This document shows, one piece after another, positions 1-64,000 of a stretch of DNA of 64,000 bases. The stretch covers positions 8,901,913 through 8,965,912 of the forward strand of contig NZ_KK073874.1 of assembly GCF_000585375.1 (NCBI RefSeq), read 5' to 3'. Within the stretch, counting starts at the first letter, position 1. Each line of letters begins with the position of its first letter. The position numbers and the translations under genes are program-made. Source of the DNA: Cryptosporangium arvum DSM 44712. Lineage in GTDB: Bacteria > Actinomycetota > Actinomycetes > Mycobacteriales > Cryptosporangiaceae. Below the pieces are notes generated by a model. The model saw only the letters and a program-made list of their open reading frames with translations, made no database searches and was not told where the DNA came from.

Positions 1-201
1 CTGGTCGCGGCGCTCGCGACGTTGCCGCCGAACCACCGCCGGGCGATCGTCCTGCACTACCTGGCCGACCTGCCGGTGGCCGAGATCGCGGCGAGCGAGC
101 GGGTCGCCGACGGAACGGTGAAGTCCTGGCTGCACCGCGGGCGAGCGGCGCTGGCGACCCAACTCGGCGACACTCCATTGGAACGGGGGACGACGCGATG
201 A
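1..201 (+). CDS. RNA polymerase ECF sigma factor, C-terminal part (5' end outside window)
   Basis: The reading frame is open from base 1 and ends with TGA at 199-201. The 66 visible residues match the end of a sigma-70 region 4: LATLPPNHRRAIVLHYLADL, followed by the helix-turn-helix VAEIAASERVADGTVKSWLHRGRAAL. Such factors direct RNA polymerase to a small regulon and are usually held by a membrane anti-sigma factor. The stop overlaps the ATG of the next gene (ATGA), so the two are probably translationally coupled. The N-terminal region 2 cannot be seen, so the subfamily is open. Confidence 0.85.
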   Translation: MVAALATLPPNHRRAIVLHYLADLPVAEIAASERVADGTVKSWLHRGRAALATQLGDTPLERGTTR

Positions 202-941
202 GCGACGACGTTGTCGAGCACCTCCACGACCTGCGGGGAGCGGCGGACGAGCCGTACCGGGGCGCCGGGCCGGTGGCCGCGAGGGCGCGAGCCGCGGCCC
301 ACCGGCGGCGTCGGCGCGGCGCGGTGGCCGGAGCGCTGGTGCTGATCGTCGCAGCCGTCGTGGTGGGGTTCTGGCCCGAGCAGCCCGCACGGCTGCAGCC
401 GGCCGGCCCGGCCCGGACCTCCTCGGCCACCCTGCCCCAGCCCTCGTTCCCGGCCACGGGCTCCGCGAGCCCGGCGGATCGGGAGGTCCCGGACGACTGG
501 CGCATCGACTGGGCCAACTCGATCATGAACCTGCCCGCCAACGACGGCTGCCCGCACCGGCGAGTGCAGTTCACCGACGGCACAGCGACGTTCGCGCCCT
601 GGCAGTACTCGATCGGCGAGCCAGCATACGGCGACTTCACCGGCGACGGCCGCGACGACGCGGTGGTGGTCGTCGAATGCCACGGCGACGCGGACGTCGG
701 CGGCCCGGAGAGCCGCTGGGTGGTCGCGGCGTTCACCAGCAACGAGCGGGGCGGTCCCGAGCCGCTCGAGTCCCTCTACGCCGAGCAGGCCTACGTCGTG
801 CCGGTGGTGACGATCGCCGACCAGGTGATCCGGCTGGAGCTGCGGTACGAGGGCGGTGCCTGGCAGATCGAGAGGTACCGCTGGGACGGCGAGAAGATGA
901 ACCGGATCAGCGTCACCGAGACGCCGCGCCCGCCGCGTTAG
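198..941 (+). CDS. Single-pass membrane protein, partner of the ECF sigma factor
   Basis: This 247-residue protein has a charged cytoplasmic N-terminus (1-40, ending in an Arg-rich stretch), one transmembrane helix at about 41-59 and an extracytoplasmic domain of about 185 residues. The outer domain contains DFTGDGRDDAVVVVECHG, a TGDG-type loop like those of FG-GAP/VCBS proteins. Overlap with the sigma gene and this topology suggest an anti-sigma or sensor role, but no zinc-binding anti-sigma HxxxCxxC motif is seen, so this is inference. The protein at 62033-62629 has the same layout (one helix, then a VTGDG loop). Confidence 0.75.
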   Translation: MSDDVVEHLHDLRGAADEPYRGAGPVAARARAAAHRRRRRGAVAGALVLIVAAVVVGFWPEQPARLQPAGPARTSSATLPQPSFPATGSASPADREVPDDWRIDWANSIMNLPANDGCPHRRVQFTDGTATFAPWQYSIGEPAYGDFTGDGRDDAVVVVECHGDADVGGPESRWVVAAFTSNERGGPEPLESLYAEQAYVVPVVTIADQVIRLELRYEGGAWQIERYRWDGEKMNRISVTETPRPPR

Positions 942-1509
942 CCGCCCACTCGTCCCTGGTGATCGCGTACTCGACGTCGCCCTTCTCGTCGCCGGGGATC
1001 TTGTCGGGCCAGTTGTCGTAGCAGGAGCGGACGAAGCGCAGCCCGGCCTTCTCCATCACCCGCCGCGACGCACCGTGGACGGCGAGCGCCTCGGCGAACA
1101 CCCGCTCGACACCGAGGTCGGTGAACGCCTTGTCGACGAGCGCCTTCGCGCCCTCGGTGGCGTAGCCCCGGCCCCACGACTCCCGCCGCAGCCGGTACCC
1201 CAGCTCGATGCCCTCGCGCGTCGTGCCGTCGGCGCGGACCGGCTTGTCGTTGGGGCGCAGCAGGAACCAGCCGAGGAAGTCACCGGTGGCCTTCTCGATC
1301 GCCGGGAAGTAGCCGAATCCGGGGTACTGCTCGTAGAACGAGAACCAGCGCGGCAGCACCTCGTCGCGGAGCACGTGCCGCGGCGTCGGCCGTCCGCCGG
1401 TGACGTACCAGGTCACCTTCGGGTCGCTGTTCAGCTCGACGAGAGCGTCGAGGTCTTCGGACGTGGCCCGGCGCAGCACCAGGCGCTCGGTCTCGAGGAA
1501 GGTCTGCAT
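913..1509 (-). CDS. GNAT family N-acetyltransferase, RimJ/RimL type
   Basis: The 198-residue protein begins with the typical FLETERLVLRRATSEDLDALVEL strand-helix start of the RimJ/RimL group. It carries the acetyl-CoA loop RRESWGRGYATEGAKALVDKAF (the R/Q-x-x-G-x-A signature) and the late HGASRRVMEKAGLRFV segment. It should move an acetyl group from acetyl-CoA to an amine, but the substrate is unknown. Its 3' end overlaps the preceding + strand gene by 29 bp in a convergent arrangement. Confidence 0.88.
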   Translation of the reverse strand: MQTFLETERLVLRRATSEDLDALVELNSDPKVTWYVTGGRPTPRHVLRDEVLPRWFSFYEQYPGFGYFPAIEKATGDFLGWFLLRPNDKPVRADGTTREGIELGYRLRRESWGRGYATEGAKALVDKAFTDLGVERVFAEALAVHGASRRVMEKAGLRFVRSCYDNWPDKIPGDEKGDVEYAITRDEWAANAAGAASR

Positions 1510-1549
1510 TGGACCATTGTGTAACGCTCGGGTCCGTGGAGGCGCCTTC

Positions 1550-2371
1550 TCAGTCGCGGGCAGCGGTCGGATCGGCCCAAGCGTCCACCTCGAGTGCGTC
1601 CCCGACCGAGATCTTGCCCCCGCGCACCACCGAGATCTTGACGCCGAACGCCAGGCCTCCGGGTACGCGGCGGTAGGTCGCGAGCATGCGCAGCGGCTCC
1701 GGGCCGCGTTTCCGGCCGGTCTCCTGGTCCACGGTGACCACCGCGCACCGCAGGCAGAGCTTGGCGAACGCCAGCTCCGCGTCGCCCACCCGGAAACGCC
1801 GGAGCCGGTCCTCGGCGTGCGGCTCGTCCCACCCGTCGACGACGATGTTCGGCCGGAACCGGGTCATCGGCAGTTCGTGACCCAGCCGGTCCTGGAGGCC
1901 CCGGAGGGAAGCGCGGGACAGCAGCATCAGCGGCGAACTGTCGGCGTAGCTCGCGGTGCCGTCGGTCTCCCCTTTGGTGACGCGGTCGTGCTCGGGCGGC
2001 ACCCGCATCAGCCGGTAGGTGCCCTCGAGCACCGTGCCGAGCCAGCCGGCCACGTCGTCGCCCTGGTCGATACCGGTGTAGGGGTCGCCGAACAGCGACA
2101 CCGGCGTTCTCGGGCCCGCCAGGTCGATGGGTACCACGCAGGGCTCGACACCGGGCGCGCGCAGCGTCAGCGTCGTGCCGTCCTCGGCGACCGTCGGACG
2201 GATCACCGCCAGCCGCGGCACCGCCCGCTGCGTGCGGAAGTCGCCGTCGGCGTCGGTGACCAGGAACGCGCGGTCGTGCGCCGGTCCGGCCGGACCGATA
2301 GCGAGCGACCCGGCCGGCGCGGCCGCACACGACTTCACCGGATAGGAGGCCAGCTCAACGATCGTCGCCAC
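1550..2371 (-). CDS. MOSC domain protein (YcbX-like)
   Basis: The 273-residue protein has an N-terminal MOSC beta-barrel (VELASYPVKSCAAAP at 5-19) and a C-terminal MOSC domain. The C-terminal part carries FAKLCLRCAVVTVDQETG, where a conserved cysteine is expected to bind molybdenum cofactor sulfur. Relatives such as YcbX detoxify N-hydroxylated bases with a reductase partner. No reductase gene is adjacent. The start overlaps the 3' end of the hydrolase remnant on the same strand, so the two may once have been co-transcribed. Confidence 0.85.
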   Translation of the reverse strand: MATIVELASYPVKSCAAAPAGSLAIGPAGPAHDRAFLVTDADGDFRTQRAVPRLAVIRPTVAEDGTTLTLRAPGVEPCVVPIDLAGPRTPVSLFGDPYTGIDQGDDVAGWLGTVLEGTYRLMRVPPEHDRVTKGETDGTASYADSSPLMLLSRASLRGLQDRLGHELPMTRFRPNIVVDGWDEPHAEDRLRRFRVGDAELAFAKLCLRCAVVTVDQETGRKRGPEPLRMLATYRRVPGGLAFGVKISVVRGGKISVGDALEVDAWADPTAARD

Positions 2372-2940
2372 GGTCCGACTGTATTGCGGCGGCGAGTTCG
2401 GACGGGTAGCTCAGGGCGACCAGGTGCCCGCCGGGCACGATCTCCGGCGTGAGGCCGAGCCGCTCCCGCGCGACGCGCACCTGGAAGTCGACCGGGAACA
2501 GCCGGTCGTCGCGACCGGCGATCACGCGGGTGGGCACGTCCGGCCAGGCGCGCCGCGGCCACGGCTTCGCGAACGGCGTGCCCGACTGCTCCAGGTTCTC
2601 GTCCGCGCCGGTGGCGACGACGTCCGCCGGCACGTCGTGCAGGAACGTCACGGCCGGGTCGAACTCCGCATCCGGGTCGCGCACGTCGAGCTCACGCCGG
2701 GCCGGACCCTGCCCGGTCGCCGTCCACCACTCCCCTCCGCTCTCGCCCGGCGTCGGGATCATCGCGTTGACCAGGATCAACCGAGCGACCGGGACGCGGT
2801 CGCAGACGAGCGGCACGGTGAACCCACCCATCGACTGACCCACCAGCACGAGGTCGTCGCGCTCCCCGACCGCCGTGTGCCCCCGCTGTTCGAGGATGGG
2901 CGCTCCCACCAGCGCCGGGAACGAGCCCGTACGTCGTCAT
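2355..2940 (-). pseudogene. Alpha/beta hydrolase, damaged by internal deletion and frameshift
   Basis: The C-terminal part is well preserved: DDLVLVGQSMGGFTVPLVCDRV contains the nucleophile elbow GQSMG and DEN..FAKPWPRR..PTRVIAGRDDRLFPVDFQ the Asp region, ending in a GGHLVAL histidine. The expected start ATG at 2940 reads MTTYGLVPGAGGSA, but that frame is lost after 14 residues. The conserved frame resumes as APILEQRGHTAVGERDDL, where about 25 residues normally found between HTAV and the GQSMG strand are missing. One frameshift plus missing segments make this a probable pseudogene. A shortened product from the ATG at 2909 is possible but would lack the oxyanion strand. Confidence 0.75.
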
Positions 2941-3056
2941 GCCGATCCCCCGGCCGGCGGGCCCGGGAACCGGGTCTCGAAGTCGAGCACGCCGACCCAG
3001 CTCGGACGCAACGCGAGCCGGGCGAGCTCGGTGGAGGTGAGCAGGGTCTCGGCCAC
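2937..3056 (-). pseudogene. C-terminal gene remnant of unknown family
   Basis: A 39-codon frame with coding-like composition reads ETLLTSTELARLALRPSW and VGVLDFETRFPGPPAGG before a TGA that overlaps the ATG of the damaged hydrolase (ATGA). Such an overlap is typical of a real upstream gene. Nothing recognisable precedes it, because the + strand HxlR remnant starts within 15 bases. I read it as the surviving tail of a gene removed by the same deletion event. A chance open frame is possible. Confidence 0.35.
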
Positions 3057-3069
3057 GGACGACGACCCA

Positions 3070-3495
3070 TACGGGTTGCCCGGCGCGAGTCAGAGCATGC
3101 TGACGCAGCGACTCGGCGAGCTGGAACACGCCGAGGTGCTGCGGCGCCGGCAGCTCGGCCCGCCGACGCGCGCGGCGGTCTACGAGCTCACCGGGAGCGG
3201 CTACGCGCTCGGGCCCGCGCTCGTCGAGTTGTCGCGGTGGGGAAGCCGCACCGCACTCACCTCCACCGCGGAGTTGTCCGTCGACGCGCTGGCCCTGGCC
3301 CTGCGGACGACGTTCGATCCGACCGCCGCGGGTGACGTGTCCGTGCGGTGCGCGCTCCTGCTCGACGACGATCGGCTGGTCACCACCGTGAACGGCGGCC
3401 GGTTCGACGTCATCCGCTCCGACGCACGGGACGTGGACGCCGAGATCGAATGCTCAGTAGCCACGTTCCGCCAGTTGGTCTTCGCCCCACGCCCC
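3070..3495 (+). pseudogene. HxlR-family regulator with SCP2-like tail, truncated at both ends
   Basis: The frame reads LPGASQSMLTQRLGELEHAE, the recognition-helix and wing part of an HxlR winged helix. It is followed by LTGSGYALGPALVELSRWG and a C-terminal sterol-carrier-like segment ending ECSVATFRQLVFAP. The first 35-40 residues of the winged helix, including any start codon, are absent. No stop codon closes the frame before it runs into the opposite-strand permease gene. Both ends are therefore lost. HxlR genes commonly sit divergent from small alpha/beta hydrolases, which fits the damaged hydrolase next door. Confidence 0.7.
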
Positions 3496-3498
3496 GGG

Positions 3499-4188
3499 TC
3501 AGCTGAGGTCGGCCCGGTTCAGGCGGAGGACGCCGACGGCGGCCGGCAGCGCTATCCAGAGCAGCGACGACGTGCCGAGCTGGGCCCACTCGCCGGCCTC
3601 GACCCCCGGCCCGGCGAGGGGCGTCCGCGACTGCCCGATGTCGAGCCACGGCGACACCCGCTCCAGGCCGGGCACGATCCGCCCGACGAACGTCCACCCG
3701 AACGGCACCACGTAGTACACGACGATCGCCGGGGCCGAGTGCCACAGCAGCAGCCCGAACGACGTGCCGAACATCGTCGTCAACCAGTTCACGAGCGTCA
3801 GCTGCAGCACCACCGAACCGGAGAACCGCCACTCGCTGCCGAGCAGCAACACGAACGTGATCGCGAACCCCGCCGCCGTCACCAGCAGCGAGAGCACGCT
3901 CGCGGCCAGGAACTTCGCCACGACGACCCGGGAGCGAACCGGCACCAGCACGAACGTCGTCAGTGCCGTGCGCTGGGACCATTCACCGGTCACCAGCAAC
4001 AACCCCAGCAGCGGCGTCAGCACCGACACGGGCTGCTGCGCGTTCGCGACCACCGACGCCCAGGTGCGGTCGTCGGCGAACGCCAGCTGCGCTCCCGTCA
4101 CGGCCGCGACGAGCACCCCGATCGTCGCCAGCAGGGCCGCGGCCGCGCGGGTGTCCACGGCCTTGCGCAGCTCGACTCCGAACGTCAC
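3499..4188 (-). CDS. ABC-2 type transporter permease
   Basis: The GTG at 4188 overlaps the stop of the ATPase gene by four bases (GTGA), so the protein starts VTFGVELRKAVDTRAA and has 229 residues. About six hydrophobic helices are visible (for example AALLATIGVLVAAVTGAQLA, VSVLTPLLGLLLVTGEW, LLVTAAGFAITFVLLLG). The E-W after the second helix is typical of ABC-2 permeases linked to DrrA-like ATPases. With the upstream ATPase it should form an exporter of unknown substrate. It is convergent with the HxlR remnant. Confidence 0.87.
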   Translation of the reverse strand: MTFGVELRKAVDTRAAAALLATIGVLVAAVTGAQLAFADDRTWASVVANAQQPVSVLTPLLGLLLVTGEWSQRTALTTFVLVPVRSRVVVAKFLAASVLSLLVTAAGFAITFVLLLGSEWRFSGSVVLQLTLVNWLTTMFGTSFGLLLWHSAPAIVVYYVVPFGWTFVGRIVPGLERVSPWLDIGQSRTPLAGPGVEAGEWAQLGTSSLLWIALPAAVGVLRLNRADLS

Positions 4189-4880
4189 GACGTCACTCCG
4201 GTCAACCGCAGGAACATCGCTTCCAGGTCGTCGCCACCGAGTTCGTCGCGCGTGCCCTGGGCGACGATCCGCCCCCTGGTGATGACGACCAGCCGGTCGG
4301 CGCTCCGGTCGACCTCCGCGAGCAGGTGCGACGACAGCAACACGGTGCCGCCCCGGTCCGCGTACGAACGCACCAGGCCGCGCATCCACCAGATGCCCTC
4401 CGGGTCGAGCCCGTTGGCCGGCTCGTCGAGGATCAGCACCTCGGGATCGCCGAGCAACGCGTGCGCGACGCCCAGCCGCTGGCGCATGCCCAGCGAGTAA
4501 CCGCGGACCCGCCGACGGGCGGCGTCAGCCAGCCCGACCTCGTCGAGCAGCGCGTCCACCCGATCGGCGTCGACCCGGAGGACCGCGGCCGACAGCGCCA
4601 GGACTTCGCGCCCGGTCCGGCCGCCGTGCTGGGCGGACGCGTCGAGCAGCACTCCGACGCGGCGCCCCGGATCGGGCAGCTCGCGGTAGGGCACGCCGCC
4701 GACAAGCGCCTCGCCGGACGTCGGCCGCCCCAGACCGCAGAGCAGGCGCAGCGTGGTCGATTTGCCGGCGCCGTTGGGACCGAGGAAACCGGTCACGGTG
4801 CCGGGTTCGCAGCGGAACGAGACGTTGTCGACGACGAGCCGGTCGCCGTAGCGCTTCGTGAGTTCGTGGACGTCGATCAT
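4185..4880 (-). CDS. ABC transporter ATP-binding protein
   Basis: The 231-residue protein starts MIDVHELTKRYGDRLVVDNV. Walker A is GFLGPNGAGKSTTLRLL, the signature region YSLGMRQRLGVAHALL, Walker B VLILDEPANGLDPEG, and the H-loop histidine is in LLSSHLLAEV. It energises the permease encoded immediately downstream. The divergent histidine kinase and response regulator genes 130 bp away are the likely controllers, as is usual for small actinobacterial exporters of this type. Confidence 0.92.
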   Translation of the reverse strand: MIDVHELTKRYGDRLVVDNVSFRCEPGTVTGFLGPNGAGKSTTLRLLCGLGRPTSGEALVGGVPYRELPDPGRRVGVLLDASAQHGGRTGREVLALSAAVLRVDADRVDALLDEVGLADAARRRVRGYSLGMRQRLGVAHALLGDPEVLILDEPANGLDPEGIWWMRGLVRSYADRGGTVLLSSHLLAEVDRSADRLVVITRGRIVAQGTRDELGGDDLEAMFLRLTGVTS

Positions 4881-5012
4881 GGCTCCGAGACTCGACGACC
4901 GCCCGGCACCGGCACATCGGCCGCCGTACGCGGTCGGGCCCCTACCGAAGTAGTGGGTCGACAGGTCCTTCCGGCACTGCCCCGGCGCACCCCGCGCACC
5001 TACCCTGAACTC

Positions 5013-6122
5013 GTGACACGGCTCCGGGACGGCACCACGGTCCTGGTGACGCTGTGTGCCACCGCGTTCCTGGCGCGGTTCGGTGACCCGCCGTTCCTGC
5101 CCTGGTACCTGGCCGCGGCGACGGCAGGCGCCTGCTGCGTCGCGCTCTGGTGGCGTACGCGGTGGCCGCTCGCGCTGGCGCTGGCGTTCACGCCGATCGG
5201 GGTCGTGGTGGGTGCGGCGAGCGCGCCGATCACCGTGGCGGTGTTCAGCGTCGCCGTCGCGCACCGGGCGCGGGTGGCGCTGGCCGTGGCCGCCGCGAAC
5301 CTCGCGACCGTGCCGCTGTTCTTCGTGCTGCACCGCGACCCGGCGTTCCCGATCTGGGTCGACTTCGCGCTGCGCGGTGCGTGCCTCGCCGCCGCGGTCG
5401 GCTGGGGGTCGGCCGTGCGGGCGCAGCGGCAACTGGTCCAGTCGTTGCGTGACCGGGCCACCCAGCTGGAGGCCGAGCAGCACCTGCGCGTCGATCAGGC
5501 CAGGCTCACCGAGCGCACCCGCATCGCCCGCGAGATGCACGACATCCTGGCGCACCGGTTGTCGCTGCTCAGCCTGCACGCGGGCGCGCTGGAGATCCGC
5601 GTCGACGCGCGTCGGGAGGAGATCGCGGAGGCGGCCGGCGTGATCCGCAGCAACACGCACGAGGCGCTGGAGGACCTCCGCGAGATCATCGGGGTGCTGC
5701 GGGCCGAGCCCGCGAACGGCGGCGGTGAACGGCCCCAGCCCGACCTCGGTGACCTGCCGGAGCTGGTCGAGACGGCACGCACCGCGGGCACCGAGGTCTC
5801 CTACGACTGCGCGGTCGACGCCCTGGTGCCGGCCACCGCCGGCCGCACCGTGTACCGGCTGGTGCAGGAAGGGCTGACGAACGTCCGCAAGCACGCGCCG
5901 CACACGGTCGCGGACGTGCGGGTCTCGGGCGCGCCGGGCGAGGGCCTGCAGGTGCGGATCACGAACCCGCTTCCGCTGACGCCGCACTCCGCGGTGCCCG
6001 GCGCCGGGCTGGGTCTCGTCGGGTTACGCGAACGGTTCGCGCTGGCCGGCGGTCGCTTGGAGCACGGCTCCGACGCCGACGGCCGCTTCCGCCTGGAGGG
6101 GTGGTTGCCCTGGCCGACGTGA
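5013..6122 (+). CDS. Sensor histidine kinase, NarL/DesK type
   Basis: Translation probably starts at GTG 5013 (VTRLRDGTTVLVTLCATAFL), giving 369 residues. About four transmembrane helices occupy residues 8-140. The HisKA_3 dimerisation helix TRIAREMHDILAHRLSLLSL carries the phospho-accepting His. The ATPase domain has the N-box VYRLVQEGLTNVRKHAP and the G-box GAGLGLVGLRERFALAGG. The stop overlaps the start of the response regulator (GTGA). It is divergent from the ABC exporter, so membrane or drug stress sensing is plausible but not shown. Confidence 0.93.
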   Translation: MTRLRDGTTVLVTLCATAFLARFGDPPFLPWYLAAATAGACCVALWWRTRWPLALALAFTPIGVVVGAASAPITVAVFSVAVAHRARVALAVAAANLATVPLFFVLHRDPAFPIWVDFALRGACLAAAVGWGSAVRAQRQLVQSLRDRATQLEAEQHLRVDQARLTERTRIAREMHDILAHRLSLLSLHAGALEIRVDARREEIAEAAGVIRSNTHEALEDLREIIGVLRAEPANGGGERPQPDLGDLPELVETARTAGTEVSYDCAVDALVPATAGRTVYRLVQEGLTNVRKHAPHTVADVRVSGAPGEGLQVRITNPLPLTPHSAVPGAGLGLVGLRERFALAGGRLEHGSDADGRFRLEGWLPWPT

Positions 6123-6763
6123 TCCGACTGGCCATCGTCGACGACGATCCGCTGGTGCGGGCCGGGTTACGGCTGCTGCTGGCCGCCGCCCCCGACATCA
6201 CGATCGTCGCCGAGGCCGCGGACGGAGCCGAGGCGGCCCGGGTCGTGGACGCGCACTCACCGGACGTCGTGCTGATGGACATCCGGATGCCGAACGTCGA
6301 CGGGTTGGTCGCGACCGAGCGGCTGCGGTCACGAACGAGCGGCCCGCACGTGATCGTGCTGACGACTTTCTCCGCCGACGACTACGTGCTGCGTGCCCTG
6401 CGGGCCGGCGCCAGCGGGTTCCTGCTCAAGGACACGCCGCCGCGGGAGCTGATCCAGGCCGTGCGGACGGTCGTGGCCGGCGACGCGATGTTGTCGCCAT
6501 CGGTGACCAAGCAGCTGATCGAGCACCTGGCCGAAACCGCTCCCCGACGTGGCCACGCGCGCGTGCTGCTCGATCGGCTCACGGCTCGGGAGCGGGAGGT
6601 CGCCCTCGCGGTGGGGCGTGGTGGCTCGAACGCCGAGATCGCCGCTGAGCTGCGGATGAGCCTGCCGACCGTGAAGGCGCACGTGTCCCGCCTACTCACC
6701 AAACTCGACGCGGCGAACCGCGTCCAGATCGCGTTGGTGGTGCACGACGCTCTCCGGAGCTGA
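6119..6763 (+). CDS. Response regulator, NarL/LuxR type
   Basis: The GTG at 6119 overlaps the kinase stop by four bases and gives 214 residues. The receiver domain has the acidic pocket VDDD and the phospho-acceptor in VVLMDIRMPNVDG; T and K of the switch are in VIVLTTFS and FLLKDTPPREL. The C-terminal LuxR helix-turn-helix reads LTAREREVALAVGRGGSNAE to VKAHVSRLLTKL. It should be phosphorylated by the upstream kinase and regulate the divergent ABC genes. The last 72 bases overlap the 3' end of the opposite-strand MerR gene. Confidence 0.94.
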   Translation: MIRLAIVDDDPLVRAGLRLLLAAAPDITIVAEAADGAEAARVVDAHSPDVVLMDIRMPNVDGLVATERLRSRTSGPHVIVLTTFSADDYVLRALRAGASGFLLKDTPPRELIQAVRTVVAGDAMLSPSVTKQLIEHLAETAPRRGHARVLLDRLTAREREVALAVGRGGSNAEIAAELRMSLPTVKAHVSRLLTKLDAANRVQIALVVHDALRS

Positions 6764-7669
6764 CGCGCGCAGCGCCGCGGTCAGCCACCGCACGGCCGGT
6801 TGCATCGACGGGGGCTCGGGCCAGCCGTTGACGCGCGACAGGAGCTGGAAGTAACGCTCGGCGTAGGGGTCGCCACCGATCTCCAGGCGCGTGATCAGCG
6901 CTTCCGGGTGCACGGCGCCGAACTCGGAGGCGTAGGCGGCCAGCACGTCGTCGACCACGGGTTTCGCCGCCGCGGACGCCGGGTCGACGCCGGCCGCGAC
7001 GGCGTCGCCGACGAGCGCGAGCACGTTCCCGGTCAGCGCACCGTGCAGCCCGGTGCGGTCGCCGGCCGCCCGCTCGGCGGCCTGGTGCTCGGCGGCGCGG
7101 CGGGCCGCGGCCCGGAACCGCGGGTCCTGGATGAGCTCACCCAGCGCGACCCAGTCGTCGAGCTGCTGGGCGCTCGGGTCGTCGGGCAGCTCCGGCAGCG
7201 CCGCGCGCATCATCTCGACGAACTCCGGGTTGGCGTCCAGGTCGCCGAACGTCTCCTCGACGAACGTCGTCACGAGTCGGTTGCGCTCGGCGGCGGAGAG
7301 CCGGGCCAGTCGGTGCATGAGGGGAACCTCCGAGGGATCGGTGCCACGGGCCGCGATCAGCGACAGCACCGTGCGGTGGGCGGTCAGGGTGCGGATCTGG
7401 ACGTCGAGCGCGTCGCCGTGCGCCGCGGCGACCTCGGCGAGCGACACCCGCCGGTCGACGACCCGCCGGATCGTCGCGAGGTCGAGCCAGAGGTCGCGCA
7501 GCGTGCGGACCAGCTCCAGGCGCGCGACGGCGTCGACGTCGTACAGCCGGTAACCGGCGGCGCTGCGTGCGGTCGCCGGCACGACACCGGCGTCGGCGTA
7601 GAACCGGATGGTCCGGACCGACAGGCCGGTCCGGTGGGCCAGTTCACCGATCGAGTACAGGTCGTCCAC
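6692..7669 (-). CDS. MerR family transcriptional regulator
   Basis: The 325-residue protein starts MDDLYSIGELAHRTGLSVRT and continues IRFYADAGVVP, the canonical MerR winged helix. About 240 residues follow with the layout of large MerR regulators that bind organic molecules: a coiled-coil dimerisation region (RRVSLAEVAAAHGDALDV) and a helical effector domain. No Cys metal site is seen. A 19-bp inverted repeat lies 15 bp upstream and is the probable autoregulatory operator. Confidence 0.9.
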   Translation of the reverse strand: MDDLYSIGELAHRTGLSVRTIRFYADAGVVPATARSAAGYRLYDVDAVARLELVRTLRDLWLDLATIRRVVDRRVSLAEVAAAHGDALDVQIRTLTAHRTVLSLIAARGTDPSEVPLMHRLARLSAAERNRLVTTFVEETFGDLDANPEFVEMMRAALPELPDDPSAQQLDDWVALGELIQDPRFRAAARRAAEHQAAERAAGDRTGLHGALTGNVLALVGDAVAAGVDPASAAAKPVVDDVLAAYASEFGAVHPEALITRLEIGGDPYAERYFQLLSRVNGWPEPPSMQPAVRWLTAALRASAPESVVHHQRDLDAVRRVEFGE

Positions 7670-7683
7670 GCGAACAGCGTGCG

Positions 7684-7702
7684 GTCTCCACCGGCTGGAG
7701 AC
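7684..7702. promoter_or_regulatory. MerR operator inverted repeat
   Basis: GTCTCCA-ccggc-TGGAGAC is a perfect 7-bp inverted repeat with a 5-bp centre, 15 bp upstream of the MerR start. On the minus strand TTGAGT (7708-7703) is a plausible -35 element and the repeat falls in the following spacer, the position where MerR proteins bind to untwist DNA. The -10 element is weak (CACGCT). Confidence 0.65.
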
Positions 7703-7819
7703 TCAAGCGGTTATCGGCCCCGAAGCCGGTCGATCGGCTGAAACAGCGCAACCAGTCGACCGGCATCGCCCGGAGCACCGACGCCCGCTGACGATAACCA
7801 CAAGAGCCCGAAATCCTGG

Positions 7820-8845
7820 TTATTTTGGTACGTACTGGTCGACCTCGGGTCGGCTTTCGCGGCGCAGCCGGAGGAAAGCCGTGGTCAGCAAGGCGACCGT
7901 GACCACCGTGATCGTGACGTCGCCGAGGATCGCCTCGGCCGGGGACGCGGGGTCGTAGTTCGGCACGACGTACGCCACGACGGCGGACAGCACCAGCGGG
8001 CCGGAGAACGCCGCGAGCACGTGTCGCTGGCTCCAGCCGGGGAGCCGGGACCAGCGGACGATCACGACGACGGCGACCAGGATCGCCCCGGCGTTGATCG
8101 CGACGCCGGCCCAACCCGGGACGAGGTCCACGCTGGCCGCCGCCGCCAGGGCGACCACCGCGCTCCACATCGCCCACGGCGCCCGCCGCTCCTCCCCCCG
8201 TTCCCAGGCCTTCGGCTGCGGCCAACTCCACGCGAGCCGGCCCGGGACCAACGCCAGCACGACGAGCACGACGACGATCGCCACCGCCGCCCCGAGTTGA
8301 TGCGGCGCGGCGGTGAAGCCCTTGGCGGCGTCGGAGTGGATCAGCAGGCTCCCGAGCACGAACAGCACACCGACGCCGCCGAGCCCCCACCGACCGAGCC
8401 ACGGCTCACGACGCCCCTCGGCCCCGACGATCGACTCCACGACCGCGATCGGCAGACCGATGCTCAGGACGATGTGGTTGCCGACGTAGTTGAACGCGTC
8501 GCCGACGCTGAGCCCGAGGCCCGGCAGCCGGGTCAGGGCCGGGTCACGGATCAGACCGGCGTACTCGGTGTCGTCGAGGTAGCTCGGGTTGAACAGGGAC
8601 TGATCGACCAACCCGGCCATGTACACGCCGAACGCGGCTCCGAGCAGCGCGATCGACGGCCAGCCGAGGCCGGCGCGCCGGACCGCTTCGCGGACGAGGA
8701 TCGCCGCGCCGCCGTAGAGCGGACCGAGGAACACCACCACGAGCGGGTAGTCGCGGAGCGCGAACCCGCCCCACGAGCATTCCGCGGCCCACGGCGCCAG
8801 TACCCCCAGCGCGACCACGGCGGCGATTCGCCTTCGACGGGACAT
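7820..8845 (-). CDS. Polytopic membrane protein, unknown function
   Basis: The 341-residue protein has about nine hydrophobic helices, starting with IAAVVALGVLAPWAAECSWG and including FLGPLYGGAAILVREAVRRA and AVAIVVVLVVLALVPGRLAW. The N-terminal GGAAILVREAVRRAG segment resembles predicted membrane proteins often next to regulators in actinobacteria. No catalytic or transport motif is recognised. No co-transcribed partner is evident; about 95 bp separate it from the upstream redox gene on the same strand. Confidence 0.8.
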   Translation of the reverse strand: MSRRRRIAAVVALGVLAPWAAECSWGGFALRDYPLVVVFLGPLYGGAAILVREAVRRAGLGWPSIALLGAAFGVYMAGLVDQSLFNPSYLDDTEYAGLIRDPALTRLPGLGLSVGDAFNYVGNHIVLSIGLPIAVVESIVGAEGRREPWLGRWGLGGVGVLFVLGSLLIHSDAAKGFTAAPHQLGAAVAIVVVLVVLALVPGRLAWSWPQPKAWERGEERRAPWAMWSAVVALAAAASVDLVPGWAGVAINAGAILVAVVVIVRWSRLPGWSQRHVLAAFSGPLVLSAVVAYVVPNYDPASPAEAILGDVTITVVTVALLTTAFLRLRRESRPEVDQYVPK

Positions 8846-8942
8846 CGGTGACTCCTCCCAGGTTCCGCCCGGCTCTCCGCCGGCGCATCCCCAGGTTCAG
8901 CCGAGCCCCACCCCGTCCTCAGCGCCCACAGGTAGTCCGCCC

Positions 8943-9452
8943 CTAGACCAAAGTCGAGGCGTGCTCGAGGATCTCGTCCACCGACCACTGGTCGTAGGCG
9001 TGCGTACCGCGCTTCGACGCCACCACCGCCCCGCCGGGAGCGATCAAGAAGTCGGCGGGCAGCCCGAGCCGGCCACCCGGCTGGGACAACGCGGGCATCC
9101 GGTCCCGGCGACGGATCCCGGCGACGACCGACCGCGCGATCACCGGCCACACGGCGAGGTTCAGCAGCGCCCGACGCCCCGACTCGACCCCCCACTCGCG
9201 GTACAACGTCTTGTCCGGGTCCGCGACCAGGGCGAACGGTAACCCCGTCGCGTGCTTCCGCAGCTCGTCCGCGGGCGAGTGGAACACGACGACTTCGTGC
9301 ACACCGGCGGCGACGAGCTCGTCGTGGCGCTCGACGATCGTCCGCAGATGCAGGTTGCAGACGGGGCACCCGGCGAACCGCCGGAACTGCAGATGAACGA
9401 ATCCTTCGGTGGGCCGGAGGCTCACGGGCTCACCGAACACGGTCACGACCAT
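8943..9452 (-). CDS. Peroxiredoxin-like / AhpC-TSA family protein
   Basis: The 169-residue thioredoxin-fold protein has the redox motif FAGCPVCNLHLRTIV (CPVC) near residues 29-40. It is followed by EVVVFHSPADEL and FALVADPDKTLYREWGVES, the usual peroxiredoxin order. It probably reduces peroxides or disulfides in the cytoplasm. It is divergent from the TetR gene at 9521 and they share a 42-bp perfect inverted repeat, so it is the likely TetR target. Confidence 0.87.
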   Translation of the reverse strand: MVVTVFGEPVSLRPTEGFVHLQFRRFAGCPVCNLHLRTIVERHDELVAAGVHEVVVFHSPADELRKHATGLPFALVADPDKTLYREWGVESGRRALLNLAVWPVIARSVVAGIRRRDRMPALSQPGGRLGLPADFLIAPGGAVVASKRGTHAYDQWSVDEILEHASTLV

Positions 9453-9468
9453 CGCCGCCTCCTCGTTA

Positions 9469-9510
9469 GCGTACGGCTTACGCTTACAACGGTAAGCGTA
9501 AGCCGTACGC
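9469..9510. promoter_or_regulatory. TetR operator: 42-bp perfect inverted repeat
   Basis: The arms are GCGTACGGCTTACGCTTAC and its exact reverse complement, separated by AACG. The repeat lies 17 bp upstream of the redox gene start and 11 bp upstream of the TetR start, so it must cover both promoters. Inside each arm GTAAGC occurs twice in tandem, suggesting two overlapping dimer sites. Confidence 0.85.
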
Positions 9511-9520
9511 TGTCAAGGCC

Positions 9521-10144
9521 ATGCCTCGACCTCGGTCTCTCACCACCGATCAGCTCGCCGTCGCCGCCCTCGCGGTGGCCGACCGGCGGGACCTCTCCAT
9601 GCGCACGGTCGCCGCCGAACTCGGAATGAGCCCGATGGGCCTCTACCGCTACGTGGCCGACCGGGACGAGCTCGAACGACTGGTGGTCGACCACGTCTTC
9701 GGCACCGTCGACACCCGGCCGCCGACCGGAGCCTGGGAAACGCAGGTCGTGGCGCTGGCCGAGCGGGTCCGCGCCGCGTTCGCCGCCCACCCGGCCGCGG
9801 TGACGCTGACGCTCACCCACCGGCACCGCTCGCCCGGCGCCCTACGCTGGGCCGAGTCGCTGCTCGCCGTGCTCACCGAGGCCGGGTTCGCCGACCGGGA
9901 GCGCGTCGTCGCGGTGCGGGCGGTGTTCAGCTATCTGGTCGGCGCGATGCAGCTTGAGCACCTCGGCCCCCTGTCCGGAGCGGGCACCCGGGCACTGGCC
10001 GAACTGCACCCGGACGAGTTCCCCCACACCAGCGCGAACGCGCGCCGCGCGCTGAGCCTGCCCGCCGACGAGGAATTCACCGACGGCCTGAACGCCTTGC
10101 TCCGCGGCCTGGCCGCCCCGGGGTCTACGCGTGCGCGTCGCTGA
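9521..10144 (+). CDS. TetR family regulator
   Basis: The 207-residue protein has an N-terminal helix-turn-helix, LSMRTVAAELGMSPMGLYRYVADRDEL (residues 27-53), with the GLYRYV recognition helix typical of TetR proteins carrying a TetR_C-like domain. The rest is helical and should hold the ligand pocket. It is divergent from the peroxiredoxin-like gene and probably represses it and itself through the 42-bp inverted repeat. The ligand is unknown; a redox-active compound would fit the target. Confidence 0.92.
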   Translation: MPRPRSLTTDQLAVAALAVADRRDLSMRTVAAELGMSPMGLYRYVADRDELERLVVDHVFGTVDTRPPTGAWETQVVALAERVRAAFAAHPAAVTLTLTHRHRSPGALRWAESLLAVLTEAGFADRERVVAVRAVFSYLVGAMQLEHLGPLSGAGTRALAELHPDEFPHTSANARRALSLPADEEFTDGLNALLRGLAAPGSTRARR

Positions 10145-10355
10145 CGTCCCGCCAGCTGTCGTGGGGGTCGCGGAGGTGCTTCTCGGCCTCATCGACCGCC
10201 TCGTCGAGGCTGTCGAACAGCGCCAGCCACCGCCGGCCCTCCGCGCCGCCCTGGGCCACCTCGACCTCGAACCGGGTGCCGTCACCGCGTACGTAGACGT
10301 CACGGCGCCCCAGCCGCCCCCACTGCTGGTTCCACCAGTGCCGGACCACTCGCAT
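10125..10355 (-). CDS. Small conserved-looking protein, probable SOS gene
   Basis: From ATG 10355 the product has 76 residues: RVVRHWWNQQWGRLGRRDVY, then a central beta-like part and an acidic helical tail DSLDEAVDEAEKHLRDPHDS. A GTG six bases further upstream is the alternative start. No family is recognised. A near-perfect LexA-type box sits 12 bp upstream, so DNA-damage induction is likely. The 3' end overlaps the TetR gene by 20 bp. Confidence 0.65.
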   Translation of the reverse strand: MRVVRHWWNQQWGRLGRRDVYVRGDGTRFEVEVAQGGAEGRRWLALFDSLDEAVDEAEKHLRDPHDSWRDVSDAHA

Positions 10356-10366
10356 GACCACAGCTT

Positions 10367-10382
10367 ACGAACACACGTTCGA
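10367..10382. promoter_or_regulatory. LexA (SOS) box
   Basis: aCGAAC-ACAC-GTTCGA matches the actinobacterial LexA consensus TCGAAC-N4-GTTCGA at 11 of 12 fixed positions and contains the full CGAAC-N4-GTTCG core. It lies 12 bp before the small minus-strand gene and 27 bp before the + strand acetyltransferase, so either or both could be SOS-controlled. Confidence 0.7.
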
Positions 10383-10408
10383 CGATGTACCCACCCTGAG
10401 GAGGGTTG

Positions 10409-10930
10409 ATGGACGACTTACGGTTCCGCCCGGTCGCCGAGAAGGATCTCGTCCTGTTCCAGCGGCTCCGCACCGATCCCGAGTTCTGGGGTCCGGGCTG
10501 GCCCGGGTTCGACGATCCGGGCCAGCCCGCCCGCCGGCTCGCTTCGGACGGGTACTTCAGCGAGTCCAACAGCTGGCTCGTGGCCGAGCGCGGCCCCGAC
10601 GCCGTCGCCCTACTCAACTGGCGCACGTCGTCGATCGGCGCACCTAGGTTGAGCTGGGAGATCGGCATCGTCGTCGTACCGGAGCGGCGCGGGCAGGGCA
10701 TCGGCTGGCGCGCCCAGGCCATGCTCTGCGACTACCTGTTCGACCACGGACCGGTCCAGCGGATCCAGGCCGGCACCCGGGTGGAGAACATCGCCGAACA
10801 GAAGTCGCTGGTGAAGGCCGGCTTCCAGCTGGAGGGCCGCGTCCGGGCCGCGGAGTTCGCCGACGGCGAGTGGCGCGACGGCCTGCTCTACAGCCGCCTA
10901 CGCACCGATCCGGCTCCCGACCTCTCGTGA
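10409..10930 (+). CDS. GNAT family N-acetyltransferase
   Basis: The ATG at 10409 follows a strong GAGGAGGG ribosome site and gives 173 residues. Core features are LRFRPVAEKDLVLFQRLRTD at the N-terminus, the acetyl-CoA loop VPERRGQGIGWRAQAML and the late AEQKSLVKAGFQLEGRVRAAEF strand that is typical of RimJ/RimL-like enzymes. Substrate unknown. It lies beside a LexA-type box. Confidence 0.87.
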   Translation: MDDLRFRPVAEKDLVLFQRLRTDPEFWGPGWPGFDDPGQPARRLASDGYFSESNSWLVAERGPDAVALLNWRTSSIGAPRLSWEIGIVVVPERRGQGIGWRAQAMLCDYLFDHGPVQRIQAGTRVENIAEQKSLVKAGFQLEGRVRAAEFADGEWRDGLLYSRLRTDPAPDLS

Positions 10931-12001
10931 GCCGAAGAAGCCGCTGACCTCCTCGACGAAGAGCGACGGCACCTCCAGGGCCGCGAAGTGGCCACCCCGG
11001 TCGTACTCGGCCCAGTGCACGATGTTGTTCAGCGGCTCGGCGTACTTCCGGATCGCGACGTCCTCGGCGAAGTTCGCGACGCCGGTCGGCACCGACGACG
11101 GCGTCGGCCACCGCCCGGAATGCATCGACTCGTAGTACATCTGCGCCGACGACGCCCCGGTGTTCGTGAGCCAGTAGAGCGTCGCGTGGTCCAGCACGTG
11201 CGCCGCGGCGATCGAGCCCGCCGGGTGCGCCCAGTCGTGGAACTTCTCGCCGATCCACGCGAGCTGCCCGGCCGGCGAGTCGGCGAGCCCGAAGCCCAGC
11301 GTGTGCGGCCGGCTCGCCTGGATCTGGAAGTAGCCGCTGCCGTCGTCCATGAACTGCTGCCGACGCTCCAGCCGCGCCTTCTCCGTATCGGTGAACTCCC
11401 CCTCCGGCTCCTCGAACGGGATGAACCCCACGGTCGCCGCGTTCACGTGCACCGCCGCCACGTGCTCGGCGTCCACCCGGCCGAGATCGGGCGCGACGAA
11501 CGCGCCGAAGTCCCCACCCTGTGCGAAGTACCGGTCGTAGCCGAGCCGGGCCATCAGCACCGCGTAGGCCGACGCGATCCGGTGGCTGTCCCAGCCCGCT
11601 CCGGCCGGACCGGTGAGACCGAAGTTCGGGTGCGACGGGATCACCAGGTGGTAACCGGCTGCGGTGAGCGGCTCGATGACGTCGAGAAACTCCAGAATCG
11701 AGCCGGGCCACCCGTGCAGCAGGATCAGCGGCGACGCGTCCGCGTGCGACGACCGCACGTGGAGGAAGTGGATCGACTGCCCGTCGATCTCGGTGACGAA
11801 CTGCGGGTACGCGTTGAGCCGGGCCTCGGTCGCCCGCCAATCGTGCGTGACCCACTGGGCGAGCAGTTCGTCGAGCCAGGAGACCGGCACCCCACGCGCC
11901 CAACCGACGTCGGGCACCTGCGACGGCCGGCGGGTGTTCGTCAGCCGGGTCCGGAGGTCGTCGAGGTCAGCCTGCGGAAATTCGGTGCGGAAAGGTTTCA
12001 T
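10898..12001 (-). CDS. Epoxide hydrolase (EHN plus alpha/beta hydrolase)
   Basis: Start is taken at ATG 12001 (MKPFRTEFPQADLDDLRTRL), giving 367 residues. The N-terminal epoxide hydrolase lid domain (residues 1-105, TNTRRPSQVPDVGWARGVPV) is followed by the hydrolase fold. HGWPGS holds the oxyanion loop, and the nucleophile Asp is in AQGGDFGAFVAPDLG (GGDFG). It should open epoxides by adding water, as in microsomal-type enzymes. It is divergent from the WYL regulator at 12064, its likely controller. The 3' end overlaps the acetyltransferase by 33 bp. Confidence 0.9.
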   Translation of the reverse strand: MKPFRTEFPQADLDDLRTRLTNTRRPSQVPDVGWARGVPVSWLDELLAQWVTHDWRATEARLNAYPQFVTEIDGQSIHFLHVRSSHADASPLILLHGWPGSILEFLDVIEPLTAAGYHLVIPSHPNFGLTGPAGAGWDSHRIASAYAVLMARLGYDRYFAQGGDFGAFVAPDLGRVDAEHVAAVHVNAATVGFIPFEEPEGEFTDTEKARLERRQQFMDDGSGYFQIQASRPHTLGFGLADSPAGQLAWIGEKFHDWAHPAGSIAAAHVLDHATLYWLTNTGASSAQMYYESMHSGRWPTPSSVPTGVANFAEDVAIRKYAEPLNNIVHWAEYDRGGHFAALEVPSLFVEEVSGFFGSREVGSRIGA

Positions 12002-12063
12002 GCCTCCGACTCTTCTCGCCAATGAGGTCAGCTTCTGTCCTCGTTGCGCGCGAGAATCAACGC

Positions 12064-13017
12064 ATGCTCGAAACGTCCGCGCGCCTCCTCCGGCTGCTCT
12101 CGCTCCTGCAGCAGCACCAGGACTGGTCCGGGCCACAGCTGGCCGACCGGCTCGGCGTCACCGTGCGGACGGTCCGCCGTGACGTCGACCGGCTACGCGA
12201 GCTCGGTTACCCGGTGCACGGCACGGTCGGCAACATCGGCGGGTACCGCCTGGGCGCGGGGAGCAGCATGCCGCCGCTGCTGCTCGACGACGAGGAGACC
12301 GTCGCGGTGGCCGTGGGGCTGCGCACCGCGGCGAACGGCTCGGTCGCCGGCATCGAGGAGACGTCCGTGCGCGCGCTCCTGAAGCTGGAGCAGCTCCTGC
12401 CCTCGCACCTGCGCCATCGGGTGTCCGCGTTCAGCGCGTCCACGGTCAGCGCCAACCGTCCCGTCGCCGTGGTCTCCGCCGATCTGCTGACGACGCTCGC
12501 CGCGGCCTGCCGCGACCACCAGCGGCTACGGATCGACTACCGGAGCCACGACGACACCGAGTCGCTCCGGCAGGTCGAGCCGCACAAGCTCGTCCACGCC
12601 GGGCGCCGCTGGTACCTGGTCGCGTTCGACCTCGATCGCGACGACTGGCGGACGTTCCGCGTCGACCGGCTCCGGCCGTGGACCCCGCCCGGGCCGCGGT
12701 TCGTTCCGCGCACGCCCCCCGACCTGGACATCGGCGCCTACGCATCGTGGGCGGTCGGCGTGCAGCAGTACCGCTACCAGGCGCGGTTCACGATGCACGC
12801 GCCCGCCGAGCGCGTCGCGGCGAAGGTCTCGGCCGAGGCCGGGCTGATCGAGGCGATCGACGACCACTCGTGCACGCTCCGGTCCGGCTCGAACTCGCTC
12901 GACGGCCTGGCGTTCCACGTCACGCTGCTCGGCTTCGAGTTCACCGTGCACGAGCCACCGGAACTGATCGAACGGTTCCGGGTGTTGCGCGATCGCATGA
13001 GCGGGGCCCTCGATTGA
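12064..13017 (+). CDS. YafY-type regulator with HTH and WYL domains
   Basis: Starting at ATG 12064, the 317-residue protein has an N-terminal DeoR-like helix-turn-helix (SGPQLADRLGVTVRTVRRDV) and a WYL ligand-binding domain. The WYL core is VEPHKLVHAGRRWYLVAFDL and the domain ends near WRTFRVDRLRPW. WYL proteins bind ligands such as nucleotides or single-stranded DNA. The divergent epoxide hydrolase gene, 62 bp away, is the likely target. Confidence 0.92.
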   Translation: MLETSARLLRLLSLLQQHQDWSGPQLADRLGVTVRTVRRDVDRLRELGYPVHGTVGNIGGYRLGAGSSMPPLLLDDEETVAVAVGLRTAANGSVAGIEETSVRALLKLEQLLPSHLRHRVSAFSASTVSANRPVAVVSADLLTTLAAACRDHQRLRIDYRSHDDTESLRQVEPHKLVHAGRRWYLVAFDLDRDDWRTFRVDRLRPWTPPGPRFVPRTPPDLDIGAYASWAVGVQQYRYQARFTMHAPAERVAAKVSAEAGLIEAIDDHSCTLRSGSNSLDGLAFHVTLLGFEFTVHEPPELIERFRVLRDRMSGALD

Positions 13018-13054
13018 GGAGTGCGCCGCTTGCGCGCGCCGCGAGGATGGGCGC

Positions 13055-13945
13055 ATGGCCGACGGCTGGGCAGTGGACACCGCGACGCTGAGCGCGCACG
13101 CGGCGGCCGTCGCGACGCTGCGTCTCCGGGTCGATCAGGTCGCCGCCGAGTCGGCCGGGCTGCGCTGGGACGACACGTCGTTCGGCTCGCTGGCCGGCTG
13201 GATCGCCGAGGCGCTGGAGCGGGTGACGCTCCGGCAGATCGAGCTCATCGAGTACGTCGCGGAGAACTTCGCGCTGATCTCCCAGAGCCTGTGGGAGACC
13301 GTCGAGTCGCGGCGGGACACCGAGCCGGTCAGCCGGTGGGCCGTCGGCTTACCCGGGCCGGCCCGCTCCGAGGGCGGCGGCACGATCGTGATCCGCGGCC
13401 CGCGTACGCTCCACGAACCCGGCACCCGGTTCGTCGAACTCCTCGACGAGATCCTGGACGGCGCGTGGGTCGATCCGCGCCTCGGCCCGGGCCTGCCTGC
13501 GCCCCGGCTCGTCGCCGCCGTCGAACCGGCGGCACCCCGGCCGCTGCGCGGAATTCTCCACGGCCTCACCGGGACGCCGGACGTGGTGGCGTCGCAGGCG
13601 GAGACGCTGGAGTCGGGCGCCGCCGAGCTCCACCGCGCCGGAGCCGACCTGTACCGGATCCTCCAGCCGGTGCTGCGCTGGCCGGGCCACGAGGTCGACG
13701 AGTACCTCACGCTGATGAACCACAACATCGACGCGCTCGGCCAGCTGGTCGGCACGTCGATGGCGATCGCATCGTGCGCGCGGGCCGCCGATCTGCTCGT
13801 CGGGCACGTGCACGACCTGGTGAACGAGCTGGCCGCCGGGGCCGGGCCCGACTTCGCCGCCGTCGAGCTCGGTCACCGGCGCGCGCTGGAACACGTGTCG
13901 GCGCTCGTCGCGAGCCTCACCGCGCTGGCGCGGCTGGTGGATTGA
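13055..13945 (+). CDS. Helical protein, possibly WXG100/ESX-like
   Basis: This 296-residue protein is largely alpha-helical. Residues 1-90 look like an ESX-type helical hairpin: DTATLSAHAAAVATLRLRVD, then GLRWDDTSFGSLAGWIAEAL. A second helical pair lies at about 185-290. There is no classical WXG triplet at the turn, and no secretion gene is adjacent, so type VII secretion is only a guess. A strong start context is not obvious, but codon bias is typical of a real gene. Confidence 0.7.
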   Translation: MADGWAVDTATLSAHAAAVATLRLRVDQVAAESAGLRWDDTSFGSLAGWIAEALERVTLRQIELIEYVAENFALISQSLWETVESRRDTEPVSRWAVGLPGPARSEGGGTIVIRGPRTLHEPGTRFVELLDEILDGAWVDPRLGPGLPAPRLVAAVEPAAPRPLRGILHGLTGTPDVVASQAETLESGAAELHRAGADLYRILQPVLRWPGHEVDEYLTLMNHNIDALGQLVGTSMAIASCARAADLLVGHVHDLVNELAAGAGPDFAAVELGHRRALEHVSALVASLTALARLVD

Positions 13946-13948
13946 GCC

Positions 13949-14380
13949 TTACCCGGAGGCCGCGCGACGGCGTCCGGGGTCGCTGAAGCGTTCGTGCGCG
14001 GACTGTTTGGTGACGCCGAGCGCCGTCCCGATCTCGGCCCACGACGAACCGTTCGCGCGGGCGGCGTCGACGGCCTGCTGCAGCAGTGGGCGGTGCCATC
14101 GCTCGATCGCAGCGAGCACTCCGAGCGCCTGCTTCGGGTGCTCCCGCGCCAGGTCAGTGAGGTCCTCGCGCAGACCGTCGGAGCGGTTGAGCAGCCAGTC
14201 CGGAGGCATCACCGCAGCGACCGCACCAATGTGGACGCCCCAGTCGGCGGACGCGCTCCAGGTGGCGGCGTCGCCCGGCGGGTACTCGGTGGGCCCCACC
14301 CAGCCGCAGGTGCACACCGCACGGACCCCCGACGCGCCGGGCGCCGCCGATCCGGTGTGCCCGAGGAGTGACGCGAACAT
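13949..14380 (-). CDS. Cys-motif/HTH protein, relative of 27324-27680
   Basis: The 143-residue product has an N-terminal AVCTCGWVGPTEYPPGD segment with a short CxC metal-type motif. A C-terminal helix-turn-helix, GSSWAEIGTALGVTKQSAHE followed by RF, ends the protein. The HTH matches [21 protein letters not shown] of the gene at 27324-27680. Both genes carry GTCAGG-N4/5-CCTGAC operators upstream, suggesting that they are DNA-binding autoregulators. It is divergent from the TIGR03089-like gene. Confidence 0.78.
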   Translation of the reverse strand: MFASLLGHTGSAAPGASGVRAVCTCGWVGPTEYPPGDAATWSASADWGVHIGAVAAVMPPDWLLNRSDGLREDLTDLAREHPKQALGVLAAIERWHRPLLQQAVDAARANGSSWAEIGTALGVTKQSAHERFSDPGRRRAASG

Positions 14381-14397
14381 GGCTCCATCCTATGGCC

Positions 14398-14441
14398 GTC
14401 AGGCTTCCCTGTCGAATGCGGTCAGGATATCCTGACCGCAT
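14398..14441. promoter_or_regulatory. Two GTCAGG-N4-CCTGAC operators
   Basis: Site 1 (14398-14413) is GTCAGG-cttc-CCTGTC, one mismatch from a perfect repeat. Site 2 (14421-14436) is GTCAGGATATCCTGAC and is the core of a 26-bp perfect palindrome at 14416-14441. The centres are 23 bp apart. Site 2 overlaps the ATG of the + strand gene, so binding would block its translation start region as well as transcription of the minus-strand HTH gene. Confidence 0.8.
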
Positions 14442-15168
14442 GTCGTTACCTGAGCTCTTCGGGGCCGCGCTCCCGGCCGAGCCCGACCGGCCCGCGCTGA
14501 TCTATCACGACGACTCCACCGGGGAGCGCACTGAACTCACCGTGCGTGAGCTCAGCGGATGGGCGGCCCGTACGGCCGGGCTCCTGCACTCCGGGTGCGG
14601 TCTGCGGATCGGTGATCGAGCGGCCGTGCTGCTCCCGCCGCACTGGCTCACCGCGGGCATCCTGCTCGGCGCGTGGGCCGCCGGGGTCTCGGTCTCCTAC
14701 CGGCCGTGGTCGACCGCGGGCCTCGGCCGACCTGACGACGGACCGCTGGGCGCTAGCTTCGTCAGCGCCGCGCGCCTCGGCAGCTGGCTCGACCGACCAC
14801 CACCGGCCCGGCACCGCTTCGTCCTGGCCGCCCGGGGGGTGCACCCCGGCTATCGCGACTACCTCGTCGAATCGAAACGGTTCAGCGACACGCTGCCGTC
14901 CTCCGCGCCGCTGCGCTGGACCGACGCCGCCACCGCCGACGGCACCACCTACCGGCAGTGGGGCGCACTCGCCGTGGAGATCGCCGCCCAGCTGGGCCTC
15001 CGGGCCGGCGACCGGCTCCTCGTCGACGCCGCGACCTTCGAACAGCCGGTGCACTGGCTGCTCGCGCCGCTCGCGGCCAGTGCGTCGGTGGTGGTCTGCG
15101 CGCACCTCGACCGGACCCGGCTGGACGAGCTGACAACCGCGGAGGGCGTCACGCACACCCTGGTGTAG
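14440..15168 (+). CDS. TIGR03089-type AMP-ligase-like protein
   Basis: The 242-residue protein resembles the N-terminal half of acyl-CoA synthetases: PDRPALIYHDDSTGERTELT, then VRELSGWAARTAGLLHSGCG and GDRAAVLLPPHWLTAGILLG. It lacks the TSGSTG-like P-loop and the C-terminal domain that carry catalysis, and it is about half the usual ligase length. This matches the actinobacterial TIGR03089 family as I remember it. A non-catalytic role is likely. Its start codon lies in the 26-bp palindrome. Confidence 0.75.
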   Translation: MSLPELFGAALPAEPDRPALIYHDDSTGERTELTVRELSGWAARTAGLLHSGCGLRIGDRAAVLLPPHWLTAGILLGAWAAGVSVSYRPWSTAGLGRPDDGPLGASFVSAARLGSWLDRPPPARHRFVLAARGVHPGYRDYLVESKRFSDTLPSSAPLRWTDAATADGTTYRQWGALAVEIAAQLGLRAGDRLLVDAATFEQPVHWLLAPLAASASVVVCAHLDRTRLDELTTAEGVTHTLV

Positions 15169-15197
15169 GGTTCGGCGACCGCGAACGACCCGAGGAG

Positions 15198-15260
15198 GTG
15201 AGACCCATTACCGCTGGAATTGGTTGGGGCTCCCACTTGGTCGATCGCCGATCGGCCTGA
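15198..15260 (+). other. Possible leader peptide ORF ahead of hydrolase gene
   Basis: A strong GAGGAGG (15192-15198) precedes a short in-frame stretch reading ITAGIGWGSHLVDRRSA before TGA 15258-15260. A GTG at 15198 overlaps the ribosome site; the ATT at 15207 would have better spacing but is a rare start. A small hairpin (CGGGA...TCCCG, 15261-15276) lies between this stop and the next ribosome site, as in attenuators. Confidence 0.35.
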
Positions 15261-15288
15261 CGGGAGCTGTTTCCCGAAAGGTACGAAC

Positions 15289-15939
15289 GTGCAGAAATTC
15301 GCTTTGAACGACGTCACCGGCACCCTCTGGACGCCCGTTGACGAGCCCAAAGCCTGGGTGCTCGTCGCCCACGGCGGCGGCCAGCACAGCCAGGCTCCGG
15401 GCGTCGTCGCCCGCGCCGAGCACTTCGTCAGCACGCTGGGGTGCGGCGTGCTCGCCCTCGACGCTCCCGGCCACGGCGGCCGGCCGACCGACGAGGGCGC
15501 GATGGACGAGATCCGGCGGCGGAAGGCGGCCGGCGAGCCGATCGGCCCGCTCATCGCCGCGATGAACGCCGAGCGCGCCGCGCAGGCCGTGCCCGAGTGG
15601 CGCGCGGCGCTCGACGAGTTGGCGATCACCACCCCCGTCGGGTTCTGGGGCGTCTCGCTCGGCACCGCGATCGGCGTCCCGCTCGTCGCTTCGGAGCCAC
15701 GGATCACCTGCGCGGTGCTCGGGCTGCTCGGCCCGGTCGACGGGGCCGCCGACATCCACGTCCCGGTCGAGTTCCTCGTGCAGTGGGACGACGAGCTCGT
15801 GCCCCGCGCGAACGCCCTGGCGCTGTTCGAGGCCCTCGGCTCGGCCGAGAAGACGCTGCACGCCAACCCGGGCCGCCACGTCGAGGTGCCCCGCTTCGAG
15901 ATCGAGTCCGCCGAGCGCTTCTTCCGCCGCCACTTCTGA
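15289..15939 (+). CDS. Alpha/beta hydrolase (dienelactone hydrolase-like)
   Basis: The GTG at 15289 follows GAAAGG and gives 216 residues starting VQKFALNDVTGTLWTP. The fold markers are VLVAHGGGQHS (oxyanion HGGG), LALDAPGHGGRP, the nucleophile elbow GFWGVSLGTAIG (G-x-S-x-G), the Asp in VQWDDELVPR, and a final His in ANPGRHVEVP. It is a cytoplasmic serine hydrolase of unknown substrate. It follows the possible leader peptide. Confidence 0.88.
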   Translation: MQKFALNDVTGTLWTPVDEPKAWVLVAHGGGQHSQAPGVVARAEHFVSTLGCGVLALDAPGHGGRPTDEGAMDEIRRRKAAGEPIGPLIAAMNAERAAQAVPEWRAALDELAITTPVGFWGVSLGTAIGVPLVASEPRITCAVLGLLGPVDGAADIHVPVEFLVQWDDELVPRANALALFEALGSAEKTLHANPGRHVEVPRFEIESAERFFRRHF

Positions 15940-15962
15940 CGACGACCGGGCGCGCCGCCGAC

Positions 15963-16535
15963 TCAACCGGCGGCGCGTCCGGCGACCAGCGGCAGGTACA
16001 CCTCGTCGACGATCTCGACCAGGACGTCGTCGGGCACGGTGGGTACGCCCCGGGTGACGAACTCGTTGCGCAGCAGCACGATCGCCACCGTCGCCACGCG
16101 CGGGTGCAACGCCTCCGGCGCGGCCTCACCGCGTGCAACCGCCCGCCCCAGCATCACCAGCCACATCGCGCCCTGGGTGTCGTCGGGCCGTTCCCCCAGC
16201 AGCTCGGTCACACCCCCGGCCGCGGCCAGGAGATCACGCAGGATCACCCCGAGCGGCGAGCTCAGATGCCGGTTCGCCCGGCGGAGCGTCTCCAGCGCGT
16301 CCTCCCGGAGGCTGCCGGTGTCCGGCGGCTCGATCGCCCTGGCCATCTGTTTGTAGGCGGCGAGACCGAGCGCGACACGATCGGGCCAGCGTCGATAGAT
16401 GGCGTTCTTGTTGGTGCCCGCGCGCTGCGCGACCCGGTCCATCGTGAGGCCGGCGAAGCCGGATTCGGTCAGCTCGTCGACGGCGGCCCGCAGGATCGCC
16501 GCCTCCAGGGCCGCGCCTCGCCGTCGGGTCTGCAT
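15963..16535 (-). CDS. TetR family regulator
   Basis: Start is set at ATG 16535 (MQTRRRGAALEAAILRAAVD), giving 190 residues. The helix-turn-helix reads FAGLTMDRVAQRAGTNKNAI followed by YRRWPDR. The C-terminal half resembles TetR_C-type effector domains with SSPLGVILRDLLAAAG. It faces the gene at 16609 across a 73-bp gap holding an inverted repeat and probably regulates it. Confidence 0.9.
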   Translation of the reverse strand: MQTRRRGAALEAAILRAAVDELTESGFAGLTMDRVAQRAGTNKNAIYRRWPDRVALGLAAYKQMARAIEPPDTGSLREDALETLRRANRHLSSPLGVILRDLLAAAGGVTELLGERPDDTQGAMWLVMLGRAVARGEAAPEALHPRVATVAIVLLRNEFVTRGVPTVPDDVLVEIVDEVYLPLVAGRAAG

Positions 16536-16575
16536 GCCCCACCTTCTCACTTGACGCGTGGCCGCTCGCAAATAA

Positions 16576-16590
16576 GGTACGAGTAGTACC
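16576..16590. promoter_or_regulatory. TetR operator inverted repeat
   Basis: GGTAC-gagta-GTACC is a perfect 5-bp inverted repeat, extended by AA/CC mismatched flanks, midway between the TetR gene and the divergent gene at 16609. Confidence 0.6.
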
Positions 16591-16608
16591 CAATAGCGGG
16601 AGGACACC

Positions 16609-17610
16609 ATGCGCGCCAAAGGCATCACCTACGACACCGGCTTCACCCACGGCACCACACCGCGCACCGACCGCTGGATCTTGGCCGACGTTACCCGTGA
16701 CCTCATCGCTGTTCGCGACGAGCTGCACTGCAACGCCGTGCGCGTCACGGGTGGCGACCCCGACCGAATCGACGCCGCCGCCCGGATCGCAGCTGAACTC
16801 GGCCTCGAAGTCTGGTACTCGCCGTACCCTTTGGAGCTGACCCACGAACAGATCCTGGTGCTCTTCGCCGACTGCGCCGAGCGGGCCGAGAAGCTCCGGT
16901 CGGGCGGCGCGGAGGTCGTGTTCGTCACCGGCGCCGAGCTGACCCTGATGAACCCCGGCTTCCTGCCCGGCGAGACGCTCGCGGAGCGGGTCCGGCCGCT
17001 GCTCACCGATCCGCGGTCGCTGGCCGGGCACCTCGCCGAGCTGACCCGGCACGTCAACGAATTCCTCGGGCAGGCGCTGGGCGTCGTCCGTGAGCGGTTC
17101 GGCGGCCGGGTCACGTACGCGGCCGTTCAGCTCGAACGCGTCAACTGGGACCCGTTCGACATCGTCTCGGTGGATCTCTACCGCACGGCCGAGATCGCGG
17201 ACCGATTCGTCGACGGTGTTCGCGCCTACGCGGCGTTCGAGAAGCCGTTGGCGATCACCGAGTTCGGAGCCGCGACGTTCCGCGGTGCTGCCGACCGGGG
17301 AGCCCGCGGGCTGGAGATCGTGGTGAACGACCCCGAGACCGCCGAGCCACTGCACCTGGACGGCGTCTACGAGCGCGACGAGGCCGGCCAGGCCGAGGCG
17401 ATCCGCGAACTACTCGAGATCTTCGACGCCGAGGGGGTCGACAGCACGTTCGTGTTCGCGTTCGGCCTCCGCGACTACCCGCACCGCCCGGACGGCGACC
17501 CCCGCGACGACCTCGACCGGGCCAGCTACGGCGTCGTCAAACCGTTCGAGGACGGGCACTGGGAGCCGAAGGTCGCGTTCCACACGATCGCCGAGCACTA
17601 CGGGAGCTGA
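16609..17610 (+). CDS. TIM-barrel glycosidase-like protein
   Basis: The 333-residue protein starts MRAKGITYDTGFTHGTTPRT after GGGAGGA. Barrel-like features include NAVRVTGGDPDRIDAAARIA, GLEVWYSPYPLELTHEQI, the acidic VVFVTGAELTLMNPGFLPGE, DIVSVDLYRTAEI and PLAITEFGAATFRGAADRGA. The AE and TEFG acids are placed like the two catalytic Glu residues of retaining glycosidases. Close relatives are often labelled abortive phage infection protein, without a clear mechanism that I know of. The TetR next door probably controls it. Confidence 0.75.
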   Translation: MRAKGITYDTGFTHGTTPRTDRWILADVTRDLIAVRDELHCNAVRVTGGDPDRIDAAARIAAELGLEVWYSPYPLELTHEQILVLFADCAERAEKLRSGGAEVVFVTGAELTLMNPGFLPGETLAERVRPLLTDPRSLAGHLAELTRHVNEFLGQALGVVRERFGGRVTYAAVQLERVNWDPFDIVSVDLYRTAEIADRFVDGVRAYAAFEKPLAITEFGAATFRGAADRGARGLEIVVNDPETAEPLHLDGVYERDEAGQAEAIRELLEIFDAEGVDSTFVFAFGLRDYPHRPDGDPRDDLDRASYGVVKPFEDGHWEPKVAFHTIAEHYGS

Positions 17611-18620
17611 CCGGTCGACGCCCGGCGGACCAAGCGCCACGCGTCGCGGTGGTCGGGCGCGGAGCCGCCCAGGGCGGCGGTGGCACAGGCGGCGCCCTGG
17701 TCACGCAGGGACTGGGCCACGGTCGTGAGGTCGTGCCGACGCGCAACGTCCGAATCGTCCCAACCGCTGACGCGCCGCGCCCCCTCGTCCTGGGCCGCCG
17801 CCGCCAGCTGGTCGCTCATCGCGGCGACCGCGTCGATCCCGGGGTCGGCCTCGAACAGCCGGCGGGTCATCGAGCGCGCCTCGCCCGCGTCGTTCGTCCG
17901 GCACACCCCGACGGGCACCTGCGACCAGTCGATCCCGAGCTCGATCGCCGCGTCCCGGTAACCGGCCAGCCGATCGCGGGTGACCGGATACGCGACCGTG
18001 GCCGGATCGAGCCCGGACCGCACGAACGTCTCGCGGTCCCGATCGACCGGGAAACTCAGCACCGCCGGACGCCGGGCCCCCGCGAACACCTCGACGCCCA
18101 CCGCCCGCGCCGCCGTGCGGTTGTCGATACCGATCATCGTCGCACCCGCGCGCTCCGGCCCACCGTGGACGACGACCGGGCGCCGGGTGCTGAACGCGGC
18201 GGCGAGCACCGGGTCGTCGTCGGTGGTCGTCCAGACGACGTACGCGTCCACCGCCGCGGCGATCACCCGATCCGGGTCCCCGTCGCCGGTGCCGGTCGGC
18301 ACGATCAGGACGCCGTATCCCCGCTCGGCACACACCTCGGCGATTCCGGCCAGGAACCGCACGGCCTGCGGGTCGTCGAACGCGTACGTGAGGTGCTCAC
18401 CGAGCACCAGGCCGAGCGTGCGCGTTGCGCCGTAACGCAGGGAGCGCGCGCTGGGGTCGGGACCCCCGTACCCCAGTGAGGCCGCCACCTCGAGCACCTT
18501 CGCCCTGGTCTCGGCCGAGACGCGCTGGGGCCGGTTGTACGTGTACGACACGGTCATCGGCGACACCCCGGCGGCGCGGGCCACGTCGGTCATCGTCACT
18601 CGGGGCCGCGGTGATTGCAC
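17598..18620 (-). CDS. LacI family regulator
   Basis: The GTG at 18620 gives 340 residues. The LacI headpiece is VTMTDVARAAGVSPMTVSYT and YNRPQRVSAETRAKVLEVAA. A periplasmic-binding-like domain follows, with TRTLGLVLGEHLTYAFDDPQ and the late DAVAAMSDQLAAAAQDEG. Such domains bind sugars or nucleosides. It faces an MFS transporter gene with a TGTGTA-N4-TACACA operator in between. Its 3' end overlaps the 16609 gene by 13 bp. Confidence 0.92.
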   Translation of the reverse strand: MQSPRPRVTMTDVARAAGVSPMTVSYTYNRPQRVSAETRAKVLEVAASLGYGGPDPSARSLRYGATRTLGLVLGEHLTYAFDDPQAVRFLAGIAEVCAERGYGVLIVPTGTGDGDPDRVIAAAVDAYVVWTTTDDDPVLAAAFSTRRPVVVHGGPERAGATMIGIDNRTAARAVGVEVFAGARRPAVLSFPVDRDRETFVRSGLDPATVAYPVTRDRLAGYRDAAIELGIDWSQVPVGVCRTNDAGEARSMTRRLFEADPGIDAVAAMSDQLAAAAQDEGARRVSGWDDSDVARRHDLTTVAQSLRDQGAACATAALGGSAPDHRDAWRLVRRASTGQLP

Positions 18621-18634
18621 CCGGTGATTCTATC

Positions 18635-18650
18635 TGTGTAGCGTTACACA
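18635..18650. promoter_or_regulatory. LacI operator
   Basis: TGTGTA-gcgt-TACACA is a perfect inverted repeat in the 31-bp gap between the divergent LacI and MFS genes. It ends one base before the MFS start codon, so repressor binding would block both promoters. Confidence 0.75.
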
Positions 18651-18651
18651 C

Positions 18652-19887
18652 GTGCGTTACCGCCTCGCCACCGCCGCTTACCTCGCCGCCGCCGCGTTCG
18701 GTGCCTTCTGGGGTACCTGGGGCTCGGCCGTGCCCCGCGTCCGCGACCAGGCCGCTCTCGACGACGCCCAGCTGGGCACCGCGCTCCTGTTCGTCAGCGC
18801 GGGCGCGTTGCCGGCGATGCTGCTGACCGGCCGGGTGCTGGACCGGTGGGGGCTGCGCTTCACCGCGTACGCCGTGGCCTCGCTCGGCGTCGCCGGGGTG
18901 GTCGTTTCGGTGAGCGCCAACGGTCTGATCGCGCTGTGCGTCGGGCTGACGCTCGTCGGCATGACCAGCGGTGCCGCCGACGTGGCCATGAACTCGGTCG
19001 GCGGCCGGGCCGAGCAGCGATCGGGTCGGCCGATCATCACCCGCAGCGGCGCGGTGTTCTCCGCCGCGGTCGTGGTGTCCAGCCTCGGTACCGGCGCGGC
19101 CTATGCCTTCGACGCGCCGACGTGGGCTCCGTTCGCGGCCGTCCTGACCGCGTCCGCCGTCGCGGCCGCCGCCATCCGCCACGCCTTGGCCACCGACCCC
19201 GACGTTCCGGCCGCGGCCCCCGCACCCGGCGGGGTGGGCGGAGCACCGCCATCGATGGCGATCGCGCCGCTGTTGCTCGTCGGTGTGCTCGGCGCCCTCG
19301 CCTTCGCCAGTGAGAACGCCCACCAGAGCTGGGGCGCGGTCTTCCTGCAGGACGTCTTCGACACCGGCCCCGGCATCGGCGCGCTCGCTCCGGCGGCGTT
19401 CGCGGCGGTGGTCGCGATCACGCGCTTCGGGGCGAGCACGCTGAGCCCGCGGCACGCCCGCAGGGTGCTCGTCCTCGGCGCCGTCGTCGCCGCCGCGGGT
19501 GCCGCCGTCGTCGCCCGCGCCCCCTCGGTGCCGGTCGCGCTGGCCGGCCTCGTTCTCGCCGCCGCCGGCACCGCCGCGCTCTTCCCGACGCTCCTGAGCA
19601 TCGTGTCGCGCAACGTCGTCGAGTCCTCCCGGGGTCGCGCGACGTCGCTCGTCACCGTCGTGTCCTACCTGGGCTTCCTTCTCGGACCGGTCTACGTCGG
19701 GCTCTGGGCGTCCGCGACCAGCCTGCGCGGCGCGATGATCTCGGTGGCCGCGCTCGGCGTCGCGCTGGCGGTGTCGACCCTGCCCCTGCTCACGCTGAGC
19801 CGGTACACGATCACCAGCCCACCGGTGCCGGCGACGAGCGATCCCGCCGTCAGAGCGGAATCGGATCGGCGAACACCGGGTCGCTGA
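18652..19887 (+). CDS. MFS transporter
   Basis: The GTG at 18652 gives 411 residues with about twelve hydrophobic helices. The first reads ATAAYLAAAAFGAFWGTWGS; the MFS loop 2-3 motif is GRVLDRWGLRFTAYAVAS. The GTWGSAVPRVRDQAALDDAQ N-terminus resembles the YbjJ-like group of MFS proteins. Substrate is unknown; control by the divergent LacI protein suggests a sugar or nucleoside-like compound. The 3' end overlaps the opposite gene by 38 bp. Confidence 0.9.
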   Translation: MRYRLATAAYLAAAAFGAFWGTWGSAVPRVRDQAALDDAQLGTALLFVSAGALPAMLLTGRVLDRWGLRFTAYAVASLGVAGVVVSVSANGLIALCVGLTLVGMTSGAADVAMNSVGGRAEQRSGRPIITRSGAVFSAAVVVSSLGTGAAYAFDAPTWAPFAAVLTASAVAAAAIRHALATDPDVPAAAPAPGGVGGAPPSMAIAPLLLVGVLGALAFASENAHQSWGAVFLQDVFDTGPGIGALAPAAFAAVVAITRFGASTLSPRHARRVLVLGAVVAAAGAAVVARAPSVPVALAGLVLAAAGTAALFPTLLSIVSRNVVESSRGRATSLVTVVSYLGFLLGPVYVGLWASATSLRGAMISVAALGVALAVSTLPLLTLSRYTITSPPVPATSDPAVRAESDRRTPGR

Positions 19888-20827
19888 CCGACTCGTGCGC
19901 CAACCGCAGGTCGAACTCACGCAGTCGCGGCTCGCGACCACCCGTTCCGGCCGGCCAGGCGTGGTACCGCAGCACTCGGGGGTCACCGCCGGATCCTCGG
20001 CGCAACACGTCGAGCACGAACGTGGTCAGGCTCTTCGCGTCGTCGTCGGTCCCGGCCGGAACCGTCATTCCGGGTAGTCCGTTGCGGGCACGGGACTCGG
20101 TCAGGCCGGCCTCGCCCACCTCGACATGCGCCTCGTCGGCGGCGAACCATCCCTGGAGCAGCGGCAGGTCGTCGTCGCGGTCCGCGCGCGTGATCCGCCA
20201 GACGATCGTCGGCAGGTACGGCACGAGCATCGGCTGATCGACGATCAGCGACCGGAACACCCCGCGGAGCCGACGCGCGAACGTGGTCCAGTTCGGGGTC
20301 GGCTCGATCGCGTAGAACCGGACGTCGTCCGTGGCCGCCGTCCGGTCGGGCTCCAACCACCAGTCGTCCGGCGGCTCGAAGTCCTGCCACTCGGATCGCC
20401 ACTCGAGCTCGGCCTCCGCATGCCGCCGCGGCACGAGTGTCAGCAGGAACTTCCGCCGTCCGGCCGGCTCGAGCTGCACCCGCGTGTCCGGTGAGAACCA
20501 GCGGACCATCGCTCCGCTCCCGCCGACGAGCGGTGGCGGACCGAGCACCTCGGCCGCCACCGCGATCGCGCCGCGCACCGCGGCCAGCTGGTTCTCCTCC
20601 GGCACGGCGAACACGGCCTGGACGACGCCGAAGTCGACCCCGGCCGACCGGTCGTCGCCAGCCATGAATTCGACTCGCGTCGCCTCGCCGAACGTCAACG
20701 AGGACCGTGTCGACATCAGCTCGTCGGAGTCGCGGCCGAGCTGGTCGATCAACGGATCGATCTCAGCGTGCGACCACCGGCCGTAGTCGTGCCGCACCAG
20801 GGTCCGGATCACTTCGTCGCTGTGCAC
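19850..20827 (-). CDS. Hypothetical protein, 325 residues
   Basis: No family is recognised. The sequence is soluble and mixed alpha/beta, with Trp-rich parts such as EWQDFEPPDDWWLEP and VRFYAIEPTPNWTTFARRLR. The C-terminal end is PRLREFDLRLAHESVSDPVF. Codon usage and length strongly support a real gene. It lies 30 bp downstream of the MerR-phosphatase fusion on the same strand and could be co-transcribed with it and the Nudix gene. Confidence 0.7.
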   Translation of the reverse strand: MHSDEVIRTLVRHDYGRWSHAEIDPLIDQLGRDSDELMSTRSSLTFGEATRVEFMAGDDRSAGVDFGVVQAVFAVPEENQLAAVRGAIAVAAEVLGPPPLVGGSGAMVRWFSPDTRVQLEPAGRRKFLLTLVPRRHAEAELEWRSEWQDFEPPDDWWLEPDRTAATDDVRFYAIEPTPNWTTFARRLRGVFRSLIVDQPMLVPYLPTIVWRITRADRDDDLPLLQGWFAADEAHVEVGEAGLTESRARNGLPGMTVPAGTDDDAKSLTTFVLDVLRRGSGGDPRVLRYHAWPAGTGGREPRLREFDLRLAHESVSDPVFADPIPL

Positions 20828-20857
20828 GGGCGCATGATGGCAAGTCGCCGCAAACGC

Positions 20858-21883
20858 TCACTCACGAGCGACGTCGGCGACCGCGAGCGCGATGTTGTCC
20901 GGCGCCCCCGCGTCGAGAGCGAGCTGGAGCAGCCGTCCCACCACCCGTTCCGGAGTGGCGTCCGCGCGCAGTGCGGCGTGCAGACGCACCCGGTCGACGA
21001 CCGCGGACAGTCCGTCCGTGCACAGCAGGTACCGGTCCCCGGGGAGTGCGGTGCGCACCGCGAGGTCGGCTCCGGGTTCACCGGCGCCGAGCGCCCGGGT
21101 CAGCAGCGCCCGATCCGGGTGGGCGGCGGCACCGGCCAGGTCGAGTTTGCCCTGGTCGATCTGGGACTGCACCCAGGTGTGGTCGGCCGTGAGCTGGAAC
21201 AGTTCGCCGCCCCGCACCAGGTACGCGCGGCTGTCGCCGACGTGCACCAGCGCCAGCTGCGAGCCGGCCCGCAGCAGAGCGGTGAGCGTCGTCGCGGCTC
21301 CCGGCTCCAGCACCCGTTCGACGTCGGCCACGGCCCCGGCGAGCCGGGTGAGCAGCTCGACCGCCGACCCGGGGCTCGGTGACAGGGCCGTCAGCGCACC
21401 GATGGCGGCGGCGCTGGCCGCGGCACCACCCTCGCCCCGGACCCCGTCGGCCACCGCGAGCAGCCGCTCGTCCGCGTGAACGGCGTCCTCGTTCGTGGTT
21501 CGAACCTTTCCGGCCTCGCACGCGGAGGCGGAACGAAAAGCGGTCATGGCGGTCCTCCCGGACATCTTCTCGACGAGGAGGGCGGCCGTACGCGCCCGAT
21601 CGGCGGTCTCGGCCGTCACCCGGTCCCAGTACGCACCAACGGCCTCGGCCGCCGCCGGAGCGTCGAGCGCGCACACCGCGCGGACCTCGGCCAGCGGCAT
21701 CCCGATCCGCCGCAGCTCGACGATGAGCTCAGCGGCGGGCAGCTGCGCGGGGTCGTAGAACCGGTACCCCGTCTCGGGGTCGACGGCCGCGGGCGGCAAC
21801 AACCCCGACTCGTCGTAGAGCCGCAGGGCTTTCGGCGTCAGGCCGGCCGCTCGAGCGAATTCTCCGATCGTGTAGAGCCGCAC
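20858..21883 (-). CDS. MerR regulator fused to PP2C-type Ser/Thr phosphatase
   Basis: Start GTG 21883 follows GAGGAGG and gives 341 residues. Residues 1-110 are a MerR domain: VRLYTIGEFARAAGLTPKAL and RLYDESGLLPPAAVDPETGY. Residues 120-340 are a PP2C phosphatase: KVRTTNEDAVHADERLLAVA, LAVADGVRGEGG (metal-binding DG), LVHVGDSRAYLVRGGELFQL, DRYLLCTDGLSAVV and the final DAGAPDNIALAVADV (DN). All metal-binding Asp positions seem present. The fusion suggests a regulator coupled to dephosphorylation. Confidence 0.88.
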   Translation of the reverse strand: MRLYTIGEFARAAGLTPKALRLYDESGLLPPAAVDPETGYRFYDPAQLPAAELIVELRRIGMPLAEVRAVCALDAPAAAEAVGAYWDRVTAETADRARTAALLVEKMSGRTAMTAFRSASACEAGKVRTTNEDAVHADERLLAVADGVRGEGGAAASAAAIGALTALSPSPGSAVELLTRLAGAVADVERVLEPGAATTLTALLRAGSQLALVHVGDSRAYLVRGGELFQLTADHTWVQSQIDQGKLDLAGAAAHPDRALLTRALGAGEPGADLAVRTALPGDRYLLCTDGLSAVVDRVRLHAALRADATPERVVGRLLQLALDAGAPDNIALAVADVARE

Positions 21884-21924
21884 GTCACCGTCCTCCTCGC
21901 GCCGGCCGTGGTGACCGGCCCGGG

Positions 21925-22491
21925 TCACGCTGGTGCTTCCCCTTCGGTCAAGGTCAAGAGGGTTCCGACCCGAGTGATGAACTCACGCAGGTTGGGCTCG
22001 GTGGTCCGGGCGATCGCCTCGGGAACGCTCAGCCACTCCAGCTCGGCGCCGGGCTTCTCCGGACGGACGTCCTCCGGGGTGGCCGTCGCGAGGACGAAGC
22101 GCACGTCGACGTGCTCGTGCGCCGGTTCGCCCTTCCCGGCCGCCACCGGCACGACGACGACGTGGCGCAACCCGGCATCGGGCCAGGGCACCAGGTCGGT
22201 GAGGCCGGTCTCCTCGAGCCCTTCGCGCAGGGCGATCGACAGCGGGTCGGCCTCGCCCGGGTCGGCGTGACCACCGATCTGCAGCCAGGCCTGCTGGCGG
22301 GCGTGCCACCGCAGGAGCACGCGCCGGGTCGCGGGATCCACCACCAGCGCCGACGCGGTGACGTGCACGGGTGTGCCACGGGACCAGGGGTCGGTGCTGT
22401 TCGCCAAGGTCAGCGCACGTTCGTGGTCGGCCTTCTCGACGTCGTCCCTCGGCTGGTAGTCGGCGAGCACGGTGACCAGTTCGGCGTCCAT
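21925..22491 (-). CDS. Nudix hydrolase
   Basis: Start ATG 22491 gives 188 residues. The Nudix box GHADPGEADPLSIALREGLE continues ETGL and fits G-x5-E-x7-REUxEExGU. The box follows RVLLRWHARQQAWLQIGG, typical of NTP or NDP-sugar hydrolases. The substrate cannot be told from sequence. It lies 41 bp upstream of the MerR-phosphatase gene on the same strand. Confidence 0.92.
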   Translation of the reverse strand: MDAELVTVLADYQPRDDVEKADHERALTLANSTDPWSRGTPVHVTASALVVDPATRRVLLRWHARQQAWLQIGGHADPGEADPLSIALREGLEETGLTDLVPWPDAGLRHVVVVPVAAGKGEPAHEHVDVRFVLATATPEDVRPEKPGAELEWLSVPEAIARTTEPNLREFITRVGTLLTLTEGEAPA

Positions 22492-22556
22492 GCCCGGCAC
22501 GGTAACCGGTCGGATTTTCGCGTGCCCACGTCGAATCGGACATGGTGTACTGCCCC

Positions 22557-23378
22557 ATGGATTTCGGCCGGCCGATCGATGTGCGCCCGATGTTTCCCGT
22601 GGAACGGGCAGAGTTGCTGGCGCTGCTCGGCACGCTCGACGAGGACGCGTGGCACACCCCGACGCCGTGCCCCGGGTGGAACGTCCACGATCTCGCGGCA
22701 CACGTCGTCCACGACTACCTGCGGCGACTGTCGGGGGGCCGGGACGGGTGGTCGGGCGGCTGGATCCCGGTGCCCGACGCCGATCTCGCCCCGGTCCTCA
22801 ACCAGGCGAACGAGGATTTTGTCGCGGCGGCGCGTGGGCTCAGCCCTCGGGTGCTGCTCGGGTTGCTGGCCGGATTCGGACCCCAGTTGGACGCGTACTG
22901 GGCGTCCTCCGACCTGGACGCTCCCGGTTTACCGGTGTCCTGGGTGGCGCCGGACGTGCCCGCCCCGACCTGGCTCGACGTCGCTCGCGAATACACCGAG
23001 TTCTGGGTGCATCAACAGCAGATCCGGGCCGCGGTCGGCCGTCCGGGGGCCGACTCGCGTCAGCTGGTGCACCCGGTCGTCGACGCGTTCCTGCGTGCCC
23101 TTCCCCGAGCGCTCGACGGGGCCGCGCGCTCGTCGGTGACCGTATGGGTGACGTCGCCGATCGACGAGGCCTGGACCGCCCGCCGGAACGCCGAGGGCTG
23201 GTCCGTGCGGCCGGGCTCGGACCCGTCGCCCGACGCGCGCCTGGAGCTCGCTCCGGAGACGCTGTGGCAGGTCGCGACCCGCGGTATCGAGCCGTCCGAA
23301 GCTCGGGAACGCACGAAGGTCGACGGCGACCCGTCCCTGGCCGTCGCCGCACTCAGCCTGGTGTCGATCGTGCGCTAG
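22557..23378 (+). CDS. Maleylpyruvate isomerase-family (DinB-like) protein
   Basis: The 273-residue protein (ATG 22557; an ATG 15 bp upstream is possible) has the mycothiol-dependent isomerase N-terminal domain: ERAELLALLGTLDEDAWHTP, TPCPGWNVHDLAAHVVHDYL. The histidines in HDLAAHVVHD, with a later E-x-x-x-H-Q-x-Q (YTEFWVHQQQIRAA), are the expected metal ligands. The C-terminal part is an SCP2-like domain. It may be a mycothiol-dependent transferase. It ends convergent with the VOC gene (4-bp overlap). Confidence 0.85.
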   Translation: MDFGRPIDVRPMFPVERAELLALLGTLDEDAWHTPTPCPGWNVHDLAAHVVHDYLRRLSGGRDGWSGGWIPVPDADLAPVLNQANEDFVAAARGLSPRVLLGLLAGFGPQLDAYWASSDLDAPGLPVSWVAPDVPAPTWLDVAREYTEFWVHQQQIRAAVGRPGADSRQLVHPVVDAFLRALPRALDGAARSSVTVWVTSPIDEAWTARRNAEGWSVRPGSDPSPDARLELAPETLWQVATRGIEPSEARERTKVDGDPSLAVAALSLVSIVR

Positions 23379-23728
23379 GACTCGCTCCAAACGCCGAGCT
23401 CGTTGCCGCTCGGGTCGGCGAAGTGGAAGCGTCGTCCGCCGGGGAACGCGTACGGCTCGACGGCGACGGTGCCGCCGGCCGCCCGGACCGCCTCGACGGA
23501 CGCGTCCAGGTCCGTGGAGAAGAGCAGGACGAGCGGGCCGCCGCCGCTCGGGGCCTTGTCGTCGAGGCGCAGCCCGCCGACCTCGGTCCCGTTCGACCCG
23601 CGGATGCCCGAGTACTGCGGCCCGTAGTCGTTGAACTCCCACCCGAACGCCTCGGCGTAGAAGCGCTTCGCTCGCTCGAGGTCGGTGACTCCCAGTTCGA
23701 CGTAGTCGATGGCGTGATGCTCAGACAT
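23375..23728 (-). CDS. VOC family (glyoxalase/dioxygenase fold) protein
   Basis: The 117-residue protein has two beta-alpha-beta modules: DYVELGVTDLERAKRFYAEAF and LVLLFSTDLDASVEAVRAAG. The end GGRRFHFADPSGNELGVWSE carries the usual F-x-D-P-x-G-N-x-x-x-x motif. Metal ligands are His/Glu-like in the motif ends. Function within the superfamily is open. Confidence 0.87.
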   Translation of the reverse strand: MSEHHAIDYVELGVTDLERAKRFYAEAFGWEFNDYGPQYSGIRGSNGTEVGGLRLDDKAPSGGGPLVLLFSTDLDASVEAVRAAGGTVAVEPYAFPGGRRFHFADPSGNELGVWSES

Positions 23729-23782
23729 GCGCGTTACCTTTTCGTCGGTTCACCCGTCAGGGGGCGTAACGATCAAATCCTG

Positions 23783-24055
23783 ACGGAACTCGTCGCGGCC
23801 TGGCGGGAGGCCACGGTCTTCACCGACGCCGAACGCGCTGCGCTGGAGTTGACCGAGGAGGGCACCCGCATCGCCGACAGCGCCGACGGGGTCAGCGACG
23901 AGGTGTGGGCGAACGCCGCGAAGAACTACGACGAGGACCAGCTCGGCGCGCTCGTGTCGCTGATCGCCGCGATCACCGCGTTCAGCCGGCTGAACGTCAT
24001 CGTTCGCCAGCCGGCCGGGAGCTACCAGCCGGGCCAGTTCGCCGGGGCTTACTGA
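23783..24055 (+). pseudogene. Carboxymuconolactone decarboxylase/AhpD family, 5'-truncated
   Basis: The frame reads LVAAWREATVFTDAERAALE, LTEEGTRIADSADGVSDEVW and ends RQPAGSYQPGQFAGAY. It is strikingly similar to residues 73-158 of the intact protein at 52399-52875. The N-terminal half with the CxxC active site (NGCGFC in the intact copy) is missing, and no start codon or ribosome site precedes the homologous part. The 3' end overlaps the opposite membrane-protein gene by 59 bp. It is a decayed paralogue. Confidence 0.82.
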
Positions 24056-25037
24056 CCGCGAACGCCAGCCCCAGGATCCCGAGCGTGACGACGGTCAGCA
24101 GCGCGCTGACCGTCGACCGCTCCAACCAGAACGGAAGTTCCGTCGGCATCGACATCCAGTAGGACCGGGTCGCGAGGTGGATGAGCGGTTCGGCCGCGAG
24201 CAGCGCCACCGCGGGCAGCGTCACCACGCCGACCCACAGCCCGCGCCGATCCCGGCGGAGCAGCAGCCACCCGGCCACCGCGTTCGCGATGAACAGGAAC
24301 GACGGCGCCACCACCGCGAAGGCGGTCGGCGCCACCCAGTTGTACGACCAGTAGTGCGCGAGGTCGAGGCGCATCACCGGCACGATCGGCACGGCGGCGA
24401 CCAACACCGGCACCCATCGCGTCACCCGGCCCGGGCGGGACGGCAGCGCCAACGCGAGGACGCCGAGCGCCGCGTGCGGAAGGAGCGCCACGAACGACGG
24501 TGGCGATTGGCTGAACCAGCCACCGCCCGGCCCCACGACTGCCGTAGCCACCAGCCACACCGGTTTGGCCACGACCATCAGCACGAGCGACACCGCGATC
24601 AACCGCCGGCACCACCGGCCGGGGGCGACGGCGAACACGACCGCGGCAGCCAACCAGGCGATCCAGGCGAACGCCGCCACCGACTGGAACACACGGGACG
24701 GGCCGACCGGGGGGTAGTCGTCGAGCGTGGGCGTGAACTCGATCGCGAGCAGCCAGATCGTCGCCAGCATCGATCCGGTCGCCAGCGCCAGCACCGCGGC
24801 GACCGGCAGCGCACCGGTGAACCCGGACGCCTGGCGGACCCGTAAGTGCTGCCGCGCCCCGCCGACGAGCAGGTCAGCGGTGTCCCGGGGGCCGGGCCGG
24901 CTGCGGCCGGGCTCAACCGTGTCCAGGTAGGTGTCGACGAGTTCGTCGCCCCGTTCGGCGCGGTAGTCCGCCGGGTAGGCGAGCAGCAGCCGACGGTACC
25001 GCTGTTCCAGGCGGGTTCGCTGTTCCGGCTCGTTCAT
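23997..25037 (-). CDS. Polytopic membrane protein of a PadR module
   Basis: The 346-residue protein starts MNEPEQRTRLEQRYRRLLLA; the N-terminal helix pair (YPADYRAERGDELVDTYLDT) resembles HAAS-type domains found next to PadR genes. About eight transmembrane helices follow. Its ATG overlaps the stop of the PadR gene (ATGA), so the two are translationally coupled. The same gene pair type occurs at 41985-43153. Function is unknown. Confidence 0.82.
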   Translation of the reverse strand: MNEPEQRTRLEQRYRRLLLAYPADYRAERGDELVDTYLDTVEPGRSRPGPRDTADLLVGGARQHLRVRQASGFTGALPVAAVLALATGSMLATIWLLAIEFTPTLDDYPPVGPSRVFQSVAAFAWIAWLAAAVVFAVAPGRWCRRLIAVSLVLMVVAKPVWLVATAVVGPGGGWFSQSPPSFVALLPHAALGVLALALPSRPGRVTRWVPVLVAAVPIVPVMRLDLAHYWSYNWVAPTAFAVVAPSFLFIANAVAGWLLLRRDRRGLWVGVVTLPAVALLAAEPLIHLATRSYWMSMPTELPFWLERSTVSALLTVVTLGILGLAFAVSKPRRTGPAGSSRPAGER

Positions 25038-25378
25038 GCGAGGCCTCCCGCCGGAGCCCAACCCGACGCCTTCAGCCGGGACGTCGCGGCAGCCAGGTTG
25101 CGACGCATGCGCTCGGTCTCGGCGCCGAGCACGTTCAAGCCCTCGTCGGTGAGCCGGTAGTAGCGACGGAGGCGCCCGTCCACCACCTCTTCGTGGTCGG
25201 GCGCCACCAGCCCGTCGTCGGAGAGTCGGTCGAGCGCGCCGTAGAGGGTGCCCGGCCGCAAGGTGATCCGCCCTTCGGAGAGCTCGCTCACCTCGGTGAT
25301 CAGCCCGTATCCGTGCAACGGCTCTCTGGCTAGCGCGGTGAGGATCAGGAACGTCGGCTCCCGCAGCGGCGTCGTCAT
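25034..25378 (-). CDS. PadR family regulator
   Basis: From ATG 25378 (a TTG nine bases upstream is possible) the protein has 114 residues. The PadR winged helix reads EPTFLILTALAREPLHGYGL, ITLRPGTLYGALDRLSDDGL and RLRRYYRLTDEGLNVLGAET. It is followed by, and overlaps, the membrane protein gene. A TATATC-N9-GATATA repeat immediately upstream is the likely autoregulatory operator. Confidence 0.92.
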   Translation of the reverse strand: MTTPLREPTFLILTALAREPLHGYGLITEVSELSEGRITLRPGTLYGALDRLSDDGLVAPDHEEVVDGRLRRYYRLTDEGLNVLGAETERMRRNLAAATSRLKASGWAPAGGLA

Positions 25379-25387
25379 GGCCGCCAA

Positions 25388-25408
25388 TATATCGGCTGCG
25401 AAGATATA
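25388..25408. promoter_or_regulatory. PadR operator
   Basis: TATATC-N9-GATATA is a perfect 6-bp inverted repeat 10 bp upstream of the PadR ATG. Such AT-rich DNA stands out from the GC-rich surroundings and may include the -10 element. Confidence 0.6.
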
Positions 25409-25553
25409 CCGCTAGCGATGACACCGGGCGGACGGGGCGCTCCGCCGTTCGCCTGCCGGCCGGCCTTCAGGCGGGACGCTTGGGCAGCTCGAAGTGGCGC
25501 GGGCATCGAGCGGACCCGACCGCGGTGAGTGGAAATCGAATTCGTCGATCGTA

Positions 25554-25583
25554 TTGATTTCTTTCCGGGTCGGTGGCAATAAT
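25554..25583 (+). promoter_or_regulatory. Possible promoter for small gene
   Basis: TTGATT (25554-25559) and CAATAA (25577-25582) are 17 bp apart, in a locally AT-rich stretch. They would start transcription near 25590, ahead of the small gene and terminator. Confidence 0.4.
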
Positions 25584-25661
25584 CAGTTGGCGGTCGATCC
25601 GAAAGGCTCTATCGTCTTCATCGACACCGAGAACGACGAACACTTCAGGGAGCACACCATG

Positions 25662-25784
25662 TGGGGCGACGCCAACATCGCGCAGCAGCGAATTCCGCTG
25701 CTCGGCGAGGGTTGCCCGAGCATGGAGCGACCCTCCTACCGTCTGTACGTCGAACACCGGAAACGGTGGCGAAGCCAGCGCTGA
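25662..25784 (+). CDS. Possible small protein, 40 residues
   Basis: The ATG at 25662 follows CAGGGAG and opens a frame reading WGDANIAQQRIPLLGEGCPS and ending YRLYVEHRKRWRSQR. The frame is open back to 25494 and could start earlier, for example at TTG 25587 near the possible promoter, giving VDPKGSIVFIDTENDEHF first. A strong terminator follows 15 bp after the stop. No family is recognised. The opposite strand is also open here, so the call is tentative. Confidence 0.4.
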   Translation, partial: WGDANIAQQRIPLLGEGCPSMERPSYRLYVEHRKRWRSQR

Positions 25785-25799
25785 CGCGCTCCGCTCACG

Positions 25800-25834
25800 C
25801 CGCCCTTCCCGCCGGGAACGGGCGGTTTCTTTTT
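25800..25834 (+). terminator. Rho-independent terminator
   Basis: CCGCCC-TTCCC-gcc-GGGAA-c-GGGCGG forms an 11-bp stem with one bulge, followed by TTTCTTTTT. It closes the short + strand unit and separates it from the tRNA array. Confidence 0.85.
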
Positions 25835-25878
25835 GCCCGGCAATTGTTTCTCAGCGCTGCCCGAAATCATTTCTCGCT

Positions 25879-25952
25879 ATGGGTGTAGCTCAATTCGGTA
25901 GAGCGCCGGTCTCCAAAACCGGAGGTCGCGGGTTCGATTCCTGCCGCCCATG
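25879..25952 (+). tRNA. tRNA-Trp (CCA)
   Basis: The acceptor arms ATGGGTG/CGCCCAT pair over 7 bp with one wobble. The D arm is GCTC/GAGC, the anticodon stem CCGGT with loop CTCCAAA, and the T arm GCGGG-TTCGATT-CCTGC. The discriminator is G; CCA is not encoded. It is the first gene of the array. Confidence 0.9.
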
Positions 25953-26054
25953 CACCGACCCCGGCCAGCCGGCGGTCACGACGCTTGAAAACTGCACAGC
26001 GGATGGCACAGATTGACGCCGGGACCTCGTCGCGCACACCGCGGCGAGCCCGGC

Positions 26055-26129
26055 GGAGCTGGAGCGAGGGAGACGGCTAACCCGTCCGCCTTGGAAGCGG
26101 AAGACACCTGGTTCGACTCCAGGGCTCCA
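26055..26129 (+). tRNA. tRNA-Pro-like (UGG), atypical D arm
   Basis: The anticodon arm TCCGC-CTTGGAA-GCGGA gives UGG if the loop has seven bases. The T arm is CCTGG-TTCGACT-CCAGG and the acceptor GGAGCT/GGCTCC. The D region is odd: only AGC/GCT can pair, and six extra bases separate it from the anticodon stem. A37 replaces the usual G37 of proline tRNAs. Identity and function are uncertain. Confidence 0.6.
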
Positions 26130-26135
26130 GACTCG

Positions 26136-26209
26136 ATCCCCGTAGCTCAGCGGATCAGAGCACCAGACTACGAATCTGGGGGTCGGCGGTTCGAATCCGT
26201 CCGGGGATA
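26136..26209 (+). tRNA. tRNA-Arg (ACG)
   Basis: Acceptor ATCCCCG/CGGGGAT, D arm GCTC/GAGC, anticodon arm CCAGA-CTACGAA-TCTGG and T arm with TTCGAAT are all well formed. Discriminator A; no encoded CCA. Confidence 0.9.
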
Positions 26210-26226
26210 CGCCTCTCTAGCGGTAC

Positions 26227-26299
26227 GCCTCTCTAGCTCAGCGAGAAGAGCACGCGGTTGAAGCCCGCGGGGTCGCAGGTTCGAGTCCTGCGGGAGGCA
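26227..26299 (+). tRNA. tRNA-Phe (GAA)
   Basis: Acceptor GCCTCTC/GGGAGGC, D arm GCTC/GAGC, anticodon arm CGCGG-TTGAAGC-CCGCG, T arm GCAGG-TTCGAGT-CCTGC. Position 37 is G rather than the usual A. The 5' end is partly duplicated: TACGCCTCTCTAGC occurs at 26208-26221 and again at 26224-26237 (GTACGCCTCTCTAGC). Confidence 0.85.
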
Positions 26300-26310
26300 C
26301 GCGAACGAAC

Positions 26311-26383
26311 GCCCGTGAGGTTGCGGCAGGTCAGACCACTGGACTCTCACTCCAGAGGACCGGGTTCGACCCCCGGACGGGCG
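26311..26383 (+). tRNA. tRNA-Glu (CUC)
   Basis: Anticodon arm CTGGA-CTCTCAC-TCCAG has the same loop as ordinary actinobacterial tRNA-Glu(CUC). T arm CCGGG-TTCGACC-CCCGG. The acceptor GCCCGTG/GACGGGC has one mismatch at pair 7. The D arm is irregular. Confidence 0.8.
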
Positions 26384-26504
26384 ACGCAACCCGGCCTCGC
26401 ACCCCGAGGCCGCAGCCTGGGTCCACAGCCTGGGTCACAGCCCGAGGCCGCAGCCCGAGGCCATAGCCCGGACCCTAGTCCGGACGGACCCGATCAGTAG
26501 GGCG

Positions 26505-26720
26505 GGCCCGTTAGCCCGAACGGACCCAAGCAGCAGGGCCGGTCCGTTAGCCCGAACGGACCCAAGCAGCAGGGCCGGTCCATTGGCCCGAACGGACCCA
26601 AGCAGCAGGGCCGGTCCATTGGCCCGAACGGACCCAAGCAGCAGGGCCGGTCCGTTAGCCCGAACGGACCCGAGCAGCAGGGCCGGTCCATTGGCCAGAA
26701 CGGGCCCGAGCAGCAGGGCG
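26505..26720 (+). repeat. Six tandem 36-bp hairpin repeats
   Basis: Six units begin at 26505, 26541, 26577, 26613, 26649 and 26685. Each starts with GGTCCGTTAGCCCGAACGGA or a close variant and ends CAGCAGGGCC. Within each, GGTCCGTT pairs with AACGGACC (8 bp, 6-base loop); changes are often compensated, as in copies with GGTCCATTGG. TTAGCCCGAACGG resembles the D-arm of the Leu-like tRNA at 27061. Confidence 0.85.
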
Positions 26721-26878
26721 GGCCTTGATAGCCCGAGGCTGCGGCATGGGCCCCGTCAGCCGAGTCCCGCAGCGGGTCCGAGCGGCAGAACTGGGCCTCT
26801 CGGCCCTGGCCCCATCACGGACCTCTTGGTCCGAGGCGGCAGCGCAGGCCCTGGTAGCTCAAGGTCCGTAGCACGGGC

Positions 26879-26990
26879 CGGTCAGCCCAAGACCCCGTGC
26901 ACGGGTCGGTCAGCCCAAGACCCCGTGCACAGACCCGTCAGCCCAAGACCCCGTGCACAGACCCGTCAGCCCCAAGGCCCTTTGCGCGGA
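26879..26990 (+). repeat. Four tandem 28-bp repeats
   Basis: Units start at 26879, 26907, 26935 and 26963. The first three are nearly identical (core GTCAGCCCAAGACCCCGTGC); the fourth has diverged. They share the AGCCC-aag element with the tRNA D-arms of this array. Confidence 0.8.
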
Positions 26991-27060
26991 CCCGAGCAGC
27001 AGGGCGGGCTCTTTAGCCGAACGCCGCGGCACGAGCCCATCGGCCCGAGCGACGGAACCC

Positions 27061-27134
27061 GCCCCGGTAGCCCAAACGGCAGAGGCGGCCCGCTCAAACC
27101 GGGTCCAGTGTGGGTTCGAATCCCACCCGGGGCT
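27061..27134 (+). tRNA. tRNA with Leu anticodon (CAA), class I shape
   Basis: Acceptor GCCCCGG/CCGGGGC pairs perfectly; D arm TAGCCC...GGC; anticodon arm GCCCG-CTCAAAC-CGGGT; variable loop only CCAGT; T arm GTGGG-TTCGAAT-CCCAC. CCA is encoded at 27135-27137. Normal leucine tRNAs carry a long variable arm, which is absent here. Confidence 0.8.
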
Positions 27135-27141
27135 CCAACAC

Positions 27142-27196
27142 GCGGCGATAGCTCAGCACTTCAGAGCATCGCGTAGCCAAACACCGAGGGGCCGCA
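27142..27196 (+). pseudogene. tRNA remnant
   Basis: GCGGCGA, TA, then a perfect D arm GCTC...GAGC and an anticodon-like TCGCG-TAGCCAA segment are present. The anticodon stem does not pair, and the T arm is missing before GGCCGC, which could pair with the 5' end. It looks like a tRNA that has lost its 3' half. Confidence 0.55.
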
Positions 27197-27323
27197 CCGA
27201 AGTACATACGCGCTGAACTAGCGCCGGGGCGAACTTTGGAACCCCTCCGGCGCGCAGCCCAGCGCCTCTGTTCCGGGCGACGGTGAAGCCGGCCACCCCG
27301 GACAAGTCCCGGCGGTACGACGA

Positions 27324-27680
27324 TCACTCCTCGCTAGAGAAACGCTCCCAGGCCGACTGGCGAGCGATGCCGAGAGACTCGCCGATCCTGATCCAGGTGA
27401 CACCGCGACGGCGCAGTTCCTGGACCCAGGAGCGCAGCTCGGTCTCGGAACGATCGATGTGCGCGCTGACCCGAGGAATGTGGCTGAGCATCACGTCGTC
27501 AGTCAGCGACTCCCAGATCGGCACTCGCGGCACCGACGGCGTATCGGTGCTGCTCTCGATCACCATGGTGGCCAGCGCAACGCACTCGTTGCAGATGTAG
27601 ACGCCGGGGCCGGCGACGATCTTCTCGACGTCGGTGCTGGGCTTGCTGCAGAAAGAACACGCGAGTTCGAGCGTTGTCAT
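27324..27680 (-). CDS. ClpX-type C4 zinc finger protein with HTH
   Basis: The 118-residue protein starts [20 protein letters not shown] and continues [17 protein letters not shown]: four Cys (CxxC...CxxC) match the zinc-binding domain of ClpX without its ATPase. The C-terminus has a helix-turn-helix, [20 protein letters not shown]. ClpX zinc fingers bind protein partners, so this may be an adaptor-like DNA-binding regulator. Three GTCAGG-N5-CCTGAC sites upstream point to autoregulation. It sits on the minus strand inside the tRNA array. Confidence 0.85.
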
Positions 27681-27697
27681 CTGACTCCTCCTCGACT

Positions 27698-27769
27698 GTC
27701 AGGGCGACCCTGACGACGGTAGAGGTGTCAGGAAAAGCCTGACAACCATTTCGTCAGGATGATCCTGAC
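27698..27769. promoter_or_regulatory. Three GTCAGG-N5-CCTGAC operators
   Basis: Sites are 27698-27714 (GTCAGGGcgaCCCTGAC), 27727-27743 (GTCAGG-aaaag-CCTGAC) and 27753-27769 (GTCAGGAtgaTCCTGAC). All are perfect inverted repeats, spaced 29 and 26 bp centre to centre, beginning 18 bp upstream of the zinc-finger gene's ATG. Confidence 0.88.
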
Positions 27770-28018
27770 GAATCATGGTCCGACGCCTCCTCGCAACTCA
27801 AGGTGGCGTTCGAGCCGGAGGCGTGCACGACCGCATCGAAAAGCTCCACTCCCGAGCGGCTGGCCGAGCGCCGAGATCAGGACACGCGTCGGCTCGGACC
27901 GTGCTGTCAGCCCAGCACGCGCTCGAGCCAGAGCCAAGCCGGCCAACGTGTCGCCAGCGCTTCGACGTCCTCGGCAGCGGGCGGTTCACACCCCGTGATC
28001 CTCGAAGCATCCATCTTC

Positions 28019-28091
28019 GCCCTCGTAGCCCAACGGCAGAGGCACGACGTTGAGGACGTCGCCAGTGCGCGTTCGAATCGCGCCGAGGGCA
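28019..28091 (+). tRNA. tRNA with Leu anticodon (GAG), class I shape
   Basis: Acceptor GCCCTCG/CGAGGGC is perfect. D arm GCC/GGC, anticodon arm CGACG-TTGAGGA-CGTCG, variable loop CCAGT, T arm GCGCG-TTCGAAT-CGCGC, discriminator A. No long variable arm is present although the anticodon reads leucine. Confidence 0.8.
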
Positions 28092-28096
28092 CGCAA

Positions 28097-28169
28097 GCCC
28101 GGATAGCCCAACGGGAGAGGCACGCGGCTCAGACCCGCGCCAGTGCGCGTTCGAATCGCGCTCCGGGTA
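28097..28169 (+). tRNA. tRNA with Leu anticodon (CAG), class I shape
   Basis: Acceptor GCCCGGA/TCCGGGT, anticodon arm CGCGG-CTCAGAC-CCGCG, variable loop CCAGT and T arm GCGCG-TTCGAAT-CGCGC. It shares its D and T arms with the preceding gene, indicating recent duplication and anticodon change. Only five bases separate the two. Confidence 0.8.
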
Positions 28170-28185
28170 CCACGACCAGCCGCGG

Positions 28186-28210
28186 CGGCCACCCGGCTTG
28201 CGGGTGGCCG
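28186..28210. terminator. Bidirectional hairpin between tRNAs and the sodN operon
   Basis: CGGCCACCCG-gcttg-CGGGTGGCCG forms a perfect 10-bp stem between the convergent tRNA and radical SAM genes. There is no clear T-tract, so termination efficiency is uncertain. Confidence 0.6.
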
Positions 28211-28221
28211 CGCGGACCGAC

Positions 28222-29529
28222 TCAGTCCTGGGCCGGGAGGCTGTCCATGAACGAACTGACCGAGAACACGGCTCGGCCGGGCCCGGGAGGGCCGTATCCG
28301 GGCGGGCTGCTCAGGCCGTTGGCCTCCATGACCGCGCGGTAGGTCTGCAACAGGCGTACGTGGTACTCCAGCGGCGCACCCTGCGGATTGGTCTTACCGA
28401 GCGGGGTCGTCGGCTCGGGGCACCACGTGGTGAACCGCGGTGTGATGCCGCGGGACATGAAGTACTGCAGGCCCTCGGCCGTGGAATCGATCGCCTCGTC
28501 GACGCTCGTGAAGCCGTGCGGCGCCGCCATCTCCACACCGGCGACGAAGTTCGGGATCACGTTGCGCGGCCCGAACACGTCGGCCGAGTCGAGGATGCGG
28601 CGGTGCCACTCCTCGCGTCCGACGTAGCGCTCCTTGCCGGGGCAGTAGAGCTCGAAGAGCTTCTTGTCCCAGACCTCGTAGTTCGGGTGGTAGATCTGGA
28701 TGCCGTAGTCCTTGAAGCGCTGGACGTCGGCCTTGGGTAGCGCCTGCGCGACGACCTTGCCGATCCACCGCCCGGGGAACCGCTCCTCGATCGCCTGGGC
28801 GTAGCGCCCATAGAAGTCGGCTTCGGCCAGCCCGTCGACCTTCCGGGTGACGCTGCCGCCGGTCAGCGTGTAGGCCTTCGACGTGCGCGCGGTGTCGTAC
28901 TTGTCGATGATCGCGAGCGCTTCGAGGATCTCGTCGGTCGGCTTCACCGCCGTGTACGGGCGGCCCGCCGCCTTGTGCTGCCGGTAGTTGTGGTTGATGT
29001 CGCAGTACTGGCACTCCTCGGTGGCACCGAAGTACTGGCAGAGGCGATATGCGGTGAGATAGATCAGATAGCCCCACTGGATCGTGGGGGCGACCTCCAT
29101 CACCGACTTCCCGTTCGGAAGCGTGTGCCGGTAGTAGTCCGGCATCGGCGGCAGCCCCACGTCGGCGATCGGCCGGTCGTCCAGGTACAGGCGCATGCGC
29201 CCGTCGTCGTCGGTCTTGACGCGGTACGGCGAGGTGGGGTTGACCCGGACCGACACGACCGTGCGGCGCAGCTCGTACGGCCCGCCGGTGAGCACGATCT
29301 CCTCCGGCGGGCGACGGAGCGCGGCCGTGCCCAGCTCGGGCAGCGTGCGGTGGTCGAACGAGAAGATGAAGTACGACTTCGGCTTGACGTCGCCGTTCTC
29401 GTTGTCGGTCAGAGCGGAGTCGTCGAAGGACAACCCGCCCCGCAGCAGATCCTCCTTGATGACCGCTTCTTTCGGAACGGTTGAGAAGCGACCCATCAGG
29501 TCTTCGACGAGGTCAGTGCGGGTAGGCAT
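28222..29529 (-). CDS. Radical SAM protein with CX8CX2C cluster motif
   Basis: The 435-residue protein carries YRLCQYFGATEECQYCDINH: Cys spacing is CX8CX2C, not the canonical CX3CX2C, but the CxYC-type end and following YTLTGGSVTRKVDG (GGE-like) fit a radical SAM barrel. A 4Fe-4S cluster and S-adenosylmethionine would generate a radical; substrate unknown. The C-terminus is Pro/Gly-rich (SSPPGYGPPGPGRAVFSVSS). It is the last gene of the flavin reductase-sodN operon, 37 bp after sodN. Confidence 0.82.
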   Translation of the reverse strand: MPTRTDLVEDLMGRFSTVPKEAVIKEDLLRGGLSFDDSALTDNENGDVKPKSYFIFSFDHRTLPELGTAALRRPPEEIVLTGGPYELRRTVVSVRVNPTSPYRVKTDDDGRMRLYLDDRPIADVGLPPMPDYYRHTLPNGKSVMEVAPTIQWGYLIYLTAYRLCQYFGATEECQYCDINHNYRQHKAAGRPYTAVKPTDEILEALAIIDKYDTARTSKAYTLTGGSVTRKVDGLAEADFYGRYAQAIEERFPGRWIGKVVAQALPKADVQRFKDYGIQIYHPNYEVWDKKLFELYCPGKERYVGREEWHRRILDSADVFGPRNVIPNFVAGVEMAAPHGFTSVDEAIDSTAEGLQYFMSRGITPRFTTWCPEPTTPLGKTNPQGAPLEYHVRLLQTYRAVMEANGLSSPPGYGPPGPGRAVFSVSSFMDSLPAQD

Positions 29530-29566
29530 GCGCCCTCCGGGGCGGGTTGAACGAGAAACCTCCGGG

Positions 29567-29965
29567 TCAGGCCTGCTTGGTCTCCCAGAAGATCTTCGAG
29601 ATCTCTTCGATTTTAACGAGCAACTGCTCGGCTACGGCGGTATCCACAGCCCCCTTTGCGCCGCCGGCTCCGGCGAGCTTCGTGGCCTCGTTGAAGAGCC
29701 CGTGCAGGTGCGGGTACTTCTCGAAGTGTGGGGCCTTGAAGTAGTCGGTCCACAGCACCCAGAGATGGTGTTTTACCAGCTCAGCGCGCTGCTCCTTGAT
29801 GATGAGCGCGCGGGTGCGGAACGCCGGGTCGTCGCTGTCGTGGTACTTCTTGGCGATCGCCAGCACCGACTCGGCTTCAATGCGTGCCTGCGCGGGGTCG
29901 TAGACACCGCAAGGAAGATCACAGTGAGCGTTAGCGACAGCGCGGGGACGAAATAGACGAATCAT
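29567..29965 (-). CDS. sodN: Nickel superoxide dismutase
   Basis: The 132-residue precursor has a short leader (MIRLFRPRAVANA) followed by HCDLPCGVYDPAQARIEAES, the nickel hook. After cleavage His1, Cys2 and Cys6 bind nickel. The rest matches the four-helix bundle: TRALIIKEQRAELVKHHLWV, LWTDYFKAPHFEKYPHLHGL, ending IEEISKIFWETKQA. The enzyme converts superoxide to peroxide and oxygen. The usual SodX-like peptidase gene is not adjacent. The ATG overlaps the flavin reductase stop (ATGA). Confidence 0.96.
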   Translation of the reverse strand: MIRLFRPRAVANAHCDLPCGVYDPAQARIEAESVLAIAKKYHDSDDPAFRTRALIIKEQRAELVKHHLWVLWTDYFKAPHFEKYPHLHGLFNEATKLAGAGGAKGAVDTAVAEQLLVKIEEISKIFWETKQA

Positions 29966-30459
29966 AGGATTCCTTCCGTGACGAACTTCCTACGGTGATA
30001 GATCAGCGAGCCGTCGTCCGGGCCGTGGAACACCTCGAGCACCGACGCGACGACGACCGTCGAATCGCCGACCGGCAGGAGATGCAGCGGCGCGGCCCGG
30101 AGCGCGGCCGCGGCATCGGGGAGGACCGGCTCTCCGCTCGGGAGCGTCTCCCACCCCTGTTCCGGCGTGAAGCGGCTCCCCGCCGGGTGCGAGAACTCGT
30201 GCGCCAGCCCGACGTGCTTGGCGCCGAGCAGATGCACGACGACGCTCGACGCGGCGAGGATCGCGTTCGCCGTCGGCGTGCTCATCACCGAGAACGACAG
30301 CGCCGGCGGCGCCACCGACACCGAGGCGACGCTCGACGCGGTGAGCCCGACCGGCCCGTCCGGACCGGCCGCGCTGATGACCGCGACGCCGGTCGGATAC
30401 CGGCGGAAAGCCGACTTCATCTCGTCGGTGAGCAGTTCTTTCACTCCTGCGCGCTCCAC
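29962..30459 (-). CDS. Flavin reductase-like FMN-binding protein
   Basis: The protein has the flavin reductase core: MKSAFRRYPTGVAVISAAGP, VGLTASSVASVSVAPPALSF, NAILAASSVVVHLLGAKHVG, and RFTPEQGWETLPSGEPVLPD. It should reduce FMN with NAD(P)H. GTG 30459 is preferred because the predicted transcription start falls on it (leaderless); GTG 30468 and GTG 30444 are alternatives. It is the first gene of the sodN operon and lies under a SoxR-like promoter. Reduced flavin can itself generate superoxide, so pairing with sodN is sensible. Confidence 0.88.
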   Translation of the reverse strand: MERAGVKELLTDEMKSAFRRYPTGVAVISAAGPDGPVGLTASSVASVSVAPPALSFSVMSTPTANAILAASSVVVHLLGAKHVGLAHEFSHPAGSRFTPEQGWETLPSGEPVLPDAAAALRAAPLHLLPVGDSTVVVASVLEVFHGPDDGSLIYHRRKFVTEGIL

Positions 30460-30466
30460 GCGGAGC

Positions 30467-30497
30467 ACGCTAAAACCTGAAGTCGAGTTGAGGTCAA
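30467..30497 (-). promoter_or_regulatory. MerR-type promoter with SoxR-like box
   Basis: On the minus strand TTGACC (30497-30492) and TAGCGT (30472-30467) are exactly 19 bp apart, the overlong spacer that MerR-family activators correct. Inside lies CCTCAACTCGACTTCAGG (30493-30476), differing at four of 18 positions from the palindromic actinobacterial SoxR consensus CCTCAAGTTAACTTGAGG as I recall it. The predicted transcript starts at the GTG of the flavin reductase. Confidence 0.68.
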
Positions 30498-30530
30498 GCC
30501 AGGCCTTGGAAGGTGGCTCAGGCGCACTCG

Positions 30531-30603
30531 GGGCTCGTAGCTCACCCGGTAGAGCACCCTCCTTGCAAACGGGAGGTGGTCGGTTCGAGTCCGACCGGGT
30601 CCA
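30531..30603 (+). tRNA. tRNA-Ala(UGC)/Cys(GCA)-like, aberrant anticodon arm
   Basis: Acceptor GGGCTCG/CGGGTCC, D arm GCTC/GAGC and T arm GTCGG-TTCGAGT-CCGAC are good. The anticodon region CCCTCC-TTGCAAAC-GGGAGG pairs only as a 6-bp stem with an 8-base loop; a standard 5-bp stem with 7-base loop is mispaired. The anticodon could be UGC or GCA. It may be non-functional or a non-standard tRNA. Confidence 0.6.
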
Positions 30604-30616
30604 CAGCAGTACCGAT

Positions 30617-30690
30617 GCTCGGTTAGCTCAGCAGGTCAGAGCACCCGCCTGTCACGCGGGAGGTCGCCGGTTCGATCCCGGTACCGGGCG
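30617..30690 (+). tRNA. tRNA-Asp (GUC)
   Basis: Acceptor GCTCGGT/ACCGGGC, D arm GCTC/GAGC, anticodon arm CCCGC-CTGTCAC-GCGGG, T arm GCCGG-TTCGATC-CCGGT. Discriminator G; CCA is encoded at 30691-30693. Confidence 0.92.
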
Positions 30691-30694
30691 CCAG

Positions 30695-30768
30695 GTCGTC
30701 GTAGCTCACCCGGTGAGAGCGCCGCGCTGATACCGCGGAGGTAGGAGGTTCAAGTCCTCCCGACGACA
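30695..30768 (+). tRNA. tRNA-Ile (GAU)
   Basis: Acceptor GTCGTCG/CGACGAC is perfect; anticodon arm CCGCG-CTGATAC-CGCGG; T arm GGAGG-TTCAAGT-CCTCC. Discriminator A. It begins two bases after the encoded CCA of tRNA-Asp, so processing must be tight. Confidence 0.92.
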
Positions 30769-30789
30769 CGTACGACACCCACCACGCAC

Positions 30790-30861
30790 GGCGCGTTCGG
30801 CTACCGGTAGGCCACCGGACTTTCAATCCGGGAGGAACGGGTTCGAATCCCGTACGCGCTA
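30790..30861 (+). tRNA. tRNA-Glu (UUC)
   Basis: Acceptor GGCGCGT/ACGCGCT, D arm GGCT/GGCC, anticodon arm CCGGA-CTTTCAA-TCCGG, T arm ACGGG-TTCGAAT-CCCGT. Discriminator A. Confidence 0.88.
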
Positions 30862-30866
30862 CTCGA

Positions 30867-30939
30867 TCCCTCGTCGCCCAATTGGCAGGGCAGGCGGCTG
30901 TTAACCGCCACGGTGCAGGTTCGAGTCCTGCCGGGGGAG
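30867..30939 (+). tRNA. tRNA-Asn (GUU)
   Basis: Acceptor TCCCTCG/CGGGGGA, D arm GCCC/GGGC, anticodon arm GGCGG-CTGTTAA-CCGCC, T arm GCAGG-TTCGAGT-CCTGC. Discriminator G; CCA is encoded at 30940-30942. Confidence 0.92.
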
Positions 30940-30943
30940 CCAG

Positions 30944-31016
30944 GTCCGTGTAGCTCAATCGGGAGAGCGCCCCGTTCACACCGGGGAGGTCGGCGGTTCG
31001 AACCCGTCCATGGACA
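30944..31016 (+). tRNA. tRNA-Val (CAC)
   Basis: Acceptor GTCCGTG/CATGGAC, D arm GCTC/GAGC, anticodon arm CCCCG-TTCACAC-CGGGG, T arm GGCGG-TTCGAAC-CCGTC. Discriminator A. It begins one base after the CCA of tRNA-Asn. Confidence 0.9.
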
Positions 31017-31018
31017 CT

Positions 31019-31089
31019 GTGGCCGTAGCTCAATGGCAGAGCACCAGGTCGTGGCCCTGGAGGCGCCGGTTCGACTCCGGCCGGTCACC
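31019..31089 (+). tRNA. tRNA-His (GUG) with C33
   Basis: Acceptor GTGGCCG/CGGTCAC, D arm GCTC/GAGC, anticodon arm CCAGG-TCGTGGC-CCTGG, T arm GCCGG-TTCGACT-CCGGC, discriminator C as expected for histidine. Two oddities: position 33 is C instead of the nearly universal U, and the base before the acceptor is T, so the histidine-specific G-1 is not encoded. Confidence 0.8.
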
Positions 31090-31091
31090 CC

Positions 31092-31173
31092 GCGGGCGCG
31101 CCGACGATCGGAGAGTCGGGGCCGGCTGTAAACCGGTTGCATCGCTGAGAAGGTTCGAATCCTTTCGCCCGCA
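31092..31173 (+). tRNA. tRNA-Tyr (GUA), class II
   Basis: Acceptor GCGGGCG/CGCCCGC; anticodon arm GCCGG-CTGTAAA-CCGGT; a long variable arm between 43 and the T arm; T arm GAAGG-TTCGAAT-CCTTT. Discriminator A. This is the only class II tRNA of the array. Confidence 0.9.
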
Positions 31174-31174
31174 C

Positions 31175-31248
31175 GCCCCCGTAGCTCAGCGGACCAGAGC
31201 ACCAGGTTCCGAACCTGGGGGTCGGCGGTTCGATCCCGCCCGGGGGTA
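31175..31248 (+). tRNA. tRNA-Arg (CCG)
   Basis: Acceptor GCCCCCG/CGGGGGT, D arm GCTC/GAGC, anticodon arm CCAGG-TTCCGAA-CCTGG, T arm GGCGG-TTCGATC-CCGCC. Its D and T arms are nearly those of the Arg(ACG) gene at 26136, indicating duplication within the array. Confidence 0.9.
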
Positions 31249-31263
31249 CGCAGCACCACCCAC

Positions 31264-31337
31264 GCCGGAATGCCCGAGTGGCCCAAGGGCTCCGCCTGCA
31301 AAGCGGCTGTGCGCCGGTTCGAATCCGGCTTCCGGTT
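31264..31337 (+). tRNA. tRNA-Cys (GCA)
   Basis: Acceptor GCCGGAA/TTCCGGT, D arm CCC/GGG, anticodon arm with CCGC-CTGCAAA-GCGG (outer pair mismatched), T arm GCCGG-TTCGAAT-CCGGC, and U73, the cysteine identity base. Last gene of the array. Confidence 0.87.
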
Positions 31338-31361
31338 CCGGTGCCATCCGCTGTGCGGGAC

Positions 31362-33260
31362 TCAACCCGATCGATGGCGGCCACGCTCCGCGTCGGGGTC
31401 TTCGCCGGGGTAGGGCTCGCCGGGCGGTGGTGCGTACCCGCCGAAGTGGGGCGTGACCGCGTCCGGCGGAGGACCGTACTGACCCGGACGTTGCCCGCCC
31501 GGCCCGCGCCGCACTTCCGGCCCGGGGCCAGGGCCCGGCCCGCGCCCTGGGCCAGACCCAGGCCCCGGCCCCGGGCCGCGCTGCGCGCCTCTCGGCGCCC
31601 CTGACCCGTGACCGGCCGGCACCCGCGAAACCGGCGGGTACGGCCCACGTGGACCCCCGCCGCGAGGCCCGTCGCCACGCACGTTCCCACCCCACGGCCC
31701 CGCCCCCGGCGCAGGCCCCCCGTACGTCTCGGCCCCACGCGGCCCAGCACCAGGAAAACCAGCACCGGCATCCCGAGGACCCGCACCCGGAAATCCTTCA
31801 CCCCGGAAGCCGGCATCCGGATGACCCGGGCCCCGAGAGCCCGCGCCCTGGAGAGGCGGGGAAGCGCCATAGGGCGGCGGCGAAACGTACCGACTCGCTC
31901 CGGTGTCGTGCCCACCCGATCGCTGTGCCGCATACACCGGCGCGTACCGCGGATCCGGCCCAGCCGCCCCCGGCCCCGGCCCCGGTCCAGCCGCTCCCGG
32001 TCCAGCCGCTCCCGGGCCAGCCGCTCCCGGCGCCACCCCCGGCATCGGGTCGTTGAACGTCGGAACGTACGGCTCGGACCCGGCCGACGTCCCATCGCCC
32101 GGCGTGTCGGCCGCCGCCTCCCGGGCGAGGTCCTTCTCACGCACCTCCGACGCCGACGGCCCCACCGGCCACAGTCGCGGCTTGCGGCGAGCGGCCAGAT
32201 CCTCCGCCCACCCGAACAACATCACCGCGACGGCGATCAGCACCCATACCACCGCGTACGCGAAGACCGGGTTCGTCGACACCCCCGACTCCCAGAAACC
32301 CCCGACGCCCTCCAGCCGCTCGCCGCTGAAGAACGCCAGGTCGATCAGGATGTTGTGCCAGAGGTAGATCGTCACGGCCCGGTTGTTGACGAGCGCCACG
32401 AACCGTCCGAGCACCGGCGTCCGGCCGATCCAGGACGCGTCCGGCGCGAACCGCAGCAGCGGCAGGATCACCGCGATCGACCACAGCGACTGCGCGATCG
32501 GAATCCCGTTGAGGTCGTACGAATCAGACGGGTGCGTCAGTACCCAGCCGACGGCCCCACCCGCGGCCACCAGCACGAACGCCACGAGACCGAAGTTCGG
32601 CAGCCGCTTGAGCGCGCCCGTGCGGTGAGCGAAACCGAGCATCCAGCACGGAGCGAAGATCCCCAGGTCGGAGACCAGCGCCCAGATCGGCCCGTCGTCA
32701 CCGTTCGGGATGTACCCCCACGCCTGCGCCACGAGAAGACCCAGCGGCGCGATGATCGTCGGAATCGGCGCGCGGCGGAAGGCCGTGAGCAGCACCGGGC
32801 TGAGCAGTACCAGCCACAGGTACGTCCGCAGGTACCAGAGCACCACGGTGACGTTCTCGCCCCACTCGTTGCCGGGCGGGTCGAGGAGCGGCACGAACCA
32901 GAACACCAGGTGCCAGAGCGGGATCGGCTCGCCGGTGTCGACGTTCGTCCAGCTGCTCATCCGGCCGCCGGCCCACACCATCAGCGGCACCGTGATCGCG
33001 CCGAACAGCCACAGGGCCGGGAGCAGACGCCGGATCCGGTTGCGGATCACGGTGGTGGGGTCCTGCCGGTCCAGCGAGTTCACCATGAGCCCGCCGGCGA
33101 GCGCGAACATCACGCCCATCGCCGGGAAAGCCCAGCTCAGCCAGGCTCCGCCGAACGTGTGGTAGGTGACGACACGCACGATGGCGGCGGTCCGTAAAGC
33201 GTCCAAGTACAGTTCGCGTCGTCGCGCACCGGGCACAGTTGTTCCGACGGCAGGCGTCAT
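31362..33260 (-). CDS. Acyltransferase 3 family membrane protein with Pro/Gly-rich tail
   Basis: The 632-residue protein starts MTPAVGTTVPGARRRELYLD. Residues 15-380 are an acyltransferase-3 domain with about ten helices: ALRTAAIVRVVTYHTFGGAW carries the conserved His of the R/H catalytic region. Residues 400-632 are low-complexity Pro/Gly/Ala/Arg (GPGAAGPGAAGPGPGPGAAG and similar), probably disordered and cytoplasmic. It may O-acylate an exported polymer or lipid. It ends convergent with the tRNA array. Confidence 0.87.
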   Translation of the reverse strand: MTPAVGTTVPGARRRELYLDALRTAAIVRVVTYHTFGGAWLSWAFPAMGVMFALAGGLMVNSLDRQDPTTVIRNRIRRLLPALWLFGAITVPLMVWAGGRMSSWTNVDTGEPIPLWHLVFWFVPLLDPPGNEWGENVTVVLWYLRTYLWLVLLSPVLLTAFRRAPIPTIIAPLGLLVAQAWGYIPNGDDGPIWALVSDLGIFAPCWMLGFAHRTGALKRLPNFGLVAFVLVAAGGAVGWVLTHPSDSYDLNGIPIAQSLWSIAVILPLLRFAPDASWIGRTPVLGRFVALVNNRAVTIYLWHNILIDLAFFSGERLEGVGGFWESGVSTNPVFAYAVVWVLIAVAVMLFGWAEDLAARRKPRLWPVGPSASEVREKDLAREAAADTPGDGTSAGSEPYVPTFNDPMPGVAPGAAGPGAAGPGAAGPGPGPGAAGPDPRYAPVYAAQRSGGHDTGASRYVSPPPYGASPPLQGAGSRGPGHPDAGFRGEGFPGAGPRDAGAGFPGAGPRGAETYGGPAPGAGPWGGNVRGDGPRGGGPRGPYPPVSRVPAGHGSGAPRGAQRGPGPGPGSGPGRGPGPGPGPEVRRGPGGQRPGQYGPPPDAVTPHFGGYAPPPGEPYPGEDPDAERGRHRSG

Positions 33261-33352
33261 CGGAAGTCTCCAAGTGATCGGGGTGACGCCTGCTATCTGA
33301 GCAAACGCTGGGGATCCTGAGAAGACTCACAGGCTAACCCGTCCCACAAGTT

Positions 33353-33775
33353 TCAGCCGGGAAACGACTCCCGCACCGCGGCCGCGTCCGAATCGAGCAA
33401 GTCGCGGTCACGGACGCGCCAGTCCGCCGACAGCCGGAACGTGTCGCCGGTGAAGCGCGGCACCACGTGCAGGTGCACGTGGAAGACCTCCTGGAACGCC
33501 GCTTCGCCGTCGGCGAGGAACAGGTTGATCCCCTCACAGCGGAGGCCGGACCGGCGCACGGCCCCGGCCAGGCGATGTGCGGTACTCCACACCGCCGAGC
33601 CGAGGTCCTCGGGCAGATCAGCCAGCCCGACGACGTGGCGCCGAGGGATGACGAGCAGGTGGCCCGGGTTGACGGGCTGGATGTCCATGATCGCCAGCAC
33701 GTCCTCGTCGGCGTGCACGACGCTGGCCGGGCTCGTCCCGGCCACGATTTCGCAGAAGACGCAACTGTCGGCCAT
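33353..33775 (-). CDS. HIT family protein
   Basis: From ATG 33775 the protein has 140 residues: ADSCVFCEIVAGTSPASVVH, then IMDIQPVNPGHLLVIPRRHV and the histidine triad EVFHVHLHVVPRF (HVHLHVV). The N-terminal CxxC may bind zinc with a downstream His. HIT proteins hydrolyse nucleotide phosphoramidates or dinucleotides. It stands alone between the acyltransferase and an HxlR gene. Confidence 0.92.
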   Translation of the reverse strand: MADSCVFCEIVAGTSPASVVHADEDVLAIMDIQPVNPGHLLVIPRRHVVGLADLPEDLGSAVWSTAHRLAGAVRRSGLRCEGINLFLADGEAAFQEVFHVHLHVVPRFTGDTFRLSADWRVRDRDLLDSDAAAVRESFPG

Positions 33776-33799
33776 CACCCCGTACTACCAGTTGCTGAC

Positions 33800-34174
33800 T
33801 CACTCGCGGGCGCGGTAAGCGGCTCGGCTGGCTTCGATCTGCGGCACGTGCTCGATGGCCCAGCCGGCCAGCGCGAGGGCGGGCGCGATCAGGCTCTTGC
33901 CCACCGCGGTCAGCGCGTACTCGACCCGCGGCGGCACCTCGGCGTAGACGGTGCGCGCCACCAGCCCGTCGCGCTCGAGGTTGCGCAAGGTCAGCGTCAG
34001 CATGCGCTGGGAGATGCCCGGTATCTGCTGGTGCAGGTCGGTGAAGCGCACGGTGCCCTGATCGAGGGTCGCGACGACCAGCAGCGTCCATTTGTTGCAG
34101 ATCTGGTCGAGGATCGCACGGAGGGTCTTGCCGCCGTCGCCGCGGATCATGCACGTGTGTTCGTACTCGGACAC
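33800..34174 (-). CDS. HxlR family regulator
   Basis: GTG 34174 follows AAGGAGG and gives 124 residues: VSEYEHTCMIRGDGGKTLRA, then ICNKWTLLVVATLDQGTVRF and GISQRMLTLTLRNLERDGLV. The N-terminal Cys is typical of redox- or aldehyde-responsive HxlR proteins. It faces a DoxX gene and likely represses it. An ATAGTGAC...GTCACTAT inverted repeat (34218-34225 and 34263-34270) lies between them. Confidence 0.92.
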   Translation of the reverse strand: MSEYEHTCMIRGDGGKTLRAILDQICNKWTLLVVATLDQGTVRFTDLHQQIPGISQRMLTLTLRNLERDGLVARTVYAEVPPRVEYALTAVGKSLIAPALALAGWAIEHVPQIEASRAAYRARE

Positions 34175-34268
34175 TGGTCCTCCTTGGGCACACGGCTGTG
34201 CCTTTTGTAAGCCCTTCAATAGTGACGCATGATGTGGCTACTTACCGGTCGTAACCATCGAGGTCACT

Positions 34269-34634
34269 ATGGAAATCGCGTACTGGATCGTCGCTGGCTT
34301 GCTCGCGCTGTTCTACTTCTACGGCGGGGGCATCAAGATCGTGCGGAGCAAGGAGGCGCTCCAGCCGATGATGGGCTGGGTCGACACGATTCCGATGCCG
34401 CTGGTCCGCACGATCGGCGTCCTCGAAGTGCTCGGGGCGATCGGCCTGATCCTTCCGCCGCTCACCGGCATCGCGCCCGCGTTGGCCGTCGCCGCGGCGA
34501 TCGGGTTGGTGCTCGTGCAGATCGGCGCGATCGTCGTGCATTCTTCGCGCGGCGAGTACAAAGACCTCGGGCTTAACGGCGTCCTGCTGGTGCTCGCCGC
34601 CGTCGCCGCCTGGCTCGGCACGACCTGGCTCTAA
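34269..34634 (+). CDS. DoxX family membrane protein
   Basis: The 121-residue protein has four helices: YWIVAGLLALFYFYGGGIKI, LVRTIGVLEVLGAIGLILPP, ALAVAAAIGLVLVQIGAIVV and NGVLLVLAAVAAWLGTTWL. DoxX-type proteins are linked to redox or thiosulfate handling at the membrane. HxlR-DoxX divergent pairs are common, which supports control by the neighbouring HxlR. Confidence 0.9.
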   Translation: MEIAYWIVAGLLALFYFYGGGIKIVRSKEALQPMMGWVDTIPMPLVRTIGVLEVLGAIGLILPPLTGIAPALAVAAAIGLVLVQIGAIVVHSSRGEYKDLGLNGVLLVLAAVAAWLGTTWL

Positions 34635-35026
34635 GCCGGACCGAGAAGATCCCAGCGGTTGCCGGCGATGTCGACGAAGACCACCACCCGGCCGTACGGC
34701 TCGGCGCGCGGTTCCCCCACGAACTGCACACCCGCGTCACGCATCCGCTGGTACTGCGCGTCGAAATCGTCCACCCGCAGGAAGAAGCCGACGCGGCCGG
34801 CCATCTGGTCCCCCACCGCGGCGGCCTGGCGGTCCCCGTCGGCGCGCGCCAGCAGGATCCCGGTCCGCGCGCCGGGCGGCCGCACCACGACCCACCGCTT
34901 CGGCGTGCCGTGGTGCGTCGACACCGCCGGCGAGTCCTCGGCCAGCTCGAACCCCAGCACCTCGGTGAAGAACTCGATCGCCGGGTCGTACTCGTCGACG
35001 ATGATCGTGACCAGTTCCAGATTCAC
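34631..35026 (-). CDS. VOC family protein coupled to DapA-like gene
   Basis: The GTG at 35026 overlaps the DapA-like stop (GTGA), giving 131 residues: NLELVTIIVDEYDPAIEFFT, WVVVRPPGARTGILLARADG and RVGFFLRVDDFDAQYQRMRD. The end RVVVFVDIAGNRWDLLGPA is a glyoxalase-type motif. Translational coupling suggests that it acts on the substrate or product of the DapA-like aldolase. It overlaps the DoxX 3' end by 4 bp. Confidence 0.87.
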   Translation of the reverse strand: MNLELVTIIVDEYDPAIEFFTEVLGFELAEDSPAVSTHHGTPKRWVVVRPPGARTGILLARADGDRQAAAVGDQMAGRVGFFLRVDDFDAQYQRMRDAGVQFVGEPRAEPYGRVVVFVDIAGNRWDLLGPA

Positions 35027-35874
35027 GCCGTGAAAGTTAGCCGGGCCCGCGCCGCCGCCACCAGCGCGGGCTCCGCGGCCAGCAGCGGCAGCCGCACGTC
35101 GGGCGTCGGGATCCGCCCCTCCGCGTGCAGCACCCCCTTGATCACGGTCGGGTTCGGCGCCGCGAACAGCGCCGCCGACAGCCGGCTCAACCGGCGCCCC
35201 AGCGCCCGCGCCTCGTCCACCCGGCCGTGCCGCCACGCGTCCACGAGCCGTACGTAGTCCCCGGTCGCGCAGTGCGCCGACGCGGTGATCGCACCGGCCG
35301 CCCCCATCGCGAGCAGCGGCCCCAGGAAGGCGTCGTCGCCGCCGAGCACCGCGAAGTCGCGCGGCGGATCCGCCAGCAGGTCGACGGTGTCGGCGGTGAT
35401 GCCGCCGGGCGCGTGCTTCACGCCCACCACGCCGGGGATCGCCGCGAGCTCACGCAGCGTCGCCGACGAGAGCGGCTGGCCGGTGCGGGCCGGCACGTCG
35501 TAGACCACGAGCGGTACCGGGCTCGCCGACGCGAGCGCCCGGAAGTGCGCGATCACGCCCGCCTCGCCCGGCCGGACGAAGGGCGGCACGACGGTCAACG
35601 CCGCGAGAACGTCCCGCCCGCCGAGCGCGGCCAACGACGCCACCGAGTCAGCACCTACCAGCAACGGGCACCCCACCCCGGCGACCACCTCCACCACGAA
35701 CCGACGCTCGGCCTCGGTCAATGCCGACACCTCGGACGTCGTTCCCAGTGCCACCAGGCCGCTCGCTCCGGCGTCGACGACGGACCCGGCGAGCTTCTCG
35801 AGCGCGGCACCGTCCACCGCGCCCGAGCCGTCGAACGGCGTGATCATCGGAACGAAGAGACCGGCGAGCGTCAT
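35023..35874 (-). CDS. Dihydrodipicolinate synthase/N-acetylneuraminate lyase family aldolase
   Basis: The 283-residue TIM barrel has GLVALGTTSEVSALTEAERR (GTTSE in place of GTTGE), VVYDVPARTGQPLSSATLRE with the active-site Tyr, and the Schiff-base Lys in GVVGVKHAPGGITADTVDLL. It should catalyse pyruvate-dependent aldol chemistry. Coupling with a VOC protein and a divergent LysR gene suggests a catabolic role rather than lysine synthesis. Confidence 0.88.
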   Translation of the reverse strand: MTLAGLFVPMITPFDGSGAVDGAALEKLAGSVVDAGASGLVALGTTSEVSALTEAERRFVVEVVAGVGCPLLVGADSVASLAALGGRDVLAALTVVPPFVRPGEAGVIAHFRALASASPVPLVVYDVPARTGQPLSSATLRELAAIPGVVGVKHAPGGITADTVDLLADPPRDFAVLGGDDAFLGPLLAMGAAGAITASAHCATGDYVRLVDAWRHGRVDEARALGRRLSRLSAALFAAPNPTVIKGVLHAEGRIPTPDVRLPLLAAEPALVAAARARLTFTA

Positions 35875-35944
35875 GGGTCCAGCCTGGATCCCGGGAACCC
35901 TTAGCACCAGTTCCGATTCCTTCGGTGACACCTAAGCTGAGCTG

Positions 35945-36835
35945 ATGCTTGACGTTCGCCGACTGCGCCTGCTGCGCGACCTCGCGCACCTCGGCACGAT
36001 CTCGGCCGTCGCCGAGGCGCACACCTACACCGCGTCGGCGGTGTCCCAGCAGCTCGCGGCCCTGCAGCGCGAGGCCGGGGTGCCGCTGCTCGAACGCTCC
36101 GGGCGACGTGTGCGGCTGACCGCCGCCGGCACCGCGCTCGTGGAGCACACCGAGGTGCTGCTCGCCGCGCTCGAAGCCGCCGACGCCACGCTCGCGGCCG
36201 CACGCGGTGGCCTCACCGGGCCGCTGCGCATCGGCGCGTTCCCCAGCGCCGTCCGCACGCTGCTGCCGGGCGCGCTCATCGCTCTCGGCCGCGACCATCC
36301 GCACCTGGACCTCCGGGTGTCCGAACTCGACCCGGTCGACGTGCCCGCGGCCCTGCGTGAGCGGCGCCTGGACGTCGCGCTCGTGCACGACTACGACCTC
36401 GTGCCCGCCGACCCCGACCCCACGGCCGAATCACTGCGGCTGCTCGACGAACCGGTGTTCCTGGCGGTCGCCGACGAGCACCCCGAGACCCTCGCGGCCG
36501 CCGCCGGCTCCCCGTGGGTCGTCGGCAGCCCGGGGACGCTCTGCCACACGCTGGCGCTCCGCCTGTGTCACGACGCCGGGTTCAGCCCTCGGATACGCCA
36601 CCACGCCGACGACTTCACGGCCGTGCTCGCGCTCGTCGCCGCCGGTCAGGGCGTCGCGATCGTGCCGGAGCTCGGTGTCGAGCACCTTCCGCCGTCGGTG
36701 CGCCTGCGTACGTTGCCGATCCGTCGCCGCACGAGCATCGCGTTCCGTCGGGGCTCCGGCGCGCACCCGGCGGTCGCCGCCTGCGTGGCCGCGCTCAGTT
36801 CAGCTGCGTCTGATACCGCACCTCGGCCAGGCTGA
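35945..36835 (+). CDS. LysR family regulator
   Basis: The 296-residue protein starts MLDVRRLRLLRDLAHLGTIS; the helix-turn-helix is AVAEAHTYTASAVSQQLAAL followed by QREAGVPLLERSGRRVRLTA. The effector domain begins near GPLRIGAFPSAVRTLLPG. It faces the DapA-VOC operon across 70 bp and is the likely regulator. The 3' end overlaps a GNAT gene by 41 bp. Confidence 0.93.
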   Translation: MLDVRRLRLLRDLAHLGTISAVAEAHTYTASAVSQQLAALQREAGVPLLERSGRRVRLTAAGTALVEHTEVLLAALEAADATLAAARGGLTGPLRIGAFPSAVRTLLPGALIALGRDHPHLDLRVSELDPVDVPAALRERRLDVALVHDYDLVPADPDPTAESLRLLDEPVFLAVADEHPETLAAAAGSPWVVGSPGTLCHTLALRLCHDAGFSPRIRHHADDFTAVLALVAAGQGVAIVPELGVEHLPPSVRLRTLPIRRRTSIAFRRGSGAHPAVAACVAALSSAASDTAPRPG

Positions 36836-37304
36836 AGTTCTCGCGTTCGACCCGCCGGCCACCGTCGGCCTTCCAGCCGTAGCGCTCGTAGAACAGCCGG
36901 GCCCGGACGTTCGCCTCGAACACCCATAACACCGCACTCCGACGACCGGCCCGCGCCAGCTCCGCGCTCGCCTCGCCCAGCAACCGGCCGCCGGTGCCAC
37001 GCCCCCACATTCTCGGATCGACGTACAGGGCGTAGATCTCACCGGTGAGGCCCGGCAGCCCGCGATCGTTCGCCGGGCCGAACGCGATGAACCCCTGCGC
37101 GCAGGGCCCCTCTTCGGCCAGCAGCACCCGACCGGCCCCACCGGCGAGGATCCGCCGCCAGACCTCGTAGCGCGCGTCGACCGACAACGCGTTGAGATAC
37201 GCGTTGTCGATCAGATCCCGGTAGCCCGCCTGCCAGCCAGCGACGTGAATCTCCGCGATGGAACGAGCGTCGCTGTCAGCGGCGGGGCGTAGTGCAAGAC
37301 TCAC
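36795..37304 (-). CDS. GNAT family N-acetyltransferase
   Basis: The 169-residue protein begins ALRPAADSDARSIAEIHVAG and has the acetyl-CoA segment EIYALYVDPRMWGRGTGGRL and the last strand LWVFEANVRARLFYERYGWK. It is a typical RimI-like acetyltransferase fold with unknown substrate. Confidence 0.92.
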   Translation of the reverse strand: MSLALRPAADSDARSIAEIHVAGWQAGYRDLIDNAYLNALSVDARYEVWRRILAGGAGRVLLAEEGPCAQGFIAFGPANDRGLPGLTGEIYALYVDPRMWGRGTGGRLLGEASAELARAGRRSAVLWVFEANVRARLFYERYGWKADGGRRVERENFSLAEVRYQTQLN

Positions 37305-37358
37305 CTTCCCGGTTCTACCCCGTGGAAGCGGCTCAACACAGTGCTTTCGTGAAGTCGC

Positions 37359-38231
37359 TCAGGGTAGTCCCCGGGTGAGAGCGGTCTCCGTGTCCACGTG
37401 GGAGAGTTTCTCCGGGTTGCGGACGTAATAGATCCCGGCGATCCGCCCGGCCTCGAGCCGGATCGCGAGGATGCCGTCGAACTCTCCGTGCGTGTGCAGC
37501 GCGAGCGCCGGAGACCCGTTGACCGAGGCGTGGTCGACGGAGACCGGAACCCGCGAGGCTCCGGCGAGCAGCAGGCGGGCCACCTTGCTCGCGCCGACGA
37601 TCGGCCGCTGCACCGCCTGCTTGACTCCGCCCCCGTCGGCCAGCAGCACGACGTCGGGGGCCAGCGTTCGCAGCAGGCCGTTCAGGTCGCCGGTCTCGAG
37701 CGCACGCCGGAAGGAGTCCAGGGCGGCGCGGGTCTCGTCCGGTGTCACCGCCACCCGCGGCCGCCGGGCGTCGACGTGCTTGCGCGCGCGGTGGGCGATC
37801 TGCCGGACGGCCGAGGGCGTCTTGTCCACCGCGGCCGCGATCTCCTCGTAGCTGACGTCGAACGCCTCGCGGAGCACGAAGACCGCGCGCTCGGTCGGCG
37901 AGAGCGTCTCGAGCACCAGCATCAGCGCGATCGACACGCTCTCGGCCAGTTCGACGTCCTCGGCGACGTCGGGCGCGGTGAGCAGCGGCTCGGGCAGCCA
38001 GGGCCCGACGTAGGTCTCGCGGCGCCGGCGCACGGTACGCAGCCGGTTGAGCGCCTGCCTGGTCGTGATGCGGACGAGGTACGCGCGCTCGTCGCGCACC
38101 GACCCGGTGTCGACCTCGGACCAGCGCAGCCACGTTTCCTGCAGGACGTCCTCCGCGTCGGCCGCCGACCCGAGCATCTCGTAGGCCACGGTGAACAGCA
38201 GGTTCCGATGCGTGACGAACGCGTCAGTCAT
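37359..38231 (-). CDS. ECF41-type sigma factor (SigJ-like)
   Basis: The 290-residue protein has region 2 (HRNLLFTVAYEMLGSAADAE, DVLQETWLRWSEV), region 4 (LSPTERAVFVLREAFDVSYE, VDKTPSAVRQIAHRARKHVD) and a C-terminal SnoaL-like domain. That domain has the DGGGVKQA motif and the late IYYVRNPEKL, both diagnostic of ECF41 factors, where the tail controls activity in place of a separate anti-sigma factor. ECF41 targets are usually adjacent carboxymuconolactone decarboxylase or oxidoreductase genes; none is adjacent here. Confidence 0.92.
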   Translation of the reverse strand: MTDAFVTHRNLLFTVAYEMLGSAADAEDVLQETWLRWSEVDTGSVRDERAYLVRITTRQALNRLRTVRRRRETYVGPWLPEPLLTAPDVAEDVELAESVSIALMLVLETLSPTERAVFVLREAFDVSYEEIAAAVDKTPSAVRQIAHRARKHVDARRPRVAVTPDETRAALDSFRRALETGDLNGLLRTLAPDVVLLADGGGVKQAVQRPIVGASKVARLLLAGASRVPVSVDHASVNGSPALALHTHGEFDGILAIRLEAGRIAGIYYVRNPEKLSHVDTETALTRGLP

Positions 38232-38298
38232 GGCGTCACCTCCTCACCGCACCAGACACCGCCCCCTGGCCGGGCGTGACACGTGCCAGAGTCGAAGC

Positions 38299-38754
38299 AT
38301 GCCGTCTCTCACCGTGCGTGCTGCCACGTCCGCCGATCTGCCCCAGGTGTTCGTCCTGGTTCGGCGGATGTTCGACGACCTCGGCGCCACTGAGGCCTCC
38401 ACCCAGTGGGAAACGGACGCCCGCGAGCGGCTCGCGTCGGACCACGACGTCGCGACGTTCGTGGCCACGGACGCCGACGACCGGCCCGTCGCGGCCGCGG
38501 TCGGGGTCATCGACCAGCGGTTGCCCAGCCCTCGACGCCCGAACGGCCGGATCGGCTACGTCGAGTGGCTCGCCACCGATCCGGGCCACCGCCGTCAGGG
38601 TGCGGCCCGCCTGGCCCTGTCGGCGCTGCTGGGCTGGTTCGACGACCGCGACGTCCCCACCGTCGACGTCCACTCGTCGGAGGCCGCGCTCCCCCTCTAC
38701 GAACAACTGGGCTTCGGCACCCCACCCGCCGTGCCGATGCGCCGCTTGACCTGA
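38299..38754 (+). CDS. GNAT family N-acetyltransferase
   Basis: The 151-residue protein reads LTVRAATSADLPQVFVLVRR at the start and has GYVEWLATDPGHRRQGAARL and VDVHSSEAALPLYEQLGFGT, the acetyl-CoA loop and last helix of GNAT enzymes. It starts 67 bp from the ECF41 gene, divergently. Confidence 0.9.
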   Translation: MPSLTVRAATSADLPQVFVLVRRMFDDLGATEASTQWETDARERLASDHDVATFVATDADDRPVAAAVGVIDQRLPSPRRPNGRIGYVEWLATDPGHRRQGAARLALSALLGWFDDRDVPTVDVHSSEAALPLYEQLGFGTPPAVPMRRLT

Positions 38755-38783
38755 AGTCGGGTTCAGTTCCTACGGTCGGTTGC

Positions 38784-39230
38784 ATGAACGCCGACATCGA
38801 AGCAATCAAGCAGGTCATCGCAGCCGTCGAACGATCCCAGAACAACGAGGATCCCGACGAGTTCCTCGCCCTCTTCCGCGACGACGCGATCTGGACGACC
38901 GGGGGCGGCAAGCGTCTGTTCGGCCTCGAAGAGATCGCCGCGTTCACCCGGCAAGTGCTGCCGGGCGGGATGAAGGACGCGTCGGTGACGTTCGAGCTCG
39001 AACACGTCCTGTTCATCCGGCCCGACGTCGCCGCGGTGAAAGTGCGGCAGATCTACCGGACGGCCGAAGGTCCCGACGTCGGCACCCCGTTGTGGGTGCT
39101 GGCCGAGGAGAACGGGCGTTGGTTACTGACGGCCTGCCAGAACACGGGCGCTCCCAGCGACGATCCGGCCCGCCCGATCTTCGCGCCTCGTACAACCACT
39201 GGCCACTCGGACCTCACACGGGAGGCTTAG
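38784..39230 (+). CDS. SnoaL-like (SgcJ/EcaC type) protein
   Basis: The 148-residue protein has the NTF2-like start IEAIKQVIAAVERSQNNEDP, DEFLALFRDDAIWTTGGGKR and the end of the fold TPLWVLAEENGRWLLTACQN. Members range from polyketide cyclases to unknown stress proteins. A 30-base gap separates it from the acetyltransferase gene, so they may be co-transcribed. Confidence 0.85.
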   Translation: MNADIEAIKQVIAAVERSQNNEDPDEFLALFRDDAIWTTGGGKRLFGLEEIAAFTRQVLPGGMKDASVTFELEHVLFIRPDVAAVKVRQIYRTAEGPDVGTPLWVLAEENGRWLLTACQNTGAPSDDPARPIFAPRTTTGHSDLTREA

Positions 39231-39269
39231 CGTCTGGCGCGCTGGATACGCCCGGGGAAGGACCACCGC

Positions 39270-39554
39270 ATGCGCACGGCCGCTCTGCTCACGTCGGTAC
39301 TGACCGCCGCCGCGCTGGTCACGGCGGCCCCGGCGGCCCAGGCCACCGAGCACGTCGCGCTCGACTTCCTCGGCAGTGAGGGCGAGCGCGCGCTGCCGAG
39401 CACGATCGGCAACCCGTGGATCCGCATCGCGTCCCGGGAGGGTGCGTACCGCGGTGAGGTGAGACTGCCGACGCACTTCACGATGAGCTCCGAGCCGACA
39501 GGCCCGCGGTCTCGCGTCACCGAATTCGCGGCGTTTGCGATCTCCGGTGTCTGA
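39270..39554 (+). CDS. Small secreted protein
   Basis: The 94-residue product begins with a signal peptide, MRTAALLTSVLTAAALVTAA, with likely cleavage after AQA at about residue 25. The mature part of about 70 residues has no recognised domain. Start follows a GGGGAAGGA ribosome site. Its stop overlaps the start of the next gene (GTGTCTGA). Confidence 0.7.
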   Translation: MRTAALLTSVLTAAALVTAAPAAQATEHVALDFLGSEGERALPSTIGNPWIRIASREGAYRGEVRLPTHFTMSSEPTGPRSRVTEFAAFAISGV

Positions 39555-40182
39555 CCTCCCGCTGCCGATCCGCTCCCGGGGGACGGTGCCCATGCCCGTC
39601 GCGGCGTGCCTCGTCAGCGCGACCGCGCCGCTGCTCCTGTTCGCCTGGTCCGAGACCGACGCGATCGTCGCCGCGGTGGTGGTGTTCGGGTTGTTACTGC
39701 TCGGCCCGGACGTGATCGACCGGCGTCTGGCCGACTTCGACCGCGCCGACCGGCTCGCCGACGCCTGGGTGCGCGGCGAACCGGGCGCCGACGAGGTCGA
39801 GCTGCTGGTCCACGGCCCGGACCGGGTGGCTGACCCGGACCGCGCGTGGCGGTCGCTGGTCCGCGCCGGACTACTGCGCCGCCGCTCCACCCACTCGGAA
39901 CTGCCCGCGGTCTACGCCGGTGCGCTCCTGGGCGGCGGCTTCGGGCTCGTCAGCGTCGTGGCGGTCGTGGTGATCGACGCGATCCGCGTGCAGTCACCGT
40001 CGCTTGCGGCGTTATCGGTCGCCGGCGTCATGCTGGTGTTCGCCGGGGTCCAGTTCGTCGCACGGTGGGCCGCCGCCCGGGCCGGCGAGCGACTGGCCTG
40101 GTTGGACGTCGACGATCCCCGGACGCTCGCCGGCCGCCGGGCGCTGCACCTGCTCGCGGCGAGGAGGCACCGTCCTCACTGA
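39547..40182 (+). CDS. Membrane protein, TIGR04222-like
   Basis: Taking GTG 39547, the protein has 211 residues with a helix pair at the N-terminus (MPVAACLVSATAPLLLFAWS, AIVAAVVVFGLLLLGPDVID) and another later (YAGALLGGGFGLVSVVAVVV, ALSVAGVMLVFAGVQFVARW). The cytoplasmic loop DRADRLADAWVRGEPGADEV resembles TIGR04222-type proteins, but this is only a weak match. It overlaps the secreted-protein gene and the opposite TetR gene by a few bases. Confidence 0.7.
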   Translation: MSDLPLPIRSRGTVPMPVAACLVSATAPLLLFAWSETDAIVAAVVVFGLLLLGPDVIDRRLADFDRADRLADAWVRGEPGADEVELLVHGPDRVADPDRAWRSLVRAGLLRRRSTHSELPAVYAGALLGGGFGLVSVVAVVVIDAIRVQSPSLAALSVAGVMLVFAGVQFVARWAAARAGERLAWLDVDDPRTLAGRRALHLLAARRHRPH

Positions 40183-40829
40183 CCGGCGATCCCGTTCAGG
40201 ACGCAGGTGAGCCCGCGCTCGAACCGGTCGTCCGGCCCGAAGTCCTCGGCCTCGCGCATCATCCGGCGCAGACGCGGATAGCCGTCGATGACCTGCTCGA
40301 GGTACGGCGCCACCTCGGCGCGCCACTCGGGCTCGCTGAGCCCGGCCCGCTGGGATTCGGCCGTCTCCCGGGCCACCGCCCCGAGCACGTAGGCCAGCAG
40401 CGTCTCGACCGCGCTGCTCGCCGACGTCGGGTCCTCGGTGAGCCCGGCGACGGCGGCGAGCGCGTGCTCGTGGTGGCTGAGCGCGTTCGGGCCGATCGCG
40501 GGACGCCCGGCGAGTTCGATCCCCAGCCAGGGATGGCGGCGGAGCAACGCACGGCGGTTGCGGGCGAGCGCGGCCAGGTCCGCCCGCCAGTCGCCGGTGG
40601 CCGGCGCCGGGATCGCTTCGCCGAGAACGGCGTCGACCATGCGCTCGACGATCTCTTCCCGGCTCTCGACGATCCGGTAGAGCGACGCCGTTCCGGAGCG
40701 CAGCGCGGTGGCGACCCGGCGCATCGAGACCGCCGGGAGCCCTTCGGCGTCGGCGATCACGATCGCGGCGTCGACGACCTCGGGCAGGCCGGGCGCACGA
40801 GCCGGGGTCGGTTTGGACCAGGTGAGCAT
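40176..40829 (-). CDS. TetR family regulator
   Basis: ATG 40829 gives 217 residues: LPEVVDAAIVIADAEGLPAV, SMRRVATALRSGTASLYRIV. The second half, WRADLAALARNRRALLRRHP, has the typical TetR_C layout. It faces a SnoaL-like gene 35 bp away; two tandem palindromes fill the gap and are the obvious operators. Confidence 0.92.
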   Translation of the reverse strand: MLTWSKPTPARAPGLPEVVDAAIVIADAEGLPAVSMRRVATALRSGTASLYRIVESREEIVERMVDAVLGEAIPAPATGDWRADLAALARNRRALLRRHPWLGIELAGRPAIGPNALSHHEHALAAVAGLTEDPTSASSAVETLLAYVLGAVARETAESQRAGLSEPEWRAEVAPYLEQVIDGYPRLRRMMREAEDFGPDDRFERGLTCVLNGIAGQ

Positions 40830-40865
40830 GGCTACAGTGTAGCCAATATGGTTACAGTGTATCCA
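40829..40865. promoter_or_regulatory. Two tandem TetR operators
   Basis: TGGCTACAGTGTAGCCA (40829-40845) is a perfect palindrome around a 3-base centre; TGGTTACAGTGTATCCA (40849-40865) is its near copy. They are 20 bp apart, on the same helix face, and span both divergent start codons. Confidence 0.82.
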
Positions 40866-41299
40866 TGGAGACACTCATCGACCGTTACTTCGCCGCGGTG
40901 GACGACAAACGCCTGGACGCCGAGACCGTGGCCGCGACCTTCGCCCCCGATGGCCTGATCCGCCGTCCGGACGGCTTCGAACTGGTCGGCCACGACGTGA
41001 TCCTCGCCGAGCAGAACCAGAGCTTCGCCCGGTTCCGGGCGACCCATCACATGTTCACGAACTGCCTGGTGGATCAGGACGACGACACCGCCCGGCTACG
41101 CACGAACATGCAGGCCGTGCACATCTGGGACCCCGAGCGGAACGATCCGCTCGAGCTCGACACGCACTTCGTCGGCGGTGGGGTGCTGACCGCGGTCGCC
41201 GTCCGCACGCCCGACGGCTGGCGTCTGCGCGAGATGGGCATGCGCCTGGTCTGGCGCACCGGCTCGGTCCTGCCGATGCTCAAGGGCCTACGTCACTAA
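40865..41299 (+). CDS. SnoaL-like protein under TetR control
   Basis: The 144-residue protein is NTF2-like: IDRYFAAVDDKRLDAETVAA, TFAPDGLIRRPDGFELVGHD, THHMFTNCLVDQDDDTARLR. The His/Asn and Asp placement resembles SnoaL-like isomerases or dehydratases, but the substrate is unknown. The mRNA is probably leaderless or nearly so because operators reach the start codon. Confidence 0.87.
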   Translation: METLIDRYFAAVDDKRLDAETVAATFAPDGLIRRPDGFELVGHDVILAEQNQSFARFRATHHMFTNCLVDQDDDTARLRTNMQAVHIWDPERNDPLELDTHFVGGGVLTAVAVRTPDGWRLREMGMRLVWRTGSVLPMLKGLRH

Positions 41300-41335
41300 C
41301 CGGACGCACCTGTCCACTTGTCTAGAATCGGGGAG

Positions 41336-41953
41336 GTGACCGACCCGCTTCCGCCCTCGTTGCGGTCCGACGCCCGCGACAACCGCGAGCGAATCCTCGA
41401 CGTGGCCCGCGCCGTGTTCGCCACCGAGGGCCTCGACGTCCCGATGCGCGAGATCGCCCGGCGGGCCGGCGTGGGGCCGGCCACGCTCTACCGCCGCTTC
41501 CCCACCAAGGAGTCGCTGGTCACTGAAGCGTTCGACCAGCAGATGCGCGCCTGCGCGACGATCGTCGACGAGGGCGCCGCCGACCCGGATCCCTGGCGCG
41601 GCTTCTGCACGGTGATCGAGCGCGTCTGCGATCTGCACGCCCGGGACCGGGGTTTCACCGCAGCCTTCATGTCGGCTTACCCCCGCGCGATCGACTTCGG
41701 CCGGAACCGCGCCTCCGTGCTGACCACGATGGCTGGGCTGGCTCGGAGGGCCAAGGACACCGGCCACCTGCGCCGGGACTTCGTGATCGACGACCTGGTG
41801 CTCGTGCTGATGGCCAACGGCGGCATCCAGGCGAAATCCGCAGCCGCTCGGATCGCGGCGTCCCGACGCTTCGCCGCCCTGGCGATCCAGGCCTTCCGGG
41901 CCTCCCCCGGCGCCGCACCACTCCCGCCGGTAGCGCAGCTTCCGATCGGCTAG
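41336..41953 (+). CDS. TetR family regulator
   Basis: GTG 41336 gives 205 residues: NRERILDVARAVFATEGLDV, PMREIARRAGVGPATLYRRF, PTKESLVTEAFDQQMRACAT. The C-terminal half fits TetR_C-type SbtR domains. TAGAAT (41323-41328) immediately upstream is a good -10 element; a start at or just before the GTG suggests a leaderless transcript. Confidence 0.9.
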   Translation: MTDPLPPSLRSDARDNRERILDVARAVFATEGLDVPMREIARRAGVGPATLYRRFPTKESLVTEAFDQQMRACATIVDEGAADPDPWRGFCTVIERVCDLHARDRGFTAAFMSAYPRAIDFGRNRASVLTTMAGLARRAKDTGHLRRDFVIDDLVLVLMANGGIQAKSAAARIAASRRFAALAIQAFRASPGAAPLPPVAQLPIG

Positions 41954-41956
41954 AAG

Positions 41957-41990
41957 CTGTGCGCCACATGGTACTGTGCGCCACATGGTA
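41957..41990. repeat. 17-bp perfect tandem repeat over PadR start
   Basis: CTGTGCGCCACATGGTA occurs twice, back to back (41957-41973, 41974-41990). Each copy contains the palindrome TGTGCGCCACA. The second copy contains the PadR start codon (41985); the first contains an out-of-frame ATG at 41968 that opens a seven-codon ORF ending at 41991. Probable PadR autoregulatory site. Confidence 0.8.
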
Positions 41991-42326
41991 AGCGACGTCT
42001 TCGACAAGCTCGAACAGGAGCTTCGCCGGGGCGTCGTCGTGCTGGCGGTGCTTTCCCAGCTGCGCGAACTGCGCTACGGCTACGAGCTGCGCCAGTCACT
42101 GGCCGGCCGGGGCCTGACGATCGAGGAGGGCACGCTCTACCCGCTCCTGCGCCGGCTCGAGTCGCAGGGCGTGCTGAGCAGCGAGTGGCGTACGGCCGAC
42201 GGCAAGCCGCGCCGGTACTACGTGCTCAACCCCGAGGGCCAGGCGCTGTTCGAGCGCCTCACGAGTTCGTGGCACGGCCTCAACACGGCAATGGGGCATC
42301 TCTTGGAGAGCGAGACGACGCCATGA
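41985..42326 (+). CDS. PadR family regulator
   Basis: The 113-residue protein has LEQELRRGVVVLAVLSQLRE, YGYELRQSLAGRGLTIEEGT, LYPLLRRLESQGVLSSEWRT and RRYYVLNPEGQALFERLTSS: a complete PadR winged helix and dimer helix. Its stop overlaps the membrane protein ATG (ATGA). It represents the second PadR-membrane pair of the window. Confidence 0.94.
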   Translation: MVSDVFDKLEQELRRGVVVLAVLSQLRELRYGYELRQSLAGRGLTIEEGTLYPLLRRLESQGVLSSEWRTADGKPRRYYVLNPEGQALFERLTSSWHGLNTAMGHLLESETTP

Positions 42327-43153
42327 CCGGAACCGAGCTGATCGACAGGTACGTCGCCGACGTGGTCCGGCTCCTGCCGCGGCGGCAGCGGCGCGACGTC
42401 GCGATCGAGTTGCGCGAGCTGCTGTCCGAGGAGGTCGGGGAGGGCGACGCGCGCGAGCTGCTCCGGCGCTTCGGGCACCCCACCGAGGTCGCGGCGCGCT
42501 ACGGGCAACCGGTCGCGCTCATCGACCCGGTGGACACCCGCCGTTTCCTGACGCTCGCGATCGGCGGGACGGTGGTCCTCCACGCCGCCGCTTACCTGAA
42601 CGACCTGATCACGCCGTCCGGCAACGCCGCGGAGACGGCCTGGCCGCTGGTGTTCGGCTGGCTGGGGCTGCTGTTCGTCGGGTTCGCGCTGCTGGCCTGG
42701 CGGCGTCGGCGGCGCGCGTCGGCACCGGAGTGGAAGCCGGCGCCGGCACCGAGCGACCGGGTCAACCGGGTCGGGCGCAGTGCGGGCATCGTGTTCTTCG
42801 TCGCCGGAACGGCCACGCTGGTGACGCTGGACAGCGGCCCGTTCGCCCGCGACGCGGAGTTCCTGCGCGTGCGCGGCCCGATCGTGCTGGCCCTGCTGAT
42901 CAGCGGCATCGTGCTGCAGATACTGGTGGTGGCGGCCGGGCGATGGCGCCAGGGGCTACGCACCGCCGACGCCGTGCACAGCGTCGTGACCTGTGGGGTG
43001 TTGACCTGGGTGATCGGAAGCGGACCGGTCTTCACCGCGGTGCCGACCGACCAGACCGCGAAGGCCGCGTGCGCGATCGTCGTTCTCGTCAGCCTGATCG
43101 ACCTCGTGGTCCGGTCGCACCGTCTGAGCGTGGCGTCCGCGCTCCGGCCCTAG
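42323..43153 (+). CDS. HAAS-type membrane protein of PadR module
   Basis: The 276-residue protein starts TGTELIDRYVADVVRLLPRR, an HAAS-like helical domain with GDARELLRRFGHPTEVAARY. Six hydrophobic helices follow. Such proteins co-occur with PadR regulators in bacteria; the pairing is thought to be regulatory. Its TAG stop lies in the CTAG target site of the IS5 element, which leaves the gene intact. Confidence 0.85.
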   Translation: MTGTELIDRYVADVVRLLPRRQRRDVAIELRELLSEEVGEGDARELLRRFGHPTEVAARYGQPVALIDPVDTRRFLTLAIGGTVVLHAAAYLNDLITPSGNAAETAWPLVFGWLGLLFVGFALLAWRRRRRASAPEWKPAPAPSDRVNRVGRSAGIVFFVAGTATLVTLDSGPFARDAEFLRVRGPIVLALLISGIVLQILVVAAGRWRQGLRTADAVHSVVTCGVLTWVIGSGPVFTAVPTDQTAKAACAIVVLVSLIDLVVRSHRLSVASALRP

Positions 43154-43168
43154 GGCCTGTCCTCAAAG
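43154..43168. repeat. IS5 left terminal inverted repeat
   Basis: GGCCTGTCCTCAAAG; the exact reverse complement occurs at 44087-44101. Confidence 0.9.
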
Positions 43169-43686
43169 CCAGAGGGTGAGGGTCGCGAGGTCGATCATGC
43201 CTTGGTAGGACAGGGCGGTCTTGTCGTAGCGGGTGGCGATCGCGCGGAACTGTTTGAGCTGGTTGAAGCAGCGTTCGACGATGTTGCGGCGGCGGTAGGT
43301 GGCCTTGTCGAAGGCGGGTGGTCTGCCGCCGGTTCGGCCGCGGCGCTGCCGGTTGGCTTGCTGGTCACGGCGTTCGGGAATCGTGGCCGGGATGCGGCGG
43401 CGCCGCAGGTATTCGCGGATCGCGCGGCTGGAGTAGCCCTTGTCGGCCAGCACCCGGGCCGGTCTGGTGGTGGTCCGGCCCGGACCTGGCCGGGGGAACG
43501 ACACGCCGGTCATGACGTGCTCGAAGACGGTGCAGTCGTTGACGTTCCCGCCGGTCAAGACCACCGACAGCGGCCGGCCGTGTCCGTCGCAGGCCAGATG
43601 CAGCTTCGTCGAGGGGCCGCCGCGGGACCGGCCGATGGCATGATCACCTGGCTCGGTCTGCCCGCCGTCCGGCCGGCAGGCCCCCC
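43163..43686 (-). CDS. IS5 transposase, 3' frame
   Basis: The second frame contains GDHAIGRSRGGPSTKLHLAC, the second catalytic Asp in RVLADKGYSSRAIREYLRRR and the Glu in RNIVERCFNQLKQFRAIATR. It has no convincing start of its own. Expression needs +1 frameshifting at the G6 run, or the copy is inactivated by one extra G. The fused product would be about 292 residues, normal for IS5. Confidence 0.88.
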
Positions 43687-44042
43687 GCGCCCGGCCGGGG
43701 CCGGCGCGCTCCGGCTGCGTGCTGATGAGCTCGCACGATGCTGGAATCGATCGACACCTCACGGTCGAGTTCGTCGATCGCCTCGGCGATCACCCGCACC
43801 TGCTGCACCAGCAGCGTCAGGGTGCCGTTACGCGACCACCGCCAGAAGCGGTTATAGACGGTCTTCCACGGCCCATAACGCTCCGGCAGATCCCGCCACG
43901 CCACCCCGGTCTTGGCTTTGAACAACATCCCGTTGATCACCCGCCGGTCGTCCACCCGCGGCCGACCAGCCGCACCCGAAACCGGTAGCAACGCAGCAAT
44001 CGCCTGCCACTGCTCATCAGTCAGCTCATGCCTACGCACCAC
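43644..44042 (-). CDS. IS5 transposase, 5' frame
   Basis: The frame starts MVRRHELTDEQWQAIAALLP, with RRVINGMLFKAKTGVAWRDL, PERYGPWKTVYNRFWRWSRN and the first catalytic Asp in REVSIDSSIVRAHQH. The frame then leaves homology after a run of six G (43686-43681 read on the minus strand) and stops at 43644. A +1 shift at the G run joins it to the second frame. Confidence 0.88.
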   Translation of the reverse strand: MVRRHELTDEQWQAIAALLPVSGAAGRPRVDDRRVINGMLFKAKTGVAWRDLPERYGPWKTVYNRFWRWSRNGTLTLLVQQVRVIAEAIDELDREVSIDSSIVRAHQHAAGARRPRPGAGGLPAGRRADRAR

Positions 44043-44086
44043 AAACCGACATCCAACCAGCCAGCACCACTACTCAGCAGCACCCA

Positions 44087-44101
44087 CTTTGAGGACAGGC
44101 C
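44087..44101. repeat. IS5 right terminal inverted repeat
   Basis: CTTTGAGGACAGGCC, exact complement of the left end. Beyond these 15 bases the two ends differ. Confidence 0.9.
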
Positions 44102-44854
44102 CTAGGGCGCGACGCGGCGGTAACAGCGGGTGGCCCAGGTCAGCGTCACCACCGTCAGCGCGCCGACCACCAGCACACCGACCCCCACCCGGGAGAAGTC
44201 CACCACCCCGTCCGACAGCGCCCGCGACGCCTGCACGGCGTAGTACAGCGGATCGGCGTAGGCGAGGCCACGCAGCCAGCCGGGCGCCAGGGAGAGCGGC
44301 AACAGCACGCCGGAGAGCAGCGTCAACGGCAACTGCAAACCGGTGACGACGGCCGCGAGCCCGCCGATGTCGCGGAAGATCAGCCCGAGCGCGCTCGACC
44401 ACGCCGACGTCGTCGCGGTCACCAGGCACAGCAGCGCCAGCAGCCCGATCACGCCCGGGACCGAGGGGTCGTAGCCGAACGGCACCGCGATCAGCACGAC
44501 GATCGTCGCCGGCAGCAGGAACGCGACGACGTCACGCAGCACCCCGCCGATCAGCAGCGCGAACCGGCTCGCCGGCGTCACGCGGAGCCTCTCCACCACG
44601 CCGGTCTGCAGTTCGGCGATCACACCCCAGCCGGCGCCCATCCCGGAGCTGAACGCCAGCAGCGCCAGCAACCCCGGCAGGAACACGTCGAGCACCTCGC
44701 CACGCGGGAACGCCGGGCCGCCGGCCAGCCGGGTCAGCAGCGGAGCGAACAGAAGGAGGTACAGCAGCGGCGTGGTCAGTCCGCTGATCACCCACACCGG
44801 CTGCCGGATCGTCTCGAGCATCTTGCGCCACCAGAGCAGTCCGACGGCGCTCAT
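44102..44854 (-). CDS. ABC-2 permease, DrrB-like
   Basis: The 250-residue protein starts MSAVGLLWWRKMLETIRQPV and has six helices, with FLPGLLALLAFSSGMGAGWG and the ELQTGVVERLRVTPASRFAL loop typical of DrrB-type exporters. It overlaps the ATPase stop (ATGA). Its TAG lies in the right CTAG duplication of the IS element, so it remains full-length. Confidence 0.92.
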   Translation of the reverse strand: MSAVGLLWWRKMLETIRQPVWVISGLTTPLLYLLLFAPLLTRLAGGPAFPRGEVLDVFLPGLLALLAFSSGMGAGWGVIAELQTGVVERLRVTPASRFALLIGGVLRDVVAFLLPATIVVLIAVPFGYDPSVPGVIGLLALLCLVTATTSAWSSALGLIFRDIGGLAAVVTGLQLPLTLLSGVLLPLSLAPGWLRGLAYADPLYYAVQASRALSDGVVDFSRVGVGVLVVGALTVVTLTWATRCYRRVAP

Positions 44855-45792
44855 GCGGCGTCCCGCAGCGCGCGCCCGGTGACCCGCAGGAACACCTCGT
44901 CCAACGACGGCTCCACGAGCGCCAGCGCCGCCAGTTCGACCCCGGCGCCGCCCAGCACGTCGAGCAGCTTCGGCACCGCGGCGGGCCCGTCCGGCACCGA
45001 CAGCCGCAGCGCGTCGCCGTCGAGGACGACGTCACGCACGAACGGCTGCGCGTCCAGCAGCGTTCGGACGGCGGGGACGTCACCGCGCGGCCGCAGCGTG
45101 ACCGTGTCACCGGCCAGCTGCGACTTCAACGCCCGTGGTGAGCCCTCGGTGACCACCCGCCCGGCGTCGACGATCGCCAGCCGGTCGGCGAGCGCGTCCG
45201 CCTCCTCCAGGTAGTGCGTGGTCAGCACGATCGTCGTGCCGTCGGCACGCAGAGCACGCAACTGGTCCCACAGGTTGGCCCGGTTCTGCGGGTCCAGGCC
45301 GGTGGTCGGCTCGTCCAGGAACAGCACCTGCGGACGATGGGCGAGCCCCAACGCGATCTCGAGGCGCCGACGCTGGCCGCCCGAGTAGGTGCTGACCCGG
45401 CGATCGACGAACGAGCCGAGCGCCAGCGCCTCGATCAGCTCGTCGCCGCGGCGCCGCGCGTCGGTTTTCGACGCCCCGTACAGCCGGCCCTGCAGCAGCA
45501 GGTTCTCCCGGCCGGTCGCCGGGAGGTCGGCCCCGCCGATCTGCCCGACGTAGCCGATCCGGCGGCGTACGGCACGCGGGTCGCGAGCGACGTCGGCACC
45601 GGCGACGACGGCGGTACCGGCGTCGATCGGCAGCAGCGTGGTGAGCAGACGCAGCGTCGTGGTCTTGCCGGCGCCGTTCGGGCCGAGCAACCCGAACAGC
45701 TCTCCGGCGGCGACGCGGAGATCGAGACCACGAACGGCCTCCACTCCGGGGAACGACTTGCGTAAGTCCTGAACTTCGATGACGTCAGCCAT
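44851..45792 (-). CDS. ABC transporter ATPase, DrrA-like
   Basis: From ATG 45792 the protein has 313 residues: ADVIEVQDLRKSFPGVEAVR, Walker A GLLGPNGAGKTTTLRLLTTL, signature VSTYSGGQRRRLEIALGLAH, Walker B VLFLDEPTTGLDPQNRANLW and the H-loop TTHYLEEADALADRLAIVD. The C-terminal DUF4162-type domain completes the DrrA layout, associated with daunorubicin-type drug export. A divergent TetR gene probably regulates the pair. Confidence 0.94.
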   Translation of the reverse strand: MADVIEVQDLRKSFPGVEAVRGLDLRVAAGELFGLLGPNGAGKTTTLRLLTTLLPIDAGTAVVAGADVARDPRAVRRRIGYVGQIGGADLPATGRENLLLQGRLYGASKTDARRRGDELIEALALGSFVDRRVSTYSGGQRRRLEIALGLAHRPQVLFLDEPTTGLDPQNRANLWDQLRALRADGTTIVLTTHYLEEADALADRLAIVDAGRVVTEGSPRALKSQLAGDTVTLRPRGDVPAVRTLLDAQPFVRDVVLDGDALRLSVPDGPAAVPKLLDVLGGAGVELAALALVEPSLDEVFLRVTGRALRDAA

Positions 45793-45826
45793 GCGAGCAA
45801 CTATCAATCGACTATGGAACTTTGTC

Positions 45827-45842
45827 AATCAACTAGTTGATT
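45827..45842. promoter_or_regulatory. TetR operator
   Basis: AATCAACTAGTTGATT is a perfect 16-bp palindrome between the divergent DrrA-like and TetR genes, in a locally AT-rich 72-bp gap; a partial copy ATCAATCGA is nearby at 45803-45811. Confidence 0.82.
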
Positions 45843-45864
45843 AGACGCCGCTTAGGATGGCACC

Positions 45865-46449
45865 GTGCCTCGCCGTTCCCCCGATCCCGAAGAGCGTCAG
45901 CGCGACGCCGACCGGTCGCGTGAACGCCTGCTCGCCGCTGCGGCCGACGAGTTCGCCGCCGCCGGGTACGCCGGTGCGCGGGTGAGTTCGATCGCTTCGC
46001 GCGCCGGGCTGAACCCGCAGCTGATCAGCTACTACTTCGGCGGCAAGGCCGGGCTCTACCGAGCGCTCGGCGAGCGCTGGCTGGCGTTCGAGCAGGAGCT
46101 CGAGCCCGATTCGAAGGACCTGCCGGAACTCATCTCCGCCTACACCCGTACGGCGCTGGAGGATCCGCGCGGCGCGCGGCTACTGCTCTGGAACGGCCTC
46201 ACCGACACCGACGAGGACACGTCCCCCCAGCCCGACGACGCCGAGGCGATGACGAAGCGGCAGCAAGCCGGCGAGATCGCCGACGACCTGGACCCCCGTC
46301 TCGTCCAGCTGGCGTTGATGGGCGCGAGCCTGGCCCCGGTCGCGCTCCCCCAGGTACTCCGCCGCCTGACCGGCGAGAACGCGGACGACCCGGAGTTCAT
46401 CGAGCGCTATCTGGAGGTGGTCCGCCGCCTGACCGAGCGCCTGGGGTGA
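45865..46449 (+). CDS. TetR family regulator
   Basis: GTG 45865 gives 194 residues: RSRERLLAAAADEFAAAGYA, GARVSSIASRAGLNPQLISY followed by YFGGKAGLYRALGERWL. YYFGGK is the hallmark of the TetR recognition helix. It faces the drug exporter operon and should repress it until a drug binds. Confidence 0.93.
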   Translation: MPRRSPDPEERQRDADRSRERLLAAAADEFAAAGYAGARVSSIASRAGLNPQLISYYFGGKAGLYRALGERWLAFEQELEPDSKDLPELISAYTRTALEDPRGARLLLWNGLTDTDEDTSPQPDDAEAMTKRQQAGEIADDLDPRLVQLALMGASLAPVALPQVLRRLTGENADDPEFIERYLEVVRRLTERLG

Positions 46450-46456
46450 ACCCGGC

Positions 46457-47128
46457 TCACGGTCGGACGGCGAAGATGTCGGCGACGGCGTGACCCCGGG
46501 CCATGCCGCGGGCCTCGTACTTCGTCACCGGACGCCACTCGGGGCGCTCGACCGGGCCGCCGTGCTCCAGTTCTAGGCCGGGCTCGGCGGTCAGCACCGC
46601 CACCATCTGCTGGGCGTAGTGCTCCCAGTCGGTGGCACAGTGCAGCCGACCGCCCGGCGCGAGCCGATCCGCTACCAGGGCCGCGAACTCGGCGTCGACC
46701 AGGCGCCGTTTGTGGTGGCGCGCCTTGGGCCACGGGTCGGGGAAGTACACCCGGATCCCGGCCAGGCTCCCCGACGGGATGCGCTGGGCCAGCAACTCGG
46801 CTCCGTCGCCGTTGAGCACCCGCACGTTGTCGAGCCCGCGTTCGTGCAGCCCACGCAGCAACGCGCCGACGCCGGGCGTGTGCACGTCGGCGGCGATCAG
46901 ATCGGTACCCGGGTCGGCCTCGGCCATCGCCAGCGTGGTGATCCCCATACCGAACCCGATCTCCAGCACCACCGGCGCGTCCCGCCCGAACAGCGTGCTC
47001 AGATCGAGGGGGCCGTCACCGTCCCCCACCGCGAACCGGTCGGCAAGCGTGCCGAGCGCGAGCCGCTGACCAGGCGTGATCCGCCCCCGGCGAAGCTTGT
47101 AGGTCGCGGGAGCGTGGTTGAGGGTCAC
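46457..47128 (-). CDS. trmB: tRNA (guanine-N7-)-methyltransferase
   Basis: The 223-residue protein has the SAM site PVVLEIGFGMGITTLAMAEA, a conserved DLIAADVHTPGVGALLRGLH, and the diagnostic YFPDPWPKARHHKRRLVDAE. TrmB adds the 7-methyl group to G46 of the tRNA variable loop. It is downstream of the NmrA-like gene with ATGA overlap. Confidence 0.96.
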   Translation of the reverse strand: MTLNHAPATYKLRRGRITPGQRLALGTLADRFAVGDGDGPLDLSTLFGRDAPVVLEIGFGMGITTLAMAEADPGTDLIAADVHTPGVGALLRGLHERGLDNVRVLNGDGAELLAQRIPSGSLAGIRVYFPDPWPKARHHKRRLVDAEFAALVADRLAPGGRLHCATDWEHYAQQMVAVLTAEPGLELEHGGPVERPEWRPVTKYEARGMARGHAVADIFAVRP

Positions 47129-47976
47129 GCCCCATTGTGCGTCACGGCGTCGAGGAGGAAGTCGCGGAAGGTGGTGGGGGTGCTGTTCTCCGGGGTCCGG
47201 ACGACGCCGTGGTCCAGGCCGTCGTTCTTGGCCAGCGCCATGTCGATCCGGGCCTGCCCCATGGCCGTGTCGGCCGCACCGGGCACCTGCTGCTGGTAGC
47301 GCACCGGCCGGCCGAGCACCTCGGTGAGGATCGTGGCCATCCGGTCGTAGGTGAGGTCCTCCGGGCCGAGCACCGGCACCTCGGCGTAGCCGGTCCAGTC
47401 GTCGTCGCGCAGGAGGCGTGCGGCGACCGCGGCGATGTCCCTGGTCGCGACCGAGGGAGCCGGGTTGTCGGGGAGGTACGGACCGGAGAACACGCCGTTC
47501 TCCCGGATCGCGTCGATCTGGCGCAACGTGTTCTCCATGAACGACGGCGCGGTCAGCGCCCGGTACGGAACCCCGGTGGCGGCGATCAGGTCGTCCATGG
47601 CCAGGGCCGCGGTGACAAAACCGGCTCGCCCGGCCACGGGCGTGCCGCGGCCCAACGCCGACACCGCGACCACGCGGCCGGCCGTCCGCAACGCCCCGAG
47701 GACCGGTCGTACGAAGCCCGAGTACGCCTCGTCCGCGCTCGGCGCGGACGGGTTCGGGGGAACGAGCCAGAACACGGCGTCAGCTCCGCCGAAGGCTTTC
47801 GCCGCGACGTCGGGATCGCCGTGCGAACCCGGCACGACCTCGACGCGCTCGGCCACGCCCGGCGCGAGCCGGGCCGGATCCCTGACCACGACACGCACCG
47901 GCGCACCGTCCGCGAGCAGGTCCTCAACCACCTGGCGACCGATCTGGCCGGTCGGTGCGGTAACCACGATTGTCAT
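47125..47976 (-). CDS. NmrA-like NAD(P)-binding protein
   Basis: The 283-residue Rossmann protein starts MTIVVTAPTGQIGRQVVEDL (nucleotide loop TGQIGRQV), with APVRVVVRDPARLAPGVAER and FWLVPPNPSAPSADEAYSGF. The active-site Tyr/Lys of classical SDRs is not obvious, fitting the NmrA-like group that includes quinone reductases and redox sensors. A LysR gene lies divergently 70 bp away. Confidence 0.9.
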   Translation of the reverse strand: MTIVVTAPTGQIGRQVVEDLLADGAPVRVVVRDPARLAPGVAERVEVVPGSHGDPDVAAKAFGGADAVFWLVPPNPSAPSADEAYSGFVRPVLGALRTAGRVVAVSALGRGTPVAGRAGFVTAALAMDDLIAATGVPYRALTAPSFMENTLRQIDAIRENGVFSGPYLPDNPAPSVATRDIAAVAARLLRDDDWTGYAEVPVLGPEDLTYDRMATILTEVLGRPVRYQQQVPGAADTAMGQARIDMALAKNDGLDHGVVRTPENSTPTTFRDFLLDAVTHNGA

Positions 47977-48046
47977 GGGTCCGAGTCAAGGCCGGTGCGC
48001 ACCGAACGAGAAGGACCGATGCCGTCTCGATTGATACCCTGACGAT

Positions 48047-48946
48047 ATGAGTGACCTCGAGACCAGGCAGCTGCGTTACTTCGTGGCGGTGGCCGAGGAG
48101 TGTCATTTCGGCCGGGCGGCCGCGCGCCTGGGGATGGCCCAGCCGCCCCTGTCACGCGCGATCCGCGACCTGGAACGCCAGCTCGGCGTGCAGTTGCTGG
48201 TGCGCACCACCCGGCAGGTCTCGCTCACCCCCGCCGGCGAGACACTGCTGGCGGACGCCCGGACCGCTCTCGACGCGGTGGGCGCCGCGGAGCACCGCGC
48301 CCGGAGCGCCGGCCGGCCCCGGCCCACGCTCCGCCTGGCCCTCAAGGCCGATTACGACGGCGGGCTGCTGCCCAAGATCCTCGACGCCTACGACGCCCGG
48401 CCGGTCGAGTTGCTGCTCGGTGGCCGCGGCGAGCAGGTGCCGGCGCTGCGCGAGGGGCGGGCCGACGTCGCGATCCTGCCCGAGCCGCACGACGACCGCG
48501 GGCTGGACCTCGAACCGCTGCTGAGCGGGCCGCGGCTGGTGGCGCTGTCGGCGACCGATCCGCTGGCGGCGCGGACGTCGTTGCGGCGGTCGGACCTGGC
48601 CGGGCGTCGGCTGCCGGACGGCCGGCCCGCCGAGAACGGCGGAGCGGACCCGGCGCCGCCCGGCGCCCAGCGACGGGACCTGTCGCAGATCTTCAACCTG
48701 GTCGAGGTCGGCGGCAGCGTCTGGTTCCTGCCGGAGTGGGTGGCCCGCCGCTTCCCCCGTCCCCACCTGGCTTTCCTCCCGGTGGAAGACCTCGACCCGG
48801 TGACGCTCGTCGTGGCGTGGCCGGCCGAGTCCCGCTCCCCCGCGGTGGCCGAGTTCGTCCGCGTGGCCAAAGACGTCGCCGGCGAGAATCCGGCGGAGCG
48901 TGGCGTTCTTGCCACTGGGGCTCGGGCGGTCGACCGGCCAGCCTGA
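48047..48946 (+). CDS. LysR family regulator
   Basis: The 299-residue protein starts SDLETRQLRYFVAVAEECHF; the helix-turn-helix is GRAAARLGMAQPPLSRAIRD, followed by LERQLGVQLLVRTTRQVSLT. The effector domain runs from about residue 90. It is divergent from the NmrA-like gene, its likely target, and directly precedes the DJ-1/PfpI gene. Confidence 0.93.
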   Translation: MSDLETRQLRYFVAVAEECHFGRAAARLGMAQPPLSRAIRDLERQLGVQLLVRTTRQVSLTPAGETLLADARTALDAVGAAEHRARSAGRPRPTLRLALKADYDGGLLPKILDAYDARPVELLLGGRGEQVPALREGRADVAILPEPHDDRGLDLEPLLSGPRLVALSATDPLAARTSLRRSDLAGRRLPDGRPAENGGADPAPPGAQRRDLSQIFNLVEVGGSVWFLPEWVARRFPRPHLAFLPVEDLDPVTLVVAWPAESRSPAVAEFVRVAKDVAGENPAERGVLATGARAVDRPA

Positions 48947-48950
48947 ACCC

Positions 48951-49583
48951 ATGGACATCCAGATCGTTCTCTACGACGCTTTCGACCCGCTCGACGTCGT
49001 CGCCCCGTTCGAGGTGCTCGCGGCCGGTGCGGAGGTCGTCGGCGGGGAGTTCGGCGTCGAACTCGTCGCGGCCGACGGGCCCGGGCCGGTCGTCAGCGGC
49101 ACCCGTGGCCTCACGCTGACCGCGACCGCTCCGCTCGACCCGACCCGGCCCGGGTACGTCGTCGTCCCCGGCGTCAGCGGTTCACTCGAAGCCATTCCGA
49201 CGCTCCTCGCGCGATTCGCCGAGACGAAAGCCGCCCCTCTGCTGCGCGAAGCGTTGGACAACTCCGCGGTGACGGTGGCCACGCAGTGCGGCGGCTCGCT
49301 CGCGCTGGCGATGGCCGGTCTGATCCCGGGCCGCCACGCGGTCACGCACGCGCTCGGCCTCGACGTGCTCGGGGCCACCGGCGTGCACGCCGTTCCCGCC
49401 CGGGTCGTCGACGACGGCGACCTGATCAGCGCGGGTGGCGTCAGCTCCGGGCTGGACCTGGGGCTGTACGTGCTCGAGCGGGAGTTCGGTCCCCGGGTCG
49501 CGCACGCCGTCGAGAAGCTCTTCGAGTACGAGCGGCGCGGCACGGTCTGGCGTGCCACCGGCCGCGAGCCGCTCGCGGTCTGA
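48951..49583 (+). CDS. DJ-1/PfpI family protein
   Basis: ATG 48951 follows the LysR stop by 4 bp. The 210-residue protein has MDIQIVLYDAFDPLDVVAPF, GYVVVPGVSGSLEAIPTLLA and the nucleophile elbow TVATQCGGSLALAMAGLIPG (Cys in QCGG), ending HAVEKLFEYERRGTVWRATG. DJ-1/PfpI proteins include glyoxalase III and deglycase enzymes. The AraC-like domain of longer relatives is absent. Confidence 0.9.
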   Translation: MDIQIVLYDAFDPLDVVAPFEVLAAGAEVVGGEFGVELVAADGPGPVVSGTRGLTLTATAPLDPTRPGYVVVPGVSGSLEAIPTLLARFAETKAAPLLREALDNSAVTVATQCGGSLALAMAGLIPGRHAVTHALGLDVLGATGVHAVPARVVDDGDLISAGGVSSGLDLGLYVLEREFGPRVAHAVEKLFEYERRGTVWRATGREPLAV

Positions 49584-49592
49584 GCCCCCGGA

Positions 49593-50255
49593 TCAGAGGC
49601 TGTGCGCCTCGATGTCGCCGTAGGCGGTCGTCGCGCGGATCGCGAGGCCCACCGCGCCGTCGTTCTTGAGCGAGTTGACGATCCGGCCGGACGACGTGCC
49701 GGCGTCCAGGGAGGCCGAAACCCCACCGGCCGCGCCGACCGTGATCCCGCCCGCCTCGGTACGCAGCCCGACCTGGCCACTCACCGCCTCGACGACCCGG
49801 ATCTCGCCCTTCGAGGTCCGGATCTCGCCGGAGCCGTTCAGGCGGCCGACCTCGACGTCACCGGCCATCGTGGTGAGGCGCACGCTCGCGGCCTCGTCGA
49901 TCGAGATCGAGCCGTGCGAGCCCTCGAAGGCCACGTCGCCGGCCCGGCCGACGACCCGGAAGTCCGCGCTGGCCGCCGTCGCCTCGACCCGGGAGTCGGC
50001 GGGCAGCTGGACGGTCACCTCGATCGACCCGGACGAGCCGAACCGCTGGTTCTTGGCCGAGGTCTTGATCCGCAGCACCCCGTCGGCGAAGTCGACCGAC
50101 GTCTGCTCGACGACCTGCACGTCGCGCTCCTTGGCCGCGTTCGCGGGCCGGACCTCCACCGTGGTGTCGGTGCGGTCGGTCGCGATGAACTGGACCCGAC
50201 CGGCGGGGATCGCGAGAACGGCGGTGATCGGGGCGGGGGTGTCGAAGGTCTGCAT
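49593..50255 (-). CDS. DUF4097-type beta-helix protein
   Basis: ATG 50255 gives 220 residues rich in short beta repeats: SIEVTVQLPADSRVEATAAS, ADFRVVGRAGDVAFEGSHGS, ISIDEAASVRLTTMAGDVEV, GEIRTSKGEIRVVEAVSGQV. This is the DUF4097/adhesin-like repeat fold, usually cytoplasmic in actinobacteria. It faces the GbsR/MarR-type regulator gene and is probably its main target. Confidence 0.88.
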   Translation of the reverse strand: MQTFDTPAPITAVLAIPAGRVQFIATDRTDTTVEVRPANAAKERDVQVVEQTSVDFADGVLRIKTSAKNQRFGSSGSIEVTVQLPADSRVEATAASADFRVVGRAGDVAFEGSHGSISIDEAASVRLTTMAGDVEVGRLNGSGEIRTSKGEIRVVEAVSGQVGLRTEAGGITVGAAGGVSASLDAGTSSGRIVNSLKNDGAVGLAIRATTAYGDIEAHSL

Positions 50256-50335
50256 TGCTCTCTCCCGTGGTTGCTTGCTCCGTTGTTTCCAACACCGCAA
50301 ACGCTACGTTGCGTTCCAGAATTAGACAACACATT

Positions 50336-50417
50336 CGTTGCAAAAGAAAAGCATCTTGCCTGTTCAGAGCGCCGAAATCGTTGCACCAGCCCTAATTTCA
50401 ATGCAACGGTCGTTGCA
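50336..50417. promoter_or_regulatory. CGTTGCA operator cluster
   Basis: The 209-bp divergent region holds a perfect palindrome TGCAACGGTCGTTGCA (50402-50417) and single CGTTGCA half-sites at 50336-50342 and 50379-50385. The spacing is compatible with cooperative binding by the regulator encoded at 50465. Confidence 0.7.
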
Positions 50418-50464
50418 ATAGATTCGAATAAACGCTATCCTCGGTCGACGCGGAGGAGGTCGTC

Positions 50465-51202
50465 GTGCCGGGTGGCAGGCTCAGTCAGCAGGAACGTCAG
50501 CAGATCGCTTCGGGTCTGGCCGACGGTCTGGCGTACGCGGAGATCGCGCGTGGCCTCGATCGTCCGACTTCGACGATCACCCGCGAAGTGAGCCGGAACG
50601 GCGGCCCCACCGGCTACCGCGCCGATCTGGCCCATCTCGCCACCGAGCGCCGGACGCACCAGCGCCGCCAGGCCAAACCACGCGCTGCCTCGGCGCCCAC
50701 CCAGTCCGACGGGCGAGACGCCGACGCCGTGCGCGAGTACGAGGAGATGTGGACGACCGTCCTCGTGCAGCAAGGCCTGCCCAAGATGATGTCCAGGGTG
50801 CTGGCCTGCCTCTACACCACCGACGCCGGGAGTCTCACCGCGGCCGAGCTCGTCCGGCGGCTCGAGGTCAGCCCGGCGTCGATCTCCAAGGCGATCACGT
50901 TCCTGGAGAGCCAGAAACTCGTGCGCCGGGAACGCGACGACCGACGTCGGGAGCGTTACGTGGTCGACCCGGAGCTCTGGCACCAATCGACGGTCGCCAG
51001 CGCACGCGCCAACGACCAGTTGATCGAGGTCGCGCGGCAGGGCGCCGCCGTGCTCGGCCCGGGCACCCCGGCTGCCGTGCGGCTCGAGAACACCGCCCGC
51101 TACCTCCGCTTCGTCAGCGAAGGCCTGCTCCGCGCGGCCGAGCAGGCCCGGGAGGTGCTCCACATGACGTCGGGCCCGTCGGTCACCGAAGAACGAGCGT
51201 GA
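50465..51202 (+). CDS. Regulator with HTH_38-like N-terminus and GbsR/MarR-like domain
   Basis: GTG 50465 gives 245 residues. Residues 4-45 (RLSQQERQQIASGLADGLAY, AEIARGLDRPTSTITREVSR) match the N-terminal HTH of IS30-type transposases. Residues 90-240 are a GbsR/MarR-like winged helix: MSRVLACLYTTDAGSLTAAE, LVRRLEVSPASISKAITFLE, SQKLVRRERDDRRRERYVVD. The two-HTH layout is unusual and may bind the CGTTGCA cluster. It is divergent from the DUF4097 gene. Confidence 0.88.
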   Translation: MPGGRLSQQERQQIASGLADGLAYAEIARGLDRPTSTITREVSRNGGPTGYRADLAHLATERRTHQRRQAKPRAASAPTQSDGRDADAVREYEEMWTTVLVQQGLPKMMSRVLACLYTTDAGSLTAAELVRRLEVSPASISKAITFLESQKLVRRERDDRRRERYVVDPELWHQSTVASARANDQLIEVARQGAAVLGPGTPAAVRLENTARYLRFVSEGLLRAAEQAREVLHMTSGPSVTEERA

Positions 51203-51335
51203 GCGGGGCGGCGTGCAGCCGCAGGAACCTGTCGGGACGAACCTCGAACAGGAACGTCACGTGGTCGGCTCCGAGCACCCGGAGCAGGGTCTGCGTCACC
51301 GACGCCTGGCCCGACGGACACGGGATGCCGGTCAG
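51183..51335 (-). pseudogene. C-terminal fragment of an unknown gene
   Basis: A frame reading LTGIPCPSGQASVTQTLLRV and LGADHVTFLFEVRPDRFLRL has very strong coding composition and ends in TGA at 51185-51183. It has no upstream part: it begins inside the epimerase stop region. A GTG at 51299 could start a 38-residue protein without a ribosome site. It is more likely a remnant left by deletion. Confidence 0.35.
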
Positions 51336-52300
51336 TCGAGTGACGCCATCGACAGCTCGAGCAGGCTCTCCGCCGTCTCCACGATCGTGGTCTCGAGCGG
51401 ACGCGGGCGCCAGCCGAGCTCGTCGCGGGCCCGGTCGTTGTGGATGATCGGTCGTGGCAGGTCGTCGCCCGGCGCTTCTTCGGTCGGCGCCTTCTCCGCC
51501 CCCAGCCGCGCCCGCAGCACAGCGGCCACCTCGAGGAAGCTCGTCGTGGGCCCGTCGGCGACGGCCAGGAACCGCCTGCCCGCGGCACCGGGCGCCGCCG
51601 CCGCGCGAAGGTGCAGTTCAGCGACGTCACGCACGTCGACGACGCCCATCCGTGCCCGCGGCGCTACCGGGATCGTCCCCTCCAGGAACGCCTTGATCAG
51701 GTACGACGAGGAACCCAGCCGGGTCGTCAGCGTCGGTCCCAGGACGAACGTCGGGTTGACGACGACCAGCTCGGTGTCGCCGCCTTCCTTCTCGACGAAG
51801 TCCCAGGCCGCCCGCTCGGCGACCACCTTGGAGCGGGGGTAAGGGGCGAGGCCGGGCTGGTCGGGGTCGGTCCAGTCCGCCTCGCTGAACTCGGCGGTCG
51901 ATTTGGGGGTGTAGCCGATCGCGGCGAACGACGACGTCAGCACCACGCGCCGAGCGCCCGCGTCACGAGCGGCCCGGAGAACCCGGAGCGTGCCCTCCCG
52001 GGCGGGAACGATCAGATCGTCGGGGTCATCGGGCTGCGCCACCGGGATCGGCGAGGCCACGTGGTGGATCTCGTCGCAACCGGCCACCGCGGCGCTCCAC
52101 CCGTCGTCGGCCTCCAGCGAAGCCGGAACGACCTGCAGACGCGCGCCGTCGGCGCCACCACGACGCACGGCGGCGCGCAGTTCCGCCTCGCCGGCCGCCG
52201 AACGCACGGTCGCCCGCACGTCCCGACCGGAGCGCAACAAAGCGGCGACCAGCTGCGTACCGACGTACCCGGATCCACCAGTGACCAGAACTGTGCTCAT
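51332..52300 (-). CDS. NAD-dependent epimerase/dehydratase (extended SDR)
   Basis: The 322-residue protein starts STVLVTGGSGYVGTQLVAAL (GxxGxxG loop) and has VVLTSSFAAIGYTPKSTAEF, the YxxxK-type PYPRSKVVAERAAWDFVEKE and a dihydroflavonol-reductase-like VVVNPTFVLGPTLTTRLGSS. It likely reduces a carbonyl with NADPH. Substrate unknown. Confidence 0.93.
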   Translation of the reverse strand: MSTVLVTGGSGYVGTQLVAALLRSGRDVRATVRSAAGEAELRAAVRRGGADGARLQVVPASLEADDGWSAAVAGCDEIHHVASPIPVAQPDDPDDLIVPAREGTLRVLRAARDAGARRVVLTSSFAAIGYTPKSTAEFSEADWTDPDQPGLAPYPRSKVVAERAAWDFVEKEGGDTELVVVNPTFVLGPTLTTRLGSSSYLIKAFLEGTIPVAPRARMGVVDVRDVAELHLRAAAAPGAAGRRFLAVADGPTTSFLEVAAVLRARLGAEKAPTEEAPGDDLPRPIIHNDRARDELGWRPRPLETTIVETAESLLELSMASLD

Positions 52301-52398
52301 GGGCGAATGCTGCGCCGCCGCCCACCACCCGGCGAGAGGCCCGGTTTTCCTAGGACTGCCGGGCCACCCGGTGTCGACCTCGGCGTTCAGGCGTGAGA

Positions 52399-52875
52399 TC
52401 AGGGTGCGGTCATGCCCGGCTGGTAGGCGCCGGCCGGCATCCGGACCATGACGTTCATCCGGTTGAACGTGTTGATGAGCGCGATCCCGGTCACCAGCGC
52501 GAGCAGTTCCTCCTCGTCGTAGTGCTTCGCGGCGTTGTCCCACACGTGGTCGGGCACACCGCCGGCCGCGTCGGCGATGCGGGTGCCTTCCTCGGTGAGT
52601 TCGAGCGCCGCCCGCTCGGCCTCGGTGAACACGGTGGCTTCGCGCCACGCCGCCACCAGGTTGAGCCGCTGCTGCGTCTCGCCGGCCGCCAGCGCGTCCT
52701 TGATGTGCATGTCGGTGCAGAACCCGCAGCCGTTGATCTGGCTGGCCCTGAGCTTGACCAACTCCAATGTGGTCCCCGGAACGGTCGAATCCGCGAGCAC
52801 CTGGCCCGCGGCCACCAGGTGCTTGACGAGCTTCCCCGCGAGCGGGCTTCCGAAAAGGTTCAGTCGAGCGTCCAT
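52399..52875 (-). CDS. Carboxymuconolactone decarboxylase/AhpD family protein
   Basis: The 158-residue protein starts MDARLNLFGSPLAGKLVKHL, with the AhpD-type site RASQINGCGFCTDMHIKDAL (CxxC with a downstream His) and then LNLVAAWREATVFTEAERAA. Members act as alkylhydroperoxidase partners. A 5'-truncated copy occurs at 23783-24055, so this is the surviving paralogue. It is divergent from the methyltransferase gene by 45 bp. Confidence 0.92.
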   Translation of the reverse strand: MDARLNLFGSPLAGKLVKHLVAAGQVLADSTVPGTTLELVKLRASQINGCGFCTDMHIKDALAAGETQQRLNLVAAWREATVFTEAERAALELTEEGTRIADAAGGVPDHVWDNAAKHYDEEELLALVTGIALINTFNRMNVMVRMPAGAYQPGMTAP

Positions 52876-52920
52876 GCTCACCCGACACCGGCCCGGCCGT
52901 CGCTGTGACACCGTTGAACC

Positions 52921-53643
52921 ATGCCGGATCCGATCTTCGACCACCCTCGGCTGGTCGGCGTCTACGACGCCCTGGAAGGCGAACGGCATGATCTGGACGC
53001 CTACGAGCGGCTCGTCGCGGAGTTGGGCGCGACGCGGATCATCGACGTGGGCTGCGGCACCGGCGTCTTCGCGACCCGGCTCGCGGCGGCCGGCAAGAGC
53101 GTGACCGGGCTCGATCCGGCGCCCGGCTCGATCCGCTACGCGCGGGACCGGCCGGTCGGAGAGCTCGTCACCTGGATCCGCGGCGACATCCAGGACGTCC
53201 ACGACAGCGGCTTCGACCTCGCGACGATGACCGGCAACGTCGCCCAGGCCATCGTCGATCCGAACAAGTGGAACCGGACGCTCACCGGCGTGCGTCGCGT
53301 CCTCCGGCCGGGTGGACACCTGGTGTTCGAGACCCGGGACCCGGCGCACCGGGCGTGGGAGCTCTGGACCGCCGAGCTGACCGACCGCACCGTCGACGTC
53401 GAGGGCGTCGGCCCGGTGCGGACGTGGACCGAGGTGGTCGACCGGGCCGGGCCACTGCTCACGTTCCGGGTGAGCTGGGTGTTCCCCGACCGAGCCGTCC
53501 TGACCTCCCATTCGACGCTGCGCTTCCGCACCCGCCGCGAGATCGAGTCGTCGCTGCAGACCCACGGCTACGAGCTACGCGAGGTCCGCGACGCCCCGGA
53601 CCGGCCCGGCCTCGAATGGGTCTTCCTGGCCCGGAAGCGCTAG
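52921..53643 (+). CDS. Class I SAM-dependent methyltransferase
   Basis: The 240-residue protein has the SAM motif I RIIDVGCGTGVFATRLAAAG, motif II region SVTGLDPAPGSIRYARDRPV, and a motif IV-like FDLATMTGNVAQAIVDPNKW. It is a soluble Rossmann methyltransferase; the substrate is not predictable. The stop overlaps the opposite sigma factor stop by 4 bp. Confidence 0.92.
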   Translation: MPDPIFDHPRLVGVYDALEGERHDLDAYERLVAELGATRIIDVGCGTGVFATRLAAAGKSVTGLDPAPGSIRYARDRPVGELVTWIRGDIQDVHDSGFDLATMTGNVAQAIVDPNKWNRTLTGVRRVLRPGGHLVFETRDPAHRAWELWTAELTDRTVDVEGVGPVRTWTEVVDRAGPLLTFRVSWVFPDRAVLTSHSTLRFRTRREIESSLQTHGYELREVRDAPDRPGLEWVFLARKR

Positions 53644-54131
53644 TCCGCAGCGGCCATGCCGTTACGGAGTGCGCGCAGCGCGTAGTGCGCCCGGGATTTC
53701 ACGGTGCCGACGGGCACGTCCAACCGCTGTGCGACCTCTTCGGCCGGGATCCCCCGCATGTGCAGATCCACGAGCACGTTGCGGTGGGCGTCGCTCAACC
53801 GCCCGAAGGCGTCACGCATCGCGTCGTTGACCAACGCCGCCTCGGTCGTGTCCTCGACCCGGGCAATGTGTTCAAAATCGACGATCGCCGTCTCCACCGG
53901 CCGGATCTGCTTGGCCCGGACCGTGTCGATGAACAACCGGCGGGCCACCGCGAACAGCCACCGCCGCTGGTTGCTCTCCTGCTCCGGCAAGCTGTCGGCG
54001 TGCTGCCACGCACGCAGCATCGTCTCCTGCAGCATGTCCTCCGCGGTCTGCCGATCGCCCCGGTTGAGCTTGAGCAGATAGCGCATCAGGCTGCTCGCAT
54101 GTACGGAGTGTAATGAATCGATCTGGGGCAT
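53640..54131 (-). CDS. ECF-family sigma factor
   Basis: The 163-residue protein has region 2 (SSLMRYLLKLNRGDRQTAED, MLQETMLRAWQHADSLPEQE, RRWLFAVARRLFIDTVRAKQ) and region 4 (FGRLSDAHRNVLVDLHMRGI, PAEEVAQRLDVPVGTVKSRA). It resembles SigK/SigL-type ECF factors. No anti-sigma gene is adjacent; the divergent SARP gene begins 107 bp away. Confidence 0.93.
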   Translation of the reverse strand: MPQIDSLHSVHASSLMRYLLKLNRGDRQTAEDMLQETMLRAWQHADSLPEQESNQRRWLFAVARRLFIDTVRAKQIRPVETAIVDFEHIARVEDTTEAALVNDAMRDAFGRLSDAHRNVLVDLHMRGIPAEEVAQRLDVPVGTVKSRAHYALRALRNGMAAAD

Positions 54132-54237
54132 GTGCCCGACGCTAGAAAGGCTTACTGCGTTCTAACTGACACAGAACTGACACAGCGATCTGAGCATCCG
54201 GTCGGTCGACGCACGCGAAATCGTTACGCTGAGCAAC

Positions 54238-56325
54238 GTGCCGGCCGAGACGAAACCAACGGTGTACTTCACCGTTCTCGGTCCCGTCCGTGTCTTCCGC
54301 AACGGCGAGGAGCTCATCGTCGGTCCGGGCCAGGAGCAGGCGGTGCTCGCCTTGTTGCTCGCCCGCGCCGGACACCCCATCTCGGTAGGCACTTTGATCG
54401 ATGCATTGTGGGGGGACGCCCCGCCGGCGAGCGCGCTGAACGTCATCCAGCGATCGGTCGGACGGATCCGGCGCCTGCTGGAACCGGAGCTTCCGCACCG
54501 CGCGAGCGGACAGTGGCTGCTGCGTACCGGCAACGCGTACCGGCTCGTCCTGAACGAGAACGAGTGCGATCTCCTGCACTTTCGGGCACTCGTTCGGCGC
54601 GCGAGGGAAACCACGCATCCCTTACGGGCCACCGTGCTGCGCACCGAAGCGCTCGCGCTGTGGGACGGCCGGGCGGCCGCGGACATCGAGACGTCGGTGG
54701 AGGCCGCGACGGTGTTCCGGGCGATCGACGCCGAGCGCTCGCAGGTGGCGATCCAGGCCGCCGAGGTGGCCGCCGCGTACACCGGCGCCGAGCCCTCGTA
54801 CGAGCTGCTCCGGGTGCTGCGGGCCACGGTCGCCGCCGACCCGCTGAACGAACTGCTGCACGCCGCGCTCACCCGCTGCCTCACCGCGGCCGGTCACCGC
54901 GCCGAGGCGCTCGGCACGATCCAGGCACTTCGTCAGCGTCTGGCCGACGAGCTCGGTATCGGCCCCGGCCCCGCCCTGCGCCAGGCGCACCTGGAAATAC
55001 TCCGGTCCGACGACCAGGCGATGCAGGTGGCCCCGGCGGTCCGCCCCGCGATGGTGCCCGCCGAGCTGACCACGTTCTCCGGTCGCGCCGCCGAAGTCGA
55101 GCACATCGACACGTTCGCCACCGATCGGCCGGACGCGGCGATCGTCGTCGTCCACGGCATGGGTGGGGTGGGCAAGACGACGCTCGCGGTGCGCTGGGCG
55201 CGCGCCAACGCCTACCGGTTCCCCGACGGGGAACTCTTCGTGGACCTGCGCGGTTTCGGCCCGGAGGGCCGGCCGATCCCGCCCGGGGAGGCGCTGCTGC
55301 CGCTGCTGACCGCGCTCGGTGTCCCCGCCGACGAGATGCCGGCGAGCGCGGACGAACGGGTGGCGCTCTACCGGTCGCTGCTCGATCGCCGACGGGTGCT
55401 GCTGATCGTCGACAACGCCCGCGACGAGGAGCACGTCCGCCCGCTGCTGCCGCCCGGCCCCGGTTCGCTGACCCTGGTCACCAGCCGAAGCCGGCTGACC
55501 GGGCTGGTCGTGGCGCAGGGCGCGATGCCGGTCGCGTTGAACGTCATGTCCGACGCCGAGGCGCGCGCCATGCTGCTGCGCCGGATCCGTCCGCCCGTCG
55601 ACAAGACCGCGGTCGACGAGATCCTGCGGTACTGCGGTGGGTTGCCGCTGGCGCTCAGCATCGTTGCTGCGCGCCTGCTGACCGACCCGTCGCTCACTCC
55701 GCGCGTGGTGGCCGACGAGATGCGCGCGAGCGCGTCCCGCCTGGCCGCTCTCGAAGGCGGTGACGTGGGGGTGCGCGCGACGTTGCGCTGGTCGTACGAG
55801 ACCTTGTCGCAACCGGCCCGGCGGGCGGTGCGGCTCGCGGGTGTGCACCGTGGTTACGAGGGCTCGATGCAGCTGACCGCGAGCGTGTGCGGCGTGCCGA
55901 TGAGCGAGGCCCAGCACGTGACCGACGAGCTGATCGACGTCCGGCTGCTGGACCAGCCGAGTCCCGGGCGGTACCGGGCCCACGACCTCATCTGTCTGTT
56001 CTCCTACGAGGTGTGCATGGAGGGCGAGACCGAGGCTTCGAGGCGGGAAGCACGCGGGCGCCTTCTCGGGTGCTACCGGGCGAGCCTGGCCGCCGCGGCG
56101 GCGGTGATCAGCGGCGACACCCGCTCGATCGAGCCGCTCGAAGCGGGGGTCACCCCGATGACGTTCGACGACGCGGTGCAGGCGCGGAACTGGCTCGCCG
56201 TCGAGCGTCCACAACTGCTGCTGACCTTGGACGACCTGGGCAAGCACCCGCCGGGCGCCTGGGAGGCGGACCAGTACGACGCGTTGGCGGCTTCGCTGTC
56301 GGATGTGGAGTCCCTCGTCAAATGA
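54238..56325 (+). CDS. SARP-family regulator with NB-ARC ATPase domain
   Basis: GTG 54238 gives 695 residues. Residues 10-105 are the OmpR-like winged helix (VYFTVLGPVRVFRNGEELIV, GTLIDALWGDAPPASALNVI); 105-250 the BTAD domain ending GIGPGPALRQAHLEIL; 285-600 an NB-ARC ATPase with P-loop IVVVHGMGGVGKTTLAVRWA and the Walker B RRVLLIVDNARDEEHVRPLL. It lacks the TPR tail of AfsR. SARPs activate secondary-metabolite genes; the convergent SMP-30/FAD operon is a candidate target. Confidence 0.93.
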   Translation: MPAETKPTVYFTVLGPVRVFRNGEELIVGPGQEQAVLALLLARAGHPISVGTLIDALWGDAPPASALNVIQRSVGRIRRLLEPELPHRASGQWLLRTGNAYRLVLNENECDLLHFRALVRRARETTHPLRATVLRTEALALWDGRAAADIETSVEAATVFRAIDAERSQVAIQAAEVAAAYTGAEPSYELLRVLRATVAADPLNELLHAALTRCLTAAGHRAEALGTIQALRQRLADELGIGPGPALRQAHLEILRSDDQAMQVAPAVRPAMVPAELTTFSGRAAEVEHIDTFATDRPDAAIVVVHGMGGVGKTTLAVRWARANAYRFPDGELFVDLRGFGPEGRPIPPGEALLPLLTALGVPADEMPASADERVALYRSLLDRRRVLLIVDNARDEEHVRPLLPPGPGSLTLVTSRSRLTGLVVAQGAMPVALNVMSDAEARAMLLRRIRPPVDKTAVDEILRYCGGLPLALSIVAARLLTDPSLTPRVVADEMRASASRLAALEGGDVGVRATLRWSYETLSQPARRAVRLAGVHRGYEGSMQLTASVCGVPMSEAQHVTDELIDVRLLDQPSPGRYRAHDLICLFSYEVCMEGETEASRREARGRLLGCYRASLAAAAAVISGDTRSIEPLEAGVTPMTFDDAVQARNWLAVERPQLLLTLDDLGKHPPGAWEADQYDALAASLSDVESLVK

Positions 56326-57640
56326 CCGGTATTTCGTGGTTGGCACGGAACACCGCGAACGGGTCGTTCTTCCGGCGGATGCGCCGCAGCGACTGCCAGG
56401 CGCCGGGGTCGAATCCGGTGGCGGGGTCGACCGCCTGCTGGGTGAAGTTGAGGTAGTTGCGGTCGCTGGACCACGGCTTCATCGCCTCGATCGTGCGCTT
56501 CGCCCGGCCGCCGACGCTCACGCCGCCGGCCAGCAGCAGGAACTGCTCGTCGATCCGGTTGAGTACACCGCCGCCCGGCGCGGGACGCCGCAGCGCACCG
56601 CCGAGCTGACGTAGTTCGGTGGTCAGGATCAGCGAGTCGTCGACCGAGACGTCGAGCAGCCGTTCGACGCCCTCGGGCGGCAGGTCCCACAGCAGCGCGG
56701 AGCGCACACCCCCGAATGACGGTTCGTCCGGTTCGAGGTGCAGCCGGGCGAGCGACCGGGCGGGTACCCGGGCGAACGTGTCCCACTTCGGCTTGAGCGC
56801 GCGCAGCAGCATGAGCATGCGGGTGGCTTCCTCGTCGCTGCCCAGCACCGCGCCGTCGATGATCACCAGCCGACGTCCGCGCAGCTGCTCCGGCAGCTGG
56901 GGCACCAGCGGGTACTGCACCTGCCGGTACGCGGTGGTGACGAGGTCGGGGGCGTCCTCGGCCCAGTCGGCCCAGACCGGGAGGACCCGCTCGGCGTCGC
57001 GGAGATCCCACACCAGCATTCCGGCGTAGGCGCTGCGGATCGGCTGCAGCTGCATCTCGATGGCGGTGACCAGGCCGAAGTTGCCCGCACCGCCGCCGCG
57101 CAGAGCCCAGAAGAGCTCACCTTCGTGGTCCTCGTCGGCGCGGACCAGACTCCCGTCCGGGGTGATCAACTCGACCGCGGTGACCGTGTTCGCGGCCAGG
57201 CCGAGCGCCCGGCTGTACCAGCCGATCCCACCGCCGAGCGTGTGACCGATGATCCCCGTGCCGGGCGCCGACCCGTGCAGCGCGGCCAGCCCGTGCTCGC
57301 CGACCATGTCGACGAGCGGTCCCCAGACCGCTCCGGCGCCGACCCGCGTGATGCCGGCCTCGGGGTCGAGTTGGTAGGAGTTGAGGTGGTCGGTGCGGAC
57401 GATGACCGTGTCGCTGAGGTCCTGGCCGTCGAACGGGTACGCGTTGTGACCGGTGCCGATCGGGGCGATGCGCAGCCCTTCGCTCGTGGCCAGCCGCACC
57501 ACGACGGCAGCCTCGGCGGCCGAACGGGGGAACGCCACGGCGGCGGGCTTGAGGTCGGCGGCCAGCGCCCAGGTCTTGCAGGCGACCTCGTACTCGATGT
57601 CGACGGGTCGGTAGATGTATCGCTCGAGCACGTCCCTCAT
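56318..57640 (-). CDS. BBE-type FAD-dependent oxidoreductase
   Basis: The 440-residue protein has the PCMH-type FAD domain: VAFPRSAAEAAVVVRLATSE, LRIAPIGTGHNAYPFDGQDL with the His for 8-alpha linkage, and GTGIIGHTLGGGIGWYSRAL. The end NYLNFTQQAVDPATGFDPGA is the berberine-bridge-type C-terminal strap. The Cys that forms the second flavin bond in bicovalent enzymes is replaced by Ala in RALGLAANTVTAVE. It follows the SMP-30-like gene with a TGATG overlap. Confidence 0.9.
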   Translation of the reverse strand: MRDVLERYIYRPVDIEYEVACKTWALAADLKPAAVAFPRSAAEAAVVVRLATSEGLRIAPIGTGHNAYPFDGQDLSDTVIVRTDHLNSYQLDPEAGITRVGAGAVWGPLVDMVGEHGLAALHGSAPGTGIIGHTLGGGIGWYSRALGLAANTVTAVELITPDGSLVRADEDHEGELFWALRGGGAGNFGLVTAIEMQLQPIRSAYAGMLVWDLRDAERVLPVWADWAEDAPDLVTTAYRQVQYPLVPQLPEQLRGRRLVIIDGAVLGSDEEATRMLMLLRALKPKWDTFARVPARSLARLHLEPDEPSFGGVRSALLWDLPPEGVERLLDVSVDDSLILTTELRQLGGALRRPAPGGGVLNRIDEQFLLLAGGVSVGGRAKRTIEAMKPWSSDRNYLNFTQQAVDPATGFDPGAWQSLRRIRRKNDPFAVFRANHEIPVI

Positions 57641-58497
57641 CAGCCGTTCACCTGCAATCGGACGAGTCTGGCCGGGGTGGTTTCGTCGCCGGCGGCCGTC
57701 ACCAGGACGAAGTCGGAGTTCGCCGGGTCGATCGCCACCGCGGTGGTGCTCGGCAGGTCACGCACGACATCGCGCCGGCTGCCGTCACCACGGATCTGGA
57801 CGACGCTGTCGTAGACGAGCGTGGCGACGTAGAAGCTGCCGTCGGGGTGCCGGTCGAAGTCGTCCCCGACGATGTCCTCGGCGACGACCGAGAGGTTCGG
57901 GAAGACGAGCGGCGTGTGCAGGATCAGCGAACGCGCGGTGTTCGTGAGGTAGACGTCGTCCTGCTCGACGACGATGCCGTTGACGCCGGGCAGCGTGTCG
58001 TACGGGCTCTTGAGCAGTTCGTCCTCGATCCAGACCGCGTGCGCGCCGTTCTCGGGGTTGATCCGCGTGATCGTGCCCTCGTACGAGTCGACGACCAGGA
58101 GGTGGCGGCCGCTCGCGGCCAGCCCGTTGCCCAGCCGTAGATCCGGCAGCTTGCAGACGAGCTCGGCGCCGGTGTGGGCCAGCGAAATGCGATAGAGCCG
58201 CCAGTTGTCCTGGCCGATGCTGCCGGCGACGACGTAGGCGTCGTCCTGGATCACCGCGATCCCCAGCGGCATCGCCGGCAGGGTCGCGAAGACCGTGATC
58301 GTTCCGTCCGGGTGGACGCGATCGATGCGGTTGTGGCTGAGGAAGGTGACCAGCCAACTGCCGTCCGGAGCGGCGGCGAGGTTCTCCGGAAAAGTGCCTG
58401 GCGGCCACTCGGCGATCGTCGTCACCGGTACCGGGTCGTAGAGGACGTCCTGATGTGCCAGCAAGGCGCGTTGTTGTTGCTTGTTCAACCATGTCAC
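57640..58497 (-). CDS. SMP-30/gluconolactonase-type beta-propeller
   Basis: GTG 58497 is preferred and gives 285 residues starting VTWLNKQQQRALLAHQDVLY. Propeller-blade repeats include PGTFPENLAAAPDGSWLVTF, GQDNWRLYRISLAHTGAELV, LRLGNGLAASGRHLLVVDSY and DDFDRHPDGSFYVATLVYDS; the acidic metal ligands are E in PEN, N in GNG and D in VVDSY. It may be a lactonase acting on a product of the downstream FAD oxidase. The two genes are translationally coupled. Confidence 0.85.
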   Translation of the reverse strand: MTWLNKQQQRALLAHQDVLYDPVPVTTIAEWPPGTFPENLAAAPDGSWLVTFLSHNRIDRVHPDGTITVFATLPAMPLGIAVIQDDAYVVAGSIGQDNWRLYRISLAHTGAELVCKLPDLRLGNGLAASGRHLLVVDSYEGTITRINPENGAHAVWIEDELLKSPYDTLPGVNGIVVEQDDVYLTNTARSLILHTPLVFPNLSVVAEDIVGDDFDRHPDGSFYVATLVYDSVVQIRGDGSRRDVVRDLPSTTAVAIDPANSDFVLVTAAGDETTPARLVRLQVNG

Positions 58498-58589
58498 ACC
58501 AGCGACGACGGGTGGTGGAGGGCGGAGTTCATTCGGTTCGTGACGCGAACATTGATCGCATAAGTCACTGTCCACAGTGTTAGGAGTGA

Positions 58590-58628
58590 AACGTTCCAAC
58601 CGTTGGGCCACTGATCAAGCGGAACGTT
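58590..58628. promoter_or_regulatory. AACGTTCC/GGAACGTT inverted repeat
   Basis: AACGTTCC (58590-58597) and its complement GGAACGTT (58621-58628) flank 23 bp between the SMP-30 gene and the His-rich micro-gene. GGAAC is also the usual -35 core of ECF sigma factors. GAACGTT occurs upstream of the second micro-gene too (62691-62697). Confidence 0.45.
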
Positions 58629-58682
58629 GATCCAGGCGACTCTTGTGGTGCACACAGCCACACCAACAACAGGAGGAACACC

Positions 58683-58805
58683 ATGAGCCACCACCGCGAC
58701 GACCACGGCCACTGGGACCACCACGACGACCACGGCAAGCACCGTCGGCGTCGGCGCCATCACCGCAAGCACCGCGACGAGAACTGGGGCTGGGGCCACA
58801 GCTGA
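58683..58805 (+). CDS. His-rich micro-protein, 40 residues
   Basis: ATG 58683 follows AGGAGG and encodes MSHHRDDHGHWDHHDDHGKH, then a basic core RRRRRHHRKHR and the tail DENWGWGHS. Twelve of 40 residues are His. The first 20 residues contain two copies of HHxDDHGxH ten residues apart, a likely Zn, Ni or Cu binding pattern. A strong hairpin (58819-58850) follows. The core resembles that of the 42-residue protein at 62790. Metal buffering or a modified-peptide precursor are possible roles; neither is shown. Confidence 0.75.
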   Translation: MSHHRDDHGHWDHHDDHGKHRRRRRHHRKHRDENWGWGHS

Positions 58806-58818
58806 GCGGTTAGCCGGA

Positions 58819-58850
58819 CCGGCCCGGGGCGCGATCGCGCTCCGGGCCGG
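58819..58850. terminator. Hairpin terminator after micro-gene
   Basis: CCGGCCCGGGGCGC and its complement form a 14-bp stem (one G-T) around GATC, 13 bp after the micro-gene stop. It also follows the converging kinase gene. The T-tract is weak (TCGTTT). Confidence 0.75.
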
Positions 58851-58857
58851 AGTCGTT

Positions 58858-59487
58858 TCAGCCGGTCGGCGGCGCGACCAGGAGGTCGGGGCCCGGCGGC
58901 CCGGCGACGACGAGCGTCGCTCGCGCCCAGGGCTGTTCGCGCCGCAGGAACGGCAGCTCCTCGTCGAGCCAGCGCGCGACCTGCTCGCGGTGCTCCGGGG
59001 AGTCGCCGTCGCGGGCGACCAGCAGCCGCTCCTGCTCATCGAGGTCACCCTGGACGTAGATCGAGGCGTCGAGCCACGGTGCGAGCTCGGCCCGCACGAT
59101 GCCGGTGCCTTCGATCCAGACGAAGTCGCACCCGGCCGGAACCATGATTTCTCCGGGCCGGCCGTGAGCGGCCCAGGCCTCGGGGCGGAAACGCACCGCC
59201 TCGCCGCGGTGCAGAGGTTTCACGACGTGCTCGAGCAGCAGGCCGCCCCAGTCGAAGCAAGCGTGGTTCCAGGCGACGTCGTCGGTGTGCACGACCGCAG
59301 AGTGGCCGGCCGCGTCGCCCAACCGCTCGGCGAGGGTCGTCTTGCCCGCGCCACCCCGCCCGTCGACCCCGATCACCCGCGGCCGGCCCACGACACCGGG
59401 CGAGGCGGCACGCAGCCGCTCCACGACCTCGGGCGCGGTGGTCGCCCGCCAGCCGCCGGCCTCGATCTCTCCCGGGTGCAGTCGCAT
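58858..59487 (-). CDS. Uridine kinase-like P-loop protein
   Basis: The 209-residue protein has a P-loop RVIGVDGRGGAGKTTLAERL and the following HSAVVHTDDVAWNHACFDWG, as in uridine/nucleoside kinases, then PLHRGEAVRFRPEAWAAHGR and VWIEGTGIVRAELAPWLDAS. Substrate not certain. It overlaps the VOC gene start (ATGA). Confidence 0.9.
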   Translation of the reverse strand: MRLHPGEIEAGGWRATTAPEVVERLRAASPGVVGRPRVIGVDGRGGAGKTTLAERLGDAAGHSAVVHTDDVAWNHACFDWGGLLLEHVVKPLHRGEAVRFRPEAWAAHGRPGEIMVPAGCDFVWIEGTGIVRAELAPWLDASIYVQGDLDEQERLLVARDGDSPEHREQVARWLDEELPFLRREQPWARATLVVAGPPGPDLLVAPPTG

Positions 59488-59969
59488 CAGGTGAAGAATG
59501 CCGTCTCGGGGCGACGCATGTACTCCATCGCGGCGATGAATTGCGGGTCACCGAACCGGCGCCCGATCTCCTCCGGCGTGACGTCCTCGATATGGGTCTG
59601 GAGCCACCACACGTTGCCGAACGGATCACGCACCCGCCCGACCAGGTCGCCGAACGCCAGGTGGGTCACGTCCGAGATCGCGACGCCTCCCGCCGCGACC
59701 GCCCGACGCTGCACCGCATGGGCGTCCTCGACGTAGAGCCGGAGGAACGCGGGCGTCGCCGGCCAACTCGGCTCACCGTCGAACAGCATCACGATGGCGT
59801 CGCCGATGCGAACCTCGGCGTGCCCGATCCTCCCGCTCGGATCGACCACCCGCCCGAGCTCGACGGCGTCGAACGCCGCGCTCAGATAGTCGATGACCGC
59901 CGCGGTGTCGCGGGAGATGATCCACGGCGTCACGCTGGTGTACCCGTCGGGAATCGCTTTGGTGGCCAT
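59487..59969 (-). CDS. VOC family protein (PhnB-like)
   Basis: The 160-residue protein reads YTSVTPWIISRDTAAVIDYL, GRIGHAEVRIGDAIVMLFDG, FLRLYVEDAHAVQRRAVAAG and LVGRVRDPFGNVWWLQTHIE: the PhnB-like glyoxalase fold with the terminal D-P-F-G-N. It probably shares its promoter with the kinase gene. Confidence 0.9.
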   Translation of the reverse strand: MATKAIPDGYTSVTPWIISRDTAAVIDYLSAAFDAVELGRVVDPSGRIGHAEVRIGDAIVMLFDGEPSWPATPAFLRLYVEDAHAVQRRAVAAGGVAISDVTHLAFGDLVGRVRDPFGNVWWLQTHIEDVTPEEIGRRFGDPQFIAAMEYMRRPETAFFT

Positions 59970-60020
59970 GGAGACGACGCTAAGGACTCTTCAGGACAGA
60001 AACTGGCCGCAATACATGGC

Positions 60021-60054
60021 GAAGGGCCGACCGCAGCGATGCGGCCGGCCCTTC
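60021..60054. terminator. Hairpin downstream of GlsB-like gene
   Basis: GAAGGGCCG-a-CCGCA-gcga-TGCGG-c-CGGCCCTTC forms a stem of 14 pairs with one internal mismatch. It lies downstream of the minus-strand gene 60092-60370 and upstream of the VOC gene, so it should separate the two units. Confidence 0.8.
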
Positions 60055-60091
60055 TGCCAACCCACCCAGGGGTGGTTCGCGACGCGTTCGA

Positions 60092-60370
60092 TCAGTGAAC
60101 GCGGTGCCCGCGACGGCCGTAGAAGCCAGCGGTCAGGGCGACGCCCACCGCGGCCAGCACGATCTGGAAGACCAGTTCGATCCAGTCGAAGCCGCGGGTG
60201 TCGGCGACACCGGCCCCACGGGCGAGCGCCGTTCCGAGCAGCGCGGCCACGATGCCGATGACGATCGTGAGCCAGATCGGAATGTTCTGCTTACCCGGGA
60301 CGACCAGACGCCCGAGCGCTCCGATGATCAGACCCACGAGCAGCGCAGAAATGATGCCGGCGATGGTCAC
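60092..60370 (-). CDS. GlsB/YeaQ/YmgE family membrane protein
   Basis: The 92-residue protein has three helices: IAGIISALLVGLIIGALGRL, IPIWLTIVIGIVAALLGTAL and WIELVFQIVLAAVGVALTAG. VPGKQNIPIW between helices 1 and 2 is the family signature. Members are stress-inducible inner-membrane proteins. It stands alone, with a terminator on its 3' side. Confidence 0.92.
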   Translation of the reverse strand: MTIAGIISALLVGLIIGALGRLVVPGKQNIPIWLTIVIGIVAALLGTALARGAGVADTRGFDWIELVFQIVLAAVGVALTAGFYGRRGHRVH

Positions 60371-60499
60371 GGCGCACTACCTTCCTTGTCTCCCGCCGCA
60401 GTGGTTCGCGGCGACCCAGACACGGAGTCCCCCCGAAGACAAAGAAGCCAAACGAGTTGTGACGTAACAGAAGGTGCGTTTAACGGCACCCCTCCGCGG

Positions 60500-60961
60500 T
60501 CATTCCGCTCGGCTCGTCAGCCGGATGATCGGCAGCTCCCGGTCCGTTTTCGCCTGGTAGTCGACGAACCCGGGTGCGCTCGCGGTGATGCTCTGCCACG
60601 CCGCCTCCCGCTCGGCCCCGTGCAACTGCTCGGCCGTCACCGGCACCCTCCGCCCGTCGACGTCGATGCTCACCCGATCCGGGTGCGCCGCCAGGTTGTA
60701 GTACCAGGCCGGGTTCTTCGGCGCCCCCGCCGCGGACGCGCAGACCAGCCAGCTGTCGCCCTCCCCCGGGAACCAGGCGAGCGGCGACTCGCGCTCCTCC
60801 CCGCTCTTGGCGCCGACCGTCCTCAGCACGAGCGCCTGACCCCCACGCATCCCACCCTTTCCCCGGCGGATCCGCCGCATCATCAGCCGGTTCGCCCAGA
60901 TCAACAGGCGCCCCCGGGGTTGCCGGGCACCACGGGTGCCGTTCCGGGTGTCAAAGGCCAC
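60500..60961 (-). CDS. Deazaflavin-dependent nitroreductase-family protein
   Basis: The 153-residue split-barrel protein has LVLRTVGAKSGEERESPLAW, WLVCASAAGAPKNPAWYYNL and AAHPDRVSIDVDGRRVPVTA, the standard order of the F420-dependent Ddn-like family. NPAWYYNLAAHP is its hallmark. It would reduce quinones or nitro compounds with F420H2, if the organism makes F420. It faces a MarR gene across two TTCGCG-N-CGCGAA operators. Confidence 0.92.
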   Translation of the reverse strand: MAFDTRNGTRGARQPRGRLLIWANRLMMRRIRRGKGGMRGGQALVLRTVGAKSGEERESPLAWFPGEGDSWLVCASAAGAPKNPAWYYNLAAHPDRVSIDVDGRRVPVTAEQLHGAEREAAWQSITASAPGFVDYQAKTDRELPIIRLTSRAE

Positions 60962-60998
60962 GGGGTCCTCCAGTGCTCGCTACTTCGGATCGCGATAC

Positions 60999-61032
60999 TT
61001 CGCGTCGCGAACAAACTATTTCGCGGCGCGAA
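60999..61032. promoter_or_regulatory. Two MarR operators
   Basis: TTCGCGTCGCGAA (60999-61011) and TTCGCGGCGCGAA (61020-61032) are perfect palindromes around one base, 21 bp apart, in the gap between the divergent nitroreductase and MarR genes. A degenerate third copy lies at 60983-60994. Confidence 0.85.
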
Positions 61033-61055
61033 GTTTCGCAAGCTAAAGTCCAGGA

Positions 61056-61511
61056 ATGCACGAGCACGGAGCCGGAGCCGCACTGGTGGGCCTCGCGGCG
61101 TTGATCCACCGTCGCTACAGCGAGATCTGCGCCGTCCACGACCTCACCCCGGCGCAGGCCCAACTGCTGTGCATGCTCAAAGACCGGCCGCGTGGCCTGA
61201 CCGAACTCTCGCGTCTGCTCGGGCTGGCCCGGCCCGGCCTCAGCGGCCTGGTCGACCGCATCGAGCGGCGCGGCCTGGTCCAGCGTGACAACCCGGCACA
61301 CGACCGCCGGGCCGTCACGCTCAGCACCACACCGCTGGGCCAGCAGATCGTCGACGCCCTCTACGTCGACATCACGTCACAGCTCCCCGACCTGCTCGAC
61401 GACGTCGCACCCGATGACCGGCGCATCTTCGAACGCGTCGCCTCCGACATCGCCGCCGGAGGCGGTTTTCCCGGCACGTGCGGCGGTTCGTGTCCCACCG
61501 CCGCCGGCTGA
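61056..61511 (+). CDS. MarR family regulator
   Basis: The 151-residue protein has PAQAQLLCMLKDRPRGLTEL, SRLLGLARPGLSGLVDRIER, RGLVQRDNPAHDRRAVTLST: the MarR winged helix with the DxR wing. The C-terminal tail GGGFPGTCGGSCPTAAG contains two Cys that might sense redox state. It should control the divergent nitroreductase gene. Confidence 0.94.
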   Translation: MHEHGAGAALVGLAALIHRRYSEICAVHDLTPAQAQLLCMLKDRPRGLTELSRLLGLARPGLSGLVDRIERRGLVQRDNPAHDRRAVTLSTTPLGQQIVDALYVDITSQLPDLLDDVAPDDRRIFERVASDIAAGGGFPGTCGGSCPTAAG

Positions 61512-61518
61512 GGCCGAA

Positions 61519-61980
61519 TCAGCGAGGCGGCCCGACGATCACGCTGCCGTACCGCTCCGCCGCCGCCGGATCCGGCTTGATCGAGAACCCCTCCGGCCGC
61601 GGCGTCGACCGGTCACGTCCGGCCTCCCGGAACATCCCCTCGATGCCGGCCGGCGTGTTGATCATCAGCAGATCCGCCTTCTTCGACGTGATCCGGTACG
61701 AGTGCGCGACGTTCTTCGGAAGAAAGACGATCCCGCCCTCGGCGAGCTCGTACTCCTGGTCGTCGTACCAGACCAGGGCCGTGCCTTTGAGCAGCAGGAA
61801 GACCTCGTCCTCCCGGGTGTGCAGGTGATAGGGCGGCGCTTCGCCCTCGGAGACGTCGAAGCGCCCGATCATCAGTTGGCCGTCGCTGGCCTTGCCATCG
61901 AGCAGCATGCCGAGCGTGCCGCCGTTGAGCCATTCGAGTTGCTGCTGTTGTTCGGGCTGCGCGAGATAGAGCTGACTCAT
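61519..61980 (-). CDS. Cupin domain protein
   Basis: From ATG 61980 the protein has 153 residues. The cupin motifs are YHLHTREDEVFLLLKGTALV (HxH-x4-E) and GGIVFLPKNVAHSYRI (final His). It binds one metal; relatives include quercetinase-like dioxygenases and sugar isomerases. It ends next to the MarR gene, convergently. Confidence 0.9.
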   Translation of the reverse strand: MSQLYLAQPEQQQQLEWLNGGTLGMLLDGKASDGQLMIGRFDVSEGEAPPYHLHTREDEVFLLLKGTALVWYDDQEYELAEGGIVFLPKNVAHSYRITSKKADLLMINTPAGIEGMFREAGRDRSTPRPEGFSIKPDPAAAERYGSVIVGPPR

Positions 61981-62032
61981 GCCCCGATCATCGACACCCG
62001 GGCAGTTCCGTACCTGGGCCAATCCGGCCCAC

Positions 62033-62629
62033 TCAGACCCGCCGGCAGCCGGGCAACGTCGGGCCGTACCCGGGCGCCGCAGCAGCGCTCCGCTCGGCGG
62101 CACCGAGCGTGAACGACTCGCCGTTCCAGGTAGCCGTCTGCTTGACCACGAAGCTGGGCCGATCGGCGGGGTCGCCGTCCGCGAGCACCCGACCGATCAG
62201 GGTCACCGCCCGACCGTCCGGGTGAACGCAGCCACCGCGCTGCAGATGCACCGGCAGCGTCCCGGTCACCGTGCCGAGATACTCGGCGCTACCCGGATCC
62301 CAGTAGTCGACGACGAGCACGTTGTCGGTACCGCCCCCCGAGCCGCCGCAGTGCAGCGTCACGAAGTACTCGAACGCCCCGTCACCCGTCACGTCGCCGG
62401 CGAGCGGCTCCCCCGCTACCCGGGCGTCGGCGCACCCCGGCACCAACTCGGCCCCGCGCTTGGCCCAGAGCACCTCGACCGACTCCGGGGCGCTGCCGGC
62501 AAGGTCCTTGGCCGAACCGACCAGCCAGAACCCTCCAATGACGAGAAGCACGAGAAGAAACACCCCGGCTGGGTTGTTTTGCACCGGACGTCCATCTTTG
62601 ATCAACGCTCGGTCCCCTTTCGACCACAC
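62033..62629 (-). CDS. Single-pass membrane protein with TGDG loop
   Basis: The 198-residue protein has a short cytoplasmic start, a helix at about 20-38 (PAGVFLLVLLVIGGFWLVGS) and an extracytoplasmic domain containing AGDVTGDGAFEYFVTLHCGG. The layout and this loop match the protein at 198-941 (DFTGDGRDDAVVVVECHG), suggesting a shared family. It is divergent from the Cys/Tyr-rich micro-gene. Confidence 0.75.
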   Translation of the reverse strand: MWSKGDRALIKDGRPVQNNPAGVFLLVLLVIGGFWLVGSAKDLAGSAPESVEVLWAKRGAELVPGCADARVAGEPLAGDVTGDGAFEYFVTLHCGGSGGGTDNVLVVDYWDPGSAEYLGTVTGTLPVHLQRGGCVHPDGRAVTLIGRVLADGDPADRPSFVVKQTATWNGESFTLGAAERSAAAAPGYGPTLPGCRRV

Positions 62630-62789
62630 AGTGCGAACAACCTAGTACTGACCGGGGAGCGGTCGTACACGGCCCTCTGTGTTCGCAACCGAACGTTTCG
62701 GGGGTTGCCCGGCCGATCGAGCGGGGTGGCTGTTCGCGCGAAGCTAGTGGCACAGCAGGAACACACAAACTTCTTGGAGGCTGGACGAC

Positions 62790-62918
62790 ATGAGCGGCTG
62801 CTACGACTACGACTACAACCAGTGCAACGACTGGGACTACAACGAGTGCAAGCCGCGTCGTCGTCGCCACCACAAGAAGCGGTACAACGACTGCTGGGAC
62901 TACAACCCCTGCAGCTGA
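62790..62918 (+). CDS. Cys/Tyr/Asp-rich micro-protein, 42 residues
   Basis: ATG 62790 follows TTGGAGG and encodes MSGCYDYDYNQCNDWDYNEC, then KPRRRRHHKKR and YNDCWDYNPCS. Cys is at 4, 12, 20, 35 and 41; the first three mark an eight-residue repeat C-x-D-[YW]-D-Y-N-x. Six Tyr, two Trp and six Asp make it strongly aromatic and acidic around a basic core. An 18-bp perfect hairpin follows the stop. It shares the RRRRxHHxK core with the His-rich protein at 58683. Precursor peptide, metal-binding or coat-like roles are open. Confidence 0.75.
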   Translation: MSGCYDYDYNQCNDWDYNECKPRRRRHHKKRYNDCWDYNPCS

Positions 62919-62927
62919 ACCACCGAA

Positions 62928-62970
62928 CAGGGAGGCCCGGAGCGCACACCCCGCGCTCCGGGCCTCCCTG
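62928..62970. terminator. Bidirectional terminator hairpin
   Basis: CAGGGAGGCCCGGAGCGC pairs perfectly over 18 bp with its complement around a seven-base loop. It starts 10 bp after the micro-gene stop and ends 8 bp before the stop of the converging SDR gene. Confidence 0.88.
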
Positions 62971-62978
62971 CGTCCACA

Positions 62979-63719
62979 TCACACGGTGAAGCCGCCATCA
63001 ACAGAGATCGACGCTCCGGTCACGTAACGCGCGTCGTCGCTGGCGAGGAACGACACCACGCTCGCGATCTCGTCGGCTTTCGCGTACCGGTCGAGTGCGG
63101 TGAACGATCGGATGCCCTCCGCGTTCGGTCCGTCCGCCGGGTTGGCGTCCGTGTCCGTGGGACCCGGGTTCACCAGGTTCACCGTGATCTCTCGCGGACC
63201 GAGTTCCCGCGCGAGCCCTTTGGTCATCCCGATCAGTGCCGTCTTACTCATCGCGTAGAGCGTGAACCCGGAAAAGGTCGTCCGCTCGGCCACGTTGCTG
63301 CCGATCGTGACGATCCGGCCGCCCGGTTTCAGATGGCGCAGCGCCGCTCGCGAGGCCGCGTACGGGGCCTGCACGTTCACCGCCATCGTGTGTGCGAACT
63401 CCTCGTCCCCGAGATCGTCGACCGGGCCCACAGTGAAGACACCCGCGTTGTTGACCACGATGTCCAACCGGCCGAACATCTCGGCGGTCCGATCCACCGC
63501 GCCCGTCACCTCGTCCACGTTCCGGCCGTCGGCTTTGATGGCGATCGCCCGTCGCCCGGTGTCCTTGATCTCGCAGGCCACCGCGTGGGCCTGGTCGTAG
63601 CCCTGTACGTAGGTCAGTGCCACGTCGGCACCGCACTCCGAGAGCCGGCGGGCGATCGCGGCACCGATGCCACGGGACCCGCCGGTCACCAACGCGACCT
63701 TGTTCGTCAACTCGTTCAT
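62979..63719 (-). CDS. Short-chain dehydrogenase/reductase
   Basis: ATG 63719 gives 246 residues: NKVALVTGGSRGIGAAIARR (TGxxxGIG), IVVNNAGVFTVGPVDDLGDE (NNAG), and the catalytic Tyr/Lys in SGFTLYAMSKTALIGMTKGL. The end SDDARYVTGASISVDGGFTV is typical of FabG-like SDRs. It should reduce or oxidise a carbonyl or alcohol with NADP. Nothing recognisable is encoded in the 281 bases upstream (63720-64000). Confidence 0.95.
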   Translation of the reverse strand: MNELTNKVALVTGGSRGIGAAIARRLSECGADVALTYVQGYDQAHAVACEIKDTGRRAIAIKADGRNVDEVTGAVDRTAEMFGRLDIVVNNAGVFTVGPVDDLGDEEFAHTMAVNVQAPYAASRAALRHLKPGGRIVTIGSNVAERTTFSGFTLYAMSKTALIGMTKGLARELGPREITVNLVNPGPTDTDANPADGPNAEGIRSFTALDRYAKADEIASVVSFLASDDARYVTGASISVDGGFTV

Positions 63720-64000
63720 GCGAACAGCCTGGCGAGCGACGTCGAAGGATGCTGGCGTCAAACGGACGTCGAGTTTCAGTCCGGGTGCCGACGCCGGCGC
63801 CGCGCCGACGCGGTACGCCGCCGATGCCGTGGGAGGGGCACACGACGGCGCTCCGTCCGAGCCCGGCTGGGCCGCCGGCTGGGCGCGGGGGGCGCCCATA
63901 CGGCCAGCTCGCGGGAACGTTGCGCGGTGAGCACGGCCGTTTGTCGACGCCACCGCGGCTCGAAGATCTGAAGCGACAGACCGACGCCACGGGCGCCGGG

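Follow-up and report, generated by a model that had tools for sequence, protein, structure and literature searches.

How can a tRNA with a leucine anticodon work without the long variable arm, and why would a genome carry several such tRNAs in one cluster? These questions are raised by a 64,000-nucleotide stretch of DNA from Cryptosporangium arvum DSM 44712 (G000:C1:8901913-8965912, from a complete 9.2-Mb single-contig genome), which we call the window. An earlier note, made from the sequence alone, had singled out three tRNA genes with the Leu anticodons CAA, GAG, and CAG that have no class II variable arm. It left two options, charging by a non-leucyl synthetase with recoding of Leu codons, or charging by LeuRS through other determinants. 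The locus as a whole is probably best explained as follows: the genes belong to the short-arm (class I) Leu tRNAs of actinomycetes, they are spares, and the array that holds them is headed by an attenuator.

Results

An interrupted tRNA array with three short-arm Leu genes

ARAGORN places 18 tRNA genes, all on the forward strand, between positions 25879 and 31339 of the window. At 18 tRNAs in 5.46 kb, or 3.3 per kb, the array is denser than the criterion of at least 2 per kb, and its tRNA count lies below the 20 needed for a tRNA array unit as defined in PMC5966550. tRNA-Trp(CCA) comes first (25879-25953; 69 bits with Rfam model RF00005) and is followed by Pro(TGG), Arg(ACG), Phe(GAA), and Glu(CTC) at 26059-26385. 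Then come the three Leu genes: Leu(CAA) at 27061-27137, with an encoded CCA and the discriminator U73; Leu(GAG) at 28019-28092, with A73 and no encoded CCA; and Leu(CAG) at 28097-28172, with A73, an encoded CCA, and a G1:U72 closing pair. The 3' part of the array, at 30531-31339, holds tRNA-Ala, Asp, Ile, Glu(TTC), Asn, Val, His, Tyr, Arg(CCG), and Cys.

Unlike the compact arrays of relatives, the window array is interrupted. Its GAG and CAG genes are separated from the terminator described below by 2.2 kb, which includes a tandem-repeat gap of 675 bases and, between Leu(CAA) and Leu(GAG), an antisense ORF (27324-27680) that encodes a ClpX-type zinc finger. Downstream of Leu(GAG) and Leu(CAG), another 2.3 kb holding three antisense genes precedes tRNA-Ala. 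This distance and these interruptions make read-through of the whole array less certain than it is for relatives with compact arrays. The three antisense genes (28222-30468, reverse strand) encode a radical-SAM protein, a Ni-superoxide dismutase, and a flavin reductase, and two Streptomyces plasmids carry DNA matches of 79-82% to the radical-SAM gene. A 36-base tandem repeat of 6.8 copies occupies 26476-26719, and its unit starts with TAGCCCGAACGG, a sequence similar to the D-arm of the short-arm Leu genes. By eye, tRNA-like debris (TAGCTCAG..AGAGCATCGCG) can be seen at 27143-27200, directly 3' of Leu(CAA).

That the three Leu genes have no class II variable arm was confirmed by ARAGORN and by RF00005, which scores CAA, GAG, and CAG at 52.1, 52.7, and 50.1 bits (gathering score 29); the variable loop is 5 bases long, CCAGT, in all three. 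The earlier note was also correct in ascribing a TAGCCC D-arm to all of them. The T-arms, described there as near-identical, are so for GAG and CAG (GCGCG/CGCGC), and CAA differs (GTGGG/CCCAC). The three genes do form one family, yet this family is order- and class-wide rather than specific to the locus.

The short-arm family in relatives

A blast search with the GAG gene matched 26 of 41 genomes. Array copies of Leu(GAG) were 97% identical in G030 and in G002, 95% in G003, and 84% in G004; the other loci typed with ARAGORN are solitary chromosomal Leu genes with CAA, TAA, or TAG anticodons, all of them short-armed. The three window genes and 29 relatives make up alignment A1 (32 sequences), from which model R1 was built with a specified cloverleaf. 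This cloverleaf is paired in 99.4% of 620 cells, with both-side changes in 16 of 20 pairs; none of 500 shuffles was as good, and slid controls were 34-50% paired. A cloverleaf with compensatory changes across relatives indicates that the short-arm structure is not a product of chance.

R1 scores its window members at 87-94 bits (88.2 for CAA, 93.5 for GAG, and 86.9 for CAG), and the next tRNA, the array's Asn, at 64.6 bits. All 150 genomes of the order match R1 at E <= 1e-9, but this threshold also admits other tRNAs: order genomes without a short-arm Leu (e.g., G001 and G018) have a best R1 match with E near 1e-12. At E <= 1e-15, 172 of 197 genomes of the class match, a count for which anticodons were not individually checked. 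The G1:U72 closing pair of the window CAG gene (28097-28169) is found in all five array copies of tRNA-Leu(CAG) in A1, the other four being L040, L041, L042, and L043.

The discriminator is A73 in 31 of the 32 aligned sequences and U73 in the window CAA gene. Two congeners, G002 and G003, have second arrays in which the homologue of the CAA gene carries A73, so the U73 of the window gene looks derived. On this comparison, the window CAA gene is probably a copy weakened by U73.

Sole decoders in seven families

RF00005 gives 67 tRNA matches in the C. arvum genome. Each of the anticodons CAA, TAG, TAA, CAG, and GAG has one class II tRNA-Leu outside the array, and a single gene scores over the cut-off of the LeuRS model (TIGR00396). 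Since the long-arm Leu set is complete, the array Leu tRNAs are extra copies, that is, spares. The genome also encodes, besides a normal ValRS, a second ValRS of the alt_ValS kind (L003; G000:C1:3244980-3246758), 5.7 Mb away from the array.

What happens where a short-arm tRNA has no long-arm counterpart? Seven single-contig genomes from seven different families were chosen from the 150 and searched with two models, R1 (class I, E <= 1e-14) and R2 (class II Leu, E <= 1e-10), the latter built from the five C. arvum housekeeping Leu tRNAs only; anticodons were assigned with ARAGORN. Housekeeping tRNAs with the anticodons CAG and GAG are class II in all seven genomes. The CAA tRNA, which decodes UUG, is class I in all seven. 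The TAA tRNA, which decodes UUA, is class I in six (the exception, G047, has class II), and the TAG tRNA, which decodes CUA, is class I in five (G052 and G077 have class II). For the class I anticodons, R2 at its threshold showed no class II copy in any of the seven genomes. The five Leu anticodons are split between class I and class II forms in each genome. G075 has an additional short-arm CAG, and G047 has array GAG and CAG genes.

A sole UUG or UUA tRNA that was not leucylated would misread the whole proteome. Judged from the genomes, the short-arm family must therefore consist of leucine tRNAs. The premise that bacterial tRNA-Leu has a long arm, from which the earlier note started, fails in this actinomycete class on both the sole-decoder result and the 172 of 197 matching genomes; here, a short arm is ordinary. 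The naming of tRNA-Leu-2, 3, and 5 of Mycobacterium tuberculosis as long-looped (PMC11541572) fits a split into three long and two short forms. In the open-access literature, we found no paper describing the class-wide split.

LeuRS identity elements

In E. coli, the elements essential to LeuRS are A73, A15-U48, G18G19, and A20a; the long arm is uncorrelated with leucylation, and minimal tRNAs lacking it are still active, while a change of A73 to C73 abolished leucylation of a minimal tRNA-Leu (PMC9976931). A14, A15, U48, and G18 are present in all 32 family sequences; the G19 and A20a columns are kept in 29, and the other three are shifted by an extra D-loop base. All three window Leu genes combine an intact cloverleaf and a Leu anticodon with the core U8-A14, A15-U48, G18G19, and A20a, and A73 is present in GAG and CAG and absent from CAA. 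The absence of a class II variable arm bars the name "class II tRNA", not "tRNA-Leu". When R2 was run on all window tRNAs, the three Leu genes ranked top (53.3, 53.0, and 50.4 bits), followed by Pro at 38.5 and Tyr at 36.4 bits. A15-U48 alone was rejected as a mark of Leu, as several other C. arvum tRNAs combine A15 with U48. A wider D-arm motif is found in 8 of 8 Leu tRNAs but also in 3 of 59 others.

The sole-decoder homologues, the retained A14, A15-U48, G18G19, A20a, and A73, and the R2 ranking support charging by LeuRS through determinants other than the arm. Very likely, LeuRS charges the GAG and CAG tRNAs, and CUC/CUU and CUG would be read as leucine. For the window CAA tRNA, we see even chances that it would still be charged with leucine.

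A candidate attenuator ahead of the array

A promoter-like site, TTGATT-N18-AATAAT (25554-25583, forward strand), is the sole sigma-70-like match in 25400-31500, for which shuffles predict 0.4 matches. It is followed on the same strand by a leader ORF of 41 codons (MWGDANIAQQRIPLLGEGCPSMERPSYRLYVEHRKRWRSQR; 25659-25784), which has an AGGGAG ribosome-binding site ahead of it and the same position and layout in relatives. An intrinsic terminator hairpin with a T-run (25799-25834, forward strand) lies between the leader ORF and the first tRNA. The tail of the ORF mimics the 3' arm of this terminator (CCGGAAACGGTGGCG versus CCGGGAACGGGCGG in the window), a resemblance that would let it act as an antiterminator by pairing with the 5' arm. 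The putative antiterminator strand is GGUGGCG at 25765-25771 (forward strand), in the W-R codons of the ORF tail, and is complementary to 25798-25804. No Rfam family for an attenuator was found in 25000-34000 of the window or in 8 loci.

We compared 14 arrays that include a short-arm Leu(GAG); they come from G000, G002-G004, G030, G047, and eight records (Actinoplanes and relatives, Micromonospora, and Pseudosporangium). A script detected the leader ORF and terminator in 12 of these, with 43-53 nt from the stop codon to the T-run. In G333 and G337, inspection by eye and the model described below reveal the ORF tail and hairpin with a broken T-run (47.3 and 56.5 bits). The control region is present in 14 of the 14 arrays examined, two of them with a poor T-run. 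Across the 12 sequences, the antiterminator is paired in 94.7% of 94 cells (slid controls, 40-68%) and the terminator in 99.0% of 104 cells (slid controls, 34-55%); G004 has one antiterminator mismatch. Neither pairing shows covariation over the 12 sequences because both are nearly invariant. Folds of individual sequences mostly contain the antiterminator pairing but rarely outdo shuffled tails, which form it too, in fractions of 0.05-0.68 of trials.

The leader peptide shows no clear purifying selection by codon substitutions in four close pairs, where 6 of 10, 9 of 11, 10 of 13, and 13 of 19 codon changes are non-synonymous versus about 75% expected, and these counts leave conservation of the leader as a protein unsupported. 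The leaders contain no run of one regulatory codon; each has 13-19 different residues. Summed over 13 leaders (that of G333, represented by its tail only, was left out), residue diversity is 214 versus 202.4 expected (P 0.016), a weak signal from leaders that are not independent. The leader peptide of G335, the only one used as a query, was unmatched in plasmid and phage records at E up to 5.

Model R3, composed of the ORF tail and terminator, was built from the attenuator sequence itself and scores the window site at 69.8 bits. It found 22 sites in 15 of the 150 order genomes, all within families f1 and f15, and six of these sites are members of the model. All 22 are followed closely by tRNA genes (21) and/or rtcB (8). 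Eight of the 16 new sites precede rtcB with zero to four tRNAs between, seven head arrays, and one, close to the end of a contig, stands before a lone Ala tRNA. RtcB was confirmed with Pfam at all eight rtcB sites (E of 1.7e-96 or better); g16 of f15 is the one genus where the attenuator heads rtcB. At each of the 16 new sites, the tail of the ORF can form 6 or 7 of 7 pairs with the terminator arm, a result that is partly circular since R3 selects that sequence. In G003 and G002, a second array with a short-arm Leu(CAA) stands behind a second copy of the attenuator (L217 and L218).

C. arvum has its own rtcB elsewhere (L224; G000:C1:7867618-7868718, reverse strand), and upstream of it are a short leader-like ORF, a hairpin, and a T-run of different sequence. 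R3 does not match there, and this leader and hairpin may possibly be an independent attenuator.

Repertoire and anticodon loops of the arrays

The 14 arrays hold 167 typed tRNAs. Leu(GAG) led to 12 of the arrays and R1 to one (G047), and the remaining one is that of the window; the presence of Leu(GAG) in 14 of 14 is thus largely selection. Leu(CAG) was not a selection criterion, so its presence in 13 of 14 arrays is meaningful; Trp and Tyr are each present in nine. Arrays of four or five tRNAs (G004, G333, and G337) retain Trp, Leu(GAG), Leu(CAG), and Tyr. One further array, L212 in G125, has a long-arm class II Leu(CAG) beside a short-arm Leu(GAG).

Housekeeping Leu(CAG) and Leu(GAG) have the anticodon loops TTCAGGT and TTGAGGT (14 sequences from seven genomes). 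The array GAG loop is TTGAGGA in 13 of 14 arrays, and the array CAG loop is varied. The window CAG gene has A37. Among tRNAs with G36, 17 of 54 array copies have A37, versus 1 of 13 C. arvum housekeepers. G36G37 is kept by Leu(GAG) in 13 of 14 arrays and by Leu(CAG) in 9 of 13.

The array Leu pair had only partial matches in phages and plasmids, in three phage records (two phages) and one plasmid. The phages Myrna and Phabba have a similar tRNA-Leu (86% over 59 bases). A stretch of an IMG/VR phage contig (L194) has 18 tRNA genes, among them short-arm genes for Leu(TAA) and Leu(AAG).

Discussion

How might the control region work? If the leader ORF is translated to its stop, the ribosome would cover the ORF tail, the terminator would form, and the array would stay off. 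If leader translation fails, the ORF tail would pair with the 5' arm of the terminator and the array would be transcribed. The spare tRNAs, and elsewhere also the RtcB ligase, would in this way be switched on upon translation failure. The same attenuator stands ahead of rtcB in eight relatives, which makes tRNA damage or loss the most likely trigger. We rate slightly above even the chance that the signal is translation failure caused by tRNA damage or loss and that the response consists of replacement tRNAs and tRNA repair. Three results weaken the attenuator reading: the four close pairs show no protein-level constraint on the leader, the excess of residue diversity is weak, and the window array is interrupted. 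The comparisons show the genes, their relatives, the sole-decoder status in relatives, the conserved complementary segments, and the link to rtcB; charging, switching, the signal, and the benefit are inferred. More tentatively, and with the balance tilting somewhat the other way, we propose an actinomycete tRNA-damage response under a general translation sensor: a short leader would sample most amino acids, and loss of almost any tRNA would halt its translation, free the antiterminator, and turn on the spares, with the short-arm Leu(GAG) and Leu(CAG) at the array core and, in some genomes, the tRNA-repairing RtcB.

Other readings of the locus have to be weighed against this one. A synthetase other than LeuRS might charge the short-arm tRNAs and place another amino acid at Leu codons; the missing long arm, U73 in the CAA gene, and the second, alt_ValS-kind ValRS of C. 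arvum would be in keeping with this. Against it, for three Leu anticodons the searches in relatives found no Leu tRNAs but homologues of these, LeuRS determinants are retained, there is no G3:U70 pair, and none of the six Pfam-hit proteins beside or inside the array is a synthetase. The sole-decoder test and the identity elements led us to reject recoding by another synthetase for GAG and CAG, and only the U73-bearing CAA might be charged in this way; overall, we consider recoding highly improbable. It is also unlikely that the array is a functionless, decaying cluster of phage or plasmid origin with the Leu genes as its remnants. The tandem-repeat gap, the tRNA-like debris, U73 of CAA, the genes inserted in the array, and the similar phage tRNA-Leu would all suit such decay, but the cloverleafs are intact with compensatory changes across families, Leu(CAG) persists even in the arrays of four or five tRNAs, and the attenuator is conserved.

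Could the array simply supply codons? CUG and CUC codons are frequent in high-GC genomes, and extra tRNAs could boost the capacity for common codons, in which case the leader and terminator would be a mere upstream gene and its terminator. We doubt this strongly: the array repertoire duplicates housekeeping isoacceptors, the distance from leader stop to T-run stays within its narrow range in 12 arrays, and every R3 site stands ahead of tRNA genes or rtcB. Alternatively, the array tRNAs might be nuclease-proof replacements, their short arm and changed anticodon loops making them resistant to VapC-like tRNases that cut Leu-CAG and Leu-GAG. VapC-mt11 cuts Leu-CAG and Gln-CUG after G36G37 (PMC6459853), and the A37 of the window CAG gene and the A37 excess among array tRNAs are suggestive of escape from such GG-specific enzymes. 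The picture is mixed, as GAG largely keeps its GG and Leu(CAG) does so in most arrays, and no tRNase of this host is known. As the whole story, nuclease-proof loops were not upheld; the idea is compatible with attenuator-controlled spares, and we hold it to be possible, with the weight of the evidence leaning against it.

What do these tRNAs mean beyond this locus? Short-arm sole decoders across many actinomycete families indicate that in nature tRNA-Leu can do without its class II arm, and they are natural test cases for studies of tRNA identity. If the attenuator works as we read it, it would explain how redundant tRNA arrays, whose role is debated, are kept silent and switched on. It would also connect the arrays to RNA repair and make the idea of a response to tRNA loss testable.

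The trp and his ribosome-mediated attenuators combine a leader ORF with an alternative antiterminator and terminator. The region described here resembles them in its leader ORF, putative antiterminator, and terminator, and differs in having no regulatory-codon run and in using the ORF's own last codons as the antiterminator strand.

The regulatory logic has precedents in Anabaena and Salmonella. In Anabaena, TrcR jointly represses a spare trn operon and rtcB, and inhibitors of translation induce them (PMC10272220), so that silent spare tRNAs and rtcB are induced together by translation stress, much as we propose here. That system places an RHH repressor at the promoter, whereas here there is a leader ORF with a terminator, and rtcB lies directly behind the attenuator in eight relatives. 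In Salmonella, rtcBA is induced by tRNA fragments that RtcR senses (PMC7790460), and tRNA damage likewise signals RtcB expression. The sensor there is a protein that recognizes RNA ends, and tRNA genes do not feature in the accessible part of that report; here, failed translation would be what is sensed.

Phage tRNAs that evade anticodon nucleases (PMC10264068) resemble the array tRNAs as replacements with altered anticodon loops in actinobacterial systems. They belong to phage genomes and, in the accessible part of that account, have no attenuator, and the loop changes in our arrays are only partly of that kind. The tRNA array units of mycobacteria are likewise dense, redundant tRNA clusters of actinomycetes, their phages, and plasmids (PMC5966550, PMC12803027). 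They have at least 20 tRNAs versus 18 here and, as far as the accessible parts of these sources go, come without a leader attenuator or a link to rtcB. Short-arm tRNA-Leu is already in print for a mycobacterial cluster: in the Mycobacterium mucogenicum clade, a cluster encodes a short-variable-loop tRNA-Leu(TAG) beside a long-arm housekeeping isoacceptor (PMC6582537). That report, in its accessible part, treats the one anticodon in passing, without a class-wide family, a sole-decoder test, or a control region. In the open-access literature, we found neither the array control region nor its leader-based attenuator form. Set against these known systems, what is new is the attenuator ahead of these arrays and, in g16 of f15, ahead of rtcB.

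Follow-up and report, generated by a model that had tools for sequence, protein, structure and literature searches.

A multicopy gene family of autonomous micro-protein cassettes, confined to one genus

Whether a frame of only 42 codons, in which Cys, Tyr and Asp recur in an ordered way, belongs to a functional gene, and what its peptide might do, is the question raised by positions 62790–62918 (+ strand) of the 64,000-nucleotide stretch of Cryptosporangium arvum DSM 44712 analysed here (the window). The ORF starts with ATG and encodes MSGCYDYDYNQCNDWDYNECKPRRRRHHKKRYNDCWDYNPCS, which contains 8 aromatic, 7 acidic, 8 Arg/Lys and 2 His residues and has a pI of 7.6. The preliminary description of this DNA had put forward octad repeats with five evenly placed Cys. 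Two complete octads (CYDYDYNQ and CNDWDYNE) and a degenerate third were present, but among the Cys at residues 4, 12, 20, 35 and 41 only the first three followed the octad spacing, and Cys 35 and 41 belonged to another pattern. Neither a signal peptide nor a hydrophobic stretch was seen by inspection, and AlphaFold, run with 21 members of the family described below, predicted a disordered protein (pLDDT 53).

The 42-aa protein has 17 copies in the single-contig genome of 9,195,993 bases, the window copy included, and eight of them encode an identical protein. Six further copies lie within 14 kb to the right of the window copy and ten are dispersed. A related His-rich gene brings the genome total to 18, and seven of the 42-aa family copies are located together with it approximately 0.22 Mb from dnaA. 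The three other species of the genus (G001, G002 and G003, with G000 denoting the genome that holds the window) gave 21, 10 and 11 matches, copy numbers that are uncertain in the draft assemblies, which are apparently broken by the repeats. Contig ends coincide with family units at C11, C21, C31 and C32 of G002 and at C47, C60 and C75 of G001. From the four species, 50 complete genes were recovered, counting the His-rich one, and the members total more than 50. The units lie alone or in small groups, with unrelated genes around them; on contig C8 of G003 (L081:6827–9445), an array of 21 tRNA genes is flanked by two units, the ORF of the second starting approximately 280 nt past the last tRNA gene (Cys).

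When genomes of the order (399), the class (395) and the phylum (396) were searched with family profiles, family-level scores came from this genus only; the best matches elsewhere were fragments with E-values no better than 0.006. The A2 alignment, run against 84,980 species genomes, revealed no relative. Pfam, NCBIfam, PHROG and PADLOC gave no credible match to the family, Rfam gave none above the gathering score and the PDB none at E 10, and no report of such a family was found in the literature. The gene family is thus multicopy and was found in one genus only. The preliminary description had envisaged an undescribed family in which the basic centre is fixed and the repeats vary, which called for further members in the same genome and a third member in relatives; both exist, and the constant core and the variable Tyr/Asp/Asn/Cys modules recur throughout the four species.

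The 50 complete units showed what is kept. The constant features are a Cys ahead of the core, the core (K/R)PRRRRHHKKR and then (N/D)xCWDY. The pre-core Cys was found in 46 of the 50 units, His in the core in 47 and the CysTrp tail in 48, and all three elements were retained together in 45. The Cys pair around the core was spaced as C-x14-C in 30/50 units, and spacings of 13–17 were seen wherever else the pair was retained. The length of the octads is free to vary between copies and the number of Tyr/Asp/Asn modules differs among members; the proteins range from 38 to 46 residues and carry 0–5 Cys, many of them 2–4.

Each unit is approximately 290 nt long, with abrupt borders on both sides in alignments of the copies, and is an autonomous cassette of a common promoter module, a Shine–Dalgarno sequence, 38–46 codons and a hairpin. 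In full, the order is the promoter module, approximately 17 nt, GAnnCT, a CA-rich leader, GGAGG, the ORF and a GC hairpin that lacks a U-run. For the window copy, the upstream module GTGT-N7-CGAACGTT-N6-GT-N8-CGATCGAGC lies at 62679–62722 (+) with 0 mismatches. When up to 3 mismatches were allowed, it matched the genome at 20 sites, 17 of which were at the 17 family genes, and the backward control gave 0 matches. It was found in none of 57 genomes of other genera, and the exact pattern had no match in genome-contig and viral-contig collections, a result that bears on other genera only. From spacing and conservation we infer that TCGAGC (62717–62722, +) is a −35 element, as indicated by its conservation, free of gaps, across 49 units from the 4 species, and that GAAGCT (62740–62745, +), of the GAnnnT type with A2 and T6 nearly invariant, is the −10 element after a 17-nt spacer; a sigma-70 consensus scan of this site called no promoter. 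The Shine–Dalgarno sequence GGAGG (62776–62780, +) is located 9 nt 5′ of the ATG, and GGAGGCTGGACGAC-ATG is kept in most copies. No structure was indicated for the leader (z +1.2). Downstream of the stop codon, a terminator-like hairpin (62928–62970, +) has an 18-bp stem, a 7-nt loop and no U-run, with a folding energy of −44.6 kcal/mol (z −8.7). A similar CGAACGTTCCGGGCGTTC motif was also observed upstream of other genes at G000:8155051 (L212:1051) and G001:C2:69310 (L210), conserved in two species, which may hint at a wider regulon.

The coding part of the cassette is by far the most uniform. Of the 129 coding positions, just 3 differ among the eight identical-protein copies, in each case synonymously at a third codon position. 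Pairwise, these copies differ on average by 1.2% within the CDS, by 18.7% within the promoter and leader and by 37% over the 60 nt that follow the stop, with outer flanks that are unrelated and unalignable. It was on the Cys/Tyr/Asp pattern itself that the preliminary description had rested its claim that chance could not be the cause, and the 17 copies and the purely synonymous differences bear this out. These comparisons show that the encoded peptide is under strong constraint while individual copies turn over; part of the uniformity could also stem from gene conversion confined to the CDS. Codon usage points to strong translational selection, a sign of high expression. C is the last base in 98.8–100% of the family's two-fold codons for Tyr, Asp, Asn, Cys and His, compared with 82–96% in window genes and 96–100% in the ribosomal operon, and Arg is encoded by CGT/CGC in 89%, 49% and 62% (ribosomal-protein operon) of cases, respectively; the copies being related, these counts are not independent. 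The richness in CGT is not a plain copy of ribosomal genes, since CGT makes up 16% there and 39% in the family; the direction agrees, and the family is more extreme.

The His-rich gene (58683–58805, +) lies 4,107 nt upstream of the 42-codon ORF and is present in a single copy, encoding the 40-aa protein MSHHRDDHGHWDHHDDHGKHRRRRRHHRKHRDENWGWGHS. A kinship of the two genes had been suggested by a common basic core and Trp-rich ends. The product has an RRRRRHH core and a tail Trp, and has neither Cys nor Tyr. Its matches to family members of other species were weak (single E-values of 0.08–0.3), although in G002 and G003 its top matches were mostly family members, and the family protein profile missed it in the genome searches. 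Members with HEHH-type N-termini in G002 and G003 are intermediate in appearance. At the promoter, the common module was found at 58577–58620 (+) with 4 mismatches. A promoter profile of 79 columns, built from 46 units with that of the His-rich gene excluded, scored +50.2 bits at 58577; apart from the promoter of the 42-codon ORF, the next site in the 64-kb window scored −25.7. Recovery of the excluded promoter 76 bits clear of that site supports the two-member family first proposed. A hairpin with a 14-bp stem follows the gene (58819–58850, +). The His-rich ORF thus carries the promoter, the Arg/His core and the tail Trp of the family and lacks the Cys pair; its kinship is weak by protein and strong by promoter, and the earlier suggestion is upheld to that extent.

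How the copies come and go could be followed in the four genomes. In a tree, the copies cluster by species (7 label changes versus 25.7 after shuffling), indicating that amplification or homogenisation is ongoing within species. Flanks clearly common between species were found for only two locus pairs, both between G002 and G003 (approximately 1.4 kb of flank compared), and synteny across the whole window is scrambled within the genus. Remnants that retain promoter and hairpin and have no ORF were located at G000 3165484, G001 C1:467560, G002 C1:976296 and G003 C78:18818 (L057, L203, L205 and L211). At the G002 site (L205), the orthologous G003 locus retains the ORF, and this loss together with the several remnants indicates that single copies are dispensable. 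At G000:2967400 (L062:1500, − strand), the family promoter, leader and ribosome site are fused to an unrelated membrane-protein frame, which is a captured promoter. L007 has DNA resembling an IS5-type transposase next to its unit, and repeated DNA related to it adjoins units in L046 and L063; considered as a mechanism, such IS-like DNA was present beside a few copies and did not recur. A look for modifying enzymes close by had been suggested, and no gene recurred among the 71 nearest neighbours of the copies, the commonest, an SDR gene, appearing 3 times. A PH-domain-like gene that seemed to recur beside G000 and G001 copies was dropped, as the matches were other unit copies within the flanks.

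From these features a role can be proposed. Many genes with extreme codon bias would allow one peptide to be made in quantity when needed, and one regulator or promoter class would recognise GTGT-N7-CGAACGTT...CGATCGAGC. The peptide would be a disordered, roughly neutral ampholyte. Its Arg/His/Lys core would be the working part, with a polyanion, most probably nucleic acid, as its ligand. On either side of the core, the Tyr/Trp/Asp/Asn flanks would hold the molecules together through Arg–Tyr and charge interactions, and a condensate or coat would result. With the central His pair and one Cys on each side of the core, oxidation or a metal ion would be able to fix the core as a loop. The repeat modules may be free to vary because they are spacers rather than a fold. 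An abundant peptide with a polyanion-binding core, self-associating flanks and a Cys-based redox or metal switch is a possible, tentatively held reading that draws on composition. Metal binding would be just as plausible for a small disordered peptide of Cys, His, Asp and Tyr.

Metal buffering or sensing is the main rival, and we regard it as rather doubtful. The ligands would be Cys, His, Asp and Tyr; the centre, C-x(5-8)-HH-x(6-7)-C, resembles a Cys2His2 site, and the His-rich paralogue swaps His for Cys under the same promoter; the retention of Cys, the His-containing core and CysTrp in 45/50 units agrees with this. However, no CxC or CxxC was seen by inspection, the Cys number falls to 2–4 in many members and to 0 in the His-rich one, Arg and Lys equal the ligands in number, and no metal transporter or regulator gene recurs beside the copies. 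The peptides might instead be substrates of a distant modifying enzyme (RiPP-like or cross-linked), which would recognise the constant core and tail and modify the Tyr/Trp/Asp/Cys modules. A constant part joined to variable modules does resemble precursor families, and in marine cyanobacteria one distant enzyme serves many precursors, the prochlorosins. This seems distinctly unlikely here: the 71 nearest neighbours contain no recurring enzyme, protease or transporter, a CAAX-type protease adjoins a single copy only, NCBIfam and Pfam offer no family match, and eight copies encode an identical peptide, the opposite of diversified precursors.

The dispersal with sharp 290-nt borders, the species-wise clustering, the ORF-less remnants and the promoter half fused to another gene would also suit a selfish or neutral repeat that is of no benefit to the host and in which gene conversion preserves the ORF. 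But constraint is far tighter on the coding part than on the promoter, neither terminal inverted repeats (by inspection) nor an element-encoded enzyme was seen, and an ORF of 42 aa is too small for a transposase, so we hold this to be improbable. Judged as MITE- or REP-type elements, the units are sharp at 290 nt, show no terminal inverted repeats on inspection and have IS5-like DNA beside some copies. Finally, the compactness of the units from promoter to terminator might suggest a multicopy sRNA in which the ORF is incidental or secondary; the synonymous-only differences among identical-protein copies, the unstructured leader (z +1.2) and the lack of an Rfam match above the gathering score make this scarcely credible.

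Multicopy sets of small-protein genes are a known pattern, exemplified by the SASP. The alpha/beta-type SASP of Bacillus and Clostridium would be alike if the proposed mechanism is right, with several small, near-identical dispersed genes for one abundant DNA-coating protein. Pfam, the SASP signature included, matched none of 21 members at E 1, however, and the present proteins are shorter, rich in Cys, Tyr and Arg, predicted to be disordered and from a different phylum. Bacterial metallothioneins such as SmtA and MymT are likewise small Cys/His peptides that have no signal sequence, whereas this family shows no CxC on inspection and has few Cys, a strongly basic core and one Cys-free member. 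Multicopy RiPP precursors such as the prochlorosins share the constant part, the variable modules and the dispersed genes, but no associated enzyme was found near the family's copies, which are identical rather than diversified. Disordered proteins that form condensates through Arg/Tyr stickers share Arg-rich and Tyr-rich blocks, acidic spacers and predicted disorder, a likeness of composition only. As far as tested, a genus-wide set of autonomous 42-codon cassettes of such composition has not previously been described.

Taken as a whole, the proposal that genus-specific, disordered Arg/Tyr/Cys micro-proteins are mass-produced from one dedicated promoter class and form a nucleoprotein condensate or coat switched by redox state or metal, with whole cassettes continually copied and lost, is unlikely to hold in every part; if true, these would be bacterial architectural peptides of a kind not described before. 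The family is a clear case of the lineage-restricted micro-proteins that standard annotation tends to miss, being short, low in complexity and multicopy, and its copy number, coding constraint and common promoter make it testable. The cassettes also provide a natural system for the spread, uniformity and decay of a very small gene, in which the ORF-less remnants and the captured promoter represent intermediate stages.
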